The position numbers and the translations under genes are program-made. A stretch of 64,000 bases of DNA, taken from contig CAIOGO010000004.1 of assembly GCA_903857865.1 (NCBI GenBank), positions 1 to 64,000 of the forward strand. Reading direction: 5' to 3'. Origin of the DNA: an uncultured bacterium (GTDB taxonomy: Bacteria > Bipolaricaulota > Bipolaricaulia > UBA7950 > UBA9294). The notes under the pieces are model-generated. The model searched no databases, was not told where the DNA came from, and worked only from the letters and a program-made list of their open reading frames with translations. Numbering within the stretch: position 1 is the stretch's first letter; each line of letters opens with the position of its first letter. Shown piece by piece: positions 1-64,000 of this stretch.

Positions 1-345
1 AGTCCACGAGTAGCTCGCCATCCCCGACGAGCCACCCGTCAACGCCAGTTGCTGGCCCACGCAGACCGGTCCGCCGTTCGTTGCGGTTGGGGTCGGCAGC
101 GCATTGACAACAACTGTCGTGGTTGCGGGCGCACTGCTTGTGCAGCCGCTCGAGTTTGTGACCGTGAGCGAGTACACGCCGGCCATCGACAAGGTCGCGC
201 TCGAAGACACGGTCGGGTTCTGCGCAGTTGACGTGAATCCATTGGGGCCAGTCCACGAGTAGCTCGCCATCCCCGACGGGCCACCCGTCAACGCCAGTTG
301 CTGGCCCACGCAGACCGGTCCGCCGTTCGTTGCGGTTGGGGTCGG
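1..345. repeat. 249-bp tandem coding repeat (83-residue Ig-like unit)
   Basis: Bases 1-96 and 250-345 are identical except position 30 (a) versus 279 (g), giving an exact 249-base (83-codon) period in frame with the surface protein. The repeat encodes an Ig-like module starting PTPTATNGGPVCVGQQ. Such identity between neighbouring modules points to recent duplication or gene conversion; further copies probably lie beyond the left edge. Confidence 0.9.
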
Positions 346-1371
346 CCGCGTGCCGACGGTCACGTTCTGTGAGCAGGAGGCCGAACAGCCGCCTGCGTTG
401 GCGACCGTCACGCCCAACTGAACGGTGGGTCCGTTCCCGGATGTCCACGTGATCTGGCGGGTACCTTGCCCGGCGGTGATCGTGCCTCCCACAATGGACC
501 AGACGTACGCGGCACCCGGGCCGGCATCCGCCACCGAAGCGAGGTTTCCGGTGCTTGCCGCGCACACGCCGGTTGGCGACGAGATGGCGCATGTCGGTAT
601 TCCGTAGACCGTCACGTAGCCGGCCTTCACCTCGGTGTCTGTCGTCCCCAGAGCATCCGTCACGGTCAGCCGGACAGTGTATGAACCCGCCTGCGCGTAC
701 GTGTAGCTGGGGTTCCTGGCTGTGCTGTCTACGGTTCCGTTCCCATCGAAGTCCCATGCGTACGCGTACGCCACCGTGTCCTTTCCGCCGGTCGTGAGGT
801 CAGTGAACTGCACGGTGAGGGGAGCGCATCCGCTCGTCGGCGTCCCCGTGAAATTGGCGTTAAGAGAGGCGTAGACAATGACGTTCGGGTAGTTGCCGAT
901 GCACTTCGACGGGGCGTTATAGGGGACACAGTCTCCAGTAGTACAGCCGGCATTGGCTGACCACTGCACGTAGATGTTCCGGATCTCCACGCTCTGGTTG
1001 CACGGCCAGGTGATCGTTCCCACCAGGAAATCACTCGCGCCACCATTCCAGTCCGTCGTGACCGTGCTTGCGAGATTCTGTTGCGTGAGAAGGTCGTTGA
1101 CCCAGACGTCGACGACCAGCATCACGCAGTAATACGTTCGGTTGCCTTCGAGTCTTACGTACAGATCGGCTGTCTGGTTGCCTCCGACGCACGAGGCGAT
1201 ACTGCCAAGGTATACGCTGACTACTCTGACATCCTTCGCATCGCACCCGCTGATGCACCGCGGGTAGGTCTGTGCTGCGGCTTCGGGCGCGGGGAGTGCG
1301 AAGAAGAGCGACACGAGCAGGACTCCCACGAGGAGAGGTCCCCAACAACACTTGCGTACGATCGACACCAT
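1..1371 (-). CDS. Large secreted PKD / Ig-like repeat surface protein, partial (3' end beyond window)
   Basis: The frame is open from the ATG at 1371 to the window edge (457 codons, no stop). The N-terminus has a signal peptide: basic MVSIVRK, a hydrophobic core around residues 10-26 and an AEA-type cleavage site near residue 33. A Cys-containing beta-rich region follows, then a PKD domain (about residues 170-255, with the diagnostic WDFDGNGT and YTYAQAGSYTV segments), then Ig-like/SprB-type repeats beginning PTPTATNGGPVC. It is probably a cell-surface adhesin or matrix protein. A strong AGGAGGT lies 9 bases before this ATG. An in-frame ATG at 1515 with AGGAGG at 1521-1526 would add 48 residues before the signal peptide. 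The gene sits behind a riboswitch at 1531-1610, so its expression is probably set by a cyclic dinucleotide. True length is unknown. Confidence 0.85.
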   Translation of the reverse strand, partial: MVSIVRKCCWGPLLVGVLLVSLFFALPAPEAAAQTYPRCISGCDAKDVRVVSVYLGSIASCVGGNQTADLYVRLEGNRTYYCVMLVVDVWVNDLLTQQNLASTVTTDWNGGASDFLVGTITWPCNQSVEIRNIYVQWSANAGCTTGDCVPYNAPSKCIGNYPNVIVYASLNANFTGTPTSGCAPLTVQFTDLTTGGKDTVAYAYAWDFDGNGTVDSTARNPSYTYAQAGSYTVRLTVTDALGTTDTEVKAGYVTVYGIPTCAISSPTGVCAASTGNLASVADAGPGAAYVWSIVGGTITAGQGTRQITWTSGNGPTVQLGVTVANAGGCSASCSQNVTVGTRPTPTATNGGPVCVGQQLALTGGPSGMASYSWTGPNGFTSTAQNPTVSSSATLSMAGVYSLTVTNSSGCTSSAPATTTVVVNALPTPTATNGGPVCVGQQLALTGGSSGMASYSWT

Positions 1372-1519
1372 GCGACCCCCACCTCCTTGGGAAGCAGCCA
1401 TCGCCAGAGGCGAACGGGAAGACTCAGAGAGACAAGCCGGTGAGATCACGGTTCGGAAAAGAGAACGCCACACCCCTCGCTCTTCACCACCGGGTCGCCT
1501 CATGGCGATAGCCATGTCT

Positions 1520-1534
1520 GCCTCCTATTGAGGC
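1520..1534 (-). promoter_or_regulatory. Ribosome-binding-site sequestering hairpin (expression platform of riboswitch 1)
   Basis: On the minus strand GCCTC (1530-1534) can pair with GAGGC (1520-1524), hiding the AGGAGG used by the ATG at 1515. The same GCC is the 3' strand of the aptamer closing stem, so the two pairings exclude each other. Ligand binding would therefore free the site and switch translation on. This is structural inference from base pairing only. Confidence 0.5.
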
Positions 1535-1610
1535 TGGCAGCCCAGCGTCCTACATGAGGTCTGTGGCTTTGCGTCCTGCCCTCGCGGGCAGTTTGCCCTT
1601 TTCAGCCGGT
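1531..1610 (-). promoter_or_regulatory. Cyclic di-GMP-I (GEMM-I) riboswitch 1, G20 type
   Basis: The minus strand shows the GEMM-I core: AAAAGGGCAAAC, then the hairpin CTGCCC-GCGA-GGGCAG with a GNRA tetraloop, then GACGCAAAGCC, a second arm, and a closing stem GGCTG (1603-1607) with CAGCC (1532-1536). With Vibrio Vc2 numbering, position 20 is G (complement of 1597) and C46-A47 are present, as expected for c-di-GMP recognition. The aptamer begins 10 bases after the stop of the upstream RHH/MshEN gene, with no promoter seen in between, so it is read as part of the same transcript and controls the PKD surface protein. Confidence 0.88.
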
Positions 1611-1619
1611 CTTTCTGCG

Positions 1620-1949
1620 CTACGCAGACTCCGACTTGCGTCCGCGGGTCTGAATCAACAGTGCGCGCTCGAGGGCCTCGGGGGGAACCAACTGCTCTTC
1701 CAGCAGTATATCGCCGAGAAGCTTCTGCGTGAACTTCGTCTGCTGCAGCTCCAGTCCCCTAGCCAGGTCGGCGTGCGTCATCACTCCAAGGTCGACGAGG
1801 ATCTCGCCGAGGCGCTTCTCGCACTCGAAGTGCTGCTCGAGGATCGAGAGGATGACGCTGCTTCGGCTCTTGCGTTCCCTCTTCCCCTTGGCATCCACCT
1901 GTTTGATGAGGTATGCATCCTCATCGCTGTAGTAGATTGTCGTCTGCAT
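1620..1949 (-). CDS. Ribbon-helix-helix + MshEN-like domain protein under riboswitch control
   Basis: 109 residues. Residues 1-43 look like a ribbon-helix-helix (CopG/Arc type) DNA-binding fold: a short beta strand TTIYY followed by two helices with SRSSVILSILEQHF. Residues about 46-103 form two MshEN-like repeats: the first, RLGEILVDLGVMTHADLA..LELQ, fits the c-di-GMP-binding pattern RLGxxLxxxGxxxxxxLxxxLxxQ; the second (LLGDILLEEQLV..ALERALLIQ) is degenerate. MshEN is known as the N-terminal c-di-GMP sensor of type II secretion/pilus ATPases; here it stands alone with a DNA-binding head. The inferred role is a cyclic-dinucleotide-responsive regulator. The gene has its own riboswitch and terminator upstream and is followed directly by a second riboswitch. 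Confidence 0.8.
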   Translation of the reverse strand: MQTTIYYSDEDAYLIKQVDAKGKRERKSRSSVILSILEQHFECEKRLGEILVDLGVMTHADLARGLELQQTKFTQKLLGDILLEEQLVPPEALERALLIQTRGRKSESA

Positions 1950-1977
1950 CTGTCTCTCCTCTCATCGCCGCGCCGGC

Positions 1978-2016
1978 AAAACGAAAAGCCGGGTTCCAGT
2001 CTCCTGGTAACCCGGC
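1978..2016 (-). terminator. Rho-independent terminator, expression platform of riboswitch 2
   Basis: On the minus strand GCCGGGTT (2009-2016) pairs with AACCCGGC (1988-1995) around an inner CCAG/CTGG stem, followed by the T-rich run TTTTCGTTTT (1978-1987). The 5' arm of this hairpin contains the GGGTTA of the riboswitch closing stem, so aptamer formation and termination compete. Ligand binding should relieve termination (ON switch). Confidence 0.85.
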
Positions 2017-2105
2017 CACCTCACGACTCCCACACAGACCTGGGTCATGAGGCCCGTAGCTTTGCGCCCCCACCTCACGGTAGGTTTGCTCTTTTCAGGC
2101 TATCG
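2005..2105 (-). promoter_or_regulatory. GEMM-I riboswitch 2, A20 variant (possible cGAMP sensor)
   Basis: On the minus strand: TAGCCTGAAAAGAGCAAACC, hairpin CCTACC-GTGA-GGTGGG (GNRA loop), GCGCAAAGCTACGGG, a second arm, and GGCCGGGTTACC at the 3' end. The closing stem can be TAGCC with GGTTA. Aligned to Vibrio Vc2, G19 and G21 are kept but position 20 is A (complement of 2090), while C46, A47 and C92 are retained. A20 is the substitution associated with cyclic AMP-GMP recognition in Geobacter GEMM-Ib riboswitches. It starts about 8 bases after the predicted transcription start and overlaps a terminator. Confidence 0.88.
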
Positions 2106-2119
2106 AACTGCGTGGTTGC

Positions 2120-2148
2120 ACTATATCCGCCGTATATCCTGATGTCAA
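2120..2148 (-). promoter_or_regulatory. Sigma-70-type promoter of the riboswitch operon
   Basis: The minus strand has TTGACA (2148-2143), a 17-base spacer and TATAGT (2125-2120). Transcription would start near 2113, just before the A20 riboswitch. This is the best-scoring promoter by eye in the window and is divergent from mutS. Confidence 0.85.
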
Positions 2149-2181
2149 GAGAGAGACGCATTTAGCGTTCGGCTCGCCTTT

Positions 2182-2210
2182 TTGCGGCCCCCAGCTCGGG
2201 ATTCTATACT
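2182..2210 (+). promoter_or_regulatory. Probable mutS promoter (TATACT) giving a leaderless or near-leaderless mRNA
   Basis: TATACT lies at 2205-2210, with a weak TTGCGG 17 bases upstream at 2182-2187. The predicted start of transcription falls on or next to the mutS ATG at 2218, and no Shine-Dalgarno sequence precedes that ATG. Confidence 0.5.
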
Positions 2211-2217
2211 ACAGATC

Positions 2218-4752
2218 ATGCCCGACGACGCAGCTCCCTCACCGATGATGAAGCAGTACCTGCGGTTCAAGGCGGAGCACGCCGACGCGATCCTTCTCTT
2301 TCATCTGGGGGATTTCTACGAGGCCTTCTTCGAGGACGCAGAGACGGTGGCCCGTGAGTTGGACATCGTCCTGACGTCGCGCAACGGCCACCCCATGGCC
2401 GGCGTCCCCATTCGTCGCGGAGAAGCCTACGTCAGTCAGCTTCTTCGAAAGGGCTACAAAGTGGCCATCTGCCAGCAGATGGAGGATCCCAAGACGGCGA
2501 AGGGCCTCGTGAGGCGCGAGGTGATCCGCGTCGTTACGCCGGGCACCGCCATGGACGATGCCGTTCTCGACGTCGGGACGAACAACTACCTTGCTGCCGT
2601 ACTGTCGGAAGAGAGGGACGCGCGCTACGGGCTAGCGTTTCTCGACCTGTCGACGGGCGAGTTCGGCTGCACTACGGTGGCCGACGGAGGTGCGCTTCGG
2701 AGCGAGCTCGCGCGTCGTGACCCCAGTGAGGTCTTGGTCCCGGATCGAAGCGATGCGGCGCTGGAGGCCGCGCTGGCCGGCCGCTTGGTGACTCGAGTTC
2801 CGCTGGAGACGTATTCCGCCACGGCGGTTCCGACGGCCGACCCTCGGGCCGACGAAGCCGCATTGCGGGCCGCGGGAGCGGTGCTGCGATACGTTGAGGA
2901 AACCCAACAGTCGGCGCCCGCACACGTGCGCCCCGTCGAGTGGGTCGCGACGGCCGAGCACGTGAACCTCGACCCCTTCACCGTGGCGAGCCTGGAGCTC
3001 GTGCGGCCGATGCGCGCGGGGCAGGAGCGCGGCACGCTGTTCCACGTCCTCGACCGAACCGGCACCGGGATGGGGCGGCGCTTGTTGCGGCGACGGATCC
3101 TCGCGCCGCTCGCCGATCGCGTCGCGATCGAAGCGCGCCTTGATGCGGTGGAACGGCTCGTGGAGGACAGCCTCCTGCGGGAGGAGATCCGAGGGTGTCT
3201 GGATGATGTCCACGATCTCGAGCGGCTGGTGGGCAAGCTGGGCGCGGGCCGCGTGCGTCCGCTCGATCTTCTCCGCCTCCTGCGATCGCTCGATGTCGCC
3301 CCGCGAGTCCTGTCCCTCCTGGCGCGCGACGCCGCCACGCGCAATGCGCGCCTTCTGCTCGAGGTGCAGGAGCGGATGGCGGCGCCGGAGATCGGTGTTC
3401 TGGCAGCCAGATTCTCGCGGATGCTCGTGGATCAGCCGCCCGTTGACGTGCGTGATGGAGGAATGGTTCGCCCCGGCTATAGCGAGGACCTTGACCGCAT
3501 CCGCGAGGAGGTTCGCCTGCTGCGCGACCGGCTGTCTCACCTCGAGAGCGACGAGCGCGTGCGGACGGGCATCTCGTCTCTCAAGGTCGGGTACAACCGC
3601 GTGTTCGGCTACTACTTCGAGGTGACCCGGCCGCACTTGAGCAAGGTGCCGCCAGAGTACGTGAGGCGCCAAACCCTAGCCAACGCGGAACGCTTTGTGA
3701 CCGACGAACTGCGCGGTTGCGAGGAGCGGATCGCGGGAATGGAGGAGCGCGCTCTGGCTCTGGAGTCAAGCCTCTTCGACGCGGCCGTCGAGGCGCTTCG
3801 TGAGGCCATTCCCCTCCTGCAGTCTCTGACCGATGCGGTGTCCGAGCTCGACTTTCTGCAGTCTCTGGCGGACGTGGCGCATCGATACCGCTACGTGCGG
3901 CCGACGTTCACAGATCGCCATGCGGTCGAGATTCGGGGGGGGCGGCACCCAGTGGTGGAGCGGATCGAGGAGTTCGTCCCGAACGACCTCCTTCTTCCCG
4001 AGGGGCGAGACCTCGTGATCCTCACCGGGCCGAACATGGCTGGGAAGTCGGTCTACCTGCGCCAAGCGGCCCTGATCTCCCTCATGGCGCAGATTGGATC
4101 GTTCGTCCCGGCCGAGAGGGCCACGTTGCCTGTCGTCGACCGCGTGTTTGCTCGCGTCGGGGCGAGCGACATGCTCATTGCCGGCGTGAGCACGTTCATG
4201 ATGGAGATGCTCGAGGTGGCCGCCATTCTCGAACGAGCCAGCACGCGCAGCCTCATCATCCTGGACGAGATGGGGCGCGGGACGAGCACGTTCGACGGGG
4301 TGTCGATCGCGTGGGCGGTGGCCGAGGAGTTGGCGCGCAAGGTGCGCGCCAAGACGTTGTTCGCCACGCACTACCAAGAGCTGACGCGTCTCGCGGAGGA
4401 GATCCCGAACGTCGTCAACCTGCACGTTGCGGTCAAGGAGCTGGGAAAGGACGTGGTGTTCCTTCACAGGGTGGAGCCGGGCACGGCGCCCGGGAGCTAC
4501 GGCGTCCACGTGGCGCGCCTTGCCGGCCTGCCGGTGCACGTCACCGACGCGGCGGATCGCATCCTTGCCGACCTCTTGACCGAGGCCCCGCTATCGCGCA
4601 TCGGCCGCGCCGAGAAACCGGCGGAGAGCCCTCCGCTCTTCGGCACCGAGGATCACCCGATCCTCAAAGCGCTTCGCAGGATGGACTTCGATCGGACGAC
4701 GCCGCTCGAAGCGTTGGAGAAGCTCGCAGAATGGAGGCGTCAGCTCGGCTGA
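2218..4752 (+). CDS. mutS: DNA mismatch repair protein MutS
   Basis: 844 residues, the usual length for MutS1. It recognises mispaired bases and small loops and recruits the downstream repair machinery. The mismatch-contacting F-x-E is F33-Y-E35 in GDFYEAF; the ABC ATPase domain has Walker A TGPNMAGKS near residue 604 and Walker B LIILDEMGRGTST near 680; the C-terminal helix-turn-helix dimerisation region follows. The ATG at 2218 is preferred to an in-frame TTG at 2182 because TATACT at 2205-2210 would place the transcript start at 2218. The stop codon overlaps the start of rsmH by one base, so the two are translated together. No mutL is seen in the window. Confidence 0.97.
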   Translation: MPDDAAPSPMMKQYLRFKAEHADAILLFHLGDFYEAFFEDAETVARELDIVLTSRNGHPMAGVPIRRGEAYVSQLLRKGYKVAICQQMEDPKTAKGLVRREVIRVVTPGTAMDDAVLDVGTNNYLAAVLSEERDARYGLAFLDLSTGEFGCTTVADGGALRSELARRDPSEVLVPDRSDAALEAALAGRLVTRVPLETYSATAVPTADPRADEAALRAAGAVLRYVEETQQSAPAHVRPVEWVATAEHVNLDPFTVASLELVRPMRAGQERGTLFHVLDRTGTGMGRRLLRRRILAPLADRVAIEARLDAVERLVEDSLLREEIRGCLDDVHDLERLVGKLGAGRVRPLDLLRLLRSLDVAPRVLSLLARDAATRNARLLLEVQERMAAPEIGVLAARFSRMLVDQPPVDVRDGGMVRPGYSEDLDRIREEVRLLRDRLSHLESDERVRTGISSLKVGYNRVFGYYFEVTRPHLSKVPPEYVRRQTLANAERFVTDELRGCEERIAGMEERALALESSLFDAAVEALREAIPLLQSLTDAVSELDFLQSLADVAHRYRYVRPTFTDRHAVEIRGGRHPVVERIEEFVPNDLLLPEGRDLVILTGPNMAGKSVYLRQAALISLMAQIGSFVPAERATLPVVDRVFARVGASDMLIAGVSTFMMEMLEVAAILERASTRSLIILDEMGRGTSTFDGVSIAWAVAEELARKVRAKTLFATHYQELTRLAEEIPNVVNLHVAVKELGKDVVFLHRVEPGTAPGSYGVHVARLAGLPVHVTDAADRILADLLTEAPLSRIGRAEKPAESPPLFGTEDHPILKALRRMDFDRTTPLEALEKLAEWRRQLG

Positions 4753-5708
4753 TGGACAACCACGGCGTCGCGTCGCGTTCCGAGCACATTCCCGTGCTCA
4801 CCCAGGAGGTCGTCCGGTACCTCACGACGGGCCGCGGAGGCACGCTCGTCGACGGCACGGTCGGCTTGGCCGGACACGCTGAAGCTCTCCTACAGGCGGA
4901 CCCCGACGTGCGCGTCGTCGGCATCGACCGAGACCCCCACGCGCTCGAACGCGCGACGGAGCGCCTGCGGCGTTTCGGCGGACGCGTCGACCTCGTGCAC
5001 GGGAACTACGCCGACATCGGCGAACACCTGGCGCGCCTCGGCCTGGGGTCCGTCGACGGCATGCTCCTCGATCTCGGCGTATCCTCGATGCAGCTCGACG
5101 ACCCGGAGCGCGGGTTCAGCCTTCGTGCCGATGGCCCCCTCGACATGCGCATGGATCCAACGTGCGGTCCGACGGCCGCGGAGTGGCTGGCCACGACGAG
5201 CGTCGACGACATGGCTCGAGCGATCGGCCAGTACGGGGAGGAGCGATACGCGCGCCGCATCGCGCGAGCCATCGAGGCGGCGCGCGGGCGAAGCCCGATC
5301 CAAACGACAACCCAGCTTGTCGAAGTCGTTCACCGCGCCGTTCCAGGGATCTACTTTGCGCAGCGCATCGACCCGGCGACGCGCACGTTCCAGGCGCTAC
5401 GCATCGCCGTCAATGGAGAACTTGTCGCGCTGGAGCGGGGGGTGCGGGAAGGGTTTCAAGCCCTCGCTCTCGGCGGCACCTTCGTCGCGATCAGCTTCCA
5501 CTCCCTCGAGGATCGCATCGTGAAGACCTTCTTCCGCGAGCGCGCGGCCTCCTGCGTCTGTCCGCCCGATTTCCCCGAATGCCGCTGCGGGAAGAAGGTC
5601 GAGGCCGAAATCCTCACCCGCAAGCCCATTGTCCCCTTGGCTCTCGAAATCCAGAAGAATCCGCGCGCTCGCAGCGCCAAGCTGAGAGTTGCCCGCCGGG
5701 TTGCGTAG
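4752..5708 (+). CDS. rsmH: 16S rRNA (cytosine1402-N4)-methyltransferase RsmH (MraW)
   Basis: 318 residues. It methylates N4 of C1402 in the 16S rRNA P-site using S-adenosylmethionine. Family hallmarks are HIPVLTQEVV at the N-terminus, the SAM-binding DGTVGLAGHAEALL (Thr-Val replaces the more usual Thr-Leu/Phe of DGTxGxGGH), LLDLGVSSMQLD, FQALRIAVN and SFHSLEDRIVK. The ATG at 4752 shares a base with the mutS stop (TGATG). rsmH normally opens the division and cell wall cluster; here mraZ is absent, mutS takes its place, and the ftsL-like gene and ftsI follow. Confidence 0.96.
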   Translation: MDNHGVASRSEHIPVLTQEVVRYLTTGRGGTLVDGTVGLAGHAEALLQADPDVRVVGIDRDPHALERATERLRRFGGRVDLVHGNYADIGEHLARLGLGSVDGMLLDLGVSSMQLDDPERGFSLRADGPLDMRMDPTCGPTAAEWLATTSVDDMARAIGQYGEERYARRIARAIEAARGRSPIQTTTQLVEVVHRAVPGIYFAQRIDPATRTFQALRIAVNGELVALERGVREGFQALALGGTFVAISFHSLEDRIVKTFFRERAASCVCPPDFPECRCGKKVEAEILTRKPIVPLALEIQKNPRARSAKLRVARRVA

Positions 5709-5772
5709 GGTCTTCGCGAGACCGACAACTGTCCCTACGGTGGCCGTCGTCCTCGTCTACCCTTCGGGTGAG

Positions 5773-6207
5773 ATGGCCTACTCTTCGAGGTTCCCCGTGC
5801 AGGACCGTGCCTGGCGTCGTCGACGGCGCGCCAGCTCGTGGCTGAGTCGCCTGAGAGAGAGTCGCCCGCGACTCCGCAGTGCGTTCAGTCGAAGGCACGG
5901 CCGCGGGCGCCGATTCTCGTTCGCGCCATCGCCGGACTTGGTTCTTGTGGTGTTGGCGAGCCTCGTCATCGGGGGTCCCTCGTTTCTCTACGTTTGGCAG
6001 GGAGCGAAGCTTCAGCAGTTGACGGCGGAGCGGGAGGCCGCGCGTGCGGAATTGACACAGCTCGAGGAGATCAACCACTCGCTCGAACTGCAGATCGAGG
6101 AAGGATTCTCTCTGCAACGGCTGTCGCGGTACGCGATCGGCCAGTTGGGGATGGCTCCTCCTACAGAGGTCCACTATGTACACGTCCCGAAAAGCGACCT
6201 CCCCTGA
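5773..6207 (+). CDS. FtsL-like septum protein (short membrane protein with coiled coil)
   Basis: 144 residues. A basic cytoplasmic N-terminus (many Arg) is followed by one membrane segment (LVLVVLASLVIGGPSFLYVW, about residues 57-76) and a heptad-type stretch (LQQLTAEREAARAELTQLEEI), the classic FtsL/DivIC plan. Sequence identity in this family is always low, so the call rests on topology and on position between rsmH and ftsI. It would bridge the divisome to the transpeptidase. The reading frame is open back to a TTG at 5689, but the ATG at 5773 preceded by GGTGAG is the better start. Its end overlaps ftsI by 32 bases. Confidence 0.75.
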   Translation: MAYSSRFPVQDRAWRRRRRASSWLSRLRESRPRLRSAFSRRHGRGRRFSFAPSPDLVLVVLASLVIGGPSFLYVWQGAKLQQLTAEREAARAELTQLEEINHSLELQIEEGFSLQRLSRYAIGQLGMAPPTEVHYVHVPKSDLP

Positions 6208-7882
6208 GGGTGGCACGCGTCACCGCGCCCGCTCGCTGCGCATCTTCTTTGCTGTCGCCGCCGCAGTACTCCTCGCCCGCATGGTTCAGGTGCAGGTGAT
6301 CGAACACGGCAGCTGGACGCGGGCGGCGGCCGCGGTTCAGGAGCGCGAGCTCGAGATGAGCCCTCGTCGTGGCGCCATCTACGACCGCGACGGCACGCTG
6401 CTCGCGTTTGACGTGAAGGCCACGGCCATCGCCATCGATAGCTACAACATGACGCGCCCGGTCGAGCTCACCAAGATCCTGACGGAAGAGCTGAAGATGT
6501 CTGCGGCCGAGGTGATGAAGCTCATCTACCGGTCGAGCTACTTCACGTGGATTGAGCGGCAAGCCGGCCTGGAAACCGCGAAGCGGATCGAAGAGCGGGC
6601 GAAGGAGGCGGGCGCCTACGGCCTCATCTTCCTCGATGCCTGGAAACGGCACTATCCACAAGGGCGGCTGGCGTCGAACGTGATCGGCTTCGTCGGTGCC
6701 GACGGGGAGGGGCTGGAGGGCCTCGAGCTGCAATACGACAAGGTGCTTCGCGGCATTCCCGCCATCGTTCACGTCGTGCAGGGTGCAGACGGGCGGACCT
6801 ACCAGTCTCGCGTCGTCGAGGATGGCGAGCCCGGGCAGGACCTTCGGCTCACTCTCGACGCCGATCTGCAGCTCCTCTGCGAGGAGGAGATCGCCAAGTG
6901 CGCGGTCGAGCACAACGCCCTCGGTGGCATCGTCGTCGTCCTCAACCCCAACACCGGCGAGGTCCTGGCGATGGCGCAGGATAAGACCTACGACCTGAAC
7001 TCGTTCGGGAACTCAACTCTCGTCCAACGGAGGAACCTGGCGGTTACGTTCATGTTCGAGCCGGGGTCGATCTTCAAGACGGTTGCCGGCCTGTCGGCGC
7101 TCGAGGCCGGAGTTGTGACGCCGAACGACACGCTCAATGGAAACGATGGCATCAACGTTGCCGGGCACACGATGCACAACGCCGGGAATGTCTCGTACGG
7201 CACGGTGACGTTCTCCAAGGTCGTCGAGCAATCGATCAACACGGGCATGATCGCCGTCGCCCTCAAGCTCGAGAAGGAGCGTTTTCACCGGACGCTGTCC
7301 TCTCTCGGCTTTGGGACACTCACGGGGATTGAGCTTCCGGGAGAAGCCAAGGGAATCCTTCGCCCGGTGGAGCAGTGGACGACGCTCGACCTGGCTTCCG
7401 CTTCGATCGGCCAGTCGGTGGCGGTGACGGGCATCCAGCTCATTCGGGGGCTCTCCGTGATTGCGAACGGCGGACTCCTCGTGTCGCCGCACATCGTCCA
7501 GCCGACGGAGACCAAGGCGGCGCACCGCGAAGCGACCTCCTTTCCTCGCGTGGTTGACGTCTCAGCCTGCGACACGATGCGCAGCATGATGATCGGCGTG
7601 ATCGCGAAAGGGACGGGATTCAACGCCATCATCCCCGGGCTCACCCTTGCCGGGAAGACGGGCACGGCGCAGAAGGCGGTCGCCGGGCAAGGCTACGTCG
7701 ATGGGAAGTACACGTCGCTGTTCGCCTGCTTCGTGCCTGGCGACAAGCCGGAGATGGTCTTCCTCGTCGTGCTCGACGAAGCGATGCCCTACGGCGGCGG
7801 AGCCACCGCCGCCCCCGTATTCCACGACGTCATGCTGCGATGGCAGAACACGGGACACTTCCTGCCCCCCAGCGAGCGCTGA
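6176..7882 (+). CDS. ftsI: Septal peptidoglycan transpeptidase FtsI (class B penicillin-binding protein)
   Basis: 568 residues. A single N-terminal membrane anchor (about residues 21-42), a PBP dimerisation domain (MSPRRGAIYDRDG signature) and a C-terminal transpeptidase domain. Active-site motifs are S298-I-F-K301 (nucleophile), S353-I-N355 and K494-T-G. It crosslinks septal peptidoglycan. There is no C-terminal PASTA domain, unlike many Gram-positive homologues. It overlaps the FtsL-like gene by 32 bases, showing tight coupling. The rest of the division cluster (murE, murF, mraY) does not follow; the convergent mnmG ends 4 bases away, so the cluster is truncated here. Confidence 0.94.
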   Translation: MYTSRKATSPEGGTRHRARSLRIFFAVAAAVLLARMVQVQVIEHGSWTRAAAAVQERELEMSPRRGAIYDRDGTLLAFDVKATAIAIDSYNMTRPVELTKILTEELKMSAAEVMKLIYRSSYFTWIERQAGLETAKRIEERAKEAGAYGLIFLDAWKRHYPQGRLASNVIGFVGADGEGLEGLELQYDKVLRGIPAIVHVVQGADGRTYQSRVVEDGEPGQDLRLTLDADLQLLCEEEIAKCAVEHNALGGIVVVLNPNTGEVLAMAQDKTYDLNSFGNSTLVQRRNLAVTFMFEPGSIFKTVAGLSALEAGVVTPNDTLNGNDGINVAGHTMHNAGNVSYGTVTFSKVVEQSINTGMIAVALKLEKERFHRTLSSLGFGTLTGIELPGEAKGILRPVEQWTTLDLASASIGQSVAVTGIQLIRGLSVIANGGLLVSPHIVQPTETKAAHREATSFPRVVDVSACDTMRSMMIGVIAKGTGFNAIIPGLTLAGKTGTAQKAVAGQGYVDGKYTSLFACFVPGDKPEMVFLVVLDEAMPYGGGATAAPVFHDVMLRWQNTGHFLPPSER

Positions 7883-7885
7883 GAC

Positions 7886-9730
7886 CTACCGCTTGAGGTA
7901 CACCGCGAGCATCGAGAGATCGGCCTGCGATACGCCGGGGACGCGCGTCGCTTGCCCGAACGAGCGTGGGCGCACGCGGGCGAGGAGCTGGCGTCCCTCG
8001 AACGACAACGCGGTCAGGGCCGCATAGTCGATGCCCTCCGGGATCTGGAGACTATCCAGACGCTTGAGATGATCGATGTCGCGCAGATGCTGCGCGAGGT
8101 ACCCGGCATACTTGCCCCTGATCTCGACCTCCTCCCTCACCGAATCCGGGATGCCGTCGGAAGGCAGGAGGTCTTCCAGCCGCACGTGCGGGCGAACGAG
8201 GAGCTCGAACAGGCTTGCGCCGTTCGACTCCAGGGGGCGGCTGTCGCGTTCCGCGAGCTGTTCGTTGATCGGGTCGTTCGGGCCGACGCGAGTCTCTTTC
8301 AGCGTCCGTGTCAGTTCGTCGACGGCTCGTTCGCGTTCGAGGACCCGCTCGTAGAGCGCGTCCGGGAGGAGGCCGATGGCGTGTCCCTTCGCGGCCAGGC
8401 GCAGGTCGGCGTTCCGCTCGCGAAGGGTGAGACGATGCTCGCAGCGCGACGGCAGCATGCGGTACGGTTCCGCCACGCCCTTGGTCACGAGATCGTCGAT
8501 GAGCACGCCGATCACGGCTTCGCCGCGCGTCAAGACGAAGGATTCCTCCCCTTTGAGCGCGAGTGCCGCGTTGATGCCCGCCACGATCCCCTGCGCCGCC
8601 GCCTCCTCGTACCCCGTCGTCCCGATGACTTGGCCGCACAGGTAGAGTCCGGCGACGTTGCGCGCCTCGAGCGTCGCAGAGAGGTGGAGCGGGTCGACGA
8701 AGTCGTACTCGATGTTGTAGCCGTAGCGCTCGATGTGCGCGTTCTCGAGTCCCTCGATGGAGTGGACGATGCGTTCCTGCACGTCGGGTGCGAACGCCGT
8801 GTAGATGCCTTGCAGATACATCTCGGCCGAATCGCGGCCCTCGGGCTCGATGAACACCTTGTGCCGGTCACGGTCGGGGAACTTGACGACCTTGCTCTCA
8901 AGCGACGGGCAGTGGCGGGGGCCGGTGCCGGTCATCAGGCCGTTGAAGATGGCGCTTTGCTCCAAGTTGTCGCGGATGATGCGGTGCGTCTCGGCGTTCG
9001 TGTGCGTGACGTAGACCGGGAAGTCGTCGGGCAAGACGCGCGGCGTAGTCCAGAACGAGAACGCGAGCGGGACGTCGCTTGTCGGCTGCCGCTCGAGGTC
9101 GGCCGTGTCGACGGTTCGGCGGTGGACGCGAGGAGGAGTCCCCGTCTTGAGACGCTCCATGCGGAAGCCGAGCTCGCGCAGCGAGACGGCGAGACCGACC
9201 GACGGTGGCTCCCCGGCGCGTCCCGCGTCGTAGGCCACGTTGCCCATCAGAATGCGACCGTGCAGAAACGTGCCGGCCGCGACGATGATCGCGTCCCCGG
9301 ACAACTCGAGGCCTTCACGCAGGCGCACCCTCTGCGCGCGCGAATCGCGGACGACGATCTCTTCGACCATGCCCTCGACGAGATCGAGTCCGTCGGTCGA
9401 CTCGAGGAGTCGCTTCCAGGCCTGCTTGTAGGCGAAGCGATCCGTCTGGGCCCTGCGCACCTGCATCGCCGGGCCCTTACTCGTGTTGAGGAGTCGGATG
9501 TGCATCATCGTCTCGTCAGTGAGTTGCGCCATGGCGCCGCCGAGAGCGTCGACCTCGCAGACGAGCTGCGACTTTCCCGGCCCCCCGATGGACGGGTTGC
9601 ACGGCATGCGGCCGATCTCGGACAGGTTGATCGTCACGAGGGCGGTTGAAACGCCAAGGCGGGCCGCGGCAAGCGCGGCTTCGCAGCCGGCGTGCCCGGC
9701 ACCGATGACGATCACGTCGTAGTGTCTCAC
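7886..9730 (-). CDS. mnmG: tRNA uridine-5-carboxymethylaminomethyl modification enzyme MnmG (GidA)
   Basis: 614 residues, close to the family norm. FAD-dependent partner of MnmE in building the cmnm5 group on wobble uridine 34. The Rossmann FAD motif is VIVIGAGHAGCEAALAAARLG at the N-terminus; other hallmarks are CNPSIGGPGKS, RLKTGTPPR, GLMTGTGPRHCPSLE and the C-terminal EIRGKYAGYLAQ region. The GTG at 9730 (GTGAGACACTAC) is chosen because it places the FAD motif at the usual distance; upstream codons are non-homologous. mnmE is not in the window. Divergent from tpiA across 177 bases. Confidence 0.95.
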   Translation of the reverse strand: MRHYDVIVIGAGHAGCEAALAAARLGVSTALVTINLSEIGRMPCNPSIGGPGKSQLVCEVDALGGAMAQLTDETMMHIRLLNTSKGPAMQVRRAQTDRFAYKQAWKRLLESTDGLDLVEGMVEEIVVRDSRAQRVRLREGLELSGDAIIVAAGTFLHGRILMGNVAYDAGRAGEPPSVGLAVSLRELGFRMERLKTGTPPRVHRRTVDTADLERQPTSDVPLAFSFWTTPRVLPDDFPVYVTHTNAETHRIIRDNLEQSAIFNGLMTGTGPRHCPSLESKVVKFPDRDRHKVFIEPEGRDSAEMYLQGIYTAFAPDVQERIVHSIEGLENAHIERYGYNIEYDFVDPLHLSATLEARNVAGLYLCGQVIGTTGYEEAAAQGIVAGINAALALKGEESFVLTRGEAVIGVLIDDLVTKGVAEPYRMLPSRCEHRLTLRERNADLRLAAKGHAIGLLPDALYERVLERERAVDELTRTLKETRVGPNDPINEQLAERDSRPLESNGASLFELLVRPHVRLEDLLPSDGIPDSVREEVEIRGKYAGYLAQHLRDIDHLKRLDSLQIPEGIDYAALTALSFEGRQLLARVRPRSFGQATRVPGVSQADLSMLAVYLKR

Positions 9731-9893
9731 GAGTCCACCGCCTGGGGATCCCGGTCCCTTTGCCCGTCGCGAAAGAACCCATTCCTGTCTACATCGCCTT
9801 CTGTGGGAGCAATTCCGGTGAGCTGCAGGATAGTAGAGAGCGGGTTTTCGGAAGTCAATCGTGCGAGAAGGAAGGGCGGTGGCTATACTGCCG

Positions 9894-9899
9894 CGGGAG
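9894..9899 (+). promoter_or_regulatory. Probable -10 element of tpiA
   Basis: TATACT lies 8 bases upstream of the tpiA GGGAGG ribosome binding region, the same hexamer seen before mutS, tetR and the gene at 51046. No convincing -35 hexamer is visible. Confidence 0.4.
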
Positions 9900-9907
9900 G
9901 ACGGAAC

Positions 9908-10660
9908 ATGCGACGCTGTCTCGTGGCGGGAAACTGGAAGATGCACATGACGGTCGCGGAAACCGAATCGTTCATCGTTCGCTTCCTTCCTCTCGTTGGT
10001 GCGCCGAACGCCGAAGTGGTTCTGTTTCCGCCGTTTACGAGCCTCGATTGTGCCGGCCGGCTCCTGCGCGAGACGAATGTCGGACTCGGGGCCCAGGACG
10101 TCTACTTCGAATCCAAGGGAGCGTACACCGGCGCCGTGTCGCCGGGCATGCTCGTCGCGTGCGGGTGCCGCTACGTTCTTGTCGGCCACTCTGAACGGCG
10201 ACACGTCTTCGGGGACGGGAACGATGTCGTGCGCCGCAAGCTTGACGCGGCTGTTGTCGGGGGTCTCGATCCCATTCTCTGCGTCGGCGAGACGATCGCC
10301 GAGCGGCGGGGCGGGCAAACGAACACAGTGCTCGAGACGCAACTCGAGGCCGGCCTCGGCGGCCTCTCCGAGGCGGCGCTGGCGCGCGTCGTCATCGCCT
10401 ACGAACCGGTGTGGGCCATCGGCACGGGAGAGACGGCGACGCCCGAGCAGGCGCAGGAGGCCTCGGCCTGGATCCGAGAGTGGGTGGGCCGTCGCCACGG
10501 CCGCGCGGCCGAGAAGGTCCGCATCCTCTATGGCGGAAGCGTCAAGCTTGACAATGCGCGATCGCTTCTTGCTCTTCCGGATGTCGATGGATCTCTCGTT
10601 GGCGGGGCGTCGCTCGACCCCGACGGTTTCGCGGCCATTGCCGCCGCGGCGGAGGCGTGA
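9908..10660 (+). CDS. tpiA: Triosephosphate isomerase
   Basis: 250 residues. It interconverts dihydroxyacetone phosphate and glyceraldehyde 3-phosphate in glycolysis and gluconeogenesis. The catalytic residues are K11 (NWKM), H94 (GHSERR) and E166 (YEPVWAIGTG); the phosphate-binding YGGSV and GGASLDP loops are intact. The ATG at 9908 has GGGAGG upstream and begins right before the conserved AGNWKM. It overlaps pgsA by one base (TGATG), an unusual glycolysis-phospholipid pairing. Confidence 0.97.
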   Translation: MRRCLVAGNWKMHMTVAETESFIVRFLPLVGAPNAEVVLFPPFTSLDCAGRLLRETNVGLGAQDVYFESKGAYTGAVSPGMLVACGCRYVLVGHSERRHVFGDGNDVVRRKLDAAVVGGLDPILCVGETIAERRGGQTNTVLETQLEAGLGGLSEAALARVVIAYEPVWAIGTGETATPEQAQEASAWIREWVGRRHGRAAEKVRILYGGSVKLDNARSLLALPDVDGSLVGGASLDPDGFAAIAAAAEA

Positions 10661-11223
10661 TGGCGCAGAGTCGTGGGCTCCTAAGGTCGTCGATCCCAAA
10701 TCAGATCACAGTCGCGCGCCTCGCCAGCGTTCCGCTCCTTATGTTCCTCATCCTGTGGGACTCGCCCGTGGGGCGCGTGGTCGGGGTCGTCCTCTTCTTC
10801 CTCGCTGCCATGTCCGATGCGGTCGACGGCTACCTCGCGCGCAGCTTCAAGCAGACGAGCGTGTTCGGGAAGTTCGCCGACCCGATGGCCGACAAGCTGC
10901 TCGTCGTCAGCGCCCTCGTCTGCCTGCTGCAGCTCGGCGAGCTCAACGCGGTGTGGGTCATGATCATCATCGCCCGCGAATTCCTCGTGACCGGCCTGCG
11001 CATCCTCGCGATCTCCGACGGGCAAGTCATTCCCGCGAGCCTGCTCGGGAAACTCAAGACGGTCTCCCACGTCATCCTCGTTCTCGCCATTCTCGTCGAT
11101 CGCTCGTTCACCGTCGGCGCGTGGATCGGCATTGCCAGGAACGCTGCCCTCGCTCTCGCGTTGGCGCTGACCGTCATCTCCGGCGTCGAGTACTTCGTCC
11201 GCTGCCGCAAGCTGTTCGCGTAG
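10660..11223 (+). CDS. pgsA: CDP-diacylglycerol-glycerol-3-phosphate 3-phosphatidyltransferase (PgsA family)
   Basis: 187 residues, a polytopic membrane enzyme. The CDP-alcohol phosphotransferase signature D-x2-DG-x2-AR-x8-G-x3-D-x3-D reads SDAVDGYLAR then GKFADPMADK, with all catalytic Asp present. Length and the PNQITVARL start fit PgsA, which makes phosphatidylglycerol phosphate. The ATG at 10660 overlaps the tpiA stop and has GGAGG within the end of tpiA; a GTG directly before it is less likely. Substrate specificity within the family cannot be proven from sequence. Confidence 0.92.
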   Translation: MAQSRGLLRSSIPNQITVARLASVPLLMFLILWDSPVGRVVGVVLFFLAAMSDAVDGYLARSFKQTSVFGKFADPMADKLLVVSALVCLLQLGELNAVWVMIIIAREFLVTGLRILAISDGQVIPASLLGKLKTVSHVILVLAILVDRSFTVGAWIGIARNAALALALALTVISGVEYFVRCRKLFA

Positions 11224-11350
11224 GTCAGATCGGCGGACAGCATCCCGCGGCAGTCTTCAAGGCACAAGTGGCTGACACCGCGCCCCCACGGCGCGTTCAC
11301 ACCCCGACGGCACACTCCCTCCACTCTAGTTACGAAAGGACGTGTGCATC

Positions 11351-11671
11351 ATGAATACACGAATGAAGAAGGTGGCTGCCGGCGCCGCGATCGTGAGCCT
11401 GTTGGTTGTGGGCGTTGTTCTCCTGACCATGGCGCAGGGCGCGTCAGCGCGAGGCGCCTACGGCATGATGAGGACATCGGCCGCATCGAACTGCCCCGCG
11501 TCTGCGGGGGCGCAGTGCTCGATGGGCGCGTCGCAGTGCGCGGCCGCGACGGCGAGCGGGATCTGTCCGGCCGCCGGCCGGCAGGGTACGGGCTCGCGAG
11601 GCGTCTGCCCGGTGAATGTAGGCGCGGTCGCTCCGGCCTGCCACGCAGCGCAGCCAGGCAGCGTCGGCTAG
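11351..11671 (+). CDS. Small exported Cys-rich protein of unknown function
   Basis: 106 residues. Signal peptide MNTRMKKVAAGAAIVSLLVV with a likely Ala-rich cleavage (QGASA). The mature part is Ala/Gly-rich with seven Cys scattered in Cys-Pro and Gln-Cys contexts (NCPAS, GAQC, GICPA, GVCPV, PACH), suggesting disulfides or metal binding in the envelope. I do not recognise the family. AAGGA lies 10 bases before the ATG at 11351. It stands alone and is followed by a strong terminator at 11764. Confidence 0.6.
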   Translation: MNTRMKKVAAGAAIVSLLVVGVVLLTMAQGASARGAYGMMRTSAASNCPASAGAQCSMGASQCAAATASGICPAAGRQGTGSRGVCPVNVGAVAPACHAAQPGSVG

Positions 11672-11763
11672 ACGTAGCGACTCAGCCCTCGGGAACCGTG
11701 ACTCAGATTCCGGCATCGCCGCGGACGGAGTCGGTACCCGGGGAAACGAAACAAGAAATGGTT

Positions 11764-11796
11764 GGGCGAGCCGCTCATCGGCTCGCCCCTTTCTCT
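11764..11796 (+). terminator. Rho-independent terminator
   Basis: GGGCGAGCCG pairs with CGGCTCGCCC around a 6-base loop, followed by TTTCTCTT. It terminates the small exported gene and could also act for the convergent SHOCT gene. Confidence 0.75.
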
Positions 11797-11870
11797 TCCG
11801 GTGGTTGGAACCCCAGACTCGGTCTTCACTGACCCAGCACGCCGCCACGGCTCAGCACTTCGCCAGGCGA

Positions 11871-12116
11871 TCAGGGTGCGGACAGATCCCGCTTGATCTG
11901 CTCGAACTCCTCTTTCGTGATCTCGCCGCGCGCGTACCGCGCCTTGGCGATCTCGAGCGGGTCCTCTCTCGTCGAGATGCCTCCTCCGCCGCGGCCGCGT
12001 AGGGTCAGTCGGCTGACGATCCAGGCGACGAGACCGATGACCCCAACCCAGAAGAGGACGATCCAGATCCCGCCGAAGACCATCCACCAGCCCATCCCGT
12101 CATGCATCTGCCACAT
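11871..12116 (-). CDS. Membrane-anchored SHOCT-domain protein
   Basis: 81 residues. One N-terminal membrane helix (GWWMVFGGIWIVLFWVGVIG) is followed by a Gly/Arg linker and a C-terminal SHOCT motif (PLEIAKARYARGEITKEEF). SHOCT domains are short oligomerisation modules at protein C-termini; their client is unknown here. The ATG at 12116 follows GGGAGGG. It lies downstream of uspA on the same strand, consistent with a stress-linked unit with the ATPase and UspA. Confidence 0.75.
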   Translation of the reverse strand: MWQMHDGMGWWMVFGGIWIVLFWVGVIGLVAWIVSRLTLRGRGGGGISTREDPLEIAKARYARGEITKEEFEQIKRDLSAP

Positions 12117-12221
12117 GGCAATCCCTCCCGCTTGTCGATCGCGAGTCGTCAGCCTGCGCAACTTCGAACCGCACCTCTACAGCCTGCAGCCTCCGAAGGT
12201 TCCCGACAGGCAGCTGTGCTC

Positions 12222-12695
12222 TCATGTGCTCTTCTCTGAGACGTCTGGGTGGCCGCAATGCACGATCAAGACTGGACAAAGGGCCATCCGGACGACCTTC
12301 TCGGCAACCGAGCCAAGAAGGAAGTGTCGAATCCCGGTCTCTCCGTGCGTGGAGATGACAATCAGGTCTGCGCCTTCGGTTCTCGCTACGTCGATGATTT
12401 GAGCCGCGACGGATCCCCGAACCGCCCGCACAGCCGTCGACAGGTTCTTGGGAACGCGCGCGCGAACCAACTCGTGGAGCCGCTGCTCTGCGTGCTTGAG
12501 GAGCGCGGTCTCAAGCGCCTCCAAGTCGATCGGGTAGCCCGAGGCGGCGGTCGCCGCTGCCGGGAGTGGCTGGACGACGTGCACAAGAACGAGGGGTGCG
12601 GAGAACGCCCTCGCCACCTCAGCTGCCGCGGACACCGCCTCGCAGGACGGTGCACTGAAGTCCGTCGGACACAGCACCTTCTTGAACGGAAGCAT
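12222..12695 (-). CDS. Universal stress protein, UspA family
   Basis: 157 residues. Usp fold with the N-terminal strand KKVLCPTDFS and the nucleotide-binding pattern G-x2-G-x9-GS in HGETGIRHFLLGSVAEKV, so an ATP-binding type. The ATG at 12695 follows GAGGAGGG. It starts 31 bases after the P-type ATPase stop, so the two are likely cotranscribed. Confidence 0.88.
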   Translation of the reverse strand: MLPFKKVLCPTDFSAPSCEAVSAAAEVARAFSAPLVLVHVVQPLPAAATAASGYPIDLEALETALLKHAEQRLHELVRARVPKNLSTAVRAVRGSVAAQIIDVARTEGADLIVISTHGETGIRHFLLGSVAEKVVRMALCPVLIVHCGHPDVSEKST

Positions 12696-12726
12696 TGGGT
12701 CCCTCCTCTGGTCAAGCCGCTCCACC

Positions 12727-15216
12727 CTATCCATTGCCCGCGTCCTCAGTCCACTCGGCCGGCGGAGCCATCGATGCTGCCGCCGAGCGGATTCCGAGTC
12801 TCTTGAGAAGTCCGACCTTCACCCAATCGTTGAGAACGAGAGCCGTCGCGAAGCTATATGCAACCACGCAGAGCGTCTGCGTGATCGGAAGGGCCGTCAG
12901 GCCAGGCAGGCCGACGGTCGCGAGGATGCCGCTCGCCACGCCCTCGATTCCCAGGACGACGACGAGTATCCGGCTGGGCCTCGAGCGCCAGAAATGGTCT
13001 CTCTCGCGCACGCAGAGGAGCGAGAACAGCGCGAAGTAGAACAGGACCTCGAACGTGAACGTCTGCAGCGCCGGGATGTTGCCCTCGAGGTGGAACACCC
13101 TGAGTCCGACGAAGAGGAACGCGAGGCACTCGGCCAGCATGAGCACGCCCAGGCCGACGGCCAACTTGACCAACCCTCCCAGGTCCCAGCGCACCGGGCG
13201 CTGCGACCCGCGGACGTTGTCCGTCGAGAGGGCGATCTTCCCGAAGTCCGTGACAACCACCATCAGAATGAGGCCGAAAGCGGAGACCACGTAGCTACCT
13301 GTGATGAGGAAAGCAAGGACGGTGAACCCGGCCGTCAGCACGGTTCGACTGATCTTGTTGACGATCCACGTCGTGATCCGCTCGTGGATCATCCTCCCGA
13401 CTTTGGCGAGTTCGACGATGCCCGACAAACCCTCCGTCGTGAGAACGACGCTGGCCGCGCTTTTGGCCACGTCGACCGCGCTCGAGACGGCGATTCCCAC
13501 CTCCGCCTGCCGCAACGCGGGGGCGTCGTTCACCCCGTCACCGGTCATGCCGACCACGTGACCTCTCTTCTGTAGTGCCTTCACCACGGTGTACTTCCCC
13601 TCGGGGTAGATCTCGGCGAAGCCCGCGCTCCGCTCGGCGGTCTCGGCAGCCTGAGCCGCATCCTCTGTCGCGAGACGCTCCAAGTCGGATGCCCGCTGCA
13701 CTTGCCCGATGAGGCCCATCTCTTCCGTAACCTCTTGTGCGACGGGAAGCGCGTCCCCTGTGAGCATCTTTACGGACACACCGAGCTCACGCAGCTCTCG
13801 GACGAGGTCTCGCGAGTCAGGGCGCAAGGGGTCGTGCAGGCTGACGAGACCGACGAGGCGTGCGGTCCCCGAGGACTCGACGAGCGCCACGGCGAGAACC
13901 CTGCGTCCGCCTTGGCTGAGCTCTCTCTCCTGCGCGGCAACCTCCTCGATCACGGCGTCGGGCGCGGCGCACGCCCGGGCAATGCTGGTTGGAGCGCCCT
14001 TCATGGCGCGGAAAGACTCTCCGCCGGACGTGACGCTTGCCTCGGTCCGGCGCGCCTGGGGATCGAAGGGGGTGAAGTCTTCGACAGTGAACGAGTCCAG
14101 GCGCGTGCCTCGTTCGCTGGCGGCGGCGAGGAAGGCCAGGTCGATGGGGTCCCGGTTCGCCTCCTGCGAAGCGAGAGCGCCGTACAAGACGACGTCGTTC
14201 TCCACAAACCCGTCCCACGGGAGGATCCGGGCGATCGCCAAACGATTCCAGGTGATGGTGCCTGTCTTGTCGACGCACAGAACGTCCATCGCAGCTGCGT
14301 CCTCCGAGGCGCTCAGCCGCGTCACCAAGGCTCCCTTGCGCGTGAGCTGGATGGATCCCACGGCCATTGACACCGTGAACATCACCGGAAGCGCAACAGG
14401 AATCGCGGACAAGAGAACGACCAGGGTGAGCGGCAGCATCTCGACCAACCGCTCGCCCCGGAAGAGCGAGACCCCTACGAGGATCGCAAGCAGGACCCCG
14501 ACCACGAGGAGCAACCAGCGCACGACGTGCGAGATGACTTCCTCGACGTGGAGTTTCGGGCCCGCGGTCTGCACCAGTTGGGTCGTACGGCCGTAGTACG
14601 TCGCGAGACCCGTCGAAAGAACGAGGGCGTTGGCTTCGCCGTGCTGGATGGCCGACCCGGAGTAGAGAGCCTCGTTCACGACCGCCCGCCTCGGCAACGC
14701 CTCGCCAGTCAGCGTCGACTGGTCGACCTCGAGCGCTCCTTCAAAGATCTTCGCATCGGCAGGCATGAAATCGCCCGCTCGCACCCGAATCACGTCGCCC
14801 GGAACGAGTTCCTGCGCCGGAAGATCGCGCCATGCCCCATCGCGCAGGGCTCGAGCGCTGACGTGCAGTCGCTTTCTGAGCAGCTCAACGGCCTTGGATG
14901 CTCGCAACTCCTGCGAGAAAGCGACGACAGCATTCACCACGAGAAGCGCGAGTACGACATAGACGTCGGAGTACTTCTGGAGAACCCAAGAGAGGAGGAT
15001 GATCAGCTCGAGCAGCCACGCTGTCGTGCCCCAAAACTTGCGGGCGAACTGAAGTCCAGGGTGCGTCTTTCGCTCGGGGATCTCATTGCGGCCGTACCGG
15101 GCCAAACATTGCTGTGCGTCTGCCTCGGTGAGGCCGGAGGACGTATCCGTGCCCCGCGCAGCCATCGCTTCACTCGACGTTGACCCGACCAGGTCTCGGG
15201 AATCTTTAGCGCTCAT
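12727..15216 (-). CDS. P-type ATPase, plasma-membrane proton-pump (type IIIA) family
   Basis: About 829 residues. Cation ATPase N-domain, actuator domain with TLTGEALP (the catalytic TGE), phosphorylation motif CVDKTGTIT, nucleotide-binding KGAP, TGDALPVA and hinge TGDGVNDAPALRQA, and about ten membrane segments. The helix-4 sequence SAIPVALPVMFT and the short N-terminus match H+-exporting type IIIA pumps rather than Ca2+ or heavy-metal pumps. The likely role is proton extrusion and pH homeostasis; ion specificity is inferred. An alternative GTG start lies at 15228. uspA and the SHOCT gene follow on the same strand. Confidence 0.9.
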   Translation of the reverse strand: MSAKDSRDLVGSTSSEAMAARGTDTSSGLTEADAQQCLARYGRNEIPERKTHPGLQFARKFWGTTAWLLELIILLSWVLQKYSDVYVVLALLVVNAVVAFSQELRASKAVELLRKRLHVSARALRDGAWRDLPAQELVPGDVIRVRAGDFMPADAKIFEGALEVDQSTLTGEALPRRAVVNEALYSGSAIQHGEANALVLSTGLATYYGRTTQLVQTAGPKLHVEEVISHVVRWLLLVVGVLLAILVGVSLFRGERLVEMLPLTLVVLLSAIPVALPVMFTVSMAVGSIQLTRKGALVTRLSASEDAAAMDVLCVDKTGTITWNRLAIARILPWDGFVENDVVLYGALASQEANRDPIDLAFLAAASERGTRLDSFTVEDFTPFDPQARRTEASVTSGGESFRAMKGAPTSIARACAAPDAVIEEVAAQERELSQGGRRVLAVALVESSGTARLVGLVSLHDPLRPDSRDLVRELRELGVSVKMLTGDALPVAQEVTEEMGLIGQVQRASDLERLATEDAAQAAETAERSAGFAEIYPEGKYTVVKALQKRGHVVGMTGDGVNDAPALRQAEVGIAVSSAVDVAKSAASVVLTTEGLSGIVELAKVGRMIHERITTWIVNKISRTVLTAGFTVLAFLITGSYVVSAFGLILMVVVTDFGKIALSTDNVRGSQRPVRWDLGGLVKLAVGLGVLMLAECLAFLFVGLRVFHLEGNIPALQTFTFEVLFYFALFSLLCVRERDHFWRSRPSRILVVVLGIEGVASGILATVGLPGLTALPITQTLCVVAYSFATALVLNDWVKVGLLKRLGIRSAAASMAPPAEWTEDAGNG

Positions 15217-15347
15217 GGCTTCGTTCACTCTCGCCGTTTGTACGACCGGGGCGACTGCCGTGCAAGTGCCGTGACTCTGGCTTGACGAGAGTTCATCAAG
15301 CGGGAGGAACGCTCCCTTGGCGCCGGTGGACGAAGCTCCGACTCTGC

Positions 15348-15361
15348 CTGATCCGGATCAG
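15348..15361. promoter_or_regulatory. 14-bp palindrome upstream of the P-type ATPase gene
   Basis: CTGATCCGGATCAG is a perfect palindrome in the 158 bases between the nitrilase stop and the ATPase start. It could be a regulator site for the ATPase-uspA unit; no supporting second copy was found. Confidence 0.3.
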
Positions 15362-15374
15362 CGCCGCGAAGCAG

Positions 15375-16199
15375 CTAGGAGCCTGAAATCCTTCGGTAGA
15401 GGTCGAGGTGGTCGCGGCGGTCGGCGAGGTACGTGCCGATCTTGCGCCAGTCGCCAACCTTCTCCATGCCGAGTTCGTGCATCGCGAAGCCTTCGCCTTC
15501 CTCCATCCCGGCGAGCACGCGGCCTGACGGGCTGACAATGCAGGAGTGGCCGAGCTTGGTGTAGTCGCCGTCCTCGCCCCACTGGCAAGCCATCGCAAGG
15601 CCCACGGTGTTCTCGAGCGCGCGGGTCCGCGCGAGGGCGCGCGGCTGCTCGTGGCACCACTGCCACTCGTCGAGTGGGCCCCAGCGGAGCCAGTCGGTGC
15701 TGTTCAGGATGATCTCGGCGCCCGACAGGACGAGCCCGCGGATGTACTCGGGGAAGAGAAGGTCCATGCAGATCGTGAGGCCGAACGTGCCGAGGTCTGT
15801 CTTGACCACGGCCGGCTCGTCGCCCGGCGTGAACATCCGCTTCTCCGTTGCGAACAGGTGGACCTTGCGGTAGGCATGGACGACCTTGCCCGAGGGATCG
15901 ATGAGGACGCCGGTGTTGTAGTACTTGCCACTCGCCTTCTCGACCATACTCGCGTAAATGTAGACGCGACGGCTCTTCGCCACTTCGCTGAGGATGTCTG
16001 TCGTTGTCCCGGGAATCGGTTCAGCGAGCGTGTCCACGCGGTCAGCGATGTCGTAGCCGGTGGTGAACGTCTCCGGCACGAGGACGATCTCGGCTCCCAG
16101 GCTCGCCGCACCTTCGATGAGGTGGACCGCCTTGTCGCGATTGGCCGCCACGGCGCCGGTCTGACTGTTCATCTGTGCTACCGCAATACGAAAGGCCAT
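15375..16199 (-). CDS. Carbon-nitrogen hydrolase (nitrilase superfamily amidase)
   Basis: 274 residues. The Glu-Lys-Cys triad is E43 (LVPETFTTGYD), K112 (AYRKVHLF) and C144 (LTICMDLLFPE). It hydrolyses an amide or carbamoyl C-N bond; the closest-looking groups are N-carbamoylputrescine amidase / beta-ureidopropionase-type enzymes, but the substrate is not readable from sequence. The start is separated by one base from the ABC transporter stop, so it is the last gene of the TetR-controlled operon and probably acts on the imported compound or a product of it. Confidence 0.9.
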   Translation of the reverse strand: MAFRIAVAQMNSQTGAVAANRDKAVHLIEGAASLGAEIVLVPETFTTGYDIADRVDTLAEPIPGTTTDILSEVAKSRRVYIYASMVEKASGKYYNTGVLIDPSGKVVHAYRKVHLFATEKRMFTPGDEPAVVKTDLGTFGLTICMDLLFPEYIRGLVLSGAEIILNSTDWLRWGPLDEWQWCHEQPRALARTRALENTVGLAMACQWGEDGDYTKLGHSCIVSPSGRVLAGMEEGEGFAMHELGMEKVGDWRKIGTYLADRRDHLDLYRRISGS

Positions 16200-16200
16200 G

Positions 16201-18681
16201 CTATGCCTCCTTCTTGACGATGGCGATCGCGGCGAGGAGCACCAATGCTCGCGTGATCTGGTAATACCAACTGCTCAAGTTCCACATGGGGAGCAGGCTC
16301 CCCAGCACCGCGAGCAGCAGAACACCTGCAATGACGCCGAGGATGTTGCCGCGCCCGCCGCCGAACGGGATGCCGCCGATCAAGACGGCGATGATCGAAT
16401 CGAGCTCGAAGCCCGGGCCGACCGACGGGCTGGCCGAGCCAGTGCGACTGGTGAGGTACAGCCCGGCCAGCGCGGCGCAGGCGCCACTCACCAGGAACGT
16501 CGAAAACACAATCCGCCGAACGCGGATCCCCGCCAAGCGCGCGACTTCCTGACTGCCGCCCACGGCGAAGGCGTGCCGCCCGTAGCGCGTTCCGTTCATC
16601 GCCAGGATGGCGATCGCGAACGTCGCGACGACGATGAAGAAGGCCGATGGGAAGGGGCCTACGGCGCCGCGCGAGACGGCGCGGAAGCCGGCGCCGATCG
16701 AGCCGACGGACCCGTGCGTAATCAGGAAGACGACCCCGCGTGACAGCGACATGACGCCGAGCGTGGCGATGAACGGGGCGACGCGCAGGCCGACTACGGC
16801 AAGACCGTTCACGACCCCGACGGCCAGCCCGACGCCGAGCGCGGCGAGGACAGCAGGTAGAATCATCGCGTCGTTCCCGCTCATCACGGTCGCTGCGGCC
16901 ATCATCGACAGCGTGATCGTCGAGCCGACGGAGAGGTCGACGCCGCCGGCCTGCATGGCGACGGCTTGCCCAACAGCCACGAGACCCAATGCGGCGGCGT
17001 AGCGGAGGATACTCGTCAGGTTGAGGACGCCGATGAATCGCGACGACGTGAGCGCGCCGGCCACGAACAGCGCGATGAGGGCGGCGAGAACGATGAACTC
17101 CGTGCTCGTCGCGACCGGCGACCATCGCCGCCAGGTTCTACGGAGGTAGTTCTCACTGTACTCGCCGGGCGGCGTGTCCGGCTCGCACGCGTCGTCCGCC
17201 CGCTCGGCGAGCGCGATCGACATGACCTTCTCTTCGGTCGCCTCGGCGCCCGGCACCTCCCCCACCGTGCGGCCGTTGCGCATGATGACGATGCGATCGC
17301 TCATGCCGAGGACCTCCGGCAGCTCCGACGACACCATCAGAATCGCCATGCCGGCGTCGGCGAGACGACGAAGGTGGGCGTAGATCTCGGCCTTGGAGCC
17401 GACGTCGATGCCGCGCGCCGGCTCGTCGCAGATGAGCACCTTCGGCTCGGTGAGCAGCCACTTGCCGATCACGACCTTCTGCTGGTTCCCGCCGCTCAGT
17501 TGGACGACCAGCGTCTCGGGGCTCGGCGCGCGGATGCCGAGCAGGTCGATGACGCGGTCGACGACGCCGCGCTCTTCGCGAGACCGGATGAGCGACCCGC
17601 GCTGGCGGCGCGCCAAGCTCGGCAGGGCCAGGTTCTCGCGCACCGAGAGACCGAGGACGAGGCCTTCGCTCTTGCGGTCCTCGGTGACGAAGCCGATGCC
17701 TCGTCGGATGGCGCCGTGAGGCGAACGGATGCGGACTCGCTGCCCGTCGAGCTCGACCGTACCCCGCGACTTCCGTGCTCCGAACAACGCTTCGCAGAGC
17801 TCGGTTCGGCCGGCGCCGACGAGTCCATAGAGGCCGAGGATCTCGCCTCGGTGCAGGTCGAACGACGCGTCGCGCACGCGCGGCGCCGCCGCGAGGCTGC
17901 GGACCGACAGAACAGGCGGTCCAACGCTCTCGGCGCGCGGTGGGAAGACCTGGTCGAGCTTGCGGCCGACCATGCGGGTGATGATCTCGTCGCGGTTCGT
18001 CTGCGCCGTCTCCTGGGTTGCGACGAGTTGGCCGTCCTTGAGCACGGTGATGCGATCGGCGAGGCGGAATACTTCGTCGAGGTGGTGCGAGACGTAGACG
18101 ATGGCCAACCCCTTGGCCCGCAGCCGTTCGACGATAGCGAACAAGCGGTCGCGTTCGGCGATCGACAGTGCGGATGCCGGCTCGTCCATGATGAGGATGC
18201 TCGCGTCCTCGGACAGAGCCTTCGCGATCTCGACCAGCTGCTGATCGGCGACGCTGAGGCGCCCGACGTGGCGGCGCGGCGGCGCGCTCATGCCAAGCTC
18301 TCCGAGGGCGGCGCGCGCCCGGCGCAACTCCTCACCGCGCCGCAGCCACCCGAAGCGGTGTGGCTCGCGGCCGAGAGAGATGTTGCCCGACGCCGACAGG
18401 TGCGGGATGAGGTTGAACTCTTGATAGATGATGGCCACGCCCGCCCGCCGAGCGCGGTCGGGCGAGAACTGCTTGACGACGTTGCCGTGAATCGAGACGG
18501 TCCCTTCATCCGGCGCCTGCGCTCCGGCGAGGATCTTCATCAAGGTCGACTTCCCGGCCCCATTTTCGCCGACCACGGCGTGGACCTCGCCCCGCCGAAC
18601 GGAGAAGGACACGGCGGAGAGCGCCTGGACGCCGGGAAACCCCTTGGAGACTCCGCAGACCTCGATAGCTGTCTCGTTCAT
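16201..18681 (-). CDS. Fused ABC transporter: RbsA-type double ATPase + RbsC-type permease
   Basis: 826 residues in one chain. Residues about 1-495 are two ABC modules (Walker A VGENGAGKST, LIMDEPASALS Walker B in the first half; QLSGGNQQK signature and LICDEPARGIDVG in the second), as in sugar ABC proteins of the RbsA/MglA class. From about 510 a BPD_transp_2 permease begins (GGVDLSVGS, IGGIPFGGGRGN) with multiple membrane helices. In most bacteria these are separate genes, so the fusion is unusual. I see no frameshift or internal stop. The ATG at 18681 (MNETAIEV) is preferred to codons further upstream. A second permease is encoded upstream, so the transporter may be a heterodimer. Confidence 0.92.
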   Translation of the reverse strand: MNETAIEVCGVSKGFPGVQALSAVSFSVRRGEVHAVVGENGAGKSTLMKILAGAQAPDEGTVSIHGNVVKQFSPDRARRAGVAIIYQEFNLIPHLSASGNISLGREPHRFGWLRRGEELRRARAALGELGMSAPPRRHVGRLSVADQQLVEIAKALSEDASILIMDEPASALSIAERDRLFAIVERLRAKGLAIVYVSHHLDEVFRLADRITVLKDGQLVATQETAQTNRDEIITRMVGRKLDQVFPPRAESVGPPVLSVRSLAAAPRVRDASFDLHRGEILGLYGLVGAGRTELCEALFGARKSRGTVELDGQRVRIRSPHGAIRRGIGFVTEDRKSEGLVLGLSVRENLALPSLARRQRGSLIRSREERGVVDRVIDLLGIRAPSPETLVVQLSGGNQQKVVIGKWLLTEPKVLICDEPARGIDVGSKAEIYAHLRRLADAGMAILMVSSELPEVLGMSDRIVIMRNGRTVGEVPGAEATEEKVMSIALAERADDACEPDTPPGEYSENYLRRTWRRWSPVATSTEFIVLAALIALFVAGALTSSRFIGVLNLTSILRYAAALGLVAVGQAVAMQAGGVDLSVGSTITLSMMAAATVMSGNDAMILPAVLAALGVGLAVGVVNGLAVVGLRVAPFIATLGVMSLSRGVVFLITHGSVGSIGAGFRAVSRGAVGPFPSAFFIVVATFAIAILAMNGTRYGRHAFAVGGSQEVARLAGIRVRRIVFSTFLVSGACAALAGLYLTSRTGSASPSVGPGFELDSIIAVLIGGIPFGGGRGNILGVIAGVLLLAVLGSLLPMWNLSSWYYQITRALVLLAAIAIVKKEA

Positions 18682-18732
18682 CGTACCTTCAGAGAAGCGC
18701 CGGCCGTCCACGCGGACGGCCGGCGCCTGCTC

Positions 18733-19773
18733 CTACTTTCCGTAGTACTGCAGAATCCAATCCTCGGGAAGCTCGTTGATCGCGAAGTACTGGTCGCTAA
18801 GATCCGGACGATAGTACTTGTCGAGCTCGTCTTGCTCGAAGGTCACGATCGGGTACTCGACGATCTTCGGGACCGGCTGCCCGCGAAGGACCTGCACGGC
18901 GAGATCCACGCACGTCACAGCCAGCGGGCATCCGCCGGACACCGCGAGGAACTGGATGTTGTGTTCCTTGGCGATGCGCAGCCAGCCGTTCCAGTCGTCG
19001 GCCGTGATCGGCGGGATGGGGCGTCCGGCATCGAGCAGGGCCTCCACTGCTCCCAGGCCCATCTGCCCACCGTCGGCGATCACGCCGTCGATCTGGGGAT
19101 TGGCCTGAAGGAACGCCGCCATGGCCACCTTGGCTGTCACCGGCGACCAGTCGCAGTACGCCATGCCCACGACCTGAATGCTCGGGTAGGCTGAGAGACC
19201 CTGGAGCACGCCGCGGTACACGTCCTCCGCGTAGCTGCTCCCGGCCATGCCCATGAGGACGACGACCTTCCCGCCCGCCGGCAGCTTCTTGCCCATCCAG
19301 TCGGCGTACAGGAAGCCGGCCTTGCCATTGTCGCGGGACACCCACGACACGTAGTCGTCGGTGTTCACGCCCGTCGAGGCGAGAATCACCGGGACGCCCT
19401 GGGCCATCGCTTCTTCGACGGCGCCGACCAACGGAGCCTCCGCGGCCGGGTCGACGAACAGGATGTCAACGCCCTGCGCCACGAGGCTCTCGATGTCCGA
19501 GATCTGCTGGACCGGGTTCCAGAAGCACGACGTCACGCGGAAATCACTGAAGAAGTCCGCGTACTTCACCTCGATGGCATACCGGAAGTGAAGGCCGAAC
19601 ATAGTCATCCACGCGTTCGTGTCGCCGAGCCCGGCCCTTCCTGCCAACCACGGTCCGGCCGTGATGTAGGCGGACGTATCCGTCATGCCGGGAAGCACCG
19701 TGTCCGCCGCCATGCCCGACCATCCCAATGTCAGTCCTGCAATGAAACCTACGATGAGAAGCCGCTTACCCAT
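18733..19773 (-). CDS. Sugar-type ABC transporter periplasmic/extracellular binding protein
   Basis: 346 residues. Signal peptide MGKRLLIVGFIAGLTLGWSGMA, then a type I periplasmic binding fold of the RbsB/LacI class (DIESLVAQGVDILFVDPAA, GVIADGGQMGLGAVEAL, ITADDWNG). The ligand is unknown; binding proteins of this class take sugars, autoinducer-2 or purine-like compounds. The ATG at 19773 follows GGGAGG. It lies between the two permease-bearing genes. Confidence 0.9.
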   Translation of the reverse strand: MGKRLLIVGFIAGLTLGWSGMAADTVLPGMTDTSAYITAGPWLAGRAGLGDTNAWMTMFGLHFRYAIEVKYADFFSDFRVTSCFWNPVQQISDIESLVAQGVDILFVDPAAEAPLVGAVEEAMAQGVPVILASTGVNTDDYVSWVSRDNGKAGFLYADWMGKKLPAGGKVVVLMGMAGSSYAEDVYRGVLQGLSAYPSIQVVGMAYCDWSPVTAKVAMAAFLQANPQIDGVIADGGQMGLGAVEALLDAGRPIPPITADDWNGWLRIAKEHNIQFLAVSGGCPLAVTCVDLAVQVLRGQPVPKIVEYPIVTFEQDELDKYYRPDLSDQYFAINELPEDWILQYYGK

Positions 19774-19838
19774 CTTGCATCCTCCCTCTCTGCTTCCAGG
19801 CAAACTCCTCTTTCCGTACCTGACCACGCGTTGTTCGG

Positions 19839-20882
19839 CTACTCCCTTGTCGCGGTGTGCACCTCCTTCTCCTCTACACATGCACACCGATCCGGGTTCC
19901 GTGGAGAGGCGGTGCCGGCTCGATGACCACGAAGCTTCTCAACCCAGCCCGAGGAGTAGAAGGCGACGGCGGCCAACAAGACGCCGCCGCGGACCACGAG
20001 CTGGTACTCAACTTTCAGGTTCAGGATCAGGACCAGGTTTAACAGGGCCGTCATGAGGAGGATCCCGGCGACCGTGCCCGAGATCTTCCCGCGGCCGCCG
20101 CCGAGGACGGCTCCGCCCACGACGGCGGCCGCAATGGAGTCAAGATCGTATCCCGTGCCGATTTCCTGGTCCGCGTAGCCCAAGTACCCGACCAGCACCA
20201 GGCCGGCAACGGCGGCGAGGAGACCACAGAGAATGTAGGAGAGAATCGTCACGCGATCGGCGCGAATGCCGGACAGTTCGGCTGCCCTGGCGTTTCCCCC
20301 CACCGCGTAGATGCGCCGTCCGAGCGTTGTTCGGCGCAACATGAAACTGGCCGCCACGGCGACCAGGGCGAACAGGATGACGGCGTTCGGAATCGGTCCG
20401 ATGCCGCCGCGGCCGAACGCGCGCACCGCCGGGGGCAGAAGTCCGGACGGTGTCGCGTTCGTAACCCACAAGCGGAGTCCGGTGACCAACAGGCCGACGA
20501 ACAGGGTGGCGATGAACGGCTGCACTCTGCGCACCGCAATGAGCAGGCCGCTGACTAGGCCGATGCCTGCTCCCATGGCGAGGACGAGGGGAATGACGAG
20601 AGGAACGAGCGTGTTGGTTCCGCCGGTCAGTTCGGCAACCGTCACGCCCGCGAGTTGCATCGTGGCCGCGACGGAGAGGTCGATGCCGCCGGCGAGGATG
20701 ACGAGGGTTTGCCCGATGGCGAGCACGCCGATCGCCGACGCCTGCCGGAGAATGTTGAGCAAGTTCCCGGGCTGGAAGAAGGGGGGTGACACGATGGCGG
20801 CGACGACGAGCAGAAGGCCGAGGAACACGAAGACGAGCGACCCTTCCAGTCGGTGGCGAAGCGTTGCGACCCACGCGCTCAC
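19839..20882 (-). CDS. Sugar-type ABC transporter permease (RbsC family)
   Basis: 347 residues with about nine membrane helices and the family stretches AGGIDLSVAAT and VVGGAVLGGGRGK. A GTG at 20882 with GGAGG upstream overlaps the preceding stop (GTGA). It is the stand-alone partner of the permease domain fused to the ATPase at 16201. The C-terminal 20 residues are hydrophilic and Arg-rich. Confidence 0.9.
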   Translation of the reverse strand: MSAWVATLRHRLEGSLVFVFLGLLLVVAAIVSPPFFQPGNLLNILRQASAIGVLAIGQTLVILAGGIDLSVAATMQLAGVTVAELTGGTNTLVPLVIPLVLAMGAGIGLVSGLLIAVRRVQPFIATLFVGLLVTGLRLWVTNATPSGLLPPAVRAFGRGGIGPIPNAVILFALVAVAASFMLRRTTLGRRIYAVGGNARAAELSGIRADRVTILSYILCGLLAAVAGLVLVGYLGYADQEIGTGYDLDSIAAAVVGGAVLGGGRGKISGTVAGILLMTALLNLVLILNLKVEYQLVVRGGVLLAAVAFYSSGWVEKLRGHRAGTASPRNPDRCACVEEKEVHTATRE

Positions 20883-21511
20883 GTCGCCTCCGTCCACGCG
20901 CGGAGGATGTCGGCGGACTCCATCACGCGTCCGTAGTGGTTCTCGATGACGTAGAGACCGACTTCCTTCATCTTCGCGCTGTGGTCGCGGCCGAGGCGCG
21001 AGAAGCAGGCCAAGCAATCGGAGATGGCGATCACGTGGAATCCCAGGGCGAAGGCTTGGTGCATCGTGTCGCCGCTGCAGATGTTGGGCCCCGTTCCGGC
21101 GACGGCCACGGTGTCAACCCCCAGGGCGCGCAGCGCCGTTTCGAGCGACGTCCCGGTGAACGCTCCGTAGCCGTACTTGTCGACGACGATCTCCGTCGGG
21201 AGCGTGGTCAGGGACGGGATGAATTCCGCTCCCCACGTGCCCGGAAGTGTGACCGCCGGGTCGCCCCAGAAGGCCGTCCACGACGGCGCGTTCCGGCGCG
21301 CGTCGTTCACCATGCGCGTGTGAAAGACGGGAACGCCGGCTTGGCGTGCCGCATCGAGGAGACGACCGAGCGCAGCGACGATCGCCTGGACGTCGGACAC
21401 GTCGAATCCGAATCGAGCCATCGCCCCGGCCGACGAGACGAAGTCGTTTTGCATGTCGACGATCACGAGGGCCGTGCGTCGCCGGTTCGGCGTCTTAGCG
21501 GATCCAGTCAT
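20879..21511 (-). CDS. Isochorismatase-like cysteine hydrolase
   Basis: 210 residues. The Asp-Lys-Cys triad is D19 (VIVDMQNDF), K112 (VVDKYGYGAF) and C145 (GTGPNICSGDTM). Members include nicotinamidase, N-carbamoylsarcosine amidase and ureidoacrylate or biuret hydrolase; the exact substrate is not clear. The presence of a second C-N hydrolase in the operon suggests nitrogen is released from the imported compound. AAGGAG precedes the ATG at 21511, which overlaps the DapA-like gene by 17 bases. Confidence 0.9.
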   Translation of the reverse strand: MTGSAKTPNRRRTALVIVDMQNDFVSSAGAMARFGFDVSDVQAIVAALGRLLDAARQAGVPVFHTRMVNDARRNAPSWTAFWGDPAVTLPGTWGAEFIPSLTTLPTEIVVDKYGYGAFTGTSLETALRALGVDTVAVAGTGPNICSGDTMHQAFALGFHVIAISDCLACFSRLGRDHSAKMKEVGLYVIENHYGRVMESADILRAWTEAT

Positions 21512-22547
21512 CGAAGTGCTCCTTGACGAACTCGTCGTCCGAGAGGTGCGGGTAGAACCGGATGACGCGATCGATCTCTTCCGCCTGGCCTGGGGACAGG
21601 TCGAGACTCGCGTCGAGGCACCATCGTCCGGCGAGGAGGCCGCTGCGCCGCAGCATCTCGTGGATGCCCGGTAGGCACCCGGCGAAGGCGTGACGGACGT
21701 CAAAAACCGCTTGGTTCACGTCCGTGATCTGGGCGCCGAGGGAGAGCAGATCGGGCGGGAAGGAGGCGCCGTCCTCCTGCAGCTGCCGGACTCTCGCCTG
21801 CAACTCCGCCGCCCGTTGCGTCCAGAACGCCCACTGCCCGAGAAGGCCGCCGGCCATGCGTACGGCCACCGTGCGGCCGCCGACGGGGATCACGTACGTC
21901 GTGACCAGATCGAGAACAATGTGGTCGTCGTTCCCGGTGTAGATGGCGATCTCGTCCTCACGGCCGGACTCGGCCACCGCGCGCGCAACATCCAGCGTGC
22001 GATAGCGGTTGAACGGCGCGACCTTGATGGCCACGACCGACTCCAGCGTGCAGAACGCTCGCCAGAACCCCTCTCCGAGCTCGCGTCCGCCCACGGCCGA
22101 CTGGAGGTAGAAGCCCACGATGGGGAGCACGTCGCCGACCGTGCGGCAGTGAGCGAAAAGCTCCTCGTCGGTCGCCGTGCCTAGCGCGGCTAGGCTGACG
22201 AGCCCCGCGTCGTATCCCAGATCGCGAGCGAGTCTCGCTTCGTCGACCGCCTGCCGCGTCGGCCCGCAGACTCCGGCGATCCGTACGGCTTCAGGCTTGC
22301 GCTGCTTCATCTCTTCGACCGCCAACTCCAGCACGGGTCGCAAGAGACCGTGCTTCGGCTCGCGGATCTCGAACTGCGTCGTGTGAACGCCGACGGCCAG
22401 GCCGCCGGCTCCGGCGTCGAGGTAGTAGCGCGTCAGGGCCCGTTGCCGCCGTTCGTCGAGCTTTCGGTCCGCGGTGAGCGCGAGGGCGTGGGCGGGAATG
22501 GTTGTCCCGCCGTGAAGGATCTGTCTGGCTTCGTTCCGCATCGGCAT
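21495..22547 (-). CDS. Dihydrodipicolinate synthase / N-acetylneuraminate lyase family protein
   Basis: 350 residues, longer than DapA (about 290). TIM-barrel class I aldolase family; the Schiff-base lysine is K175 in VVAIKVAPFN and a Tyr occurs in GFYLQS about 28 residues earlier. The canonical GTTGE of DapA is replaced by AVGVHTTQFE, so it is more likely a 2-keto acid aldolase or dehydratase than the lysine-pathway enzyme. The context is a TetR-controlled catabolic operon rather than lysine biosynthesis. The ATG at 22547 sits 2 bases after the epimerase stop. Confidence 0.85.
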   Translation of the reverse strand: MPMRNEARQILHGGTTIPAHALALTADRKLDERRQRALTRYYLDAGAGGLAVGVHTTQFEIREPKHGLLRPVLELAVEEMKQRKPEAVRIAGVCGPTRQAVDEARLARDLGYDAGLVSLAALGTATDEELFAHCRTVGDVLPIVGFYLQSAVGGRELGEGFWRAFCTLESVVAIKVAPFNRYRTLDVARAVAESGREDEIAIYTGNDDHIVLDLVTTYVIPVGGRTVAVRMAGGLLGQWAFWTQRAAELQARVRQLQEDGASFPPDLLSLGAQITDVNQAVFDVRHAFAGCLPGIHEMLRRSGLLAGRWCLDASLDLSPGQAEEIDRVIRFYPHLSDDEFVKEHFDDWIR

Positions 22548-22549
22548 CT

Positions 22550-23590
22550 CTAGAATCGCCCTTCCCGTTCCGCGAAGTGGGTCGGTTTGCCCAGCGTGCG
22601 TCCGCCGATCTGGACCCACTCCGCGATCCAATTGACCATCTGGTCGACGTCAACCGCCGGCCGTCCGAGGAGGCGGCCCGCCTTGTCGCAGTTCGCGAGA
22701 AGCGCGGTCTCGCTCTCCATGCCGACAAAGCGCAGCGGGCGACCCAAGCGCTCGCTCAGGAGTTCGGCCGCGTGCCGCACGGAGAGCGCTTCCGGCCCTG
22801 TGACGTTGAGGACTTCGGCAGGAGACGAGGCAAGCAGAAGCGAGCGCAGCATCATGCCGCACGCGTCGCCCTGCCAGATCACGTTGACGTGCGACATCGA
22901 CACGTCAACCGGCCGGCCCTGCCAGAGGGCTTCCGCGATGTCGACGAGGACCCCGTACCGCAATTCCACGGCGTAGTTCAGGCGCGCGATCATCGTCGCT
23001 ACGTGGCGAGTCGCGCTGAAGTGCTCGAACACGCGTTCCCGTCCCAGACACGATTGGGCGTACTCTCCAACTGGCGCTAGCTGCGTGGCCTCGCAGGCGC
23101 CGCCCGAATCCACCGGCACGAAGGGATAGACGTTGCCCGTCGAGAAGACGAGGATCCGGCTCTTGCGGAACCGATCGGCGACCACGCCAGGAACGTAGGC
23201 GTTGATGGCCCACGTCAGCGCCGCCCCGCCCGACGAGCCGAACTTGCGGCCCGCCATGAACACGACGTTGGGCAGATCCGGCAGACGCTCGACGGCCGTG
23301 GGGTCGGTCAAGTCGCAGCGAATCGTCTCGATCCCGTCGTTTTGGAGGGACCGCTCCACGTTGGCGTCGGAGAACCGCGAGACGCCGATCACCGGCGCGC
23401 GGACGCCGGCCTCCGTCAGGGCGCGTTTCGCCATGCGGCCGAGTGTGTGCCCCATCTTGCCGCCGATGCCGAGGATGAGAAGCCCACCCGAAAACTGCGG
23501 CGCCTCCTCCACAAGCGTCGGGCTCGGGCGGCTCAGGAACTCGTCCAACTCGCGTTCGCTGGCGAAGCTCTTCGGCCAACTCGTCTTCAT
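22550..23590 (-). CDS. NAD-dependent epimerase/dehydratase family protein
   Basis: 346 residues. An extended short-chain dehydrogenase fold with LLILGIGGKMGHTLG near residue 37, a variant of the GxxGxxG dinucleotide motif preceded by about 35 extra residues. The catalytic YxxxK is replaced by YAQSCLGRE (Tyr followed by Cys where Lys is expected), so catalysis may be altered. It overlaps the tetR stop (ATGA). It is likely to oxidise or epimerise an intermediate of the operon's substrate. Confidence 0.8.
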   Translation of the reverse strand: MKTSWPKSFASERELDEFLSRPSPTLVEEAPQFSGGLLILGIGGKMGHTLGRMAKRALTEAGVRAPVIGVSRFSDANVERSLQNDGIETIRCDLTDPTAVERLPDLPNVVFMAGRKFGSSGGAALTWAINAYVPGVVADRFRKSRILVFSTGNVYPFVPVDSGGACEATQLAPVGEYAQSCLGRERVFEHFSATRHVATMIARLNYAVELRYGVLVDIAEALWQGRPVDVSMSHVNVIWQGDACGMMLRSLLLASSPAEVLNVTGPEALSVRHAAELLSERLGRPLRFVGMESETALLANCDKAGRLLGRPAVDVDQMVNWIAEWVQIGGRTLGKPTHFAEREGRF

Positions 23591-24243
23591 GCGCATTTCC
23601 CTTCGTCCGTGGCGATCCCTCGAGCGAGGAGCTGAGAGTAGAAGCCGACGAAACTCGACATCGTCTCGGGCGATTCGAACGGGATTCCCGTCAGAATCTT
23701 CATCGTGTGGCGGTTCGAGAAGTAGACGACCGTCAAGGCCTGGAGGACGTACACAATGCGCCCAACGTCCACGTCGCCGCGCACCATGCCCTTTTCCTGT
23801 GCGTCCTCGAGGATGCTGCGCAGCCGCGCCCACCCCGGCCCGCGGGCCGCCTTGGCCGTCGCCGGATCGAGGTGCTCGGCGCCGTTCAAGTTCTCCCACG
23901 AAACGAGGCGGGCGAAGGCTGGATGCTCGCGGTTGAACGCGAACAGGTCCGAGAGAATGCCACGTAACAACTCGGACACCGTCTCTGCCTCAGACAGCGC
24001 GTGGAACGTCTCGCGTTGCGACAACTCGGCGTACTTCGTATTGAGCACCGTGCGGTAGAGATCCTGTTTCGTGCCGAAGTAGCGAATGACGAGCGCCTTA
24101 CTGCATCCCGCACGCTCCGAGATGCGATCGAGCGTTGCGCCGCTGTAGCCGAGATGGGAAAACTCCGCCGCCGCGGCCTCCGAGATCCGCCGCTGCGTCT
24201 CTTCCTTGTTGCGCGTCTGCGTCCTCGCACCCTTGGTTGTCAT
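23587..24243 (-). CDS. TetR/AcrR-family transcriptional regulator
   Basis: 218 residues. The N-terminal TetR helix-turn-helix (ISEAAAAEFSHLGYSGATLDRISERAGCSKALVIRYF, shown in parts: FSHLGYSGATLDRI and GCSKALVIRYFGTK) is followed by a ligand-binding helical domain. It is the first gene of an eight-gene operon and starts directly at a palindromic operator, so it probably represses itself and the operon until the transported compound or a metabolite binds. Confidence 0.92.
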   Translation of the reverse strand: MTTKGARTQTRNKEETQRRISEAAAAEFSHLGYSGATLDRISERAGCSKALVIRYFGTKQDLYRTVLNTKYAELSQRETFHALSEAETVSELLRGILSDLFAFNREHPAFARLVSWENLNGAEHLDPATAKAARGPGWARLRSILEDAQEKGMVRGDVDVGRIVYVLQALTVVYFSNRHTMKILTGIPFESPETMSSFVGFYSQLLARGIATDEGKCA

Positions 24244-24263
24244 AAGTAACCGAACGGTTACTT
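24244..24263. promoter_or_regulatory. TetR operator palindrome
   Basis: AAGTAACCGAACGGTTACTT is an inverted repeat with 9-base arms and a 2-base centre, directly abutting the tetR start codon and overlapping the expected transcription start. This arrangement fits autorepression. Confidence 0.85.
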
Positions 24264-24266
24264 GTC

Positions 24267-24294
24267 AGTATAGGGATCGCCAGGCGAGGGTCAA
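24267..24294 (-). promoter_or_regulatory. Promoter of the TetR-controlled operon
   Basis: The minus strand has TTGACC (24294-24289), a 16-base spacer and TATACT (24272-24267). The -10 lies 3 bases before the operator, so a bound repressor would block initiation. Confidence 0.8.
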
Positions 24295-24587
24295 GAGGGA
24301 GATGGCAGCTGCGACGCCTAGGACAGAACAGGACAAGCTACCGAGGCTTGGGTGTCGATCTCGGAGCTACCCAGGAGCAGCCAATCTTGCTCGCGATCGA
24401 AACGGCCGCCGCCCGCTGGAGTCGTGCTCGCGCTCTTGCTCCAACTCCATTCAAGGAAGTGTGTCTCCGGCAATGCCGGTGCGGTTCAGAGTGTGTGGCC
24501 TACGGAAGCCGAGCGCGGTATCATCCGATCGCGTCAGTGGGCGAGGTGTCCGGTTCGAGATTCGTCCACTAGGGGTAGCCAGTTGCC
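24295..24587. other. Intergenic region upstream of rnc
   Basis: No convincing gene. TATCAT at 24519-24524 could be a -10 for rnc, but the -35 is weak. Confidence 0.4.
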
Positions 24588-25280
24588 ATGAAGCACAAAC
24601 CGATCGATCAGCTCGCGCGGGACCTGAAGCTGCGCATTGCGCCGGAGACTCTCGAGAAGGCTTTTCTGCACAGCTCATACTCGAACGAGGTCGGCGATCC
24701 GCGCGGTTCCAACGAGCGGCTAGAGTTCCTCGGCGACGCGGTGATCGATCTCGCGGTGACGTCTCACTTGTACGAGGCGTACCCGGACGCCGACGAGGGT
24801 CGACTGACCAAGGCGAAGTCGGTGGCCGTCAGCCGCCCGACGCTCGCCGAGAAGGCCGACGAGCTGGGACTCGCCGACTATCTGCGCCTTGGCAAGGGCG
24901 AGGAGGCGAACAACGGGCGCGAGCGTCCGAACAACCGCGGAAACGCGTTTGAGGCGCTCGTAGCAATCCTCTACCTCGAACGCGGGTTCTCCTACGCGCA
25001 GAAGTTCGTCATTCGCTGCCTGGAGGCCGACATCGAGCGGTACCTCGCGGAGGAGTCGACGACGGGAGACTACAAGAGCCTTCTTCAGGAAACGGCGCAG
25101 CGGTTGTTCGATTGTCGCCCGGCCTACGCTGTCGCGGAGTCCCACGGCAAGGAGCACCGCAAGGAGTTCACGATCAGCGTCGCCGTGGCCGGCCATCGTA
25201 GCGTGGGTCGAGGACGAACGAAGAAGGAGGCCGAACAGGCCGCCGCCAAGCAGCTATACTTGATCCTCGAAGAGTTCTAG
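24588..25280 (+). CDS. rnc: Ribonuclease III
   Basis: 230 residues. It cleaves double-stranded RNA in rRNA and mRNA maturation. The signature NERLEFLGDAV (residues 42-52) supplies E43, E46 and D50, and E70 matches E. coli E65. A C-terminal double-stranded RNA-binding domain covers about residues 155-228 (KEFTISVAV, RTKKEAEQAAAKQ). Odd point: the position of E. coli catalytic D114 is N119 (RGNAFEALV), while E122 (E117) is kept. Either activity is altered or this lineage tolerates Asn. tRNA-Arg lies 2 bases downstream, so the pair is probably cotranscribed. Confidence 0.95.
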   Translation: MKHKPIDQLARDLKLRIAPETLEKAFLHSSYSNEVGDPRGSNERLEFLGDAVIDLAVTSHLYEAYPDADEGRLTKAKSVAVSRPTLAEKADELGLADYLRLGKGEEANNGRERPNNRGNAFEALVAILYLERGFSYAQKFVIRCLEADIERYLAEESTTGDYKSLLQETAQRLFDCRPAYAVAESHGKEHRKEFTISVAVAGHRSVGRGRTKKEAEQAAAKQLYLILEEF

Positions 25281-25282
25281 AC

Positions 25283-25359
25283 ACCCCCGTAGCTCAGTAG
25301 GATAGAGCGCCGGTTTCCTAAACCGTAGGTCACAGGTTCGACTCCTGTCGGGGGTACCA
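25283..25359 (+). tRNA. tRNA-Arg (anticodon CCT)
   Basis: Cloverleaf by eye: acceptor ACCCCCG/CGGGGGT, D-stem GCTC/GAGC, anticodon stem with loop TTCCTAA (anticodon CCT, reads AGG), T-stem ACAGG/CCTGT with loop TTCGACT, discriminator A and an encoded CCA end. A C-T mismatch closes the anticodon stem at 27-43. Its last 18 bases before CCA recur in the repeat array at 34892-35297. Confidence 0.97.
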
Positions 25360-25378
25360 GCGCCTACATGCCCGTGTT

Positions 25379-25556
25379 CATGGGCTGTCCGCGCCCTACC
25401 CTGTCGGACGGTCTCGAACTGCAGGCACCGCCAGCTCAGGGCCATGGCTAGCGCGGCGAGTTCAGGAGTAGTCCCGTAGAAGGTAGTAGTGCCGGAAGAT
25501 CGCTATTCATGAGCTGTCCACGACCAACCCTACTAGTCGGTCTTGAACCGCAGGGC
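25379..25556. repeat. Diverged ~48-bp direct repeat after the tRNA
   Basis: The segment CATGGGCTGTCCGCG...GGTCTCGAACTGCAGG at 25379-25426 recurs as CATGAGCTGTCCACG...GGTCTTGAACCGCAGG at 25508-25555, 129 bases apart. This is non-coding DNA between the tRNA and the DUF134 gene; the repeats may be decayed ends of an integrated element. The 336-base gap has no other visible gene. Confidence 0.5.
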
Positions 25557-25649
25557 TCGAGTCCGCCGCTCTCCGATTGCGCCGCGGAAGTTGGTTCGTT
25601 CCTCTAGTAACGGCGGCTGTTCCCAGCCAGGCATACAGCAGAGTCCGTC

Positions 25650-25677
25650 TTGATGGTTATGAACGTATGTGTATAAT
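25650..25677 (+). promoter_or_regulatory. Promoter of the DUF134 cassette
   Basis: TTGATG (25650-25655), 16-base spacer, perfect TATAAT (25672-25677), then GAGGGG and the ATG at 25696. Confidence 0.75.
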
Positions 25678-25695
25678 CTCTCCCGAGGGGCGATC

Positions 25696-26157
25696 ATGGC
25701 GAGACCACCTTGTTGTCGGAGAGTCGCTGCGCTACCCATTGCGGCAACGTTTGGGCCGGTTCCCGCTTCGGCTTGCGCGCCTGATCAAGTCGTCATCGCC
25801 CTCGACGAGTTTGAGGCGGTGCGCCTCGCTGATCTTGAGGAGCTCTACCAAGAACGCGCTGCCGAGAGGATGGGCGTTTCGCGACCCACGTTCAGCCGGA
25901 TCATCGAGTCTGCACACCGGAAGATCGCCGAGGCCCTGGTCAGCGGCAAGAGCCTGAGGATTGAAGGCGGCCCCGTTCGCGTGGACGCGATGGGGATATC
26001 TCGCTGCCCGCGGTGTGGACGAGAGTCGTCCGGTGCCTGTGAGTGCTCGCGTTGCCGCGGAGACTGCGGCGTGGAGACCACGTGTAAGACGGGAACTGCT
26101 GCCTCACCAGCACGCAAGTGCGGACGTGGCCGAACCGAGTCCGCCCGCATCACATAG
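25696..26157 (+). CDS. DUF134-family helix-turn-helix protein
   Basis: 153 residues. The N-terminus MARPPCCRRV and the LDEFEAVRLADLEELYQERAAERMGVSRPTFSRI segment (given here as EFEAVRLADLEEL and GVSRPTFSRI) are diagnostic of DUF134, a probable DNA-binding family with a sigma-70 region 4-like HTH. The C-terminus is a Cys-rich tail with CPRCGRESSGACECSRC, perhaps metal-binding. The next genes are a NifX-like protein and a two-part permease, the usual company of DUF134, suggesting that it senses metal or redox state and controls them. Confidence 0.85.
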   Translation: MARPPCCRRVAALPIAATFGPVPASACAPDQVVIALDEFEAVRLADLEELYQERAAERMGVSRPTFSRIIESAHRKIAEALVSGKSLRIEGGPVRVDAMGISRCPRCGRESSGACECSRCRGDCGVETTCKTGTAASPARKCGRGRTESARIT

Positions 26158-26195
26158 GCTGGGCGCCTGGAGCACCCAGCGAAGGAGACAGGAAG

Positions 26196-26582
26196 ATGAA
26201 CCTCTGCATTCCAGTCACCGAGGACAAGGGACTTCAGAGCCCCGTGAGTGGGCACTTTGGGTCGGCGCCACTCTTCGCAGTCGTGGACTCAGACACGGGA
26301 GTCTGCCGCACCATCTCCAACAGAGACTCCCACCATAGCCATGGCGCATGTCAGCCACTCGCGAGTCTCGCCGGCGAAGGGGTAGACGCCGTCGTTGTTG
26401 GCGGCATAGGCGCGGGCGCGCTGAGCCAGCTACAGGCAGTGGGCGTCCGCGTCTTCCTGTCGGTACAGCCGACCGTGGAAGCCGTGGTCGCGGCCTACAA
26501 GGCCGGGACGCTGCCGCTGGCAACGCCCGCGACGGCCTGTGCACACCACCGGCACGACTCGTGTCACCAAGAGACCGCCTGA
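26196..26582 (+). CDS. NifX/NifB-like dinitrogenase iron-molybdenum cofactor family protein
   Basis: 128 residues, a stand-alone Nitro_FeMo-Co domain: MNLCIPVTEDKGL, SGHFGSAPLF, VDAVVVGGIGAGAL. The C-terminal tail is His/Cys-rich (ACAHHRHDSCHQE), typical of small Fe-S or metal carriers of this family rather than of nitrogenase assembly; no nif gene is present. AAGGAG precedes the ATG at 26196. Confidence 0.85.
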   Translation: MNLCIPVTEDKGLQSPVSGHFGSAPLFAVVDSDTGVCRTISNRDSHHSHGACQPLASLAGEGVDAVVVGGIGAGALSQLQAVGVRVFLSVQPTVEAVVAAYKAGTLPLATPATACAHHRHDSCHQETA

Positions 26583-26658
26583 TGACGCTAGAGGAACGCA
26601 CGAGGGTTGATGTCCCGGGCGGTGCCCTTCGCCCGCTTCGCCACCCTGGAGGACAGCG

Positions 26659-27141
26659 TTGGACACAGTCATCCTGTATGCGATAGCGGTCGCGCTGTTG
26701 GCGGTCTCAGCAGCCAGGGATCGCGAGAAGACAAAGCGAGCCATCCTGAAAGGCGCGAAGGCCTTCGAGAGCATACTGCCGCAGCTTGTGACGGTCCTGC
26801 TTGCCGTCGCTGTTATCCTCGCGGTCTTCAGTCCGGAGATGGTCTCGCGGGTCATCGGCGAACGATCGGGGTTCCTCGGCGTCCTTGCTGCTTCTGTCGT
26901 CGGGGGGATTGCGCTCATCCCCGGGTTCGTCGCCTTCCCCGCTGCGGCGGAGCTCCTGAAGAGCGGCGCAGGGACCATGCAGATCGCCGCCTTCGTGTCG
27001 TCCCTGATGATGGTCGGCGTGGTGACCCTGCCCATGGAAGTCAGGTACTTCGGCCGACGTGCGGCCATCGCTCGGAACTCGCTCGCTTTCGCTTTCTGTT
27101 TTCTAGCGGCAGCTTTCGTCGCCTGGGCGGTGTCACTATGA
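26659..27141 (+). CDS. Permease subunit, first half of an ArsP/DUF318-like transporter
   Basis: 160 residues with four or five membrane helices; the repeat motif GGIALIPGFVAFPAAAELL resembles half of a DUF318 (ArsP_1) permease. A TTG at 26659 with GGAGG six bases upstream is the only start fitting the hydrophobic N-terminus. It overlaps the next gene (ATGA). The pair looks like a split permease, possibly exporting an organometal or metalloid; the substrate is inferred from family only. Confidence 0.75.
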   Translation: MDTVILYAIAVALLAVSAARDREKTKRAILKGAKAFESILPQLVTVLLAVAVILAVFSPEMVSRVIGERSGFLGVLAASVVGGIALIPGFVAFPAAAELLKSGAGTMQIAAFVSSLMMVGVVTLPMEVRYFGRRAAIARNSLAFAFCFLAAAFVAWAVSL

Positions 27142-27692
27142 GTCCTGCGGTGGTCGCGAAGCGATACCGCGTGGCGGTACTTGCTGCTTTCGCCTTCCTG
27201 GCTTTCCTTCTCGCCTTCCCCGCCCTCGCGCCAAGCGCGGAGCGTTCCTTCGTCGAGCAGGCGAAGACGATGCTCCTTGTCCTCCCTCCGATCTTCCTGC
27301 TTCTCGGCCTTCTTGACGTCTGGGTCCCGAAGAAGGCGTTGATGAAGTACATGGGTCCCAAGTCGGGCCTCACAGGCCCCCTCATCGCCTTCGTTCTGGG
27401 CTCGGTCGCAGCAGGACCTCTCTACGCCGCGTTCCCAGTTTCCGCCATTCTCATGAAGAAGGGTGCGAGCTTCACCAACGTGCTCATCTTCATCGGCGCC
27501 TGGTCGACGACGAAGATCCCGATGTTTCTCTTCGAGATGCATGCCCTGGGCACCCGCTTCGCTGTCGCCCGACTTGTCATTGACATCCCCGGCATCATCC
27601 TCATTGCCTTCGCGCTGAAGGCGATCATCCCTGCGCGCGAAGTTGCCCGCATCTACGCGGCGGCCGAGTCGACAGGAAACCCCGAGGAGTGA
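27138..27692 (+). CDS. Permease subunit, second half of an ArsP/DUF318-like transporter
   Basis: 184 residues, five membrane helices. The motif GSVAAGPLYAAFPVSAILMKKG matches the second repeat of DUF318 permeases (shown as GSVAAGPLYAAFP). The ATG at 27138 overlaps the stop of the first subunit by 4 bases, which suggests a stoichiometric complex. Last gene of the DUF134 cassette. Confidence 0.75.
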   Translation: MSPAVVAKRYRVAVLAAFAFLAFLLAFPALAPSAERSFVEQAKTMLLVLPPIFLLLGLLDVWVPKKALMKYMGPKSGLTGPLIAFVLGSVAAGPLYAAFPVSAILMKKGASFTNVLIFIGAWSTTKIPMFLFEMHALGTRFAVARLVIDIPGIILIAFALKAIIPAREVARIYAAAESTGNPEE

Positions 27693-27866
27693 CGAAGCGC
27701 GTAACACGCGGCAAGGTCTTTCACGACAATCAACGGGAACGCCTTCTCCAGGCTGCTTTGCCGGCGCTCACCTCGGCACCGTTCCAGCCAGCGAGTTCGG
27801 CCGCCAGGTTGTCTCCTCACCAAGGCGACCTCTCTTGCATGCCGGGACTATCGGCGCGCCCTACTC

Positions 27867-29327
27867 TCACTTCGGGACTTCGCTGAGCGGGATGCCAAGA
27901 GCTTTCGCCACCCCTCTCCCGTAGGCCGGATCGGCCTTCAGGCAGTTGCCGATGTGGCGGATCTTCACTTCCCGCGGCGCGTCCCCGAGCGCCCGGGCGG
28001 TGTTGCCAAACAGAGCCTCCTGTTGCGCTGGACTCATCAGACGGAACAAGAGACCTGGCTGTCTGAAGTAGTCCTCGTCCTCTCGGTGGTTCCAATGAGC
28101 GGCGGCTCCCTCCACAGCGAGCGGCGGCTCGGCGAAGCCTGGCTGTTCCTGCCACTCGCCGTAGCTGCTGGGTTCGTATCCGAGAGTACTTCCGTAGTTC
28201 CCGTCCACGCGCATCGCGCCATCTCGATGATAGCTGTGGAACGGACAACGCGATGCATTGACGGGGATCAGGTGGTGGTTCACGCCGAGTCTGTACCGCT
28301 GGGCATCCCCGTAGGAGAAGAGACGCCCCTGCAGCATCTTGTCGGGCGAGAACCCAATGCCCGGTACGACGTTTGCCGGGTTGAAGGCCGATTGCTCGAC
28401 CTCAGCGAAGTAGTTCTCGGGGTTCCGGTTGAGCTCCATCATCCCGACGTCGATGAGCGGGTAGTCCTTGTGGAACCAGACTTTCGTCAGGTCGAAGGGG
28501 TTGTAGGGGCACGCCGCCGCATCCTTCTCCGTCATCACCTGAATGCGAAGCTTCCACCTCGGGAAGTCCCCCTTGGCGATGCTTTCGTAGAGGTCGCGTT
28601 GATGGCTCTCGCGGTCCTTACCCACAAGCGCCTCGGCCTCCGCGTCGGTCAGGTTCTTGATGCCCTGTTGGCACACCCAATGGAACTTGACCCAGTGGCG
28701 TTCACCTTTGGCGTTGATGAAGCTGAAGGTGTGGCTGCCGAATCCGTGCATGTGGCGGTACGAAGCGGGGATGCCGCGATCGCTCATCGTGATCGTGATC
28801 TGGTGTAGGGCCTCAGGCAGAGAGGTCCAGAAGTCCCAGTTGTTCTTGGCACTGCGCAGGTTGGTGCGGGGGTCGCGCTTCACCGCATGGTTGAGGTCGG
28901 GGAACTTCAGGGGATCGCGCAGAAAGAAGACCGGGGTGTTGTTCCCGACCAAGTCCCAGTTCCCTTCCTCCGTATAGAGCTTGACTGCGAAGCCACGAAT
29001 GTCGCGCTCGGCGTCGGCGGCCCCGCGTTCTCCGGCAACCGTTGAGAACCGAACGAAGAGGTCCGTCTTCTTCCCGACGTTCGAGAAGACCTTCGCCTTC
29101 GTGTACCGCGTGATGTCGTGCGTGACCGTGAACGTCCCGTACGCGCCGGACCCCTTGGCGTGCATGCGGCGCTCCGGAATGACCTCTCGATCGAAGTGGG
29201 CCAGCTTCTCGAGGTACCAGACATCCTGCAAGAGCATCGGGCCGTGGGGACCGGCGGTCATGACGTTCTGGTTGTCCGGCACGGGTGCCCCGGCGTTGGT
29301 TGTCAACTTCTTCTTCTCATCCTTCAT
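27867..29327 (-). CDS. katA: Monofunctional heme catalase
   Basis: 486 residues, a small-subunit (clade 3-like) catalase that dismutates hydrogen peroxide. The distal His is in [10 protein letters not shown], the distal Asn in [10 protein letters not shown], and the proximal heme Tyr in [14 protein letters not shown]. The start overlaps the PerR-like regulator stop (ATGA), so catalase is cotranscribed with its probable repressor. Confidence 0.95.
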
Positions 29328-29857
29328 GGCTTCGCTCCTCCCTTCGTTCGTGTTCTCCCGGATGGCCTCTCGGAGCAGGCCGTGCAGACGCCCTGGACCT
29401 CGATCTGCGCCGTGACGACACTGCCGAGTTCCCGAACGCCGCTCGGGATCTTCCGTGTATTAAGGTCAGCGCCCTCGATGTCCCACGTTCGCCCGCACCT
29501 CATGCAGACGTAGTGATGGTGAGCTTGGAGATTGGCATCAAAGCGTACGCTCTCCCGGCGCGGCCCGAGAGCGGTGATCAGTCCGAGATCCCTCAGCAGC
29601 GACAACGTTCGGTACACAGTGTCGAGCGACACGGTCGGCATGCGCACGCGAATTCCCCTGTATACAGTTTCAGCATCGGGGTGATCAAGGCTGGCAGCAA
29701 CCTCGCGGAAGATCTCCAGGCGCTGAGGAGTCAGCCTCACCCTTGCCTGCCTGCAGACAGCTCGAAAGTGATCAAGCCGGCGCGCGACCTCGGCGCCACC
29801 CACTCCCGTCCGTGCATCCTTCCAGCGGTTCACTTGTAGATAGGAGTCTAATGACAT
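29324..29857 (-). CDS. perR: Fur-family peroxide regulator, PerR-like
   Basis: 177 residues, with a longer N-terminus than typical (about 145). Winged helix ([20 protein letters not shown]), regulatory-metal region QAHHHYVC and two Cys pairs CMRCG and CTAC for structural zinc. It is directly coupled to katA, which points to PerR rather than Fur, but the discriminating Asp/His ligands cannot be tested here. No classical PerR box is visible upstream. Starts inside the frame are possible; the ATG at 29857 follows GAAAGAGAG. Confidence 0.85.
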
Positions 29858-30182
29858 CTCGACTCTCTTTCAACCGGGCGTACGCGATGCTCCGTTCTCC
29901 ACGCCTTGTTGACACGCTCTCGAATTGCACCTCGCGCTCTGGAGCAGATCCCGGTCCAGCACCGCGTTGCGCGCCCGGCATGCACCGCGCCCGTACGCTC
30001 GGACGCGACCCTTCGAGATTCGGCTCACCGAATTTACTCCTCGTTGGTTCGAACGAGACCGGCCAATTCAACGAAGCGAGGGGCACAAGCGTGCCACGGG
30101 AACGAGCCGCATCGCACGGCTCTCGGCGGCTCCTGAGGTTGGCTGAGCACCAGACACAGACCCGTGACGCCCGAGAGCATGA
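29858..30182. other. Intergenic region between perR and feoB
   Basis: No recognisable gene, RNA or clear promoter. It must contain the perR promoter on the minus strand. Confidence 0.4.
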
Positions 30183-32102
30183 CTATCCTGTAAGCGCGAA
30201 CAGCCCTCGCGACAGAAGGCCGACGAGAAGCGCGAGCGTCGTGGTCGACCCCAACACAGCGAGGGTCGTGCGGCTGCCAAACTCGCGGCGGAGCACGGCG
30301 ATCGTGGCGATGCACGGGATGTAGAACAGGACAAAGAGCGTGAATGTCACGATCTCGCCGCGACTGAGAACAGCGGCGACCTGCGCTGTCCCGACGGCCT
30401 GGATAACCATTACCAATGCCAATTCCTTGCGGAAGATCCCAAACAGGAGCGGGATTCCGAGGACGAAGGGAAGGCCGAGCGCCCAGGTGACCGGTCTGGC
30501 GATCCAGTTCAGTACCGTGTCCGCACCCACGACCTCCAGGACGCTCATCACGATGCTCCCAAGGACGAGCAGCGGCACCGCAGTCTTGAGGAAGTCGCGC
30601 ACGCGCAACCACACGGTGGCGGCAACGGTCCGCACGGAGGGCGTCTTGTAGCTCGGTATCTCGAGGAGCAGACCGGGCGTCGGCGTTGGCAACAGGACCA
30701 TCAACAGCTTCCCTGCGCCAGCAATCACAATCAAGTTGACGATGAAGAGGCCGAACGCCCACTGCGGTCCCACAAAGATCCCGACAAGGCCGAAGATGAC
30801 CGTCGATCGCGCGACGCAGGGCGCCATGACAGCGAGAGCGGCGGTGACGACTCGGTCCCGCCGCGAATCGAGGATTCGCGTGGCCATAACGGCGGGCACG
30901 CTGCAACCGTAGCCGAGGATGAGCGATATGACCGACTTGCCATGCAAGCCGATGCGATGCATGAGCCCGTCTATCAGGTATCCGGCGCGCGGCAGGTACC
31001 CGATATCCTCCAGGATCGTCATCCCGATGAGGAAGGGAACGAGGTACGGGAGGATGAGCCCGACGGCCCCGCCGACGCCAAGTAGAGTTCCACGCGCGGC
31101 GGCGAACGCGATGCTCTGAGCGCCAAGGATCCCCGCGAGGCTGGCGGTCCATCCTTCGAACAGCGCGAACAGCGGTCGTTCAACGAGTGCACCGACTTCG
31201 AAGACACTCGCGAAGAGGGCGTAGATGATCGCCGCGAGGAGAGGGAGGCCGAGGATCGGGTGCATGAGCGCCGCGTCGATTCGGTCACCCCACGTAACCG
31301 TTGGGCGTCCGACGGTTGAGACGTCTTCCGCCATCTGCATCGCGCGCGCATGCCGCTCCGCAGCAACCAAGCTTGTGCTGTCACTGCCGCGGATTTGCTC
31401 GAGATCCGCCGCGCACGCGGCCGCGACGGTGAGCCCTCTCGGACTGTGGTCGGCGGCCCACTCGACAAATAGAGGATCCTTCTCGAGGAGCTTGATCGCC
31501 GCGAGCCGCGCCGACGAGCCGGGCGGCGGGGAGGCATCGCCGAGAACGTCCTCGATCCGCCTCACGGCACGCTCGACATCGGCCCCGAAAGCGATGGGGC
31601 GCGGTGCGAGTCTCGCAGTCGCCGCCTCCAACGCAGTGGAGGCGAGGACGCGCACACCGACGCCGCGGCGCGCGATGGCGGGAATGACAGGCATCCCGAG
31701 GACTTGCGCCAGGGCTCCCGCGTCAATGGTAATCCCCTTGCGCTTCGCCTCGTCCTCCATGTTGAGACAGAGAACCATGGGGCGTCCCAGCTCGAGCAGC
31801 TCCAGGGTGAGCTCAAGGCTGCGGCTCAGCAAGGAGGCATCAAGGATGTTGACGATCGCGTCCACGGACGCGCCGAGGAGAACGTTGCGCGTCTCGACCT
31901 CCGCTTCGTCGAGCGACGTCAAGGAGTACGTTCCGGGGAGATCGATGATCGTGGCGGAGCGCCCGTCGATCAGGGAATCGCTTTCGAGGAACTCGACCGT
32001 CGTGCCCGGCAGGTTCGACGTGTGAGCCTTCACGCCCACCCAGTGGTTGAAGATCGTGCTCTTCCCGCAGTTCGGCTGACCGACGAGGGCGATGCGCGTC
32101 AT
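30183..32102 (-). CDS. feoB: Ferrous iron transporter FeoB
   Basis: 639 residues. The N-terminal G domain has G1 GQPNCGKST (residues 8-16), G3 DLPGTYSL and G4-like NMED; the C-terminus carries Gate/nucleoside-recognition membrane repeats (YGCSVPAVMATR, APCVARSTVIFGLVG). It imports Fe2+ across the inner membrane. It is shorter than E. coli FeoB (773) and has no fused FeoA. Overlaps fur by 4 bases (ATGA) and is the last gene of feoA-fur-feoB. Confidence 0.95.
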   Translation of the reverse strand: MTRIALVGQPNCGKSTIFNHWVGVKAHTSNLPGTTVEFLESDSLIDGRSATIIDLPGTYSLTSLDEAEVETRNVLLGASVDAIVNILDASLLSRSLELTLELLELGRPMVLCLNMEDEAKRKGITIDAGALAQVLGMPVIPAIARRGVGVRVLASTALEAATARLAPRPIAFGADVERAVRRIEDVLGDASPPPGSSARLAAIKLLEKDPLFVEWAADHSPRGLTVAAACAADLEQIRGSDSTSLVAAERHARAMQMAEDVSTVGRPTVTWGDRIDAALMHPILGLPLLAAIIYALFASVFEVGALVERPLFALFEGWTASLAGILGAQSIAFAAARGTLLGVGGAVGLILPYLVPFLIGMTILEDIGYLPRAGYLIDGLMHRIGLHGKSVISLILGYGCSVPAVMATRILDSRRDRVVTAALAVMAPCVARSTVIFGLVGIFVGPQWAFGLFIVNLIVIAGAGKLLMVLLPTPTPGLLLEIPSYKTPSVRTVAATVWLRVRDFLKTAVPLLVLGSIVMSVLEVVGADTVLNWIARPVTWALGLPFVLGIPLLFGIFRKELALVMVIQAVGTAQVAAVLSRGEIVTFTLFVLFYIPCIATIAVLRREFGSRTTLAVLGSTTTLALLVGLLSRGLFALTG

Positions 32103-32539
32103 GTTATGGACTTGGAATGGTCTGCGACACCGGGTCGGCACGCCGCGCACAGCCCAACGAGCTCGAGGCGCGATTGCGTGACGACGAACGCATGTTCGCG
32201 GGCAATGCCCTTCCAATCAATGGGAGACGGAACGTCGAGCACCTCTCCGCAGTTGGCGCAGACGAGGTGCAGATGGTCGCGGCCGCGGATCTCGTAGTGG
32301 CTGTGCCCTTCACCCAGGCGGTCTGCCTCAACCACAGCCAACTCTTCGAGCAGGCGGAGCGTCCGGTACACGGTGGCCAGTCCGATGCGCGGCCTCGAAT
32401 CCTGCGCAAGGCGATGGATGCCAAGCGCGTCGATGTGGGGATTCCGACCGATGATGTCGATCAGAAGCTCGCGGTCCGGGGTCACTCTCTTTCCGACAGC
32501 CATGAGCGCGACGCGCATCTCTGCCGGCGATTGCGTCAT
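32099..32539 (-). CDS. fur: Ferric uptake regulator Fur
   Basis: 146 residues. Winged helix (RIGLATVYRTLRLLEEL), HYE..DHLHLVC metal site and zinc-binding CANCG and CAAC. It lies between feoA and feoB with 4-base overlaps on both sides, and a Fur box precedes the operon, so the regulator represses its own operon when iron is sufficient. Having fur inside feo is unusual. Confidence 0.92.
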   Translation of the reverse strand: MTQSPAEMRVALMAVGKRVTPDRELLIDIIGRNPHIDALGIHRLAQDSRPRIGLATVYRTLRLLEELAVVEADRLGEGHSHYEIRGRDHLHLVCANCGEVLDVPSPIDWKGIAREHAFVVTQSRLELVGLCAACRPGVADHSKSIT

Positions 32540-32793
32540 GGTGTCTTCTCTCCGGACACCGGCATAGGGTGAACGAGCGCCACATTGATCTTCGAGGCGA
32601 CACCGCGTCCTACGGCAAGTCGCATCCCATGGGCTTCGACAAGGAGCGGCCCTTGGAAAGCCGCTCGGGAGACCACGGTGACGATGTCGCCAGGGTGAAG
32701 GCCCATGTGTTCCAGGCGTCGACGCAATCCGTACCCCGCATCGACGACGGTGATGCGAACGTAGTCCTGAAGCCCGGCGTCCATTAGCGTCAT
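32536..32793 (-). CDS. feoA: Ferrous iron transport protein FeoA
   Basis: 85 residues, an SH3-like FeoA domain (GLRRRLEHMGLHPGDIVTVV, VGRGVASKI). It interacts with FeoB in ferrous uptake. The ATG at 32793 is 14 bases from the Fur box and its stop overlaps fur (ATGA). Confidence 0.92.
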   Translation of the reverse strand: MTLMDAGLQDYVRITVVDAGYGLRRRLEHMGLHPGDIVTVVSRAAFQGPLLVEAHGMRLAVGRGVASKINVALVHPMPVSGEKTP

Positions 32794-32807
32794 CGATTGC
32801 TCCGAAT

Positions 32808-32826
32808 GAGAATGATTATCATTATC
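32808..32826. promoter_or_regulatory. Fur box of the feoA-fur-feoB operon
   Basis: GAGAATGATTATCATTATC matches the 19-bp Fur consensus GATAATGAT(A/T)ATCATTATC at 18 positions. On the minus strand it overlaps TTGATA/GATAAT hexamers that may form the promoter. Confidence 0.9.
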
Positions 32827-32981
32827 AAAACACGATACTGCATCACGGTCGTGGTTTCAAGCGAAGGACAAACGGGCAGACACGCGCGCCCACATCTCGC
32901 GCCTGGAGCGGTCAGAAGGCGCGCCGAGGGCGCAGCCCTTGGGGTACGCTCCTCCCCCCAAGCACGAGGAGGAACAAAGGA

Positions 32982-33626
32982 GTGAGAGGACCGCACCGCG
33001 TGGCCGTCGCGATCAGTCTGATCGGCATTGCCTTTGGGTCCGTAGTGATTGGGGATGGCGGGACGATCGGTCGGACTCCCATCGTGGTCGTTATCGACGC
33101 GGGGCACGGGGGCAAAGAGCCGGGGGCAGCCGGGCAATCCGGGGTCCTCGAGAAGGACATCATGCTTGCCGTGGCACGGCGGATCGCGCTGGAAGCGGTC
33201 CGGTATCCCAACCTGTGTATCGTCCTCACGCGGATGGACGACCGGTTCCTCAAGCTGACTGAGCGCATCGCGCGAGCGCGCGAAGCACGCGCAGCCGTCT
33301 ACGTGAGTCTCCACGCGAATGCTGCTGCCGACGGTACTGCGCGAGGGGTCGAGACCTACGTCGCGGACAAGGCGCACGACGAGGAGGGCAGCCGGCGGCT
33401 GGCAGAAGCCCTCCAGGAGGCTGTCGTCATTGCGACAGGCTCAAGGGATCGAGGCGTACGTTCCGCATCCTTGTATATCGCCCGCGCCAGCATGCCGGCA
33501 GCTCTCGTAGAGGTCGGATTCGTTACGTAGAAGAACGAGGCACGATCCCTCCAGGATCCAAACGTCCAGCAGCGGATCGCTATCGCCGTGCTTGAGACCA
33601 TCTCAGGATTCGTCCACAATCGCTAG
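32982..33626 (+). pseudogene. N-acetylmuramoyl-L-alanine amidase (Amidase_3) interrupted by an in-frame TAG
   Basis: A GTG at 32982 after GAGGAGG starts an exported amidase (hydrophobic N-terminus, then VVIDAGHGG, VLEKD, YVSLHANA, the Zn ligands, and catalytic VEVGFVT). The frame meets TAG at 33528-33530 directly after VEVGFVT, then runs on in the same frame with family-like sequence (EARSLQDPNVQQRIAIAVLE) to a second TAG at 33624. The expected residue at the stop is Asn or Ser of a (N/S)xxE motif. This looks like a nonsense mutation or a base error; the truncated 182-residue product lacks the last helix. Confidence 0.85.
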
Positions 33627-33820
33627 GACATGCCCGACGAATGGGATCCTTCATAGCCGGACGTGCAGCGCGGCCCGCTGGATCCGAACCCTCTTCCCGC
33701 CCTCGTCTACAACGCCTAGGGATCATGGTAGCTGCCTCGACGGCTCAACCGACGTGCCTGCTGAGCTCGCACCAGAAACTCACCGCTTCTGTCCTTCCAC
33801 GCTCCCCTACCCGTTGCGAG

Positions 33821-34402
33821 TTAGAAGCGATCGCGTCGGCGCGATAGGTTGAGGAGCACTCTCCGCTGAAGCCTGTGCACGGAATCGGCCAGTGTATCAG
33901 TTGGCTTCCGACCGACGTGAGTCACGAGTCCCGCGAGGGAGCCCAAGGCTGCCCCCGCAAGCACGTCTGCGGGGAAGTGGACACCGACGAAGATGCGGGC
34001 GAATCCCACCAACACTGCCAGCGCCAGCGCGATTGGCCACAGCCCGTTCCTGGAGAGAATGAGGCTGATCGCCACCGCGAAGGACACGCTCGTGTGTTCG
34101 CTGGGAAAGCTGTTGTTCGCCGCATGGACGATCAGTTGCTGCCCAAGACCAAGGGTGGCCGGTAGAGGCTGATCGTGTAGCAGACCGAGGAGAGGGGCGA
34201 GGCCGAGACCCAAGATCGCGCTCATCGCAGCGCGAAACGCCGCCCGGTTCGGCTCGCGCTTCTTCCAGAACCACGCAGCTAGCAGCATGCCCGCCAGGAG
34301 GAAGGGCACAGCCTGCGCAGCGGCGACCATGACAAGATCAACCGGACGGCTTTGGTGAGCCAGGCGGTTCATCGCAAGAAAGAGCCGCTCGTTGAGACTC
34401 AT
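33821..34402 (-). CDS. PAP2-family membrane phosphatase (undecaprenyl-diphosphatase BcrC-like)
   Basis: 193 residues, about six membrane helices. Phosphatase motifs: SFPSEHTSVSFA (variant of PSGH) and RIFVGVHFPADVLAG (R-x5-H-x3-D). The first motif (KX6RP) is weak (HQSRP). BcrC-type enzymes recycle undecaprenyl pyrophosphate, fitting the neighbouring amidase. The ATG at 34402 follows GAGGAGG. Confidence 0.85.
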   Translation of the reverse strand: MSLNERLFLAMNRLAHQSRPVDLVMVAAAQAVPFLLAGMLLAAWFWKKREPNRAAFRAAMSAILGLGLAPLLGLLHDQPLPATLGLGQQLIVHAANNSFPSEHTSVSFAVAISLILSRNGLWPIALALAVLVGFARIFVGVHFPADVLAGAALGSLAGLVTHVGRKPTDTLADSVHRLQRRVLLNLSRRRDRF

Positions 34403-34891
34403 TGCCTCCTCGCCGTGCTGAGCCGCTTCGATGGCTTCATGATCAAGCTCCTCCGCGCGATTCTCCCAGCAGCGCAAGCAACCGCATCTCGAACTCGGAG
34501 CGATGCCGGTTTCCGCCTACAGCATGAGTGACCAACCTTATGGGTGGTCCACTTCCTGAGGAACTCTAGCCCGGCGCCGTCGCGCCGGCCAGTGCCACAG
34601 TGCGGGTCTGAGGGTGTTGCTGTCTACAAGTACCCGCTTGAAGAGAGCGAAAGCGCCTCGACCTCCTCCACAAGTCGAGGTGCCAGAGTTCCAAGATCAT
34701 CCTCCACTCCCAGGTGTGCCCGAGTGGACGGACCTACTGAAGCAGCTCTGGGACCTACAGGATGCCAATACTGAACCGCCCCGGCTTTTCCGGAGGCTCC
34801 TCACCTGAGCCCGGCGACTATCTGATCCAAGAGGCCAAGCGATGCGACTTTCATGTCAGTCGCTGGGAGTTCGAAAGTTGTCCAATAGGGC
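34403..34891. other. Intergenic region, no supported gene
   Basis: Contains short open frames (for example 34614-34808) without ribosome binding sites or recognisable similarity. Probably remnant DNA next to the repeat array. Confidence 0.4.
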
Positions 34892-35022
34892 GTAAAGGCG
34901 ATGCGGGCCTCGGTGCCCGCATCGCCTTTACCTCTGGCCGGTGAGAAGTTGTCGGAGTCCGCGCATGCGGACTCCCTAGCCGCCCCGCAGGGCGGCCCAG
35001 GTTACGACTCCTGTCGGGGGTA
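34892..35022. repeat. Structured repeat array, unit A
   Basis: A near-perfect 17-bp hairpin (34892-34908 with 34915-34931), the linker GGCCGGTGAGAAGTTGTCGG, hairpin GGAGTCCGC-GCAT-GCGGACTCC, linker CTA, hairpin GCCGCCC-CGCA-GGGCGGC, and a tail GGTTA plus CGACTCCTGTCGGGGGTA identical over 18 bases to the tRNA-Arg 3' end. Confidence 0.85.
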
Positions 35023-35169
35023 GAAGCGGGATGGGCGCACGGGTGCCCACCCCGCTTCTACTCTCGGCGGTGAGACCCTGTCGGAGTTCGCGCACGCGAA
35101 CTCCCAAGCTGTCCAGAGAGCACAGGGTGGCCTCTGGACGGCCCAGGTTACGACTTCCTGTCGGGGGTA
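35021..35169. repeat. Structured repeat array, unit B
   Basis: Same plan with different stems: hairpin TAGAAGCGGG...CCCGCTTCTA, hairpin GGAGTTCGC-GCAC-GCGAACTCC (paired changes relative to unit A keep every base pair), hairpin TCCAGAG...CTCTGGA, and the tRNA-like tail with one inserted T (35151-35169). Confidence 0.85.
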
Positions 35170-35297
35170 AAACAGGTGCGAGCGCGTGCGCCCACGCCTG
35201 CTTTGCCCCCGGCCGGTGAGAAGTTGTCGGAGTCCGCGCATGCGGACTCCCTAGCCGCCCCGCAGGGTGGCCCAGGTTACGACTCCTGTCGGGGGTA
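35168..35297. repeat. Structured repeat array, unit C
   Basis: Hairpin AACAGGTGCG with CGCCCACGCCTG (imperfect), then a middle and tail almost identical to unit A (GGAGTCCGC-GCAT-GCGGACTCC, GCCGCCCCGCAGGGTGGC, 18-base tRNA-like tail 35280-35297). Confidence 0.85.
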
Positions 35298-35563
35298 TAA
35301 CTACGCCGCTTCCGCCACTCCGCGCCAGTCAAAGACCATCGAATTGCCTACTCACTCAGCCTGGGCGCTTGCAGGGAACTCGCTCGCGAGCGGGGTCGAT
35401 GTGTGGCGACGCCTGCTCTGGTCCTCGCAGGGCGCGTTTGACTCCGTGCGCCATGGGCGCTGGCCACACGCGCCTGAGGCTTTGGTCAGCCCCGCCGGAG
35501 GCGCGCTAGTATGACTCAAGAAGGAGAGACACGGCTCGTTGCGGCCGAGGAGGGTTGCGAGGC
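35298..35563. other. Leader region of the PKD/YWTD lipoprotein gene
   Basis: No gene. AAGGAGAG at 35521-35528 and GAGGAGGG at 35547-35554 are present; no clear promoter. Confidence 0.35.
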
Positions 35564-36745
35564 ATGGGCAAGCGTGCATCTCGTTGTCTCGTCTTGTGGG
35601 CGTGCGGAGGCCTTGTCCTGTTGACCGGCTGTTCACCGCTGTCGCCGAGCATCGACTTTGAGGCAAGCGTGGATGCCGGAGCAGCTCCGTTGATTGTCAC
35701 ATTCTCCGCAACGTCCTCGGAGCCGATCCGGTCGTACGCGTGGCAATTCGGCGACGGGGGCGCCTCGAGCGAGCCGCAGCCGGCCCATACGTACGATCAG
35801 GTCGGCCTCTTCACCGTGACGCTCCGCGTGGAAACCGAGCGCGGCTACCGCGTTACCACCACCAAGCTCAACCTCATCCGAGTCACGGGCATGATTGAGG
35901 CCGGCTTCCTCTACTGGGCAGAGCGTGGGGCCGGAACGATCCAGCGCGGTGCTCGGGAGGGCGGATCCCAGTCGACGGTTGTCAGCGGACTTATCGGACC
36001 CGAGGACCTTGTTGTGGCCGGCCGCCGACTCTATTGGACCGATCCCGGGTCGGGAAAGGTCGAATCCTCGGATGTGGACGGAGGGAACAGGCGGACCCTT
36101 GCGGTCGATCAGTACTACCCGACGGGCGTCGCCGTGGACGAGTCGCGGGGCAAGGTCTACTGGACGACGCTTCCGAGCACACCGGATGCCGGCTCCCCCG
36201 TTCGCACGGGCGCGATCCAGAGAGCGAACTTGGATGGGGCAAGTGTTGAGACGCTCGTCTCTTTCGGGCCTCAAGATGCCTTTGCGTGGCAGATCGTTGT
36301 GGACTCCGCGGCGGCGAAGCTCTACTGGCTGTCAGACAGCTGGGCGCAGACTGCTACCGGCTCGGGAGTCGAGGCGCACGCCGCGCCGTGCAACGGCGCC
36401 ATCCTGAGAGCCGGCCTGGACGCGCGGTTTCCCGCGGTCCTGACGCACGGGCTGTGCGACGGCACCGACCTCGTTCTCGAGCGGGCGGGCGGAGGAGCCG
36501 AGTGGCTGTACTGGACGGACGCCGAGGCTGGGACGGTCTCGCGGATCCGCTCCGATGGAACGGGAGCGATGGCCGTGCTGGCTGCGGGGCAAATCGAGCC
36601 CGAGTCGGTTGCCGCCGACATGTCGGAGGGGAAAGTGTACTGGATCGCCGGGACCTCGCTCTTTCGCGCGAACCTCGATGGATCAGCTGCCGAGACGATC
36701 TACACCGGTCTGGACTCGCCCGAGGGTCTCGCGCTCGGGCCGTGA
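35564..36745 (+). CDS. Lipoprotein with PKD domain and YWTD-type beta-propeller
   Basis: 393 residues. Lipobox LVLLTGC near residue 24, then a PKD domain (about 30-110; YAWQFGDGGASSEPQPAHTY) and a low-density-lipoprotein-receptor-like YWTD propeller (repeats LYWAERG, LYWTDPGSG, VYWTTLP, LYWLSD, LYWTDAEAG, VYWIAG, each with G-x-I-x-R-A-N-L-D-G style blades). An extracellular surface lipoprotein probably binding other envelope or matrix proteins. Orphan plus-strand gene flanked by the repeat array and a kinase remnant. Confidence 0.88.
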   Translation: MGKRASRCLVLWACGGLVLLTGCSPLSPSIDFEASVDAGAAPLIVTFSATSSEPIRSYAWQFGDGGASSEPQPAHTYDQVGLFTVTLRVETERGYRVTTTKLNLIRVTGMIEAGFLYWAERGAGTIQRGAREGGSQSTVVSGLIGPEDLVVAGRRLYWTDPGSGKVESSDVDGGNRRTLAVDQYYPTGVAVDESRGKVYWTTLPSTPDAGSPVRTGAIQRANLDGASVETLVSFGPQDAFAWQIVVDSAAAKLYWLSDSWAQTATGSGVEAHAAPCNGAILRAGLDARFPAVLTHGLCDGTDLVLERAGGGAEWLYWTDAEAGTVSRIRSDGTGAMAVLAAGQIEPESVAADMSEGKVYWIAGTSLFRANLDGSAAETIYTGLDSPEGLALGP

Positions 36746-36773
36746 CGCCGGCCTTGGTCGCCGGGCGTTGCGT

Positions 36774-36992
36774 CTAAACAACGTCGGGCACTGGCTGCTC
36801 GTCGGTTTCCGCTGGAAGATCGAGATGGAAGCGCGTGTGGCTTCCCTCGTCGCCCTTGACGGTCAGGGAGCCGCGATGCTCCTTGGCAATCCCGTAGCTG
36901 GTCGACAATCCAAGCCCTGTTCCCATGTTGCGGGACTTCGTCGTGAAGAACGGATCTGGGATGCGCGCCCTCACGGCCTGATGCAGACGGCA
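36774..36992 (-). pseudogene. Sensor histidine kinase ATPase-domain remnant
   Basis: The minus strand encodes the end of an HATPase_c domain: [20 protein letters not shown] (F and G2 boxes), [15 protein letters not shown] and a short tail. The N and G1 boxes, the phospho-accepting His and any sensor domain are missing; upstream sequence is unrelated. It is a decayed C-terminal fragment. Confidence 0.8.
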
Positions 36993-37134
36993 CTGGCCCT
37001 ACACGGTTGGGGGACCTGCTTCCAAGTCCCGAATGGCTGTCGCCCGAACAAGAGGGGGCTTGGCGTCCCGCCTTGCGCGAGACGGCAACCGACAGCGGTG
37101 GGCCTGGAGTCAGGGGCGCGGTTGCACGGCTAGG

Positions 37135-37167
37135 GTCGTCGGGCCGCCCGGTGGGCGGCCCGACGAC
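37135..37167. terminator. Strong hairpin after the CARDB operon
   Basis: GTCGTCGGGCCGCCC pairs with GGGCGGCCCGACGAC around a 3-base loop, 15 bases beyond the stop at 37183. There is no T-run on the minus strand, so it may act as a stabilising 3' hairpin or a weak terminator. Confidence 0.55.
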
Positions 37168-37182
37168 GCTTTGGCCGACGAG

Positions 37183-39963
37183 CTAGTGAATGCGGAAGAT
37201 GCGCGTCCCGACGTTGTTCGTCCTGTCCGTCTCCGGGAGGAGATTCGCCGGATCGAGGGTGACCGTCAGCGTGGCGTTGCCCCTGCTGAGCGCTGCCGCG
37301 GAGAATTCTGTTTCTACGCGCACATCGGTGGCGCCGGGCGCAACGCCTCCGGCGGCGTGCGTCACGATGGTCATCGTCTTTCCTCTCGAGTCGGTGATCG
37401 CGAAGGACACGTCAAACGGGCCCACCGCGACGCCGCCGAGATTCGAGACGAGCACCCAAGCGACGCTGTTCCCTTCGTCCGACACGACGCTCGTGACGTA
37501 CACCTGCTGCACGGCGAGATCGACGGGTCCTGCTGGCGATCCCGCGCCGCCACTGATGCTGAACGGGATCTCGAGTGCGTTGTTGAGGACGGCGTGCTCG
37601 GGGACTCTGCCCGGGACGTCGACAAGCTTCGCCTCCGCGCGCAACAAGTACGATCCGGGAGCGAGCGCCGTGGTGTCGAGGTTGCAGACGATCCGCTCGA
37701 AGCCGTCCGTGGCTAGCCCGGGCACAAGCACGCGCGTAACGAGCATGGCTGCACAATCGCCCCCCGCGCAGCCGACGGTGGGAATCGTGTCGGTCGGAGT
37801 CGGCATCACGTAGAAGCTGACTTCGAACTGTCCGGCAGCCTCCTCGCCGAAGTTGGACACGATCGTAGTGACCTGTGCCGGCTGGCCCTGGGCAACGGGC
37901 GACGGTGGCGTCATCTGAAGATCGACCACAGCGAGGTCGGGACCCACGACGAAGATCGCGCCCTGAGCGAGGTTGTTCGTCTCGTTCGACTCGACGATCG
38001 CCCCTAGAGCAGACACCTGGTCGACGTCAAGTTCGACGTTGAGGTAGTAGGCGCCGGGGTTCAGCTCCTCCGTTTCGAGACGCGTTGTTACGGTGACCTG
38101 CTCTCCCGCGGCGAGGCCCGGTACGGAAACGATGGACGGGTACAGGCCTAGGGCACTGTACCCTTCGGGCGTGTCGCACAGCGGTACCGCCGCCTGGCCT
38201 GCGGCCGTCTCGGGCGCCGGACAGTGCGAGAAGCGCACGCTGAACGGGCCGGACGCGACATCGCCTTCGTTCGCTACACACAGCGACAGCGTGACGCTGC
38301 GGCCTCGCCGGACGGCGTAGGACGGGTCAGCGGATACTTGGCCGCACGCGACGAGGTCGGGCAGTTGCGCCGCCTGGAGCGTCACGGCGGTGACCAGCTC
38401 GTTGTTGCGCTCGTCGAGCTCAGCAACCTTGCCTACGTCGTTGCACGTCGCTGTGCCGCACCCCGTGTGCGGGTCGACGGCGACGCGGATCTCATACACG
38501 CCCGGCGAGAGGCCGAGGGTCGACATCGATCCGACAAACGGCAACGACGTGCCGGCGCCGAGCGTCACACTCGCACACTGCGCGTCATCCACGCACGGGA
38601 AGGGGATCCAGCGCAGCGCGCCCTTGGATCGATAGAAGAATCGTACGTCAACGTCGGAGGCCGCCGAGCGTCCCGAGTTGAGCACCGTCGTCGTGACGGT
38701 GATCTCGCTAGCCTGTCCCAACTCCACGGGAGAGGATGGGTAGAGGCCGAGACTCCGCGGCATCAGCTCGGGGAGTTCGGCCAACGGCTCGAGGATGGAC
38801 ATCGAACGGACGAGCTCATTGTTATCTTCGTCGGTCTCGTGAAGCAGATCGTGGGGGTCCACGACGACGCGGACCTCGTACGTCCCCGGAGCGTCGACGA
38901 AGCCGAGGCGGGCCGCGTTGAGCACGGTCTCCGCTTTGACCTCACCGAGATAGCTGATCGGGCCGACGCTCTGGACGTCGAGCTGCTTCCCGTTGACGTA
39001 GAACGCCACCTGCACGAACTCCGCGCTCCCCCGGCCCGTGTTGACCACGGCGGCTGTGAGGGTGACGTCGTCGTTCAGGCGAATCGGCGATCGATCGAAC
39101 GTCAGGCTCTTCGGCCGTAGTTCGAGCGCCTGAACGGACAGCGTGCCGCTGAGCGTGTTGTTCCGTTCGTCTCGTTCGACGACTTCCTCGTTGCTGTCCA
39201 CCAGAGCGCGGATCTCGAAGATGCCCGACGGCAGTCCTCCGCTGCAGCCCAGCGCCCCCGAGACATCCCCCGCAAGCGATGCCTCATCCCCGCACAGCGT
39301 GCCGCTCACGAGGACTTGGCCTGACCCTGGCAGACCGAATTGCGGGATGGTCGCGAACGCAAGCCCGTTGCGGAGAAGCGTTACGCGGAAGGGGCCGGAC
39401 GGCGCGTCTCCCGCGTTGACCACCGTGACCGACACCGTCCAGGGGGCCGTCTCGTCCTCGGGGTCCGTCGGCGTGAAGTTGACCTCGGTCGGCTGCAGGT
39501 CCGGCAAGCCGGCCGGGGACTCGACGATCGTCACAACGACGATGAGTTCGTTGTTGAGTTCATCCGTTTCCTGGATTGCATTCCCAAGGTCGACGACCGC
39601 TCGGATCTCGTAGGTCTCGGGATCCCAGTTCATCGTGTCGACGGAAAACGCAAACTCCAGCTCCCGCCCTTCCGCGGGCGCCATGTACGGGGTCTCGATG
39701 GTCCCCGGAAGTCGCGCCCATGGGTCTCCCTCTTGTTGCGGACGGACGTAGAGCCCGGTCTCGAAATGCTCTGCCGTCCGGGTTCCCGTATTCGCGACGT
39801 GCACCACGACGTTCAGCTGCGTGCCTCGCATCACGAGAGACGGCGGATCCAGGATGATCTCCCGGATGGCGAGCTCGGCGAGGTTTCCCGCGCCAAGGAG
39901 CGCCGCCCCCACGGAGAGGCCCAACACCAACACCACGCCCACCACGATCGCTCTCCTGGACAT
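37183..39963 (-). CDS. Exported multi-CARDB-repeat protein
   Basis: 926 residues. Signal peptide/anchor (MSRRAIVVGVVLVLGLSVGA) and about seven CARDB Ig-like repeats, each ending in an E-x-(D/N)-E-x-N-N motif (QETDELNNEL, ERDERNNTL, ETDEDNNEL, ELDERNNEL, ESNETNNLA, EHAVLNNAL, ETDRTNNVG). No enzymatic domain; it should form a filamentous extracellular stalk. AAGGAGGAAGG precedes the ATG at 39963. Third gene after two related proteins; it ends the operon. Confidence 0.88.
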   Translation of the reverse strand: MSRRAIVVGVVLVLGLSVGAALLGAGNLAELAIREIILDPPSLVMRGTQLNVVVHVANTGTRTAEHFETGLYVRPQQEGDPWARLPGTIETPYMAPAEGRELEFAFSVDTMNWDPETYEIRAVVDLGNAIQETDELNNELIVVVTIVESPAGLPDLQPTEVNFTPTDPEDETAPWTVSVTVVNAGDAPSGPFRVTLLRNGLAFATIPQFGLPGSGQVLVSGTLCGDEASLAGDVSGALGCSGGLPSGIFEIRALVDSNEEVVERDERNNTLSGTLSVQALELRPKSLTFDRSPIRLNDDVTLTAAVVNTGRGSAEFVQVAFYVNGKQLDVQSVGPISYLGEVKAETVLNAARLGFVDAPGTYEVRVVVDPHDLLHETDEDNNELVRSMSILEPLAELPELMPRSLGLYPSSPVELGQASEITVTTTVLNSGRSAASDVDVRFFYRSKGALRWIPFPCVDDAQCASVTLGAGTSLPFVGSMSTLGLSPGVYEIRVAVDPHTGCGTATCNDVGKVAELDERNNELVTAVTLQAAQLPDLVACGQVSADPSYAVRRGRSVTLSLCVANEGDVASGPFSVRFSHCPAPETAAGQAAVPLCDTPEGYSALGLYPSIVSVPGLAAGEQVTVTTRLETEELNPGAYYLNVELDVDQVSALGAIVESNETNNLAQGAIFVVGPDLAVVDLQMTPPSPVAQGQPAQVTTIVSNFGEEAAGQFEVSFYVMPTPTDTIPTVGCAGGDCAAMLVTRVLVPGLATDGFERIVCNLDTTALAPGSYLLRAEAKLVDVPGRVPEHAVLNNALEIPFSISGGAGSPAGPVDLAVQQVYVTSVVSDEGNSVAWVLVSNLGGVAVGPFDVSFAITDSRGKTMTIVTHAAGGVAPGATDVRVETEFSAAALSRGNATLTVTLDPANLLPETDRTNNVGTRIFRIH

Positions 39964-40016
39964 GCCCGTTCCTTCCTCCTTAACGCCTCCGCTGTTGGGC
40001 CCTGCCTCCGGCGCGG

Positions 40017-43000
40017 CTACGGACACCCGCCGCGCACCGTTTCCACGACGTAGAGGTTCCCGTCGCTTGTTCCTGCGTAGAAGAGTTCCGCGAATCGCGA
40101 CACACCGTCGGATTCGCCCACGTACGAGTCCATGACCACTCCGGACCGAATGGACTTCCCGAGGCCGGCGAGCGCGTCCTCGACGAACAGGACCTCACCA
40201 CGGTCGCTCAGGATGCGGATCGTGCCTGAAGTTTCCGCGAACGAGACCCGGCCGCGCCGGCGATCGACCGCGAGGTCGCCCCCGGGACAAGTCAGTGCGG
40301 TTCCGGCCCCGCTGTAGGTCCACAGCGGCTGGCCGGACAACGACAGCGCGGAAATGCGCCCCGCTCCGCCCTCGCAGAGCGCGGCGTACACGGGATCGGC
40401 GGCGGTTTCCGAATACACGGCGAGAGATGCGACGGCGCCGCCGGCGGTCGAGAGATCTGTGCTCCAGCCGCGAAGCATGGCTGTCCCGATCGATCCGAAC
40501 GATGTGCACGGTGAGAACGCGATGACTCGCCCGGCTGAGGTGCCAACGTAGACGCCCGTCGGTCCCAGGGCGAGCGCCGTGGCCTCGCCGCCAAACCCGC
40601 CGACCGAGCAGACCACGGTCTGGGTCGCCGAGGACACGGCGTAGAGCGCCGTGGGGGTGAGGACGTAGATGAGGCTTCCCGACGTGTCCACGGCAAGATC
40701 CACCGCGCGCTCTCCGAGCGGGATGGTCGTCGACGTCTCGCCCGTGCGTTTGACCACCGTGACTCCGACATCCGTTCCGACGTACGCGGTGCCCGCGGAG
40801 TCGAGGGCGAGCGCTGTCGCCGTGTTCCCGACGTGGACTGCCGAGCCGATGCGTCCCCCCGAGGACAGCGCGAACCGGTGGAGTGTTCCTGAGGCCGTCG
40901 CAACGTACGCCGTCCGGACGGCCGTGCCACGATCAAGAGCGAGCCCTGTGATCTTGGCGGCGTCGTTCAGGCTGGCGTCATACAAGGCCGTCGGCGGGCT
41001 GCCGCGGGCAAACGCATGGAGGACGCCGTCGTCGGAGGCCGCGAGGACGGTTCCCGAAGCGGTGTCCAGGAGGACAAAGCCCACGGCTCCGCGGTACGGC
41101 CCGCCGAGTCGGGTGGCCGACGACGCCTCGCGTGCGGCCACGGTCACCGTCAAGTCGGCGGCGTTATTCGCCTCGTCTTGTTCGGCAACGCGGCCCTCCA
41201 CGTCCACGATGGCCGAGAGGTGAAGGATGCCGGCAGAGTCCGTGTTGAGGTCGATGTGGAGGATTGTGGACCCTTGGGCCGCGAGACTCACGAGATCCTG
41301 GACGCCGATCACGGTCCCCGCCTGCCGCAGTTCGACGCGGAAGGCGCCTGCCGCAAGTGCTCCTCGATTGGCGACCGTGATCTCGGCCGTCGCCGGGCAC
41401 CCGGCGGTCAAGAGCCCGTCGCGAGCCGACGGCGCGCTCAGAGCTACGACGAGGTCCGGCCCGTAGGACGACGACGCGCCACAGTCCACCCGGTACGTGG
41501 CGGTGGCCGAGTTGTCTGTCTCGACAGCCTCGGCGACTTTGCCGCTCGAGTCGACGATGACCTGGAACGTGTGGTCGCCACACGCCCAGCCGATGGAGCC
41601 AAGCCCGATCTCTTGACGAAGCGTCACGGACTGAGACGGACCGAGTCCATCGACGCTCAGCCTGGCGAGCAAGAGCCCCGCCCCGTCGGAGCGCGCCCAG
41701 CGGACGTCCACGGAGAAGGGCTCCGCGGGCTTGGCGCCGCGATTGGCCACGGTCGCAAGGAGCACCGTGCTCGGCGCGCCGGCGGGCGCGATCGCGGGTT
41801 GCAGGCTGAGCGCCTCGACGACGAGGTTCGGTTCGTCCGTGGCCCCGCCGGTACTCGGCCGCCCGAGAGAGAACGACAGGACCATCTCGTTGTTCGTTTC
41901 GTCCAGCTCGCGCACTTCGCCGTCCACGGCGCCCGGGATCGGCGGGTCAACCCAGACGTGGAGCACGTAGCGACCTTCGGGCCAGCCTGCCGTCCAGAAC
42001 GCATACTCCACCCATCGGGACGCTCCGCGCGCCAGTCCTGTCGTAGCCTGGCAGGCGCAGGCACCTTGGTTCGCCGCGGGTGCATTCTCGGAGCAGTCGA
42101 GGCGTCCAAGAGCCCACGGGAGGCCGTCATCGCGGACGACGAGGAACGTCACGGAGAAGCGGCCGGCGTCGATCGTGCCTCCGTTTCGCACTGACGCCCG
42201 CGTAACGACGGACCCGCCTGACGGAATGGGTGACGCCGGACTCAACGTGACTTCGGAGACGTACAACTCGGCCAGCCGCTCGGTCGGCGGCAGAACGGTG
42301 ATCGTCGCGCTGATGACGTTGTTCGTCTCGTCGAGCTCGGAGACTCTATTGTCGGGATCGACCACGACGCGCAGGGAGTAGATCCCAGGCACGAGATCCT
42401 CCGTGTTGAGAACTCCCTGGGCTCGCATGCGGTCCTCCCGCTCGAGCCCCGGATCTCCCGTTGCGTTGGCACGGTACGTGAACGTGTCAAACCTTGCCTC
42501 GCCGACGTAGAAGCCGACAGTGAAGCCGTCGAGGCTTCGCTCCCCCGTATTCTCGATCGTCGCGGCGACATTCACGGAATCGCCTTGCCGAATCGAGGCG
42601 CTCGAGACTTCGAGCCCGACGGGGTGGAGTTCGGTCCCCTGGACGGAGAACCCGAGGACGATCTCGTTGTTGTGTTCATCCTGTTCGGGGATTGCGTTCC
42701 CGTCGTCAACGACGATTCGGAGTTCGTAGCTTCCAGGGACGAGGTCAAGCGCACTGGGGCTCGCATCAATCGTCGCCTCGACGGTGTCTGTGCTCGAATC
42801 TTCGTCGATTCCGAGGCGCTCGATCGTGCGAGTGACGAGCGGCGTCCACGATGTCGCTCCTGCGGCCCGGTAGGAGAACGCGACGGCGATTCCCACCGCA
42901 CCGCCCGACGGGGCCGTTCCGCCGCCGCGGTTGGCGACGAGCACTTCGATGTCGACGTCGTCGTCCCAGTTCAGCGGCATCGGCCGACTGAACGACGCGG

Positions 43001-44084
43001 CGATCGGGAGGAGGTCGGGAAGTTCGAGCGTCGACGGACGCACACTGAGCGCGACGTCGAGGACGTTGTTCGTTGGATCGGCATCGGCGATGCCGTAGGC
43101 GTCCTCGACCCATACTCGGACGGCGTAGGTCGTGGCACAGGACACCATGCGGTCGACATCAGAGGACGAGAGAACGGCCATGGACGACGTTCCGATCGCG
43201 CCGTCGTGCGCGCCGGAGGTTGTCAAGAGGAGACGAAGGGGCATCCCGGTAGAAAGGGCGGCGTTGACGTCGACGCGGCGATCCCTCTCCAGGCCTGCGA
43301 TCTGCGTCTCGGCGAAGAGGATCCACGCGTCACCCGGCACCGCGTCGGCGAGGCCGGCGAGCCCGGTCGCCTGCGGACTTCTGGTGCCCTGCGGGTCGGG
43401 CACGAACTGCCACGGCGTGAGCCCCTTGGCGTTGGCGGAGTCCGATGGTGCGATGGACCATCGCTCCCCGGTGCGTTCATCGACGCAGTAGACGGGGAAG
43501 AGGGCGAACCCGACGTGGAATGGACCCGCGGCGGCCTGTCCGGTATTCATGACGCCCGCCGTGATCGTGGCGGTCTCGCCCCACAACATGGGAGGTGTTG
43601 GCGTGACCTCCGCACTCACCGGGTGCAGCTCCGCCATGGGTGACAGAATCTCGAGCGACGCTGCAAGGCGGTTGTTGGACTCGCTCCCTTCGGGAATGAC
43701 CCCGGCCGGATCGACGACGACGATGATCTCGTACGCGCCCGGGGCGAGATCGGTTGTCGAAATCGTCGCAACGAACTGGAGAGCAAGGGGTCCGTCTCCC
43801 GCGGGAAAGACACCGAGGGCCGTGCCGCACGGCTCTTCGCGGTCGCGACGGCGCCACGTGATCTCGACCTCAGCATCGACCTCAAGCGGCGGCCCCGACC
43901 GCTCGACGATCGCCGCGGCTGTCACCGCTTCGCCGCTCATGACGGACGTTGCGGGTTCGAGGAAGACCTGGGAGACACGGAGATCGACGAGCGACTCCTG
44001 GCCTCCGATCGACGGACCCACGGCCGCCCACAAGAGACCCCCACAGAAGAGAAGCACAGCGCAACGCCAACGGCCTGCCAGCAT
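40017..44084 (-). CDS. Large exported CARDB-repeat and beta-propeller protein
   Basis: 1355 residues. A signal peptide (MLAGRWRCAVLLFCGGLLWA) is followed by about seven CARDB repeats with the same E-x-D-E-x-N-N hallmark (EGSESNNRL to EQDEANNAA) and, from about residue 1030, a PQQ-like/Kelch-type propeller (VLAASDDGVLHAF, AYVATASGTLHRF, AYVGTDVGVTVV, VYVGTSAGRVIAF, FYAGTSDGNLYVV). A stalk with a terminal propeller head is the inferred architecture. Same operon as the 37183 and 44147 genes. Confidence 0.88.
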   Translation of the reverse strand: MLAGRWRCAVLLFCGGLLWAAVGPSIGGQESLVDLRVSQVFLEPATSVMSGEAVTAAAIVERSGPPLEVDAEVEITWRRRDREEPCGTALGVFPAGDGPLALQFVATISTTDLAPGAYEIIVVVDPAGVIPEGSESNNRLAASLEILSPMAELHPVSAEVTPTPPMLWGETATITAGVMNTGQAAAGPFHVGFALFPVYCVDERTGERWSIAPSDSANAKGLTPWQFVPDPQGTRSPQATGLAGLADAVPGDAWILFAETQIAGLERDRRVDVNAALSTGMPLRLLLTTSGAHDGAIGTSSMAVLSSSDVDRMVSCATTYAVRVWVEDAYGIADADPTNNVLDVALSVRPSTLELPDLLPIAASFSRPMPLNWDDDVDIEVLVANRGGGTAPSGGAVGIAVAFSYRAAGATSWTPLVTRTIERLGIDEDSSTDTVEATIDASPSALDLVPGSYELRIVVDDGNAIPEQDEHNNEIVLGFSVQGTELHPVGLEVSSASIRQGDSVNVAATIENTGERSLDGFTVGFYVGEARFDTFTYRANATGDPGLEREDRMRAQGVLNTEDLVPGIYSLRVVVDPDNRVSELDETNNVISATITVLPPTERLAELYVSEVTLSPASPIPSGGSVVTRASVRNGGTIDAGRFSVTFLVVRDDGLPWALGRLDCSENAPAANQGACACQATTGLARGASRWVEYAFWTAGWPEGRYVLHVWVDPPIPGAVDGEVRELDETNNEMVLSFSLGRPSTGGATDEPNLVVEALSLQPAIAPAGAPSTVLLATVANRGAKPAEPFSVDVRWARSDGAGLLLARLSVDGLGPSQSVTLRQEIGLGSIGWACGDHTFQVIVDSSGKVAEAVETDNSATATYRVDCGASSSYGPDLVVALSAPSARDGLLTAGCPATAEITVANRGALAAGAFRVELRQAGTVIGVQDLVSLAAQGSTILHIDLNTDSAGILHLSAIVDVEGRVAEQDEANNAADLTVTVAAREASSATRLGGPYRGAVGFVLLDTASGTVLAASDDGVLHAFARGSPPTALYDASLNDAAKITGLALDRGTAVRTAYVATASGTLHRFALSSGGRIGSAVHVGNTATALALDSAGTAYVGTDVGVTVVKRTGETSTTIPLGERAVDLAVDTSGSLIYVLTPTALYAVSSATQTVVCSVGGFGGEATALALGPTGVYVGTSAGRVIAFSPCTSFGSIGTAMLRGWSTDLSTAGGAVASLAVYSETAADPVYAALCEGGAGRISALSLSGQPLWTYSGAGTALTCPGGDLAVDRRRGRVSFAETSGTIRILSDRGEVLFVEDALAGLGKSIRSGVVMDSYVGESDGVSRFAELFYAGTSDGNLYVVETVRGGCP

Positions 44085-44146
44085 CCCCGCCCCCTTGCTC
44101 CTTTGCTTCGGCTCCTCTTCGTTTCTCGTTCGGTCCCTACCGCCAG

Positions 44147-46336
44147 CTACTCGAATTGACTCAGATCAAACGCGTACAGGTGTCCATCCGACGACGCGAC
44201 CAGCAGGGTAAACGTCTCCGGGTCGATGATCGGTCGCAATAGGCTCGCGGGCGCCGTTCCGCCATCCTCCGGCTTGAACAGGAACGGCACTGCGGTTGCC
44301 CAGACGGTCACGCTCTCGTACTTCTCTAGGTTGCGATCCCATGCCTGCAGGATGGGGCGCGTCGTCCGTCCCTCGCGCATCTGGCCGGACACGAACATGA
44401 CGGCCGCGTCGTCCCCCGCCGCGTTCGCGAGGAGCGTGGGTCCGACCGCAACGGCTGACGGCTCGAGTCGCCGAGTCGACGTCGTCGTGTTGCGGAATCC
44501 CCGACCGTGGTCGTACTCGACCCGCGCCATCTCGCCGATGTCGCTCGCCAGGTAGATCACCGCGTCATCATCAGCGCTCACCAACGACATCCCGACGACC
44601 GATCGGAGAGGATCGGTCTCCGCAAGCTGAGTGCACGTGCCGACTTTCACCGCGAGGTCGACCGCGTGGAGGAGGCCGGACTGCGTCCCGAAGAAGAGCG
44701 CAGTCTCCCTCTGGTTCTTCAAGAGATCCGTTGTCACGCGATCCTGGAGGTCGTACGTGCACTCGCCTCCGCTCGGGAGGATCCCGCGCACGATCTCGTC
44801 CGTTGCGATCCACAGGGCGCCGGTGGAGTCGACGTACGCGGGTGCCGAGGTCACGGCGCCGTACTGCGTCACCTTGCGCAGGGCTTGGCCGTTCGCGGCG
44901 TCGAGAACGAACGCCCCGTTCTCCGAACCGACGATGATCTTCGCACCGTCGGCGGACAGGACGAGGTGCGTCTCTCCCTTCACGATGTCGGACGTCGCAC
45001 TCTGCCACAGGTCGACGAGGAAGGCGGCCTCCTCCTTCTCGACGCCCTCGAGCGCGTAGACTCGGCCATCGCTCGCCCCGACGAACACGCGGTAGGCCGC
45101 GGTGGTCGCGTCGTAGGTAGCGATAGGGCCGGTGAGCGTCCGTCCCGACGGAGCGGACCACGTCCCCTTCTCCTCGCCGGTTCGCACCTTGAGGACGTGC
45201 AGCGTGTCGCCGCTCGCGTCCTTCGCCACGTGGAACACCAGGCCGCCGGCCACCGCCGGCTCGACCTGGACCGATGTCGTGGTGATGCATCCCTCCGAGC
45301 AGCACGACGACTTCGCTGGGAAGGTCCACAAGTCGACCGTCGAATAGAACTGGGAGAGCGCGAACTGGTCGGGGAGGAAGATGTCTTGAGACGTTCCGCT
45401 CCCGTCGGCCGGCTGCACAGTGATGCGGATTTGGACAGGGTTTGCCCGGCCGAGGACGTCGCCAGCGTTCGCGACGTCACTACGGGGAGCGAACAAGCGG
45501 CTGAAGGCGTCGTAGTTGAGCGTGATGATGATGAAGCCCGACTTGCCAGGATCGCCAAGCGAGACAATCTTCGACAACTGGACGGGGTTCCCAGACGCGT
45601 CGGTGACGAGGGGTGCGAACTCGTTGGCCGGAGCGGTCAACCCGAGCCGGTAGTAGCCGTACACTGCGAGGTCACTGCCGGACAGGGTTTCCGTGCCGAC
45701 GTTGTAGACATTGACGGTCAGACTCGTCTGGAGGCGGCCCATGCGGCACGTGGGAAACGGATCGCGCACCGCGAGTTGCGAGATGTGACGGCCTTCGCGA
45801 AGCAGGGTCAGCGTGTACTTGTCCGAACTCTCCGCCGTTGCCCCGGCGCAGGGCCCGCGCGGTGCGGTGTTGTCGCAGGGATCCGTGTCGCCGAGAGCGT
45901 CCCGCGGGTCGGCGTCCGCCGAGAAAGCGTAGATGCCGGGCAGGAGCGCGGACGTGTCGAACAAGACGACCGGTCGCTTCTCCTCGCCGGGTTCGAGGCC
46001 GGACACGACTTGCGTTCCCAGTCTGCCGTGCTCGCCCGAGATGATCTCGGTGAAGAAGAAATCGACCTCGAATTCTCCCACGGCAACGGTCGCGTCGTTC
46101 TTCACGAGGGCGCTGACGCGCACCGTGTCCCCGACGATGCCCTTATCGAGGCCGAGGGTTGTGCGGTCCACCTGCAACGGCCCTTCGACGAGGCCGATCT
46201 GAAGAGATTCAACCGAGATGTCGGCCCCAGCAACGGCGAGGCCGCCGATCGCGAGGATGGCGACTAGACTCGCGACGATGCCCGCGGCGCGGATCCGTCG
46301 TCCAGACACCTTTTCCACAGCAAACGCCTCTAGCAT
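44147..46336 (-). CDS. Exported CARDB-like + PQQ-type beta-propeller protein
   Basis: 729 residues. Signal/anchor (about residues 20-40), one or two CARDB-like domains (DPRDALGDTDPCDNTAP), a middle domain, and a C-terminal propeller (VFVGASDGRVYALEG, IIVGSENGAFVLDAANG, ALFFGTQSGLLHAVDL, LLVASSDGHLYAFDL). Cys pairs SSCCSEGC suggest disulfides. The ATG at 46336 follows AAGGAGGG. A propeller reading many 'DGxLYAF' blades is usually structural or ligand-binding, not a quinoprotein dehydrogenase; no PQQ catalytic Asp can be assigned. Confidence 0.85.
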   Translation of the reverse strand: MLEAFAVEKVSGRRIRAAGIVASLVAILAIGGLAVAGADISVESLQIGLVEGPLQVDRTTLGLDKGIVGDTVRVSALVKNDATVAVGEFEVDFFFTEIISGEHGRLGTQVVSGLEPGEEKRPVVLFDTSALLPGIYAFSADADPRDALGDTDPCDNTAPRGPCAGATAESSDKYTLTLLREGRHISQLAVRDPFPTCRMGRLQTSLTVNVYNVGTETLSGSDLAVYGYYRLGLTAPANEFAPLVTDASGNPVQLSKIVSLGDPGKSGFIIITLNYDAFSRLFAPRSDVANAGDVLGRANPVQIRITVQPADGSGTSQDIFLPDQFALSQFYSTVDLWTFPAKSSCCSEGCITTTSVQVEPAVAGGLVFHVAKDASGDTLHVLKVRTGEEKGTWSAPSGRTLTGPIATYDATTAAYRVFVGASDGRVYALEGVEKEEAAFLVDLWQSATSDIVKGETHLVLSADGAKIIVGSENGAFVLDAANGQALRKVTQYGAVTSAPAYVDSTGALWIATDEIVRGILPSGGECTYDLQDRVTTDLLKNQRETALFFGTQSGLLHAVDLAVKVGTCTQLAETDPLRSVVGMSLVSADDDAVIYLASDIGEMARVEYDHGRGFRNTTTSTRRLEPSAVAVGPTLLANAAGDDAAVMFVSGQMREGRTTRPILQAWDRNLEKYESVTVWATAVPFLFKPEDGGTAPASLLRPIIDPETFTLLVASSDGHLYAFDLSQFE

Positions 46337-46408
46337 GCGCCCTCCTTGCCTCCACGCCACCGCGCTGCGGCGCCCTTCCCCCCGTCTTTTCCCGCCGGAG
46401 ACTTCTCG

Positions 46409-47245
46409 CTAGATCGCCAACTGCAGGAAGATCCCCACCTCCATGCCGAAGACGCCGATACCCTCCGGGATCACGGCAAGTCCCGCCCGAATGTGGTCGG
46501 CCTTGACAGCGCCCACGGCGAGAGCCCGCTCGAAGTCGATGGCCACGATGCGATAGGTGGAAGCCGGCAGAGTGAGCTCGCGACTGAGCAGGAATTCCCG
46601 CGGGTTTCGCAAGAAGGTGGCCCGCTCCGGTGAGTCCACCGGCAGCCGATCCAGATCCTTCATCGCGGTGCGCAGGGTCTCCAGCGCCTCGGCAGTCAGC
46701 CGGGCAATCAACGCCAGCATGTCCTCAATCTGCTGCGTGGGCGACCCGTCGCTCGTGCGCATGGTTCCGCCGACTTCGCCGGCCACCGGCTCGTGGGCCT
46801 CCTGCAGGAAGATGCCCACGTTGCGATAGAAGATGCCGAGTCCTTTGGGTTCGAAGACGAGTCCTTCGAGAGGTTCGGCGACGCCGAACCATGCGTCCTC
46901 GGCGGCCTCCGGCACCATGGAGAAGTCGATCGCCGTGATCTGGAACGCGCTTGGCGCCAGATCGATCGATGCGGTCACCGTCTGGTTTGCCAGGTAATCT
47001 CGCGGAGCCCCCATGAAGAGAGCGTGCAGCTCCGGTGCCAGATTGAGGACGACGGCCAGCCGCACGAGCGCCGGCAAATCATCTTCGGGAAGCAGTGTCA
47101 CCGTGCGGAGAATGCGCTCCGCGACTCGCTCCTCCTGTCCTAGGGCGGCGAACACCGACCCGACGACAGCCAAGCCGACGAGAAGCACTAGCAACCAGGA
47201 ATGCCACATAGACCGAAGGCCGACCTCCGCCCGCCGATGTGTCAT
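46409..47245 (-). CDS. Exported protein with an internal two-fold duplication, unknown family
   Basis: 278 residues. Signal/anchor (WLLVLLVGLAVVGSVFAALG), then two similar halves: NxTVTASIDLAPSAFQITAIDF...LGIFYRNVGIFLQE and RELTLPASTYRIVAIDF...IGVFGMEVGIFLQ. Unknown function, first gene of the CARDB operon. The ATG at 47245 is favoured by a promoter at 47267-47295 and by AAGGAGGT 8 bases upstream, although another in-frame ATG at 47323 also has a perfect AAAGGAGGT. Confidence 0.8.
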   Translation of the reverse strand: MTHRRAEVGLRSMWHSWLLVLLVGLAVVGSVFAALGQEERVAERILRTVTLLPEDDLPALVRLAVVLNLAPELHALFMGAPRDYLANQTVTASIDLAPSAFQITAIDFSMVPEAAEDAWFGVAEPLEGLVFEPKGLGIFYRNVGIFLQEAHEPVAGEVGGTMRTSDGSPTQQIEDMLALIARLTAEALETLRTAMKDLDRLPVDSPERATFLRNPREFLLSRELTLPASTYRIVAIDFERALAVGAVKADHIRAGLAVIPEGIGVFGMEVGIFLQLAI

Positions 47246-47604
47246 GCGCATTACCTCCTTAGGACGACTATAGCTCTGGACAAGACGAATGTGAAACGAC
47301 CTCCGAGAGCCGGTGTTCTTCATAAGAACCTCCTTTCCTTTCTGCGTCGGCACAAGGTTGGACGAGGACGCACCGTACGTACCCGTGAGGGGCGGGGCGG
47401 TTTCCCAGCGAGTGTCGAAGTCGGCTGTCAGGTGGAAAGCGGCTCTTGTCCCCTTCTCGCATTGGGCATGCGGTGAGGCTCAGCGTGTGACCCTCGTGCT
47501 CTGTGGAGGCGGGGGAATCCTCCAGTTTGCGCGAGACGCATGGCAAGGTCGGGGGCGCAAGATCGAGGCTAGACTTGCGACAGGGAACCGTGAAGGAGCA
47601 GGAG
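47246..47604. other. Divergent intergenic region
   Basis: Holds the CARDB-operon promoter (47267-47295) and, on the minus strand, an upstream AAAGGAGGTTCTTATG at 47323. Nothing else recognised; the plus-strand gene has no clear promoter. Confidence 0.4.
47267..47295 (-). promoter_or_regulatory. Promoter of the CARDB operon
   Basis: The minus strand has TTCACA (47295-47290), a 17-base spacer and TATAGT (47272-47267), placing transcription start near 47260, ahead of AAGGAGGT and the ATG at 47245. Confidence 0.75.
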
Positions 47605-48471
47605 TTGATCGAGAGAATCGTGAGCCAATACCTTCTGTTGTCCCTCGCGGGACTGGCTGGTGCGGCCTTCGTCGCAGTGGCGCTCAGCGGCGCCGTGCAA
47701 GCTCCGGAGGTCGGCATTCCGGTCGTGGACTCACCGTGGCCCCCGAGCGCCGTGGAGCGGATGGAGCGCTACGGCGAGTATGTCGTCCGAATCTGGAAGA
47801 GCCTCGATGAGGCGGCGCCGAGCTTCTATCGCGTTGTGACCGTCGATCTTGGCGACGCTCGCCTGGTCTGCGTCGACTGGGCCACGGGACTGGGAAAGCT
47901 GTCCGGCCAGGACATCGACGGGAGCGGCCATCCCAACGTGATCATCGAAAGCTACAGCGGTGGCGCTCACTGCTGCTTCGCGACGTTTGTCTACGATCTC
48001 GCCGAAACGCTCCTTCCGATTGACCTTCCTGCGTCGCCCGGGGGCAATGCGGCGGGCGAGTTCGTCGACCTGGATGGCGACTCCGTGTTCGAGTTCCGGA
48101 CGTGCGACGACTCGTTCGCCTACGACTACTGCTGCTTCGCCGGGTCGCCGTGCGTTCCTGCCGTCCTCGTCTACGACTCCGGGCAAAGGCGCTACGCCCC
48201 CAAGAGCTACGCCTATCCGGAGCTCTATCGCGATCCGATCCGCCTCGATACCGAGCACGCGAAACTTACCCTCACAGGCGGTGGGGACGCTGGTTGGGAC
48301 GGGACGCCGAAGTGCGACGTGCTTCCGCTCGTCCTCGACTACCTGTACTCGGGAGACCCAGAGGCGGCATGGGATGCGCTCGAGACCTACTATCTGTTCT
48401 CAGACAGGGACGCGTTCCGCGCCGAGATCGAAGCGGTTCTCGGCGCGAGTCCGTACTTCGCGACGCCGTAG
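47605..48471 (+). CDS. Exported protein with calcium-type D-x-D-G-S-G loop, unknown family
   Basis: 288 residues from a TTG at 47605 (AAGGAG six bases upstream); GTG at 47590 is an alternative. A membrane/signal segment (YLLLSLAGLAGAAFVAVALSG) precedes a globular domain with DIDGSGHPNVIIESYSGGAHCC and DLDGDSVFEFRTCDD, FG-GAP/dockerin-like calcium loops, and several Cys pairs. No family recognised beyond VCBS/FG-GAP-like loops. Probably secreted. Confidence 0.7.
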   Translation: MIERIVSQYLLLSLAGLAGAAFVAVALSGAVQAPEVGIPVVDSPWPPSAVERMERYGEYVVRIWKSLDEAAPSFYRVVTVDLGDARLVCVDWATGLGKLSGQDIDGSGHPNVIIESYSGGAHCCFATFVYDLAETLLPIDLPASPGGNAAGEFVDLDGDSVFEFRTCDDSFAYDYCCFAGSPCVPAVLVYDSGQRRYAPKSYAYPELYRDPIRLDTEHAKLTLTGGGDAGWDGTPKCDVLPLVLDYLYSGDPEAAWDALETYYLFSDRDAFRAEIEAVLGASPYFATP

Positions 48472-48489
48472 CGTCGCGCCGCTGCCTCT

Positions 48490-49758
48490 TCAGCGCCCCT
48501 TCGCTGCAGGCGGCCCCTCCTCCGCCCACAGCCGCACGAGGTGGATGCAGGTCTCGACGGCCCTTCCCATCTCCTCCACGCTCGCCCATTCCTGCGGACC
48601 GTGCGGATTGTGCACTCCGGCGAAGAGGTTTGGCGTCGGGAGTCCGCGCTCGGTGAGTTGTGACCCATCCGTGCCTCCGCGGACGGGCACCTCGATCGGG
48701 GCGACTCCGGCGCGCCGCACGGCTTCCAGCGCGAGTTCGGCTGGCCGCATGTCTTTCTCCAGCCAGTAGCGCATATTGCGGTACTGGCGGGTGATCGTGC
48801 ACGTGACCTTCGCGCGGGGCTCGAGCTTGGCGACCGCGTCGGCTGCCGCGCGGAGGGCCTCACCGTGCGCTTCCAGTTCGTCGAGTTCGAAGTCCCGCAG
48901 GATGAACGCAAGCTCGGCCTCCGCGGCCGTGCCTTGGAGATGGACCAGATGGATGAAGCCTTCCCGGCCGGCCGTCGTCTCCGGCGATCGCGCGTACTGT
49001 GGAAGTAGGCCGATCACCTTCGCGGCAAGGGTCAGCGCGTTCACCATGCGGCCCTTCGCCTTTCCGGGATGGATCGCCACGCCGTGGATTCGGAGGACGG
49101 CGCGGTCGGCGGAGAACGTCTCGTAGGTGACTTCCCCGAGCGCCTCGCCGTCGAGCGTGTAGGCGACGTCGGCCGCCAGCTCCTCGAGCGTGAGGTGGCC
49201 AATGCCGGTGCCCGTCTCTTCGTCTGGCGTGAAGCAGAGGCGGACGCGACCGTGCGGGATCGAGGGGTCTGCGAGCAGGAGTTCGGCGCAGGTGACGATG
49301 GCGGCCACTCCCGCCTTGTCGTCGGCGCCGAGGAGGGTGGTTCCGTCCGCGGTGATGATCGTGCCACCTCGTCGGGCCGCCAGCGCGGGCTCCTTCGCCG
49401 GATCGATGATCACGCTGGGGTCCCCCGGCAGCGTGAGGACGCCGCCGCGATAGTCCCGGTGGACGATGGGCTTGACGCCGCTCGCGGCAAAGTCGGATGC
49501 CGTGTCGACGTGAGCAAGAAGAGCGACGGTCGGCGCGGCACGCCGTACGGTTGCCGGTACGGTGGCAAGCACGAACCCCGCGGCGTTCAGTTCGACGTCG
49601 GCTGCGCCGAGATCCTCAAGTTCGGCCTTGAGGATTCGCTGGAGGTCGAGTTGCCGAGCGGTGGTCGGCACCGTCTCCGATGTCTCGTCGCTCTGCGTGT
49701 CGATGCGCGCGTAGCGAACCAACCTCTCCTCGAGCCGCTTGGCCATAGTCTCGTTCAT
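48490..49758 (-). CDS. pepT: Peptidase T (tripeptide aminopeptidase)
   Basis: 422 residues. A dinuclear zinc M20 peptidase removing N-terminal residues from tripeptides. Ligands: H83 and D85 (LLAHVDTASD), D146 (GADDKAG), E180/E181 (TPDEETG), D203 (YTLDGE) and the C-terminal His in GVHNPHG. The lid/dimerisation domain is present. The ATG at 49758 (MNETMAKRL) is the only start aligning with the family. Confidence 0.95.
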   Translation of the reverse strand: MNETMAKRLEERLVRYARIDTQSDETSETVPTTARQLDLQRILKAELEDLGAADVELNAAGFVLATVPATVRRAAPTVALLAHVDTASDFAASGVKPIVHRDYRGGVLTLPGDPSVIIDPAKEPALAARRGGTIITADGTTLLGADDKAGVAAIVTCAELLLADPSIPHGRVRLCFTPDEETGTGIGHLTLEELAADVAYTLDGEALGEVTYETFSADRAVLRIHGVAIHPGKAKGRMVNALTLAAKVIGLLPQYARSPETTAGREGFIHLVHLQGTAAEAELAFILRDFELDELEAHGEALRAAADAVAKLEPRAKVTCTITRQYRNMRYWLEKDMRPAELALEAVRRAGVAPIEVPVRGGTDGSQLTERGLPTPNLFAGVHNPHGPQEWASVEEMGRAVETCIHLVRLWAEEGPPAAKGR

Positions 49759-49799
49759 CAAAGAGACCCCTCCCTGCACCTTGTTTGTTTCGTCTGGCA

Positions 49800-50369
49800 C
49801 TAAGCCACCTTGGGAAGCCGATCGACCTTGTCGGTGTGGCGCGCGTAGTAGTCCTCGCGCAGGAGACTCATGACGACCCCGTCGAGAAGTCGGCCGTTCT
49901 TGAACACGGACTCGCGCAGCCGGATGCACTCCACGAAGCCGGAACGACCGGCGAGCGCGATGGCCTTCGAGATGCCGGAGTGCGTCCAGAGATGGACCTC
50001 ACGCAGCCCAAGCTCGTCGAACAGGAAGCCGAGCAGGACCTCCTGGGCGTCGAATCCGATGCCGGTTCCCCAGAACTCCCTACTGACGACGATCCCGATG
50101 CTCGCGGACAGGCGGTGTTGCTCGCCGGTGTACGAAACGAATCCGGCGAGCCGTCCTGACGCCTTCTCGACGATCGCCAAGCGTGCGCTGTCTCGCTCAT
50201 ACGAAAACTCGCGCGTCTCCAGGCGCTTGATGTGCATTTCTTCCGTGTAGTCTGGCGGAAGCCCCTTGGGCCACGCCTGGGTATCCAGGTCGTTGCGTAG
50301 GTCAGCGAACAGCCTCTGGTCCTCGCGGCGCTCTTCGCGCAGTACGACGAGCTTTCCCTCAAGCGACAT
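49800..50369 (-). CDS. GNAT N-acetyltransferase (RimJ/RimL-like)
   Basis: 189 residues. Acetyl-CoA-binding motif A region VVSREFWGTGIGFDAQEV and the downstream helix FDELGLREVHLWTH and GFVECIRLRE typical of RimJ/RimL/SpeG-like enzymes. Substrate unknown. The ATG at 50369 overlaps the preceding GNAT gene by 11 bases with GGGAGAG upstream. Confidence 0.85.
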   Translation of the reverse strand: MSLEGKLVVLREERREDQRLFADLRNDLDTQAWPKGLPPDYTEEMHIKRLETREFSYERDSARLAIVEKASGRLAGFVSYTGEQHRLSASIGIVVSREFWGTGIGFDAQEVLLGFLFDELGLREVHLWTHSGISKAIALAGRSGFVECIRLRESVFKNGRLLDGVVMSLLREDYYARHTDKVDRLPKVA

Positions 50370-50931
50370 AACGTCTCTCCCGCATGGCGGTCCATTCGCC
50401 GCGGAGAAGATCCAGGGCAACATGGCTGTAGAAGGAGCCGGCGTGCAGGCCGCCGCGCGGCTGGCGCCCGGCTTCCGAGAACCGGTTGTGAAGGGCGAAG
50501 GCCAGGGCGGGCTCGTTCCATGACGCAACCCAGCCGCTTACGACGTGAGCCGGAGTCTCTTCGAACAGGAAGGCAAGGGCGACCGCGAGCACCGCGGAAC
50601 CGATTCCCCGCCGTTGCTGCGCCGGGGCAATGACGACGCAGGCCGAAGGACAGTGCGGATCCCACTCCCAATCGGCGCGGACGTGGCCGAGGAGCGCGCC
50701 CGACGTCGTGTCGACGACGGCCAACGTCCACGACTCGCTCTCCTTCTGCCAATGCTCAAGGATTCCCTCCACGTGGCGTGCAGAAAGCGGCGCCAGGTCG
50801 GGGAACCCGTCGGGCAGGTAGCGCCTTCCCTCGAGAGCAGGGTCATTGAGGTAGGCGTAGAGCGCGTGGACATCCGTGGGCTCAAAGGCGCGCAGCGCAA
50901 TCCCGTCTCTCTTCAAGCTGAACGGCAGCAT
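50359..50931 (-). CDS. GNAT N-acetyltransferase
   Basis: 190 residues. Acetyl-CoA motif APAQQRRGIGSAVLAVAL (QxxGxG variant), preceded by LLGHVRADWEWDP. Substrate unknown. The start follows AGAGAGGGAG. Coupled to the next GNAT gene by overlap, so the two likely act together. Confidence 0.85.
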   Translation of the reverse strand: MLPFSLKRDGIALRAFEPTDVHALYAYLNDPALEGRRYLPDGFPDLAPLSARHVEGILEHWQKESESWTLAVVDTTSGALLGHVRADWEWDPHCPSACVVIAPAQQRRGIGSAVLAVALAFLFEETPAHVVSGWVASWNEPALAFALHNRFSEAGRQPRGGLHAGSFYSHVALDLLRGEWTAMRERRYVA

Positions 50932-51009
50932 GGTCTCCCTCTCTATCCGTGCGCGAGTCTACCGCGGCCCTAGGGCGGACTCCAACCTCGGACGGGCGGC
51001 GCGCCGTGC

Positions 51010-51015
51010 TATACT
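51010..51015 (+). promoter_or_regulatory. Probable -10 element for the 51046 gene
   Basis: TATACT, the same hexamer as at mutS, tpiA and tetR; GGAGGG follows at 51021. A -35 is not clear. Confidence 0.4.
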
Positions 51016-51045
51016 CCATTGGAGGGTGCTCCGGCCGTTCACCAG

Positions 51046-51639
51046 ATGGCGGCACATGGAGTGACGCTTGACGCGATGACGGACGAGAAGATCGGGCGAA
51101 GGCAGGAGGCGCGGCTCTCCGTGTGGGATCGGCTCTTCCACGGCTTCCCCGTCAGCCTCGATGAACTCGCCTTGGACAAGTTCTGCGAGGACGTATCTGT
51201 ACGCGACGAATGCGCGGCGTACGTCGTTCTCAGAGTCTGCACGACGCTGTCCCACTCCGCTCGGCCCACAGTGCGCTTTGCGCTTCGGGTTGCCATCCTC
51301 TACTGGTTCTCGAACATGGGCAGATGCCACGGCGAGGCGTGTAGGCCACTCCGGCCAAGAAGCTCGGCGTTTCGCCTCGGAGAAGCGATCGGAACGGGGC
51401 TCACGTGGGACGAGGCGGTCGCCGCGATGAAACGCAAGCCGATCGACTTCTCCGCCTACCTGTGGCTTCTCGAGGTTCTCGAAGCCGAATACGTCAGAGA
51501 GTGGAGTGCCACGTTCCCCGGCACGGAGCCGGCGTCGATCAGCGTGCTCTCCGGGCAACTTCAGAAGACCGAACACGCCAAGCGTTGGGATTCCGTTGCG
51601 GAGCCAGTGCCGGCACGCGGTCGTCGCGTGGGGAAGTGA
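51046..51639 (+). CDS. Hypothetical soluble protein, family not recognised
   Basis: 197 residues from the ATG at 51046; a TTG at 51019 and an ATG at 51076 are alternative starts. Predominantly helical, with no signal peptide, membrane segment or recognised motif. Three Cys (DECAAY, RVCTT, GRCHGEAC) do not form a clear metal site. It sits alone, convergent with the phosphopantetheinyl transferase. Confidence 0.6.
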   Translation: MAAHGVTLDAMTDEKIGRRQEARLSVWDRLFHGFPVSLDELALDKFCEDVSVRDECAAYVVLRVCTTLSHSARPTVRFALRVAILYWFSNMGRCHGEACRPLRPRSSAFRLGEAIGTGLTWDEAVAAMKRKPIDFSAYLWLLEVLEAEYVREWSATFPGTEPASISVLSGQLQKTEHAKRWDSVAEPVPARGRRVGK

Positions 51640-51729
51640 CGACAACGTCCGAGCGTCTTTGGGAGAGGCTCTTCTCGACGTGCCCCCGGCCCCGGCGATT
51701 GCCGGGCGGGGCGAGGCAGTTGTCTGTGA

Positions 51730-52524
51730 CTAGACGACTGCGCTCTCCCGGCCCTCGTCCAGCACCCCGTGCGTGAGAATCGTTGCATCGCCTCGGACGG
51801 CGAGCGCCGCGGCGTAATCCGCGGGCGCAGCCAGGTCATGGAGCGTCCAATCGCTGACGCCGATGCGGACAACCCGTCGCCCCTCGTCGGCGCCCACCGG
51901 GACCGCGCGCAGGCGAGACGGGACCCCACCCCCAAGACCCTTCAACACGGCCTCTTTTCTCGTCCAGATGCGGAAGAAGACTCTGCGCGCCTCGTCTTCC
52001 GGCAGCACGCTGAGGGCCGCAGCCTCATCGGTCGTGAAGAACCTCCGCGCGAGCCGAACGACGTCCGCATCGGGGTCGATGCGCTCGATGTCCACGCCCA
52101 CTCGATGCACTCGCGAGACCGCGAGCAGCATCCAGTCTTCCGAATGGGAGAGGCTGACGTGTAACGGGTGGCCAGACGCGTCGACGGTCGGAGCGCCGCG
52201 GCCGTGCCGCACGATCGCGACCTCATCAGGGTTGCACCTGAGGTAGCGGGCGAGGATCGAGCGGCGGGAGGCCCAGGCGATGCACGCTCGCTGGCGACGC
52301 GCGCGCGAGGCGATGCGGTCGAGGCACGCGTTCTCTCCGGCCGGCAAGAGACGGGCGAGTCTGGCGGCGTCGGCCGGCGGGACGAGGAGGGGCAGGCACC
52401 AGACGTCGACGTGTGGACGAATCCGCAGCCCCACGGCGGCGTCCGCGACTGTGCGCAGAGGTCCGAGACCCGTCTTCGGGGCGTCGCTCGACAGAAGCTC
52501 CCTCCTTTGCGATTCCCAATTCAT
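51730..52524 (-). CDS. 4'-phosphopantetheinyl transferase, Sfp/HetI type
   Basis: 264 residues. It transfers phosphopantetheine from CoA to carrier proteins. Motifs: HVSLSHSEDW (P2), VGVDIERID with the Mg-binding Asp and Glu (ppt-1), and FFRIWTRKEAVLKG (ppt-3). No PKS or NRPS gene is present, so its client may be the fatty-acid acyl carrier protein or a distant pathway. Confidence 0.92.
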   Translation of the reverse strand: MNWESQRRELLSSDAPKTGLGPLRTVADAAVGLRIRPHVDVWCLPLLVPPADAARLARLLPAGENACLDRIASRARRQRACIAWASRRSILARYLRCNPDEVAIVRHGRGAPTVDASGHPLHVSLSHSEDWMLLAVSRVHRVGVDIERIDPDADVVRLARRFFTTDEAAALSVLPEDEARRVFFRIWTRKEAVLKGLGGGVPSRLRAVPVGADEGRRVVRIGVSDWTLHDLAAPADYAAALAVRGDATILTHGVLDEGRESAVV

Positions 52525-52670
52525 GCCGTCGCCTCTTCATTCGGCCATCCACTGTACTGAGGAGGCAGCGGAGTTCCAACGTCCGTTCTGACTCCCCGGC
52601 TCGCGCGGTTTGAGAAAGCTCACTGACGCGCGGAAGATGAGTCGCACGGGATAGGGAGGAGGAGAAGGCG

Positions 52671-53066
52671 GTGAAGACCCGTTCGCTGCTCATGATCCCA
52701 GGTCCGGTCGAGTTCGAACCCGAGGTATACCAGGCGCTTGGGCTGCGACAAGTGCCTGCCGCCCCAGAGCACCGCGCTCACACGTTGACCGCCTGCTACC
52801 TCCCCGACGGAGTCTTCGGTTCCGCGTTTCTTCAAGCCGTCGCGGCCGCTGGGGTCGTGGTCGCCGGCGGACTGCACCCGGACCTCCGCGAGTGCACGTT
52901 CCGCGTCGGCCACATGGGCGCCGTCTGCCCGAGCGACATTTTCGCGGCACTCGGAGCGATCGAGGCGGGGTTGCGTGCGGTCGGCTGTGAGGTCGAGTCG
53001 GGAGCCGGCGTCACCGCAGCGGCCCGCGTCCTTGCCGCGGGGACGTCGCGTTCGAGCGGACGCTGA
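52671..53066 (+). pseudogene. Class V (serine/alanine-glyoxylate) aminotransferase with a large internal deletion
   Basis: A 131-residue frame starting at GTG (GGGAGGAGGAG upstream) joins the N-terminus of an AGXT-like aminotransferase (LLMIPGPVEFEPEVYQAL) directly to its C-terminal domain (RAHTLTACYLPDGV, VVVAGGLHPDL, FRVGHMGAVCPSDI). A full enzyme is about 370-390 residues; the middle, with the PLP lysine, is missing and the frame is kept. The product cannot be a transaminase. Confidence 0.85.
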
Positions 53067-53212
53067 GTCGCCGCAGCGCGAGCGTCGTCTCTCGGAGAGG
53101 GACGGCGGCGGCCCCCGGGCCGGACAAAGCCCGTTGACGAGCCGAATCGACGCGCCTATGATGGCGCCGCACCGCGCAATCCAACGCTCATCGAGCGAGA
53201 CAGGGCGATCGA

Positions 53213-54142
53213 ATGCTGACGTACTACAGGTTCGAGAACGGCAAACTCGTCTACGTCGACGGTCTGGAGGAGTGCCAGATCGTCCAAGCGATCAGCCCAA
53301 CTCCTGTCGAGCTTGATGCCCTGGTCGGGAACCTGGGCATCCCGATGGAATTCCTCACCGCGGCGACGGACCGCGACGAGCGGCCGCGCTTCGAGGTCGA
53401 GGAGGACTGCAAGCTCCTCGTCATCCGCGTTCCCCATCGCGACGTAGCATCGGTCACTCCCTACGTGACCTTAGCCTTCGCGATCATCCTCACTCCGCAG
53501 CGCGTGATCACCGTGTGCGCGGAGGACACGGCCCTCTGGGGAGAGCTTCTCTCGAGCCGCGGCCGGTTGCCGTCACCCGACGATCCGATTCACTTCCTCG
53601 GCACGGTCTTCCTGCACGTGGCCAGGCAGTACCTGGCGTTCCTTCAGAGCATTCGGCACGAGTCGGATGATGTGGAGCGCGCGATCCATGGCTCAATGAA
53701 GAATCAGACGCTCGTACGCATGCTGAATCTGGGGAAGTGCCTCGTGTACTTCACGACGTCACTGCGGGCGAACGAGCCGATGTGGGAACGAATGCGGCGC
53801 GTCGCGGGGCGGGACCTGACGGAGGAAGAGCAGGACCTTCTCGATGACGTGCGCGTCGAGTTCGGCCAAGCGCGCGATCTTGCCGACATCTACAGCAACA
53901 TCCTGAACGGGATGATGGACGCGTTCGCGTCGATCATCTCGAACAACGTCAGTTCCGTCATGAAGTTCCTCGCGACGATCACGATCGTTCTCATGCTCCC
54001 GACGCTCGTGAGTAGCACGCTTGGGATGAACGTCCCCTTGCCGTTCGGCGACTCCCCGTTTGCGTTCTGGGTCACCATTGGCGTGTCCTTCCTTCTCTCG
54101 GCGATTGCCGTGATCGCCTTCCTGCGAATGAAGATCTTCTGA
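53213..54142 (+). CDS. corA: CorA-family magnesium transporter
   Basis: 309 residues. Cytoplasmic alpha/beta domain, long helices, and two C-terminal membrane helices with the signature GMN (STLGMNVPLPF) between them. It forms a pentameric Mg2+/Co2+ channel in the membrane. CorA proteins of this length and MNV signature are ZntB/CorA-like; ion choice is inferred. Confidence 0.93.
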   Translation: MLTYYRFENGKLVYVDGLEECQIVQAISPTPVELDALVGNLGIPMEFLTAATDRDERPRFEVEEDCKLLVIRVPHRDVASVTPYVTLAFAIILTPQRVITVCAEDTALWGELLSSRGRLPSPDDPIHFLGTVFLHVARQYLAFLQSIRHESDDVERAIHGSMKNQTLVRMLNLGKCLVYFTTSLRANEPMWERMRRVAGRDLTEEEQDLLDDVRVEFGQARDLADIYSNILNGMMDAFASIISNNVSSVMKFLATITIVLMLPTLVSSTLGMNVPLPFGDSPFAFWVTIGVSFLLSAIAVIAFLRMKIF

Positions 54143-54507
54143 GCGATGTTGTGCTGGATCGCATCCCGCGGGGTGGCACCTCCTCGTTTCGTGGGCGTCG
54201 TTGGCGAGATCGGCCTTGAGCTGCTGCCGACCGTCATGGGCGGCAGAAAGCCGTCCTGCTGTTCGAGAGCCGCGATCTGATGCTGGGAGGGTTGTCCGCC
54301 GCGCTCGAGTTCCCCTCCGTCGAGCGCGAAGACAGCGGCGAGCTGGCCCTTCGCGATCGCGTGTTCCATGCGTGACCGCCGCCGACGGTCGGGCAGCCGA
54401 GGTCCTCAGTCCCTGATAGCGATCGGCGGACAAGCATGGAGGCGAGAGAACGTGCTAGAGTCTTCGTCGCGCGAACGCGCGCAACCGGCGGGAGAGGAGG
54501 GGACGCC
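54143..54507. other. Intergenic region between corA and the TolB-like gene
   Basis: No supported gene. The minus strand is open from 54369 but runs into the corA complement and matches nothing recognised. Confidence 0.4.
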
Positions 54508-55365
54508 ATGTGGACGAGAAGCCAGAGACACCGAGGTGGAGCGATCCTCATCCTTGCGATCGCATTCGCCGCGGCGCTGACCATCGCGTGTCCGGCCGAG
54601 ATCGCCTACGTCGGGGCCTTCGGAAGCGGTCTCGCGATCTACGTCGTCGATGAGGTCCATCTGACGACCCGTCCGCTCACATCAGGGCCCGTGGATACGG
54701 CGCCCGCGTGGTCGCCGGACGGTGCGCGCATCGCCTTCGTGCGCTGGGTGGGCGACGCTCCCGACGTCTTCGTGATCGACGCGGGCGGGACGCACCTCAC
54801 GCGGTTGACCAACACCCCCGGCCAAGACGCTGAGCCGGTCTGGAAACCCGATGGCACGGCCCTTGCCTTCCTCAGCGAGTTGGACGGGACGACGGCCGCC
54901 TATCTCGTGGACCCTGACGGCGCGAACCTGCGACGGTTCCCCGGGCTTCCCGACGGGATCGGCTCCCTCGACTGGTCGCCCGACGGCCAATTCGTCGCCT
55001 TCGACCGCATCGTCGACTACCAAGTCCACCTGTTCATTATGGACGTCGCGACGGAGGCGATTCGCGAGCTCCCGGGCGTGCTTGGCTCGCGGCCGTGCTG
55101 GTCGCCCGACGGAAGCCACATCGCGTTCAGCGGGGACCCTCACATCGGCCTCATCCGGCCGGATGGCACCGGCCTGCGGTGGCTGGCCAGGCAAGGAGGC
55201 CGCAACGAACACCCGACGTGGTCGCCCGACGGAACGCGGATTGCCTACCAGTCGGACTACCTCGGCCGCGACGTGATCTGCGTCGTCGGCGTGGCGACCG
55301 GTACCTTCGTCCGCCTGACTGACATCGGGACGTCGCCCGACTGGAACCCGGCACGCGCACCGTGA
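54508..55365 (+). CDS. Exported TolB-like WD40/PD40 beta-propeller protein
   Basis: 285 residues. Signal peptide (AILILAIAFAAALTIACPA, with a possible lipobox Cys), then PD40 blades each with WSPDG-I-A-F: APAWSPDGARIAF, PVWKPDGTALAF, LDWSPDGQFVAF, PCWSPDGSHIAF, PTWSPDGTRIAY. It resembles the propeller of TolB. No Pal/TolB operon nearby, so the role is unclear. The ATG at 54508 follows GGAGGGG. Confidence 0.88.
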   Translation: MWTRSQRHRGGAILILAIAFAAALTIACPAEIAYVGAFGSGLAIYVVDEVHLTTRPLTSGPVDTAPAWSPDGARIAFVRWVGDAPDVFVIDAGGTHLTRLTNTPGQDAEPVWKPDGTALAFLSELDGTTAAYLVDPDGANLRRFPGLPDGIGSLDWSPDGQFVAFDRIVDYQVHLFIMDVATEAIRELPGVLGSRPCWSPDGSHIAFSGDPHIGLIRPDGTGLRWLARQGGRNEHPTWSPDGTRIAYQSDYLGRDVICVVGVATGTFVRLTDIGTSPDWNPARAP

Positions 55366-55472
55366 TCCGGACAGCGTCGAGCGCCGCTGGCTACTGTGGC
55401 GCCAGGCACCCAAGTCGAAGCTGATACGCCGTGGCCTCGAGCGGGCGCCTCGCAAAGACGCCACGAGGAGTC

Positions 55473-55835
55473 ATGTCGGAAGCCAATCGACATGGAGACG
55501 GCGGGAGAAGTGCGTATACCCTCTTGCCCGAGGTGAGAGCCGTGAAGGGACGCGGAGCGGACGACGCGCTTGAGTCATTGCCGAACGTTGGCGCTGAGGT
55601 AGCGAGGCGCCTACGCGAGGCGGGCATCCAGACGGCGGTGGAGCTCAAGCGGCTGGGCAGCATCGAGGCTGCGGCTCGGTTGGCGAACGTGCGTCCCGAG
55701 GACGCGCCGTGTCGGAGTATGCTCTCTGGGCTCGAGGGCGCGATCCGCGGAGTGCGATGGCATGCGATCCCGAAAGAAGAGCGGGAGCGGCTGTGGGACG
55801 ACTACTGCGCCCGTGTCGGGGTGGACGCGAAGTGA
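55473..55835 (+). CDS. TfoX C-terminal-domain protein
   Basis: 120 residues. A stand-alone TfoX_C helical domain ([57 protein letters not shown]). In TfoX/Sxy this domain follows a regulatory N-domain that controls competence; here only the C-domain is present, of unknown function. The first 40 residues are not conserved and the exact start is uncertain. Confidence 0.85.
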   Translation: MSEANRHGDGGRSAYTLLPEVRAVKGRGADDALESLPNVGAEVARRLREAGIQTAVELKRLGSIEAAARLANVRPEDAPCRSMLSGLEGAIRGVRWHAIPKEERERLWDDYCARVGVDAK

Positions 55836-55863
55836 GTCGCCTGCCATGTCAGCTGAGGTGAGA

Positions 55864-56241
55864 ATGGCCGAGCGATGGCCCAGAGCGCTCGCAATCATCG
55901 GTCTTGCTGGCATGATCCTCGGGGCTGTCGATCCTCTTGAGGGATCGGTAGTCATCCTGCCCGGGGTTGGCCTGGCCGCTCTCGCAGCATTCCTCGGCAA
56001 GGGACGGTGGCGCGTGCTCCTCTACTGGGCCCTGGTCCTGGTGGCGGTCGGCGCCGCGGCGATGTGGATCCTGAGCACGCTCGGAGGCATTGGTGGAAGC
56101 ACGGGACGTTCGGACTGGTGGGGACTCATCGTGCTGCCCTACGCCGTCGGCTGGGTCATGGGCGTCGTCGGCGGTGTCCTGACGTTGCTCCAGTTTTTCA
56201 GCCGTCCGAAGCTGCCGGGCCAAGGCGAGAAGCCGGCGTAG
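55864..56241 (+). CDS. Small membrane protein with about four helices
   Basis: 125 residues: helices around ALAIIGLAGMILGAV, VVILPGVGLAALAAFLG, VLLYWALVLVAVGAAAMWIL and LIVLPYAVGWVMGVVGGVLTLL. No family recognised. The ATG at 55864 follows GAGGTGA; an ATG at 55846 is an alternative. Confidence 0.65.
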   Translation: MAERWPRALAIIGLAGMILGAVDPLEGSVVILPGVGLAALAAFLGKGRWRVLLYWALVLVAVGAAAMWILSTLGGIGGSTGRSDWWGLIVLPYAVGWVMGVVGGVLTLLQFFSRPKLPGQGEKPA

Positions 56242-56303
56242 GTCGTTGTGCCGGAGCCGCAGGCGTCATCCCAAGGTTGGCGATGTTCAGGAGAGGCGAT
56301 GAC

Positions 56304-56807
56304 GTGGCGAAGAAGAAAACGTGGCGCGAGAAGCTGGACAATGACAAGGGCCTCTCGCGCGTCGTCGAGGTCGACGAGCGGATGAGCTCGCGCTGGGGTG
56401 CAGGGACGTTCGTCATCCCCGCGCCGCGCGAAGTCGACGAACTCATGCGCGCCGTGCCTGAAGGGAAGCTGACGACGATCAACCACTTGCGCGAGACGCT
56501 GGCGACACGTCACGCCGCGACGATCGCGTGCCCGATCACGACCGGCATGTTCGCCCGCATCGCCGCCGAGGCGGCGGCCGAAGACGAGAAGGACGGACGC
56601 ATCGACATCACCCCGTACTGGCGAACGCTCAAGACGGGCGGGGAAGTCAACCCGAAGTACCCCGGCGGGTGCGAAGGCCAGAGGGAGCGACTCGAGGCCG
56701 AGGGGCACGTCGTCGTCCAAAAGGGGAAGCGCTGCATCGTCCAGGACCACGAGAAGTCCCTGGCCGAGGTCCTAGGCCCTGCAAAGAAGAAGAGAGGAGT
56801 TTCGTGA
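56304..56807 (+). CDS. MGMT-like (alkyltransferase-fold) family protein
   Basis: 167 residues from a GTG at 56304 (an ATG at 56283 is an alternative). The family pattern is WGAGTFVIPAPREVDELM, VPEGKLTTINHLRETL, ACPITTGMFARIA, ITPYWRTLKTGGEVNPKYPGG (shown in parts). It is related to the DNA-binding domain of O6-alkylguanine alkyltransferases, but no PCHR alkyl-acceptor motif is present, so a DNA-binding alkyltransferase-like role is inferred. Overlaps the next gene (GTGA). Confidence 0.8.
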   Translation: MAKKKTWREKLDNDKGLSRVVEVDERMSSRWGAGTFVIPAPREVDELMRAVPEGKLTTINHLRETLATRHAATIACPITTGMFARIAAEAAAEDEKDGRIDITPYWRTLKTGGEVNPKYPGGCEGQRERLEAEGHVVVQKGKRCIVQDHEKSLAEVLGPAKKKRGVS

Positions 56808-57064
56808 GCACGAAGACGCCGCGTCTCTACAGAGGTCTCGCCTGGCTGTGGCCGCTGTGGGGCGACCCGGGCGGCGAGTACGCCGAGTGGTGCGCGCACG
56901 TCGTCGCGATGATCGAGAAGCACGCGAAGCGCGAGGCGGGGTTCGAGGTCCACGACGACCGTTGGCGCCCGGGATCGGTGAAGACGCACATCGCCGTCAA
57001 CCCCGTCGAAGCGCGGCCGTTGGCCCTCCGAGTTCATAGGGAGAGAGAGGATTGCGATGATTGA
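56804..57064 (+). pseudogene. Class I methyltransferase with an internal deletion
   Basis: An 86-residue frame from a GTG that overlaps the previous stop. The start, LYRGLAWLWPLWGDPGGEYAEWC, matches the N-terminus of a known class I SAM methyltransferase subgroup, but the SAM-binding GxGxG region is absent; the frame jumps after KREAG to a C-terminal-like FEVHDDRWRPG and an unrelated tail. Together with 52671 this is a second in-frame deletion derivative. Confidence 0.65.
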
Positions 57065-57836
57065 GCTAGTGCCATCCGAGTTCGCCCTTGCCGTGCCCTT
57101 GTTCGCCGGCATCGACCACAACGTCCCCATCGTCTTCTCCGTGCTCGAGGGGACTGCGGCGGGCAGAGTGTTCGTCGACGACGTCGACGACGTCGACTAC
57201 GTCGATCGAGCCGACTGCCCGCGCTCGGCGTTCCTCGCGGTCAGCGATGCCTTCTCCTACGTCGCCGGCGACGAGACAGACGACGCCTTCGGCCGCGACC
57301 TCGTGGCGCTCATCTTCGGCGACCTTCTCCCGAGCCAGGAGGAGCAGGAGCTCGTCGTCTTCGCATTCACCGATGCCTGGCGCGTAAAGCTCGACACTCT
57401 GCTCGCCCCGAAGGGCGCAATCCGCATCCACCGGAAGGCGTTCTCGTTTGACGCCGCTCATGCTCCCGACTTTCGTCTCTGGCGCAGCCGCGTGCCGGCC
57501 GGCTACCGCATGGAATCGACCGGCGTCGTGGTCGGCGACCCGCGATTTGGCGTGCGCCTGATGAAGGACCAGGACGTGATCAGCGAGTGCCGTGCCGTCT
57601 TCGTCGGCCGCGGCGCGGCCGAGATCGACGTGCACACGGACGAGAACCATCGCAACCTTGGCCTCGGCGCTCTCACGGCAAGCGCGTTCCTCGACGCGTG
57701 CCACGCCCGCGCCCTACGGCCCAACTGGTCCTGCTGGCCGGAGCGCGAAGCGTCGATCGCCCTCGCCAAGAAGCTCGGGTTCGTCGAGCAGGACGACGTA
57801 CCCGCGCATCTGGCCGTTCACTCTGCGAACGGCTAG
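57057..57836 (+). CDS. GNAT-type acetyltransferase with VDD repeat
   Basis: 259 residues, GNAT_acetyltransferase-type domain in the C-terminal half (AVFVGRGAAEIDVHTDENHRNLGLG acetyl-CoA region, SIALAKKLGF). A simple 9-base repeat (gtcgacgac) at 57172-57198 encodes VDDVDDVDYVD at residues about 39-49. The start overlaps the previous frame by 8 bases and follows GGGAGAG. Confidence 0.8.
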   Translation: MIELVPSEFALAVPLFAGIDHNVPIVFSVLEGTAAGRVFVDDVDDVDYVDRADCPRSAFLAVSDAFSYVAGDETDDAFGRDLVALIFGDLLPSQEEQELVVFAFTDAWRVKLDTLLAPKGAIRIHRKAFSFDAAHAPDFRLWRSRVPAGYRMESTGVVVGDPRFGVRLMKDQDVISECRAVFVGRGAAEIDVHTDENHRNLGLGALTASAFLDACHARALRPNWSCWPEREASIALAKKLGFVEQDDVPAHLAVHSANG

Positions 57837-57902
57837 GGAGAACAGCGACTCGCAGTGCGAGTCGCTCGGGAGAGTGCCCGGACTGCTGGCATTCTCCTGC
57901 CC
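57829..57902. repeat. Hairpin repeat element, copy 1
   Basis: Hairpin AGCGACTCG...CGAGTCGCT (57844-57866), then hairpin GGGAGAGTGC...GCATTCTCC (57868-57897). The linker GGCTAGGGAGAAC at 57831 also belongs to the family. Begins at the stop of the GNAT gene. Confidence 0.7.
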
Positions 57903-57921
57903 GCGAGGAGGCAGGATGGTG

Positions 57922-57979
57922 GCCACTCGTGCGCCGAGTGGCTAGGGAGAATGCCTGAAACGCTGGCGTTCTCCTGGCC
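57922..57979. repeat. Hairpin repeat element, copy 2
   Basis: Hairpin CCACTCG...CGAGTGG, linker CTA, hairpin GGGAGAATGC...GCGTTCTCC, ending TGGCC. Lies just before the nucleotidyltransferase pseudogene. Confidence 0.75.
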
Positions 57980-57992
57980 ATGGGGAGGGCAT

Positions 57993-58580
57993 ATGGTGAA
58001 TGCCGAGGATGCACTCGGGATCCTGAAGCGGCTCTCGGCTGGCAGAATCAAGGTTTGGGTCTGTGGCGGCTGAGGTATTGACGCCCTGCTCGGACGAGAG
58101 ACGCGGGCCGCTCGCGGGGCGAGCGGCTAGGGAGAACGCTCGGACTGCCAGCGTTCTCCTGGCCCTCTGGTATTGCTCGACAACATCGTCCGAGCGCGCG
58201 AGATGCTCAAGCGCGACGGATACAACCTGAAGGAGCTCTGGGCCGAGAACCTCCGCACGGCTGATTCGCGCGGCGTCGAGACCGACACGGCTATCCTTCT
58301 CGAAGACGCGGCCGGCCGCTAGATTGACCTCCACGCCATCCGGCCCGATGAGCACGGCAACGGGATTCCCGCCTATGGCGGTGAAGGCATGGTGTCCGGG
58401 AAGGCTGACCTAGCGTGCGTGGGCCCGATCGCCGGGATGCCCGTTCGCTGCATCAGCGGCCAGATGCAGATGCAGTGCCACACCGGTTACACGCTGCCGG
58501 AGAGGCATGTGCGAGATCTCGAGCTGCTGCGTGCGGGACTGGCGGCGCATATGGAGAACTCTGACGGGGCATCTGCCTGA
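57993..58580 (+). pseudogene. Nucleotidyltransferase (LnuA/AadB-like) pseudogene disrupted by a hairpin repeat
   Basis: In one frame: MVNAEDALGILKRLS, KVWVCGG then TGA (58071) where Trp of GGWGIDALLG is expected, GIDALLGRETRA, an inserted hairpin repeat of about 60 bases (58110-58170) carrying TAG (58128), LLDNIVRAREML, DAAGR then TAG (58320), IDLHAIRPDEHGNG, and HTGYTLPERHVRDLELL. This matches lincosamide/aminoglycoside-type nucleotidyltransferases over the full length with three stop codons. Confidence 0.88.
58110..58164. repeat. Hairpin repeat element, copy 3 (inside pseudogene)
   Basis: Hairpin CCGCTCG...CGAGCGG, linker CTA, hairpin GGGAGAACGCT...AGCGTTCTCC, ending TGGCC. It interrupts the nucleotidyltransferase frame after GRETRA, so the element must be able to insert. 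Confidence 0.75.
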
Positions 58581-58879
58581 CAGCAGTATCAAGGAGCCCA
58601 GGTTCATCCCAGACCACCGTGCTGCGCCCGACCTGGCTGCCGCGTTGGGCGCCGCTCACGATGCGACTGAGCGTGGAGCTGCCGATGAGGCCACAAGTTA
58701 CCTGGAACTGGTCCGCGGAACCCAGTCGGACTGCGGGCCATCCCGTAGCGCATTGCTCTGCAACATGGGCTCGCTAGAATGGCGGATGATCACAGCGATG
58801 CGGCTAGCGGGAAGTAGGGCGTTCATGACTGGTGCGGGACCCTGGCAGCGAAGCTAGCGGCGTTGTGTCAGGTGAGGGA

Positions 58880-59800
58880 ATGATCCAGACACCAACCGTA
58901 TTCATCACCGGAGCCGGTGCAAGCGTCGAGTATGGTCTTCCATTGGGAGCCGACCTCGTGAAGAGAGTCGTACTGCTCACGAGGCAGCCGAACAGCGGCC
59001 TCCGGCAAGCTCTTGCGAAGGCCGGAGTCAGCATCGCTGATGCAGAAGCCTTCAGCACACGGCTCAGTGGCTCCGACCCCAGTTCAATCGACACATTCCT
59101 TGAGAACAACACGGAGGAGTTCATCCGAATAGGAAAGGCGGCGATTGCACTCGTCATTCTCCTGGCTGAGGGGCACTGCCTGGAGCTAGGTCGACTTGGC
59201 CCAGAGCCTCCTAAGGACCACTGGTTGAAGTATATCTGGAATCTCGCACTCGCGGGGTGTACCGCGGCAACGTTGGCCACCAACCGCGTCAGTTTCGTCA
59301 CATTCAACTACGACCGCGCTCTCGAGACATACCTGGACGGAGTGATTCGGAACGCATTTGGCTTGGAGGGAAGTGAGGCACGCGAGCTCCGCGAACAGGC
59401 GTTCCCGATTGTGCATCTCCATGGAGCGGTCTCCGGTGTCGAGTTCGGCGCTGATCCGGGAGAGCTGCTGAACGGTCGACTGGAGGAGACAGCCGAGGGC
59501 ATCAAGGTCATCCATGAGGCTATCCCGCAGGATGATCCGGCGTTCAGGAGGGCTTTCGAGCTACTCCGGGGAGCACTACTGGTGTGCTGCCTGGGGTTCG
59601 GCTACCACCCGACGAACGTGCAGCGCCTCCGCGTGAAGGACCTGATGAGGACTCCGAGCGCCAAGTTCTGTGGTAGCGCGTACGGCATGGGGACAGCGGA
59701 GATCAAGCAGGCCGAGGGGCCGCTAAGGCTGGAGATCGACCGGTTGTCCAAAGGCCTGAAGTGCGAGGCTTTCCTTCGGGAGCGCGTCGTGCTCGCATGA
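58880..59800 (+). CDS. SIR2-like (SIR2_2-type) NAD-binding protein, candidate defence effector
   Basis: 306 residues. The N-terminal NAD-binding VFITGAGASVEYGLPLG (GAGAS at residues 11-15), N143 and D145 in SFVTFNYDRALETYL, and catalytic H181 in IVHLHGAV define a SIR2-like fold of the type used by prokaryotic NAD-depleting antiviral systems. The C-terminus has CCLGFGYHPTNVQRL, seen in stand-alone SIR2_2 proteins. It probably hydrolyses NAD upon activation. The ATG at 58880 follows GGTGAGGG. Its stop overlaps the next gene (ATGA), so the two are translated as a pair. Confidence 0.85.
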   Translation: MIQTPTVFITGAGASVEYGLPLGADLVKRVVLLTRQPNSGLRQALAKAGVSIADAEAFSTRLSGSDPSSIDTFLENNTEEFIRIGKAAIALVILLAEGHCLELGRLGPEPPKDHWLKYIWNLALAGCTAATLATNRVSFVTFNYDRALETYLDGVIRNAFGLEGSEARELREQAFPIVHLHGAVSGVEFGADPGELLNGRLEETAEGIKVIHEAIPQDDPAFRRAFELLRGALLVCCLGFGYHPTNVQRLRVKDLMRTPSAKFCGSAYGMGTAEIKQAEGPLRLEIDRLSKGLKCEAFLRERVVLA

Positions 59801-60753
59801 TGACACACGATGTATGTGCTGAGGACCCAACTGGCCAGCCGTGCCGAGGACCGAGCCAGCTCAAGATGGCGATGACCGTCATCCATGGCGATGTCTGCGA
59901 GAGCCCGGAGGCGATCGCGCTCGAGACGCCCAACGTGGTCGTGATGCCGACGACTGGCATCCGCGACATGGCTCGGATCCAGTACCCGGCAGCCGGACGC
60001 TGCATCTACTGTGGCAAAGAGCAGGACCTTCGCCGAGAGCACATCATTCCGTTTGGACTGAACGGCACGATGGTCATCCCGCAAGCGTCATGTCGAGAGT
60101 GCGCGCGGAAGACCGGCGCATGCGAGACCAAGGTGCTGCGGGGCCCGATGAGGAACATGCGCCTCCTGAGGCGGTTTCGGTCGCGGAGCCAGCATGAGGG
60201 TGCATCTTTCGTACATAGGTTCCAGGTGGTGAAAGACGGCGCGCGAAGCGTGGTCGAGCTACCGCTGGAGGAAGCTCCGATTCTGCTATACTTCCCGATC
60301 TTCTCTCTGCCGCGCATTCTGACGGGGCAGGTGGGCAGCGGCGCGACCATGATCGGCGTTGCGGCGATGCTGACCGGCCCGACGCCCGACGATGTTGCGT
60401 GGCACCTCGGAGTGGATGGCGTCATCGACGAGTCTGAACCGTACGACCCTATAGCGTTTGCCAGGATGATCGGTAAGATAGGCTTTGCTACAGCGTTCGC
60501 AGAGGGAGCACTGGCGATGATCGATGGACCTACCCCTGTTCTGCCAGCGATTCTGGGAGACGCCGACAACATTGGTCGGTGGGTCGGGACAATGACCGGT
60601 CTATACAAGAAGTACCCAGGAGTTGTGCATCGAGTCGCGGTGCACCTCGACAGCGCGAGCGGACTGCTCGTTGTGGAGGTGCAGCTGTTCGCGGACTCTG
60701 GGGCGCCATCATACGGCGTCGTCCTTGGGAAGCCGCGCTCCCACGGGAAGTAG
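59797..60753 (+). CDS. HNH-nuclease-like zinc protein coupled to SIR2
   Basis: 318 residues. Residues about 69-102 are an HNH-type zinc site: C69-x2-C72 (CIYCGKEQDL), E81-H82-I-I-P (REHIIPFGLNG) and C99-x2-C102 (ASCRECARK). The remaining 200 residues (TPDDVAWHLGV, KIGFATAFAEG, IGRWVGTMTGLY) match no family I recognise. The ATG at 59797 overlaps the SIR2 stop by 4 bases; no separate ribosome binding site is seen. Likely a nuclease or sensor partner of the SIR2 protein. Confidence 0.8.
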   Translation: MMTHDVCAEDPTGQPCRGPSQLKMAMTVIHGDVCESPEAIALETPNVVVMPTTGIRDMARIQYPAAGRCIYCGKEQDLRREHIIPFGLNGTMVIPQASCRECARKTGACETKVLRGPMRNMRLLRRFRSRSQHEGASFVHRFQVVKDGARSVVELPLEEAPILLYFPIFSLPRILTGQVGSGATMIGVAAMLTGPTPDDVAWHLGVDGVIDESEPYDPIAFARMIGKIGFATAFAEGALAMIDGPTPVLPAILGDADNIGRWVGTMTGLYKKYPGVVHRVAVHLDSASGLLVVEVQLFADSGAPSYGVVLGKPRSHGK

Positions 60754-60756
60754 CGG

Positions 60757-60946
60757 GTGACGGGGTCAGGCCTTGAAATGACACATTCCCGTTGCGTTGC
60801 CCAAATTGGGTCCTGGCGGTCATGCCGTAGACGTTAGGCTGCACCCAGAACCCTCCTCCCTCTGATGCAATTGCTGTAGGTGCTCTCTCGCTGTAGTCTC
60901 GCGCCTAACGCAGCACAACCCAGAGGACAGGTGCAGGAGACGAGCA
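60757..60946. repeat. REP/RAYT-end-like sequence and 7-bp inverted repeat
   Basis: GGGGTCAGGCCTTGAAATGACACATTCC (shown in two parts: GGGGTCAGGCCTTG and AAATGACACATTCC) at 60762-60789 resembles the terminal sequences I associate with IS200-like REP transposases. GTTAGGC at 60831-60837 and GCCTAAC at 60903-60909 form an inverted pair. Possibly the end of a decayed element next to the SIR2-HNH pair. Confidence 0.4.
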
Positions 60947-61933
60947 ATGGACTCGAACCAACATCAAGGCAGCTCTGTACGGTTGGTGGGATCTCGGCTC
61001 TATGAAGCCGATGCTGATCTCAAGCAGATGTACGACCTCCTGATGGAGGCCCGGTCTCGTACTGGCGACTGGCGCTGCTGGCACGTCGGCGAGCTGGCGT
61101 TCGGGTTCTTTGTGATCGATTGCCACCTAGATCCGCGGAAGCATGTGCAGCTCTGGCACGACGGCGACAAGCTCGTCGGCTACGCGATGCTCGGGGACGA
61201 CGCGTACTTCGATTGGCAGGTGCTTCCGGACTACGAGTGGAAGGGCATCGAATCCGAGGCGTTGGCGTGGGCCGAAGGGCTCCTGGCGGAGCTGCGCGCG
61301 AGCGATGCGGAGCGCTGGAAGGGGCCGATGATGGTCGGCACGCGGCAGGACAACGCGGAGCGTATCGCGTTCCTCGAACAGCACGGCTTCCGGCGCGGCG
61401 AGTACGTCGAGGTGAACATGCTTCGCTCGCTGGAGGAGGCATTGCCTCAAGAGGCATTGCCCCCAGAGGCGTTGCCTCCACTGGCTTTGCCCAGCGGATT
61501 CCACGTGCGCTCGCTGGCTGGCGACACATCGGAGGTCGCTGACCGCGCCGCGGCCCACCGCGAGGTGTGGCGGCCGTGGACGGTTGGCGAGGTCACGGAC
61601 GAAGACTACGCGCGGTTCATGCGGATGCCGGGCTACGACCAGGATCTCGACGTGGTGGCCGTCGCGCCGGACGGGGCGATTGCCGCGTACGTGAATGGCT
61701 GGCTCGACCCGGTCAACAAGATCGGCGACTTTGGCCCGGTGGGAGCGCGAGAGGCCTACCGTCGGCAAGGCTTGACGCGGGCCGTGCTGCTCGAGTGCAT
61801 GCGGCGGATGAAAGCGCGCGGGATGGATCGCGTCTGCGTTTCGACCGGCGAGAGCAACGTCGCGGCCCGCGGCCTCTACGAATCCGTCGGCTTCCGCGTC
61901 GTGAACCGGTACGTCGAGTACGCCCGGCCGTGA
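60947..61933 (+). CDS. Tandem-domain GNAT acetyltransferase
   Basis: 328 residues with two GNAT domains (about 10-160 and 185-325), as in mycothiol synthase-like enzymes; only the second has a clear acetyl-CoA loop (VGAREAYRRQGLTRAVL) and the GLYESVGFR end. The linker is EEALPQEALPPEALPPLALP, encoded by a ~15-base repeat that includes the palindrome GAGGCATTGCCTC. Substrate unknown. GCAGGAG precedes the ATG at 60947. Confidence 0.85.
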   Translation: MDSNQHQGSSVRLVGSRLYEADADLKQMYDLLMEARSRTGDWRCWHVGELAFGFFVIDCHLDPRKHVQLWHDGDKLVGYAMLGDDAYFDWQVLPDYEWKGIESEALAWAEGLLAELRASDAERWKGPMMVGTRQDNAERIAFLEQHGFRRGEYVEVNMLRSLEEALPQEALPPEALPPLALPSGFHVRSLAGDTSEVADRAAAHREVWRPWTVGEVTDEDYARFMRMPGYDQDLDVVAVAPDGAIAAYVNGWLDPVNKIGDFGPVGAREAYRRQGLTRAVLLECMRRMKARGMDRVCVSTGESNVAARGLYESVGFRVVNRYVEYARP

Positions 61934-61954
61934 ACTACGGACTCGTGCGATAGG

Positions 61955-62731
61955 ATGGCGACCATGGACCAGCCGTGGGCTAGGGACTTCTACGCCAAGC
62001 AGAACGAATGGGCCGACGTCTCTCGTGACCCCATCACGGACATGCATTGCAGGAATGCTGACCTCGTCCAGCGTCTGGCTGGTGGCAGGATTGGCAGGGT
62101 GCTCGAGTTGGGGGCCGGGGGCGGACAGAACGCCGCTGCGCTTGCCGATCTGGGCTACTCAGTTACGGCTGTCGAGCTTGTTCCGTCGGTGGCTCAGAAC
62201 GCCTTGGAATTGGCCGCCCGGCCGCGGAAGGGGCAGCTGCGCGTCATCGTTGGCGACTTCTACGAGGTCGAGCTTGCGGAACGGTTTGACATCGTCTGCT
62301 ACTGGGATGGCTTCGGCGTCGGGTCAGACGACGACCAGCAGCGACTGCTTAGGCGCATCGTAGGTTGGCTCGTGCCCGACGGCTTCGCGTTCATCGAGGT
62401 CTATACGCCGTGGTACTGGTCTGGCATTGCCAGATCCGGCATGGCAGGGCGAGAGACGCAGTTCGGGGGCGTCTGTCGGAGATACGACTTCGACGCAAAC
62501 GGCTCCAGGATGCTCGACACCTGGTGGCCCGTGGGACGCGAGACCGAAGCGGCGACTCAGTCTCTGCGATGCTACTCGCCGGCGGACCTTCAGCTTCTTC
62601 TCAAGGATACGGGACTGTCTCTCGAGTCCGTGGAGCCGAGAGGGGCGTACGATCCCGCGCGGGATCGGTTCGTCGAAGACGCGCCGCTCGAGGAATCCAT
62701 GCAGTACCTGGCCAAGTTCGTTCCGGCGTGA
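61955..62731 (+). CDS. Class I SAM-dependent methyltransferase
   Basis: 258 residues. SAM-binding motif I RVLELGAGGGQNAAALADLG and the acidic end of strand 2 (VTAVELVP); motif IV-like FDIVCYWDGFGVG. Substrate unknown. Starts 21 bases after the tandem GNAT gene; an ATG at 61964 is an alternative start. Confidence 0.88.
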   Translation: MATMDQPWARDFYAKQNEWADVSRDPITDMHCRNADLVQRLAGGRIGRVLELGAGGGQNAAALADLGYSVTAVELVPSVAQNALELAARPRKGQLRVIVGDFYEVELAERFDIVCYWDGFGVGSDDDQQRLLRRIVGWLVPDGFAFIEVYTPWYWSGIARSGMAGRETQFGGVCRRYDFDANGSRMLDTWWPVGRETEAATQSLRCYSPADLQLLLKDTGLSLESVEPRGAYDPARDRFVEDAPLEESMQYLAKFVPA

Positions 62732-62779
62732 TCGCCTGCACGTGTATCGTGGACCATGGGAGTGCGCCACTCAGGGGTG

Positions 62780-62862
62780 AGGGCACGGGCTCTACGAAAT
62801 CGGTCAGCTTTCGGCTCGCAAACAACTACGTCGAGCGCGTGCGCGTAGAGGGCGGCGGCTGA
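62780..62862 (+). pseudogene. Frameshifted C-terminal remnant of a GNAT gene
   Basis: GGGCTCTACGAAA followed by frame-shifted SVSFRLANNYVERVRV resembles the end of the tandem GNAT gene (GLYESVGFRVVNRYVEYAR), also at the DNA level (CTCTACGAA...TACGTCGAG). A short decayed duplicate. Confidence 0.6.
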
Positions 62863-62898
62863 CGGTGGACTCGGGTCCTCCGGGCCAACTGGCTGTCT

Positions 62899-63234
62899 CT
62901 ACGGATTGCGGGCGATGAACTTGACGCCGTTGTCGCCTATCCTGGTGACAGCAATCGGGAGCGTAGCTTCCTTCCCGTGGTTCTTCCACACGATCTCCGC
63001 CGCGCCGGGCTTGACCGCGGACAGAGCGCCCGCTTCGCCCGCCGTGAAGGTTCCGCTGATATCCGAAGGCCTGAAACCGGGTTGCGTCGATGCCGCCGCT
63101 ACGCTCGTCGTTGCCCCGATTTCGACGTAGAGCGTGCCACACATCAGGGCCTTCCCGGCGATCTTCTGTTCCCCAACGACCAGGGACGCGGGTCCGAGGA
63201 AGTTGACTCGCTGCCCCGAGAATGTCGATTTCAT
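62899..63234 (-). CDS. Small hypothetical beta-rich protein
   Basis: 111 residues, starting MKSTFSGQRVNFLGPASL, rich in predicted beta strands and alanine, no signal peptide or motif recognised. The start codon lies 167 bases before the partial GNAT gene on the other strand. Confidence 0.55.
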   Translation of the reverse strand: MKSTFSGQRVNFLGPASLVVGEQKIAGKALMCGTLYVEIGATTSVAAASTQPGFRPSDISGTFTAGEAGALSAVKPGAAEIVWKNHGKEATLPIAVTRIGDNGVKFIARNP

Positions 63235-63401
63235 GGGCCTATTCTAGCGGGGTCGCGTGGCGCGGCCAACACGGCGGCTCATGCCGAGACGCACCACGGC
63301 ACGGCTCGCAGGCTTTGCGTCCGTCGAGAGTGCCGGTCCCTTGCGTGGGCCGTGTCATCTGCGACCTAGCTTGGCTACGCCCCGACGCGCACAATGTTCG
63401 C

Positions 63402-64000
63402 ATGCCGAAGACTGCAAGTGATCAGACGGCCGGCTCTGCTCTGGTGTCCTTCCGCCCCTTCTGTGACGAGTCCGACTATGCGCGCATGCTCGCGATCCTG
63501 CTGGAGAGTGCGAAGGCAGACCGTGATGACTGGATGCCGTCGCTCGACGAGATCAAAGCGTGGTGCGCCCCGACGGCCAGGTTCGACCCGGCGAGGCAAC
63601 TCGTCTTCGCTTCAATGGCCGGCCGGGGCAGCGGGCTGCTCGGGGCGCCGAGCGGTGAGGGGCGAGGCAATGCCTCGCCCGAGGCGGGTGCCAGTCGTGT
63701 GAGCTGGTACACGACGCGGAATGGAGCGTGCATCTACGCCCAGACGAGCTTCCTTCTTCCCGAGTGGCGACAGCCCGGCGTCTGGCTGGCGCTCGTCCGA
63801 GAAGGCGACCGGCGGATTCGAGAGATGGCGGCCGGCCATCCCTCACTTTCTGAGCGCTACTTCCAGGGCTGGGCGACGGAAAGCCAGACGGAGTGGATCG
63901 CCGCGCTCAAGGCCGAGGGATACGAAGCCGTGCGCCACTTCCGCAACATGGTCCGCACTCTCGACGCGGTCCCTGCTCTCGCGACCGCGCCCTTGCCGGA
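63402..64000 (+). CDS. GNAT-type acetyltransferase, partial (3' end beyond window)
   Basis: The frame is open from the ATG at 63402 to the edge (199 codons). It starts MPKTASDQTAG, with DDWMPSLDEIKAWCAP and a GNAT-like core, probably another tandem-domain acetyltransferase. Its internal linker carries GGGCGAGGCAATGCCTCGCCC-type palindromic DNA (63663-63681), including the same GAGGCA(A/T)TGCCTC palindrome as the 60947 gene. Confidence 0.75.
   Translation, partial: MPKTASDQTAGSALVSFRPFCDESDYARMLAILLESAKADRDDWMPSLDEIKAWCAPTARFDPARQLVFASMAGRGSGLLGAPSGEGRGNASPEAGASRVSWYTTRNGACIYAQTSFLLPEWRQPGVWLALVREGDRRIREMAAGHPSLSERYFQGWATESQTEWIAALKAEGYEAVRHFRNMVRTLDAVPALATAPLP

Follow-up and report, generated by a model that had tools for sequence, protein, structure and literature searches.

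A probable c-di-GMP-gated surface-protein operon of Candidatus Bipolaricaulota with a small regulator-like gene between two GEMM-I riboswitches

The locus described here is probably a c-di-GMP-gated surface-protein operon of Candidatus Bipolaricaulota, a bacterial group without cultured members. It was found in a 64,000-nucleotide stretch of DNA (hereafter the window), where it lies wholly on the minus strand and is divergent from mutS. In transcript order it consists of a promoter, a first aptamer, a terminator, a gene for a 109-aa protein, 13 nt, a second aptamer, a Shine-Dalgarno (SD) sequence with its ATG, and the gene for a PKD-repeat protein. The elements, their order and conservation, the overlapping alternative structures and the predicted protein domains were read from the sequence and from comparison with relatives. 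Their positions in the window are as follows.

2120..2148, minus strand: sigma-70-type promoter TTGACA-17-TATAGT (TTGACA 2148-2143; TATAGT 2125-2120), 11/12 match
2003..2100, minus strand: aptamer 1, GEMM-I / c-di-GMP-I (RF01051), with A at position 20 (Vc2 numbering)
1978..2017, minus strand: intrinsic terminator overlapping the 3' strand of aptamer 1 P3; transcriptional platform, predicted ON
1956..1961, minus strand: SD sequence GAGGAG of the middle gene, 6 nt before ATG 1949
1620..1949, minus strand: 109-aa gene, predicted ribbon-helix-helix (RHH; about 1-44) and predicted MshEN-type c-di-GMP-binding module (about 44-103)
1705..1733, minus strand: candidate internal promoter TTCACG-17-TATACT within the middle gene, 9/12
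1532..1606, minus strand: aptamer 2, c-di-GMP-I-GGC type (RF03167), G20
1513..1537, minus strand: SD-sequestering hairpin GCCUC-AAUAG-GAGGC and start (SD AGGAGG 1526-1521, ATG 1515); translational platform, predicted ON
1..1515, minus strand: secreted PKD-repeat protein, truncated by the contig start (window base 1 is contig base 1)

An earlier note on this DNA had proposed two GEMM-I aptamers in series, and both were recovered with RF01051 at scores above the gathering cut-off of 35 bits (56.5 bits for aptamer 1 and 59.9 bits for aptamer 2). Aptamer 2 also reached 64.1 bits against RF03167, c-di-GMP-I-GGC (gathering cut-off 59), and aptamer 1 folded alone into the canonical GEMM-I form with P1, P2 and P3. 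The promoter ahead of the first aptamer, the 109-residue gene between the aptamers (1949-1620), the terminator platform of the first aptamer (hairpin 2017-1978) and the ribosome-binding-site hairpin of the second before a large surface protein (SD 1526-1521), all part of the same proposal, were likewise found, and both platforms are kept in relatives. The second aptamer does follow closely after the stop codon, but by the Rfam bounds the gap is 13 nt and not the 10 bases claimed. The locus is not a tandem (contiguous) riboswitch, in which both switches occupy one intergenic region before the same gene, since the 109-aa gene lies between them. Seven aptamers of GEMM-I type occur in the 2.24-Mb genome, and at that density the number of chance sandwiches, as a rough estimate, is about 2e-5 per genome. 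A true back-to-back tandem GEMM pair was seen elsewhere in the genome (G000:C9:40055-40236; L008:6056-6238), and the pocket of its second aptamer has an unusual base, C20.

The layout recurs among relatives. Matches to RF01051 were found in 32/33 genomes of the GTDB family, and both flanking aptamers in 16 of the 17 full-length family loci (the window included), the one orthologue without aptamers being L021. In those 16 loci the upstream aptamer is 44-71 nt from the gene, and the downstream aptamer begins 0-52 nt past the stop codon in 15 and 243 nt past it in L022. Two loci (L016, L020) have two aptamers upstream and thus three in series. The middle protein is present in 74/100 genomes of the phylum. 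Outside the family, tight sandwiches were found at L121, L122, L130, L134 and L142 (L121 and L122 are near-identical and from one genus), several loci have the upstream switch only, and about half have none. This recurrence inside and outside the family makes it likely, as judged by sequence comparison, that selection maintains the layout in the family and that its origin in the phylum is old, although it is not obligatory. About 60 loci of the RHH-MshEN family occur in genome records, nearly all from Bipolaricaulota. Full-length members under other labels come from a few Atribacteria, Neomarinimicrobiota and Caldisericota MAGs; they are close copies, and these MAGs may be misnamed. For matches from other phyla, coverage is largely confined to the MshEN part.

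The two aptamers are joined to different expression platforms. In the terminator stem, GGCCGGGUU pairs with AACCCGGCU, a U-rich tail follows, and the hairpin has a folding energy of about -24 kcal/mol. When the downstream sequence of the window is included in the fold, the terminator takes the place of P3 and P1 of aptamer 1. A generic terminator scan of the locus found none, because this hairpin falls outside the rules that the scan applies to stem, loop and T-tract; the terminator was located by pairing the 3' strand of the aptamer with downstream sequence. A 5' arm made of the P3 3' strand and a 3' arm before a T-rich tract were seen in all family loci with an upstream aptamer except L022, and the arms co-vary in relatives: at two positions of the stem a T-A pair is replaced by C-G, and changes from G-C to G-U occur as well. 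At the second switch, the 3' end of aptamer 2 takes part in the SD hairpin, and the computed probability that the SD is free in the window is 0.27 in the full fold versus 0.62 with the aptamer arm removed. In relatives with sequence at this place, the SD stands 4-13 nt before the start codon after aptamer 2 and is partly paired with the 3' end of the aptamer, the sequestration being weak in several of them (P(SD free) 0.45-0.75 in L016-L020). As the terminator shares the P3 strand of aptamer 1, ligand should prevent termination, and based on this overlap and that between the SD and the 3' end of aptamer 2 both aptamers are predicted to be ON switches.

The -10 hexamer of TTGACA-17-TATAGT is 19 nt ahead of aptamer 1, and a TTGACA-16/17-TAT promoter matching at 11 or 12 of 12 positions was present in 17/17 sandwiched loci with upstream sequence, at a distance of 18-28 nt from -10 to aptamer. 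Between the -10 hexamer and aptamer 1 a conserved block was also observed (2101-2119, minus strand), which is found in L017-L020 as well and reads TTAGTTCATGGT in genus g12. It could possibly be an operator or an element of the 5' end. The g12 block was considered as a regulon operator motif and set aside, as it occurs once per genome and so shows no regulon.

Whether a single RNA covers the whole locus is less certain. The earlier note had assumed one transcript, which is in keeping with a 13-nt gap that fits neither a terminator nor a whole promoter, but a promoter-like site (9/12) lies inside the middle gene. This site, TTCACG-17-TATACT (1733-1705), is kept in three relatives (G069, G077, G074) through a rare ATA codon; ATA makes up 4/38 of the Ile codons in five orthologues versus 0/72 in mutS, rsmH and ftsI of the window. 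Moreover, in three of the four genomes of genus g12 a site TTTACA-16-TAT[TC]AT lies in the 43-nt gap between stop codon and aptamer, 12 nt before aptamer 2, and L022 has the promoter-like TTCACA-16-TATAAT. Beyond these, no site of similar quality was seen in relatives. A separate promoter between the aptamers, named beforehand in the note as evidence against its reading, is thus partly indicated in relatives (by the g12 gap site) and is possible in the window. With a candidate inside the gene and stronger gap sites in g12, the single transcript stays a predicted one.

These same sites would be expected if two independent single-gene riboswitches happened to lie side by side, aptamer 1 controlling only the small gene, with aptamer 2 and the surface gene transcribed mainly from a promoter of their own, located either within the middle gene or in the gap. 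This explanation is somewhat unlikely. Between the start codon and aptamer 2, no site scoring more than 8/12 was found in L023-L028 and L036; several stop-aptamer gaps are only 0-23 nt; no terminator lies between the genes; and a translational second platform is what would be expected on a read-through RNA. It is also conceivable that RNA started at the first promoter reads through while a second start inside the operon is active as well.

The product of the middle gene bears on the function of the operon. No Pfam family matched the 109-aa protein significantly; weak cross-matches to DUF4388 and FumaraseC_C were discarded, and the family was resolved by NCBIfam and a fold search. NCBIfam NF053729 (cyclic di-GMP-binding, MshE-related) was above its cut-off of 38 bits in all three proteins tested, at 44.3 bits in the window and 74.2 and 60.2 bits in two relatives. 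A profile of 26 orthologues compared with solved structures retrieved PilF (8e-20), PilB and MshE. In the AlphaFold model (pLDDT 87), residues 44-103 match the c-di-GMP-bound structures of PilF-GSPIIB and MshE with Z about 10; this MshEN part gave Z 10.3 against both 9gl5 (rmsd 1.4 over 57 residues) and 5htl (rmsd 2.1 over 59 residues). When compared with the MshEN motif RLGxx..G..L..L..Q, of which two copies are expected, motif I (R46-Q69) fits the published form except for Met at one hydrophobic site (PMC5013675). Motif II (77-100) is imperfect, with Leu77 for Arg and Gln86 for Gly. The motif-ending glutamines Q69 and Q100 are invariant in the 26 sequences. PilF GSPII-B, whose binding is at 6 nM, likewise begins motif II with Leu, and PilF GSPII-C has a residue other than Arg at the same place (PMC11731258). 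The MshEN-type module of the middle protein is likely to bind c-di-GMP.

Residues 1-45 of the model resemble Arc, CopG, CdbA, AmrZ and NikR (Z 3.4-4.3), and in the monomer model this part consists of two helices with no assigned strand. Pfam RHH_1 matched weakly in 7/26 members (best E 0.021). The RHH assignment, weak by Pfam, is based mainly on the predicted fold (Z about 4). Matches in the fold library outside the RHH and MshEN groups were set aside as common helical arrangements. The modelled fold and sequence together suggest that the middle protein is probably a c-di-GMP-responsive DNA-binding regulator, and the likely c-di-GMP- and DNA-binding nature of the product was absent from the earlier note. 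Because the MshEN/GSPII module is mostly found on the ATPases PilB, MshE and PilF, the protein could instead be an adaptor that binds c-di-GMP and serves, for instance, an ATPase of a secretion system or pilus, and not a DNA-binding regulator. This is clearly unlikely given the resemblance of the N-terminal half to the Arc, CopG, CdbA, AmrZ and NikR folds, the conserved segments QTTIYY and RERKSRS there, and the lack of a fused ATPase.

The ligand of aptamer 1 needs separate consideration. Its position 20 is A, read from AGAGCAAAC, and aptamer 2 has G20 in its pocket, read from AGGGCAAAC. Aptamer 1 thus lacks the G20 of c-di-GMP selectivity, which bears on ligand preference and not on the fold. 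In Desulfobacca acetoxidans, position 20 tells c-AMP-GMP from c-di-GMP aptamers, A20 marking c-AMP-GMP variants of the same family (PMC9481103). On this basis the locus could be a mixed-signal AND gate in this species, with aptamer 1 sensing c-AMP-GMP and aptamer 2 c-di-GMP. However, all relatives have G at this position of aptamer 1, so that among the aptamers read around these genes A20 is unique to this one genome, where it could also be a sequencing error or drift. The genome has seven GGDEF domains with an intact c-di-GMP signature, and the signature Asp is kept in 7/7. In Hypr cGAMP cyclases this Asp is replaced by Ser. A source of cGAMP in the genome (91% complete) was looked for and dismissed, as no Hypr signature was found among the seven well-formed GGDEF domains and no SMODS cyclase was found. 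The mixed gate is consequently very improbable, and A20 is more likely to reflect a private base change, reduced affinity or an error in the sequence than an input dedicated to cGAMP. It may reduce the affinity of aptamer 1 for c-di-GMP.

The gene after aptamer 2 encodes a protein with PKD_4 (4e-15), PKD and PKD_6 domains in Pfam, and the downstream proteins of most relatives, where readable, are large secreted proteins with PKD/DUF11/Ig-like repeats. The window gene may start at 1515 or at 1371: ATG 1515 is in frame with a second SD/ATG 144 nt away at 1371, and the latter enters the signal peptide directly, while in genus g12 it is the SD/ATG beside aptamer 2 that is directly followed by the signal peptide. 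L015 has what looks like a leader reading frame, the end of which apparently overlaps the surface-gene start as ATGA. In L071 (6747-13496), downstream of the third aptamer and a small secreted protein, an ORF of 2250 aa was seen that contains 14 DUF7507 repeats and is still open where the contig ends.

From these parts we infer ligand binding, the ON direction, co-transcription and targets of the middle protein in the following manner. RNA polymerase would start at TTGACA/TATAGT and reach aptamer 1. Without ligand, the terminator would capture the P3 3' strand and the RNA would end at about 1978; with ligand, aptamer 1 would keep P3, the terminator would be blocked and transcription would proceed. 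The 109-aa protein, probably a c-di-GMP-responsive regulator, would then be made, and the RNA would run on into aptamer 2, whose 3' end would otherwise pair with the SD region. Ligand on aptamer 2 would free the SD and allow the large secreted repeat protein to be translated, and the signal may have a further effect through the middle protein. With a transcriptional ON switch followed by a translational one, the surface protein would need the signal at least twice. As the layout is shared throughout the group, a single signal probably passes two or three sensors before one surface structure is made. The fuller version, a phylum-specific operon in which the second messenger is read three times (by an RNA switch acting on transcription, by a one-component regulator of a new kind, RHH fused to MshEN, encoded between the switches, and by another RNA switch acting on translation), is possible and is put forward only tentatively. 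If it is true, the three serial readings would amount to a coherent feed-forward loop, or a time filter, built into the expression of a giant surface protein.

In the literature searched, which included few subscription papers, neither GEMM switches in Bipolaricaulota, nor a conserved unit in which two GEMM switches flank a gene, nor an RHH-MshEN fusion was found described, and the conserved operon of riboswitch, c-di-GMP-sensor regulator, riboswitch and surface protein likewise appears to be undescribed there. Such a conserved cassette would be a case of RNA and protein sensors of a single signal connected in series, would give an uncharacterised RHH-MshEN family a testable ligand and role, and would tie giant surface proteins to c-di-GMP in a phylum that has no genetics.

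Each component has precedents: GEMM switches in tandem, a regulator under GEMM control, and c-di-GMP-binding RHH proteins are all known. In V. cholerae, a GEMM-I switch precedes a regulator gene (TfoY) and another precedes an adhesin gene (GbpA), at separate loci. Compared with these riboswitches (Vc2-tfoY and Vc1-gbpA, cited via PMC6366702), the present locus places regulator and surface protein in series, and its regulator has a predicted c-di-GMP module. Tandem c-di-GMP-I riboswitches (347 doublets and 12 triplets; e.g., Bc3-5 of B. thuringiensis; PMC9481103, PMC4759541) share with the locus the aptamer class and, as predicted here, several copies per RNA and a steeper response; they adjoin before one gene, whereas here a gene lies between and the platforms differ (terminator, then SD). 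In the Desulfobacca acetoxidans cluster, several GEMM and AdoCbl riboswitches occur within 7 kb with ORFs between them (PMC9481103). It resembles the locus in its ORF-separated switches and in one GEMM aptamer with an A-type pocket, but it is known from a single genome, has AdoCbl/GEMM logic gates, and no conserved small regulator was described there between a transcriptional and a translational GEMM switch (PMC9481103). On the protein side, CdbA of Myxococcus xanthus binds c-di-GMP through the RHH fold itself (PMC7156744), whereas the middle protein has a separate MshEN module fused to the putative RHH. This module resembles the MshEN/GSPII domains of MshE, PilB and PilF in its two candidate 24-residue motifs and its modelled four-helix bundle (PMC5013675, PMC11731258) and matches the c-di-GMP-bound structures; it differs in a spacer of 7 residues (as in PilF GSPII-C) instead of 5, in having no C-terminal subdomain, in its partly degenerate second motif and in its fusion to a putative RHH.

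Follow-up and report, generated by a model that had tools for sequence, protein, structure and literature searches.

The window, a 64,000-nucleotide stretch of DNA (contig C4), derives from a Candidatus Bipolaricaulota MAG (2.24 Mb, 91% complete), so placed by its nearest named relatives in MutS, and carries on its minus strand two riboswitches within one operon, divergent from mutS: an upstream leader switch (riboswitch 2, aptamer 2), situated directly downstream of the promoter, and an intercistronic switch (riboswitch 1, aptamer 1). The elements follow in the order promoter, riboswitch 2, terminator, a 109-aa ORF, riboswitch 1, a hairpin over the ribosome-binding site (RBS) and a secreted PKD-repeat protein (Table 1), and a family-wide conserved layout of promoter, leader aptamer with terminator, 109-aa ORF, second aptamer and secreted protein has been identified. 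A TTGACA element and a TATAAT-like box are found ∼57–66 nt before position 20 in 15/15 orthologous loci, the present one included. The secreted PKD protein has its start ATG at 1515, with an alternative start at 1371, and its reading frame runs off the window.

Table 1. Coordinates within the window of the operon's features, with the basis of each assignment.
Feature	Position	Strand	Basis or remark
Secreted PKD/Ig-like repeat protein	1..1515	-	Translation; PKD_4 6.8e-15; signal-peptide-like N-terminus
Anti-RBS hairpin GCCTC-AATAG-GAGGC over Shine-Dalgarno AGGAGG (1526-1521)	1520..1534	-	Overlaps P1 3' strand of riboswitch 1
Riboswitch 1, intercistronic aptamer, c-di-GMP-I-GGC, G20 at 1597	1532..1606	-	RF03167, 64.1 bits (Rfam)
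109-aa ORF, predicted N-terminal ribbon-helix-helix and C-terminal MshEN c-di-GMP-binding domain	1620..1949	-	NCBIfam, profile, AF2, Foldseek
Intrinsic terminator GGCCGGGTT-ACCAGGAGACTGG-AACCCGGC + TTTTCGTTTT	1978..2017	-	Overlaps riboswitch 2 3' strand; hairpin -24 kcal/mol
Riboswitch 2, leader aptamer, c-di-GMP-I class, A20	2003..2106	-	RF01051 at 2100-2003; P1 to ~2106 by folding
A20, variable pocket base (T on + strand)	2090..2090	-	Base 5' of GCAAAC; sole non-G of 17 aligned aptamers
Sigma-70-type promoter TTGACA-N17-TATAGT	2120..2148	-	11/12 consensus matches

The two expression platforms have been characterised as computed predictions, in which an enforced aptamer fold is only a proxy for ligand. 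Pair probabilities of the leader terminator are 0.9–1.0 in the free RNA and 0 with the aptamer fold enforced; this terminator, though clear by folding, was not listed by a simple terminator scan, and a hairpin overlapping the 3' strand of the leader aptamer is also present in the orthologs. At riboswitch 1, folding places the RBS in a buried position in the free RNA and leaves it partly exposed with the aptamer enforced, the start codon of the secreted protein lying within a hairpin in both folded states; elements resembling the anti-RBS hairpin are again present in the orthologs. From these models, both switches are predicted to be ON switches, riboswitch 2 acting on transcription by antitermination and riboswitch 1 on translation.

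The ORF between the switches

The product of the 109-aa ORF is likely a c-di-GMP-binding regulator, with DNA binding suggested by its N-terminal resemblance to ribbon–helix–helix (RHH) proteins. The C-terminal part matches the MshE-related c-di-GMP_motif family (NCBIfam accession: NF053729) at 44.3 bits against a cut-off of 38, and the family profile searched against the PDB recovers PilF (1.2e-18), PilB and MshE (5htl; 2e-5). The AF2 model (pLDDT 85, pTM 0.57) is matched by Foldseek to c-di-GMP-bound PilF-GSPIIB and MshE at ∼1.1 Å, with high probability and E-values above 0.05, and the N-terminal part to the RHH proteins CdbA, CopG, Arc and AmrZ with weak E-values; RHH_1 (Pfam accession: PF01402) is detected in only three of 19 family members (E 0.047). 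Judged against the MshEN pattern of two 24-residue motifs, RLGxx..Q, separated by a 5-residue spacer, motif I is complete except for a conservative Met at one hydrophobic position, and motif II is without the canonical Arg (Leu) and Gly (Gln/Glu) and is preceded by a spacer of 7. The RHH-MshEN ORF is conserved across the family and is usually flanked by c-di-GMP-I aptamers. A search for repeats near the promoter that could form an RHH operator reported none.

VcMshEN binds c-di-GMP at 0.5 µM and cGAMP at 330 µM (PMC5013675), a preference that supports c-di-GMP as the signal of the operon. The MshEN fusions listed in the same paper include no RHH domain, and no RHH-MshEN fusion was found in the limited set of papers searched. 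CdbA of Myxococcus xanthus is likewise a small RHH protein associated with c-di-GMP (PMC7156744), although CdbA binds c-di-GMP through RHH interfaces and without MshEN, whereas the 109-aa ORF has a separate MshEN domain. The RNA–protein–RNA c-di-GMP circuit suggested at this locus is unexpected, no description of one having been found in the literature searched.

Position 20 and the cyclic-dinucleotide enzymes

Numbering was anchored on the invariant GCAAAC, of which the first G is G21 and the preceding base corresponds to Vc2 position 20; on this basis the sequence-only reading of the locus, which had called A20 in riboswitch 2 and G20 in riboswitch 1, had both the bases and the Vc2 numbering right. 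The G20 of the c-di-GMP-I class is thus present in riboswitch 1 and replaced by A in riboswitch 2. Riboswitch 2 nevertheless aligns full-length with RF01051 (model positions 1–87) at 56.5 bits against a gathering score of 35, and because G20 is less conserved than A47 in c-di-GMP-I riboswitches (PMC9049102), A20 is no excluding feature for membership of this family. The remainder of the pocket is standard (G21–C46, A47, C92, G19), P2 is fully paired with compensation kept and a GUGA (GNRA) loop, and A47 and C92 are intact in riboswitch 1 as in riboswitch 2.

Seven GEMM-I aptamers occur in the genome, five with G20, one with C20 and one, riboswitch 2, with A20. One of the G20 aptamers (L006; contig C20, 164408-164499) reads GGCAGGCC in place of GGCAAACC in its degenerate core, departs from the standard in P3, and is possibly decayed or specific for another ligand. 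Tandem c-di-GMP-I pairs with a G20 aptamer followed by a C20 aptamer are found in three species of the same genus (L001 at contig C9, 40146-40236, of this genome; L215 in G001; L206 in G003), the gene downstream of the pair in this genome encoding a small secreted protein.

Homologues of the 109-aa ORF were identified in 41 of 60 relatives, and inspection of 16 loci found a leader aptamer in 15 (this one included) and an intercistronic aptamer in 15. Outside this genome, 16/16 orthologous leader aptamers (14 genomes, two of which, G001 and G002, belong to the same genus) have G20, and the intercistronic aptamers, at all 15 loci having one, have it too; in an alignment of 17 leader and intercistronic aptamers, column 20 is G in 16, the exception being riboswitch 2. 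Because all orthologs have G20, A20 at this locus is read as a private G-to-A change of the lineage or, less probably, as an assembly artefact. Across the phylum, strict core patterns run on 100 genomes gave 324 G20 matches versus 21 with A20, of which four (L047, L052, L054 and L060) were rejected on inspection as non-aptamers, leaving ∼17 real A20 aptamers in 11 genomes. Tandem c-di-GMP-I pairs with A20 in the first aptamer and G20 in the second occur in a sister genus (genus g3; L055, L056, L057, L058 and L063), where they are kept in four species without Hypr GGDEFs; A20 aptamers can therefore be maintained.

Hypr enzymes have Ser at the position of PleD Asp344 (PMC7288161). No Hypr GGDEF was found in the genome of riboswitch 2, the guanine-reading Asp (GHxxGD) being kept in 7/7 complete GGDEFs, and neither a SMODS (DncV-type) nor a DAC domain was detected in it; the Hypr signature was also absent from ten A20-bearing relatives, with Asp kept in 39/39 GGDEF domains examined. 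The search for a DncV- or Hypr-type synthase that the sequence-only reading had proposed as a check thus returned none, although a Hypr gene could be missing from a genome that is 91% complete. Since Hypr GGDEFs would be expected if A20 meant cGAMP, these results lend cGAMP recognition little support. The same genome encodes nine HD-GYP domains and no detected PilZ domain, and its c-di-GMP output may proceed mainly via riboswitches and MshEN proteins; two degenerate GGDEF domains without the GGDEF motif (L015 at contig C10, 203406; L016 at contig C20, 168081) are candidate receptors or pseudoenzymes.

Ligand of riboswitch 2 and the proposed circuit

Riboswitch 2 is probably a class-I c-di-GMP ON switch with a lineage-specific G20A change, modestly lower affinity and looser specificity, followed in the operon by a second c-di-GMP switch predicted to act on translation. 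With Vc2 of Vibrio cholerae (GEMM-I, RF01051/RF03167) it shares the three-helix aptamer, the GCAAAC/CGCAAAG core, A47, C92 and G21–C46, as well as the overlap of the aptamer 3' strand with the expression platform seen in Vc2-type c-di-GMP-I switches, and it differs in having A20 where Vc2 has G20. The cluster 3 variant of Desulfobacca acetoxidans has the same natural A20, is otherwise highly similar to nearby c-di-GMP-I aptamers of its own genome, and binds cGAMP markedly better, with c-di-GMP binding perhaps slightly weakened (PMC9481103); riboswitch 2 would, by analogy, be expected to accept both ligands. The partner switches in Desulfobacca sense adenosylcobalamin and binding was measured, whereas the partner here is a c-di-GMP-I aptamer across an ORF. 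As no known cGAMP maker was found, c-di-GMP is likely the physiological ligand of both switches, and if c-di-GMP alone is made, riboswitch 2 would continue to act as a c-di-GMP switch, its threshold perhaps raised. Of the two options raised by the sequence-only reading, one messenger acting with two affinities fits these observations better than two messengers, the difference in affinity itself being only a prediction. Against a c-di-GMP switch of this kind, A20 strongly marks a preference for cGAMP in Geobacter, the incomplete genome could lack a Hypr gene, cGAMP might be made by synthases outside the Hypr group, and Arg and Gly are lost from MshEN motif II.

That A20 reflects no functional tuning is unlikely; on this reading the aptamer would be drifting or partly broken, or the base would be a polymorphism among strains or a consensus error of the metagenome assembly. 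Its restriction to a single genome with G20 in all orthologs would be explained in this way, and another aptamer of the same genome, at contig C20, 164408, has the degenerate GGCAGGCC core, but the rest of riboswitch 2 is intact (P2 compensation, GNRA loop, A47, C92 and terminator overlap) and A20 is conserved in genus g3.

Retuning of riboswitch 2 to 3',3'-cGAMP, giving a two-messenger operon in which cGAMP controls the whole operon and c-di-GMP the secreted protein, is improbable. The link between A20 and cGAMP recognition made by the sequence-only reading is borne out by PMC6456294, where A20G turns a Geobacter cGAMP riboswitch into a c-di-GMP riboswitch, and PMC9481103 on the Desulfobacca A20 aptamer; A20G/G20A swaps in these sources shift ligand preference, and riboswitch 2 combines A20 with intact A47 and C92. 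The Geobacter GEMM-Ib riboswitches (Gs1761, Gmet_0970) share A20 and are also ON switches with terminators. However, the Gs1761 cGAMP aptamer (PDB accession: 4YAZ) has C15–G40 at the 21–46 pair (PMC6274999) and U13 at position 19 (PMC7288161), the mapping of Gs1761 to Vc2 numbering being that of the present analysis and C21–G46 being the feature of one structure, whereas riboswitch 2 retains the Vc2-like G21–C46 and G19. The Geobacter genome encodes a Hypr GGDEF (GacA), whereas Hypr GGDEF, SMODS and DAC domains were not found here; A20 at this locus is private to one MAG, and the MshEN protein under control would, by analogy, prefer c-di-GMP. The claim that two different second messengers act on the operon is not supported, in view of G20 in every ortholog leader, the lack of detected Hypr GGDEF, SMODS and DAC domains, the absence of C21–G46 and the MshEN domain encoded between the switches. 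It is highly improbable that riboswitch 2 is a genuine 3',3'-cGAMP switch in a phylum that lacks Hypr GGDEF, DncV-type and DAC enzymes; a cGAMP synthase of an unrecognised kind would then have to exist, and the operon would answer to two messengers, cGAMP gating transcription and c-di-GMP gating translation. Sensing of c-di-AMP is barely conceivable, as the Vc2 mutant that can bind c-di-AMP is the double mutant G20A/C92U (PMC7288161, PMC9049102), and this ligand was rejected on the unchanged C92 of riboswitch 2 and the lack of a detected DAC domain in the genome.

Under the preferred reading of riboswitch 2 as a c-di-GMP switch, ligand binding would, as sequence and folding suggest, hold its 3' strand out of the terminator, allowing transcription of the operon, the first gene product of which is likely the RHH-MshEN c-di-GMP-binding regulator; at high c-di-GMP, riboswitch 1 with its G20 would free the RBS of the secreted PKD-repeat protein. 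The most likely effect of G20A would be a modest drop in the c-di-GMP affinity of riboswitch 2 together with tolerance of 3',3'-cGAMP, and riboswitch 2 would then need more c-di-GMP than riboswitch 1. Tandem c-di-GMP-I riboswitches (347 doublets, PMC9481103) similarly place two class-I aptamers on one operon, whereas here an MshEN ORF lies between the aptamers and control is predicted to be split between transcription and then translation.

A cGAMP riboswitch cannot be recognised from A20 alone, as A20 occurs in this phylum, and is conserved in one genus, where no known cGAMP enzyme was found. Because the orthologs differ at position 20 and share the same platform, the operon offers a natural experiment on the tuning of a c-di-GMP switch by a single base of its pocket. 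Should the RHH-MshEN protein bind both DNA and c-di-GMP, a circuit with two RNA steps under c-di-GMP control would gain a transcription regulator that responds directly to c-di-GMP.
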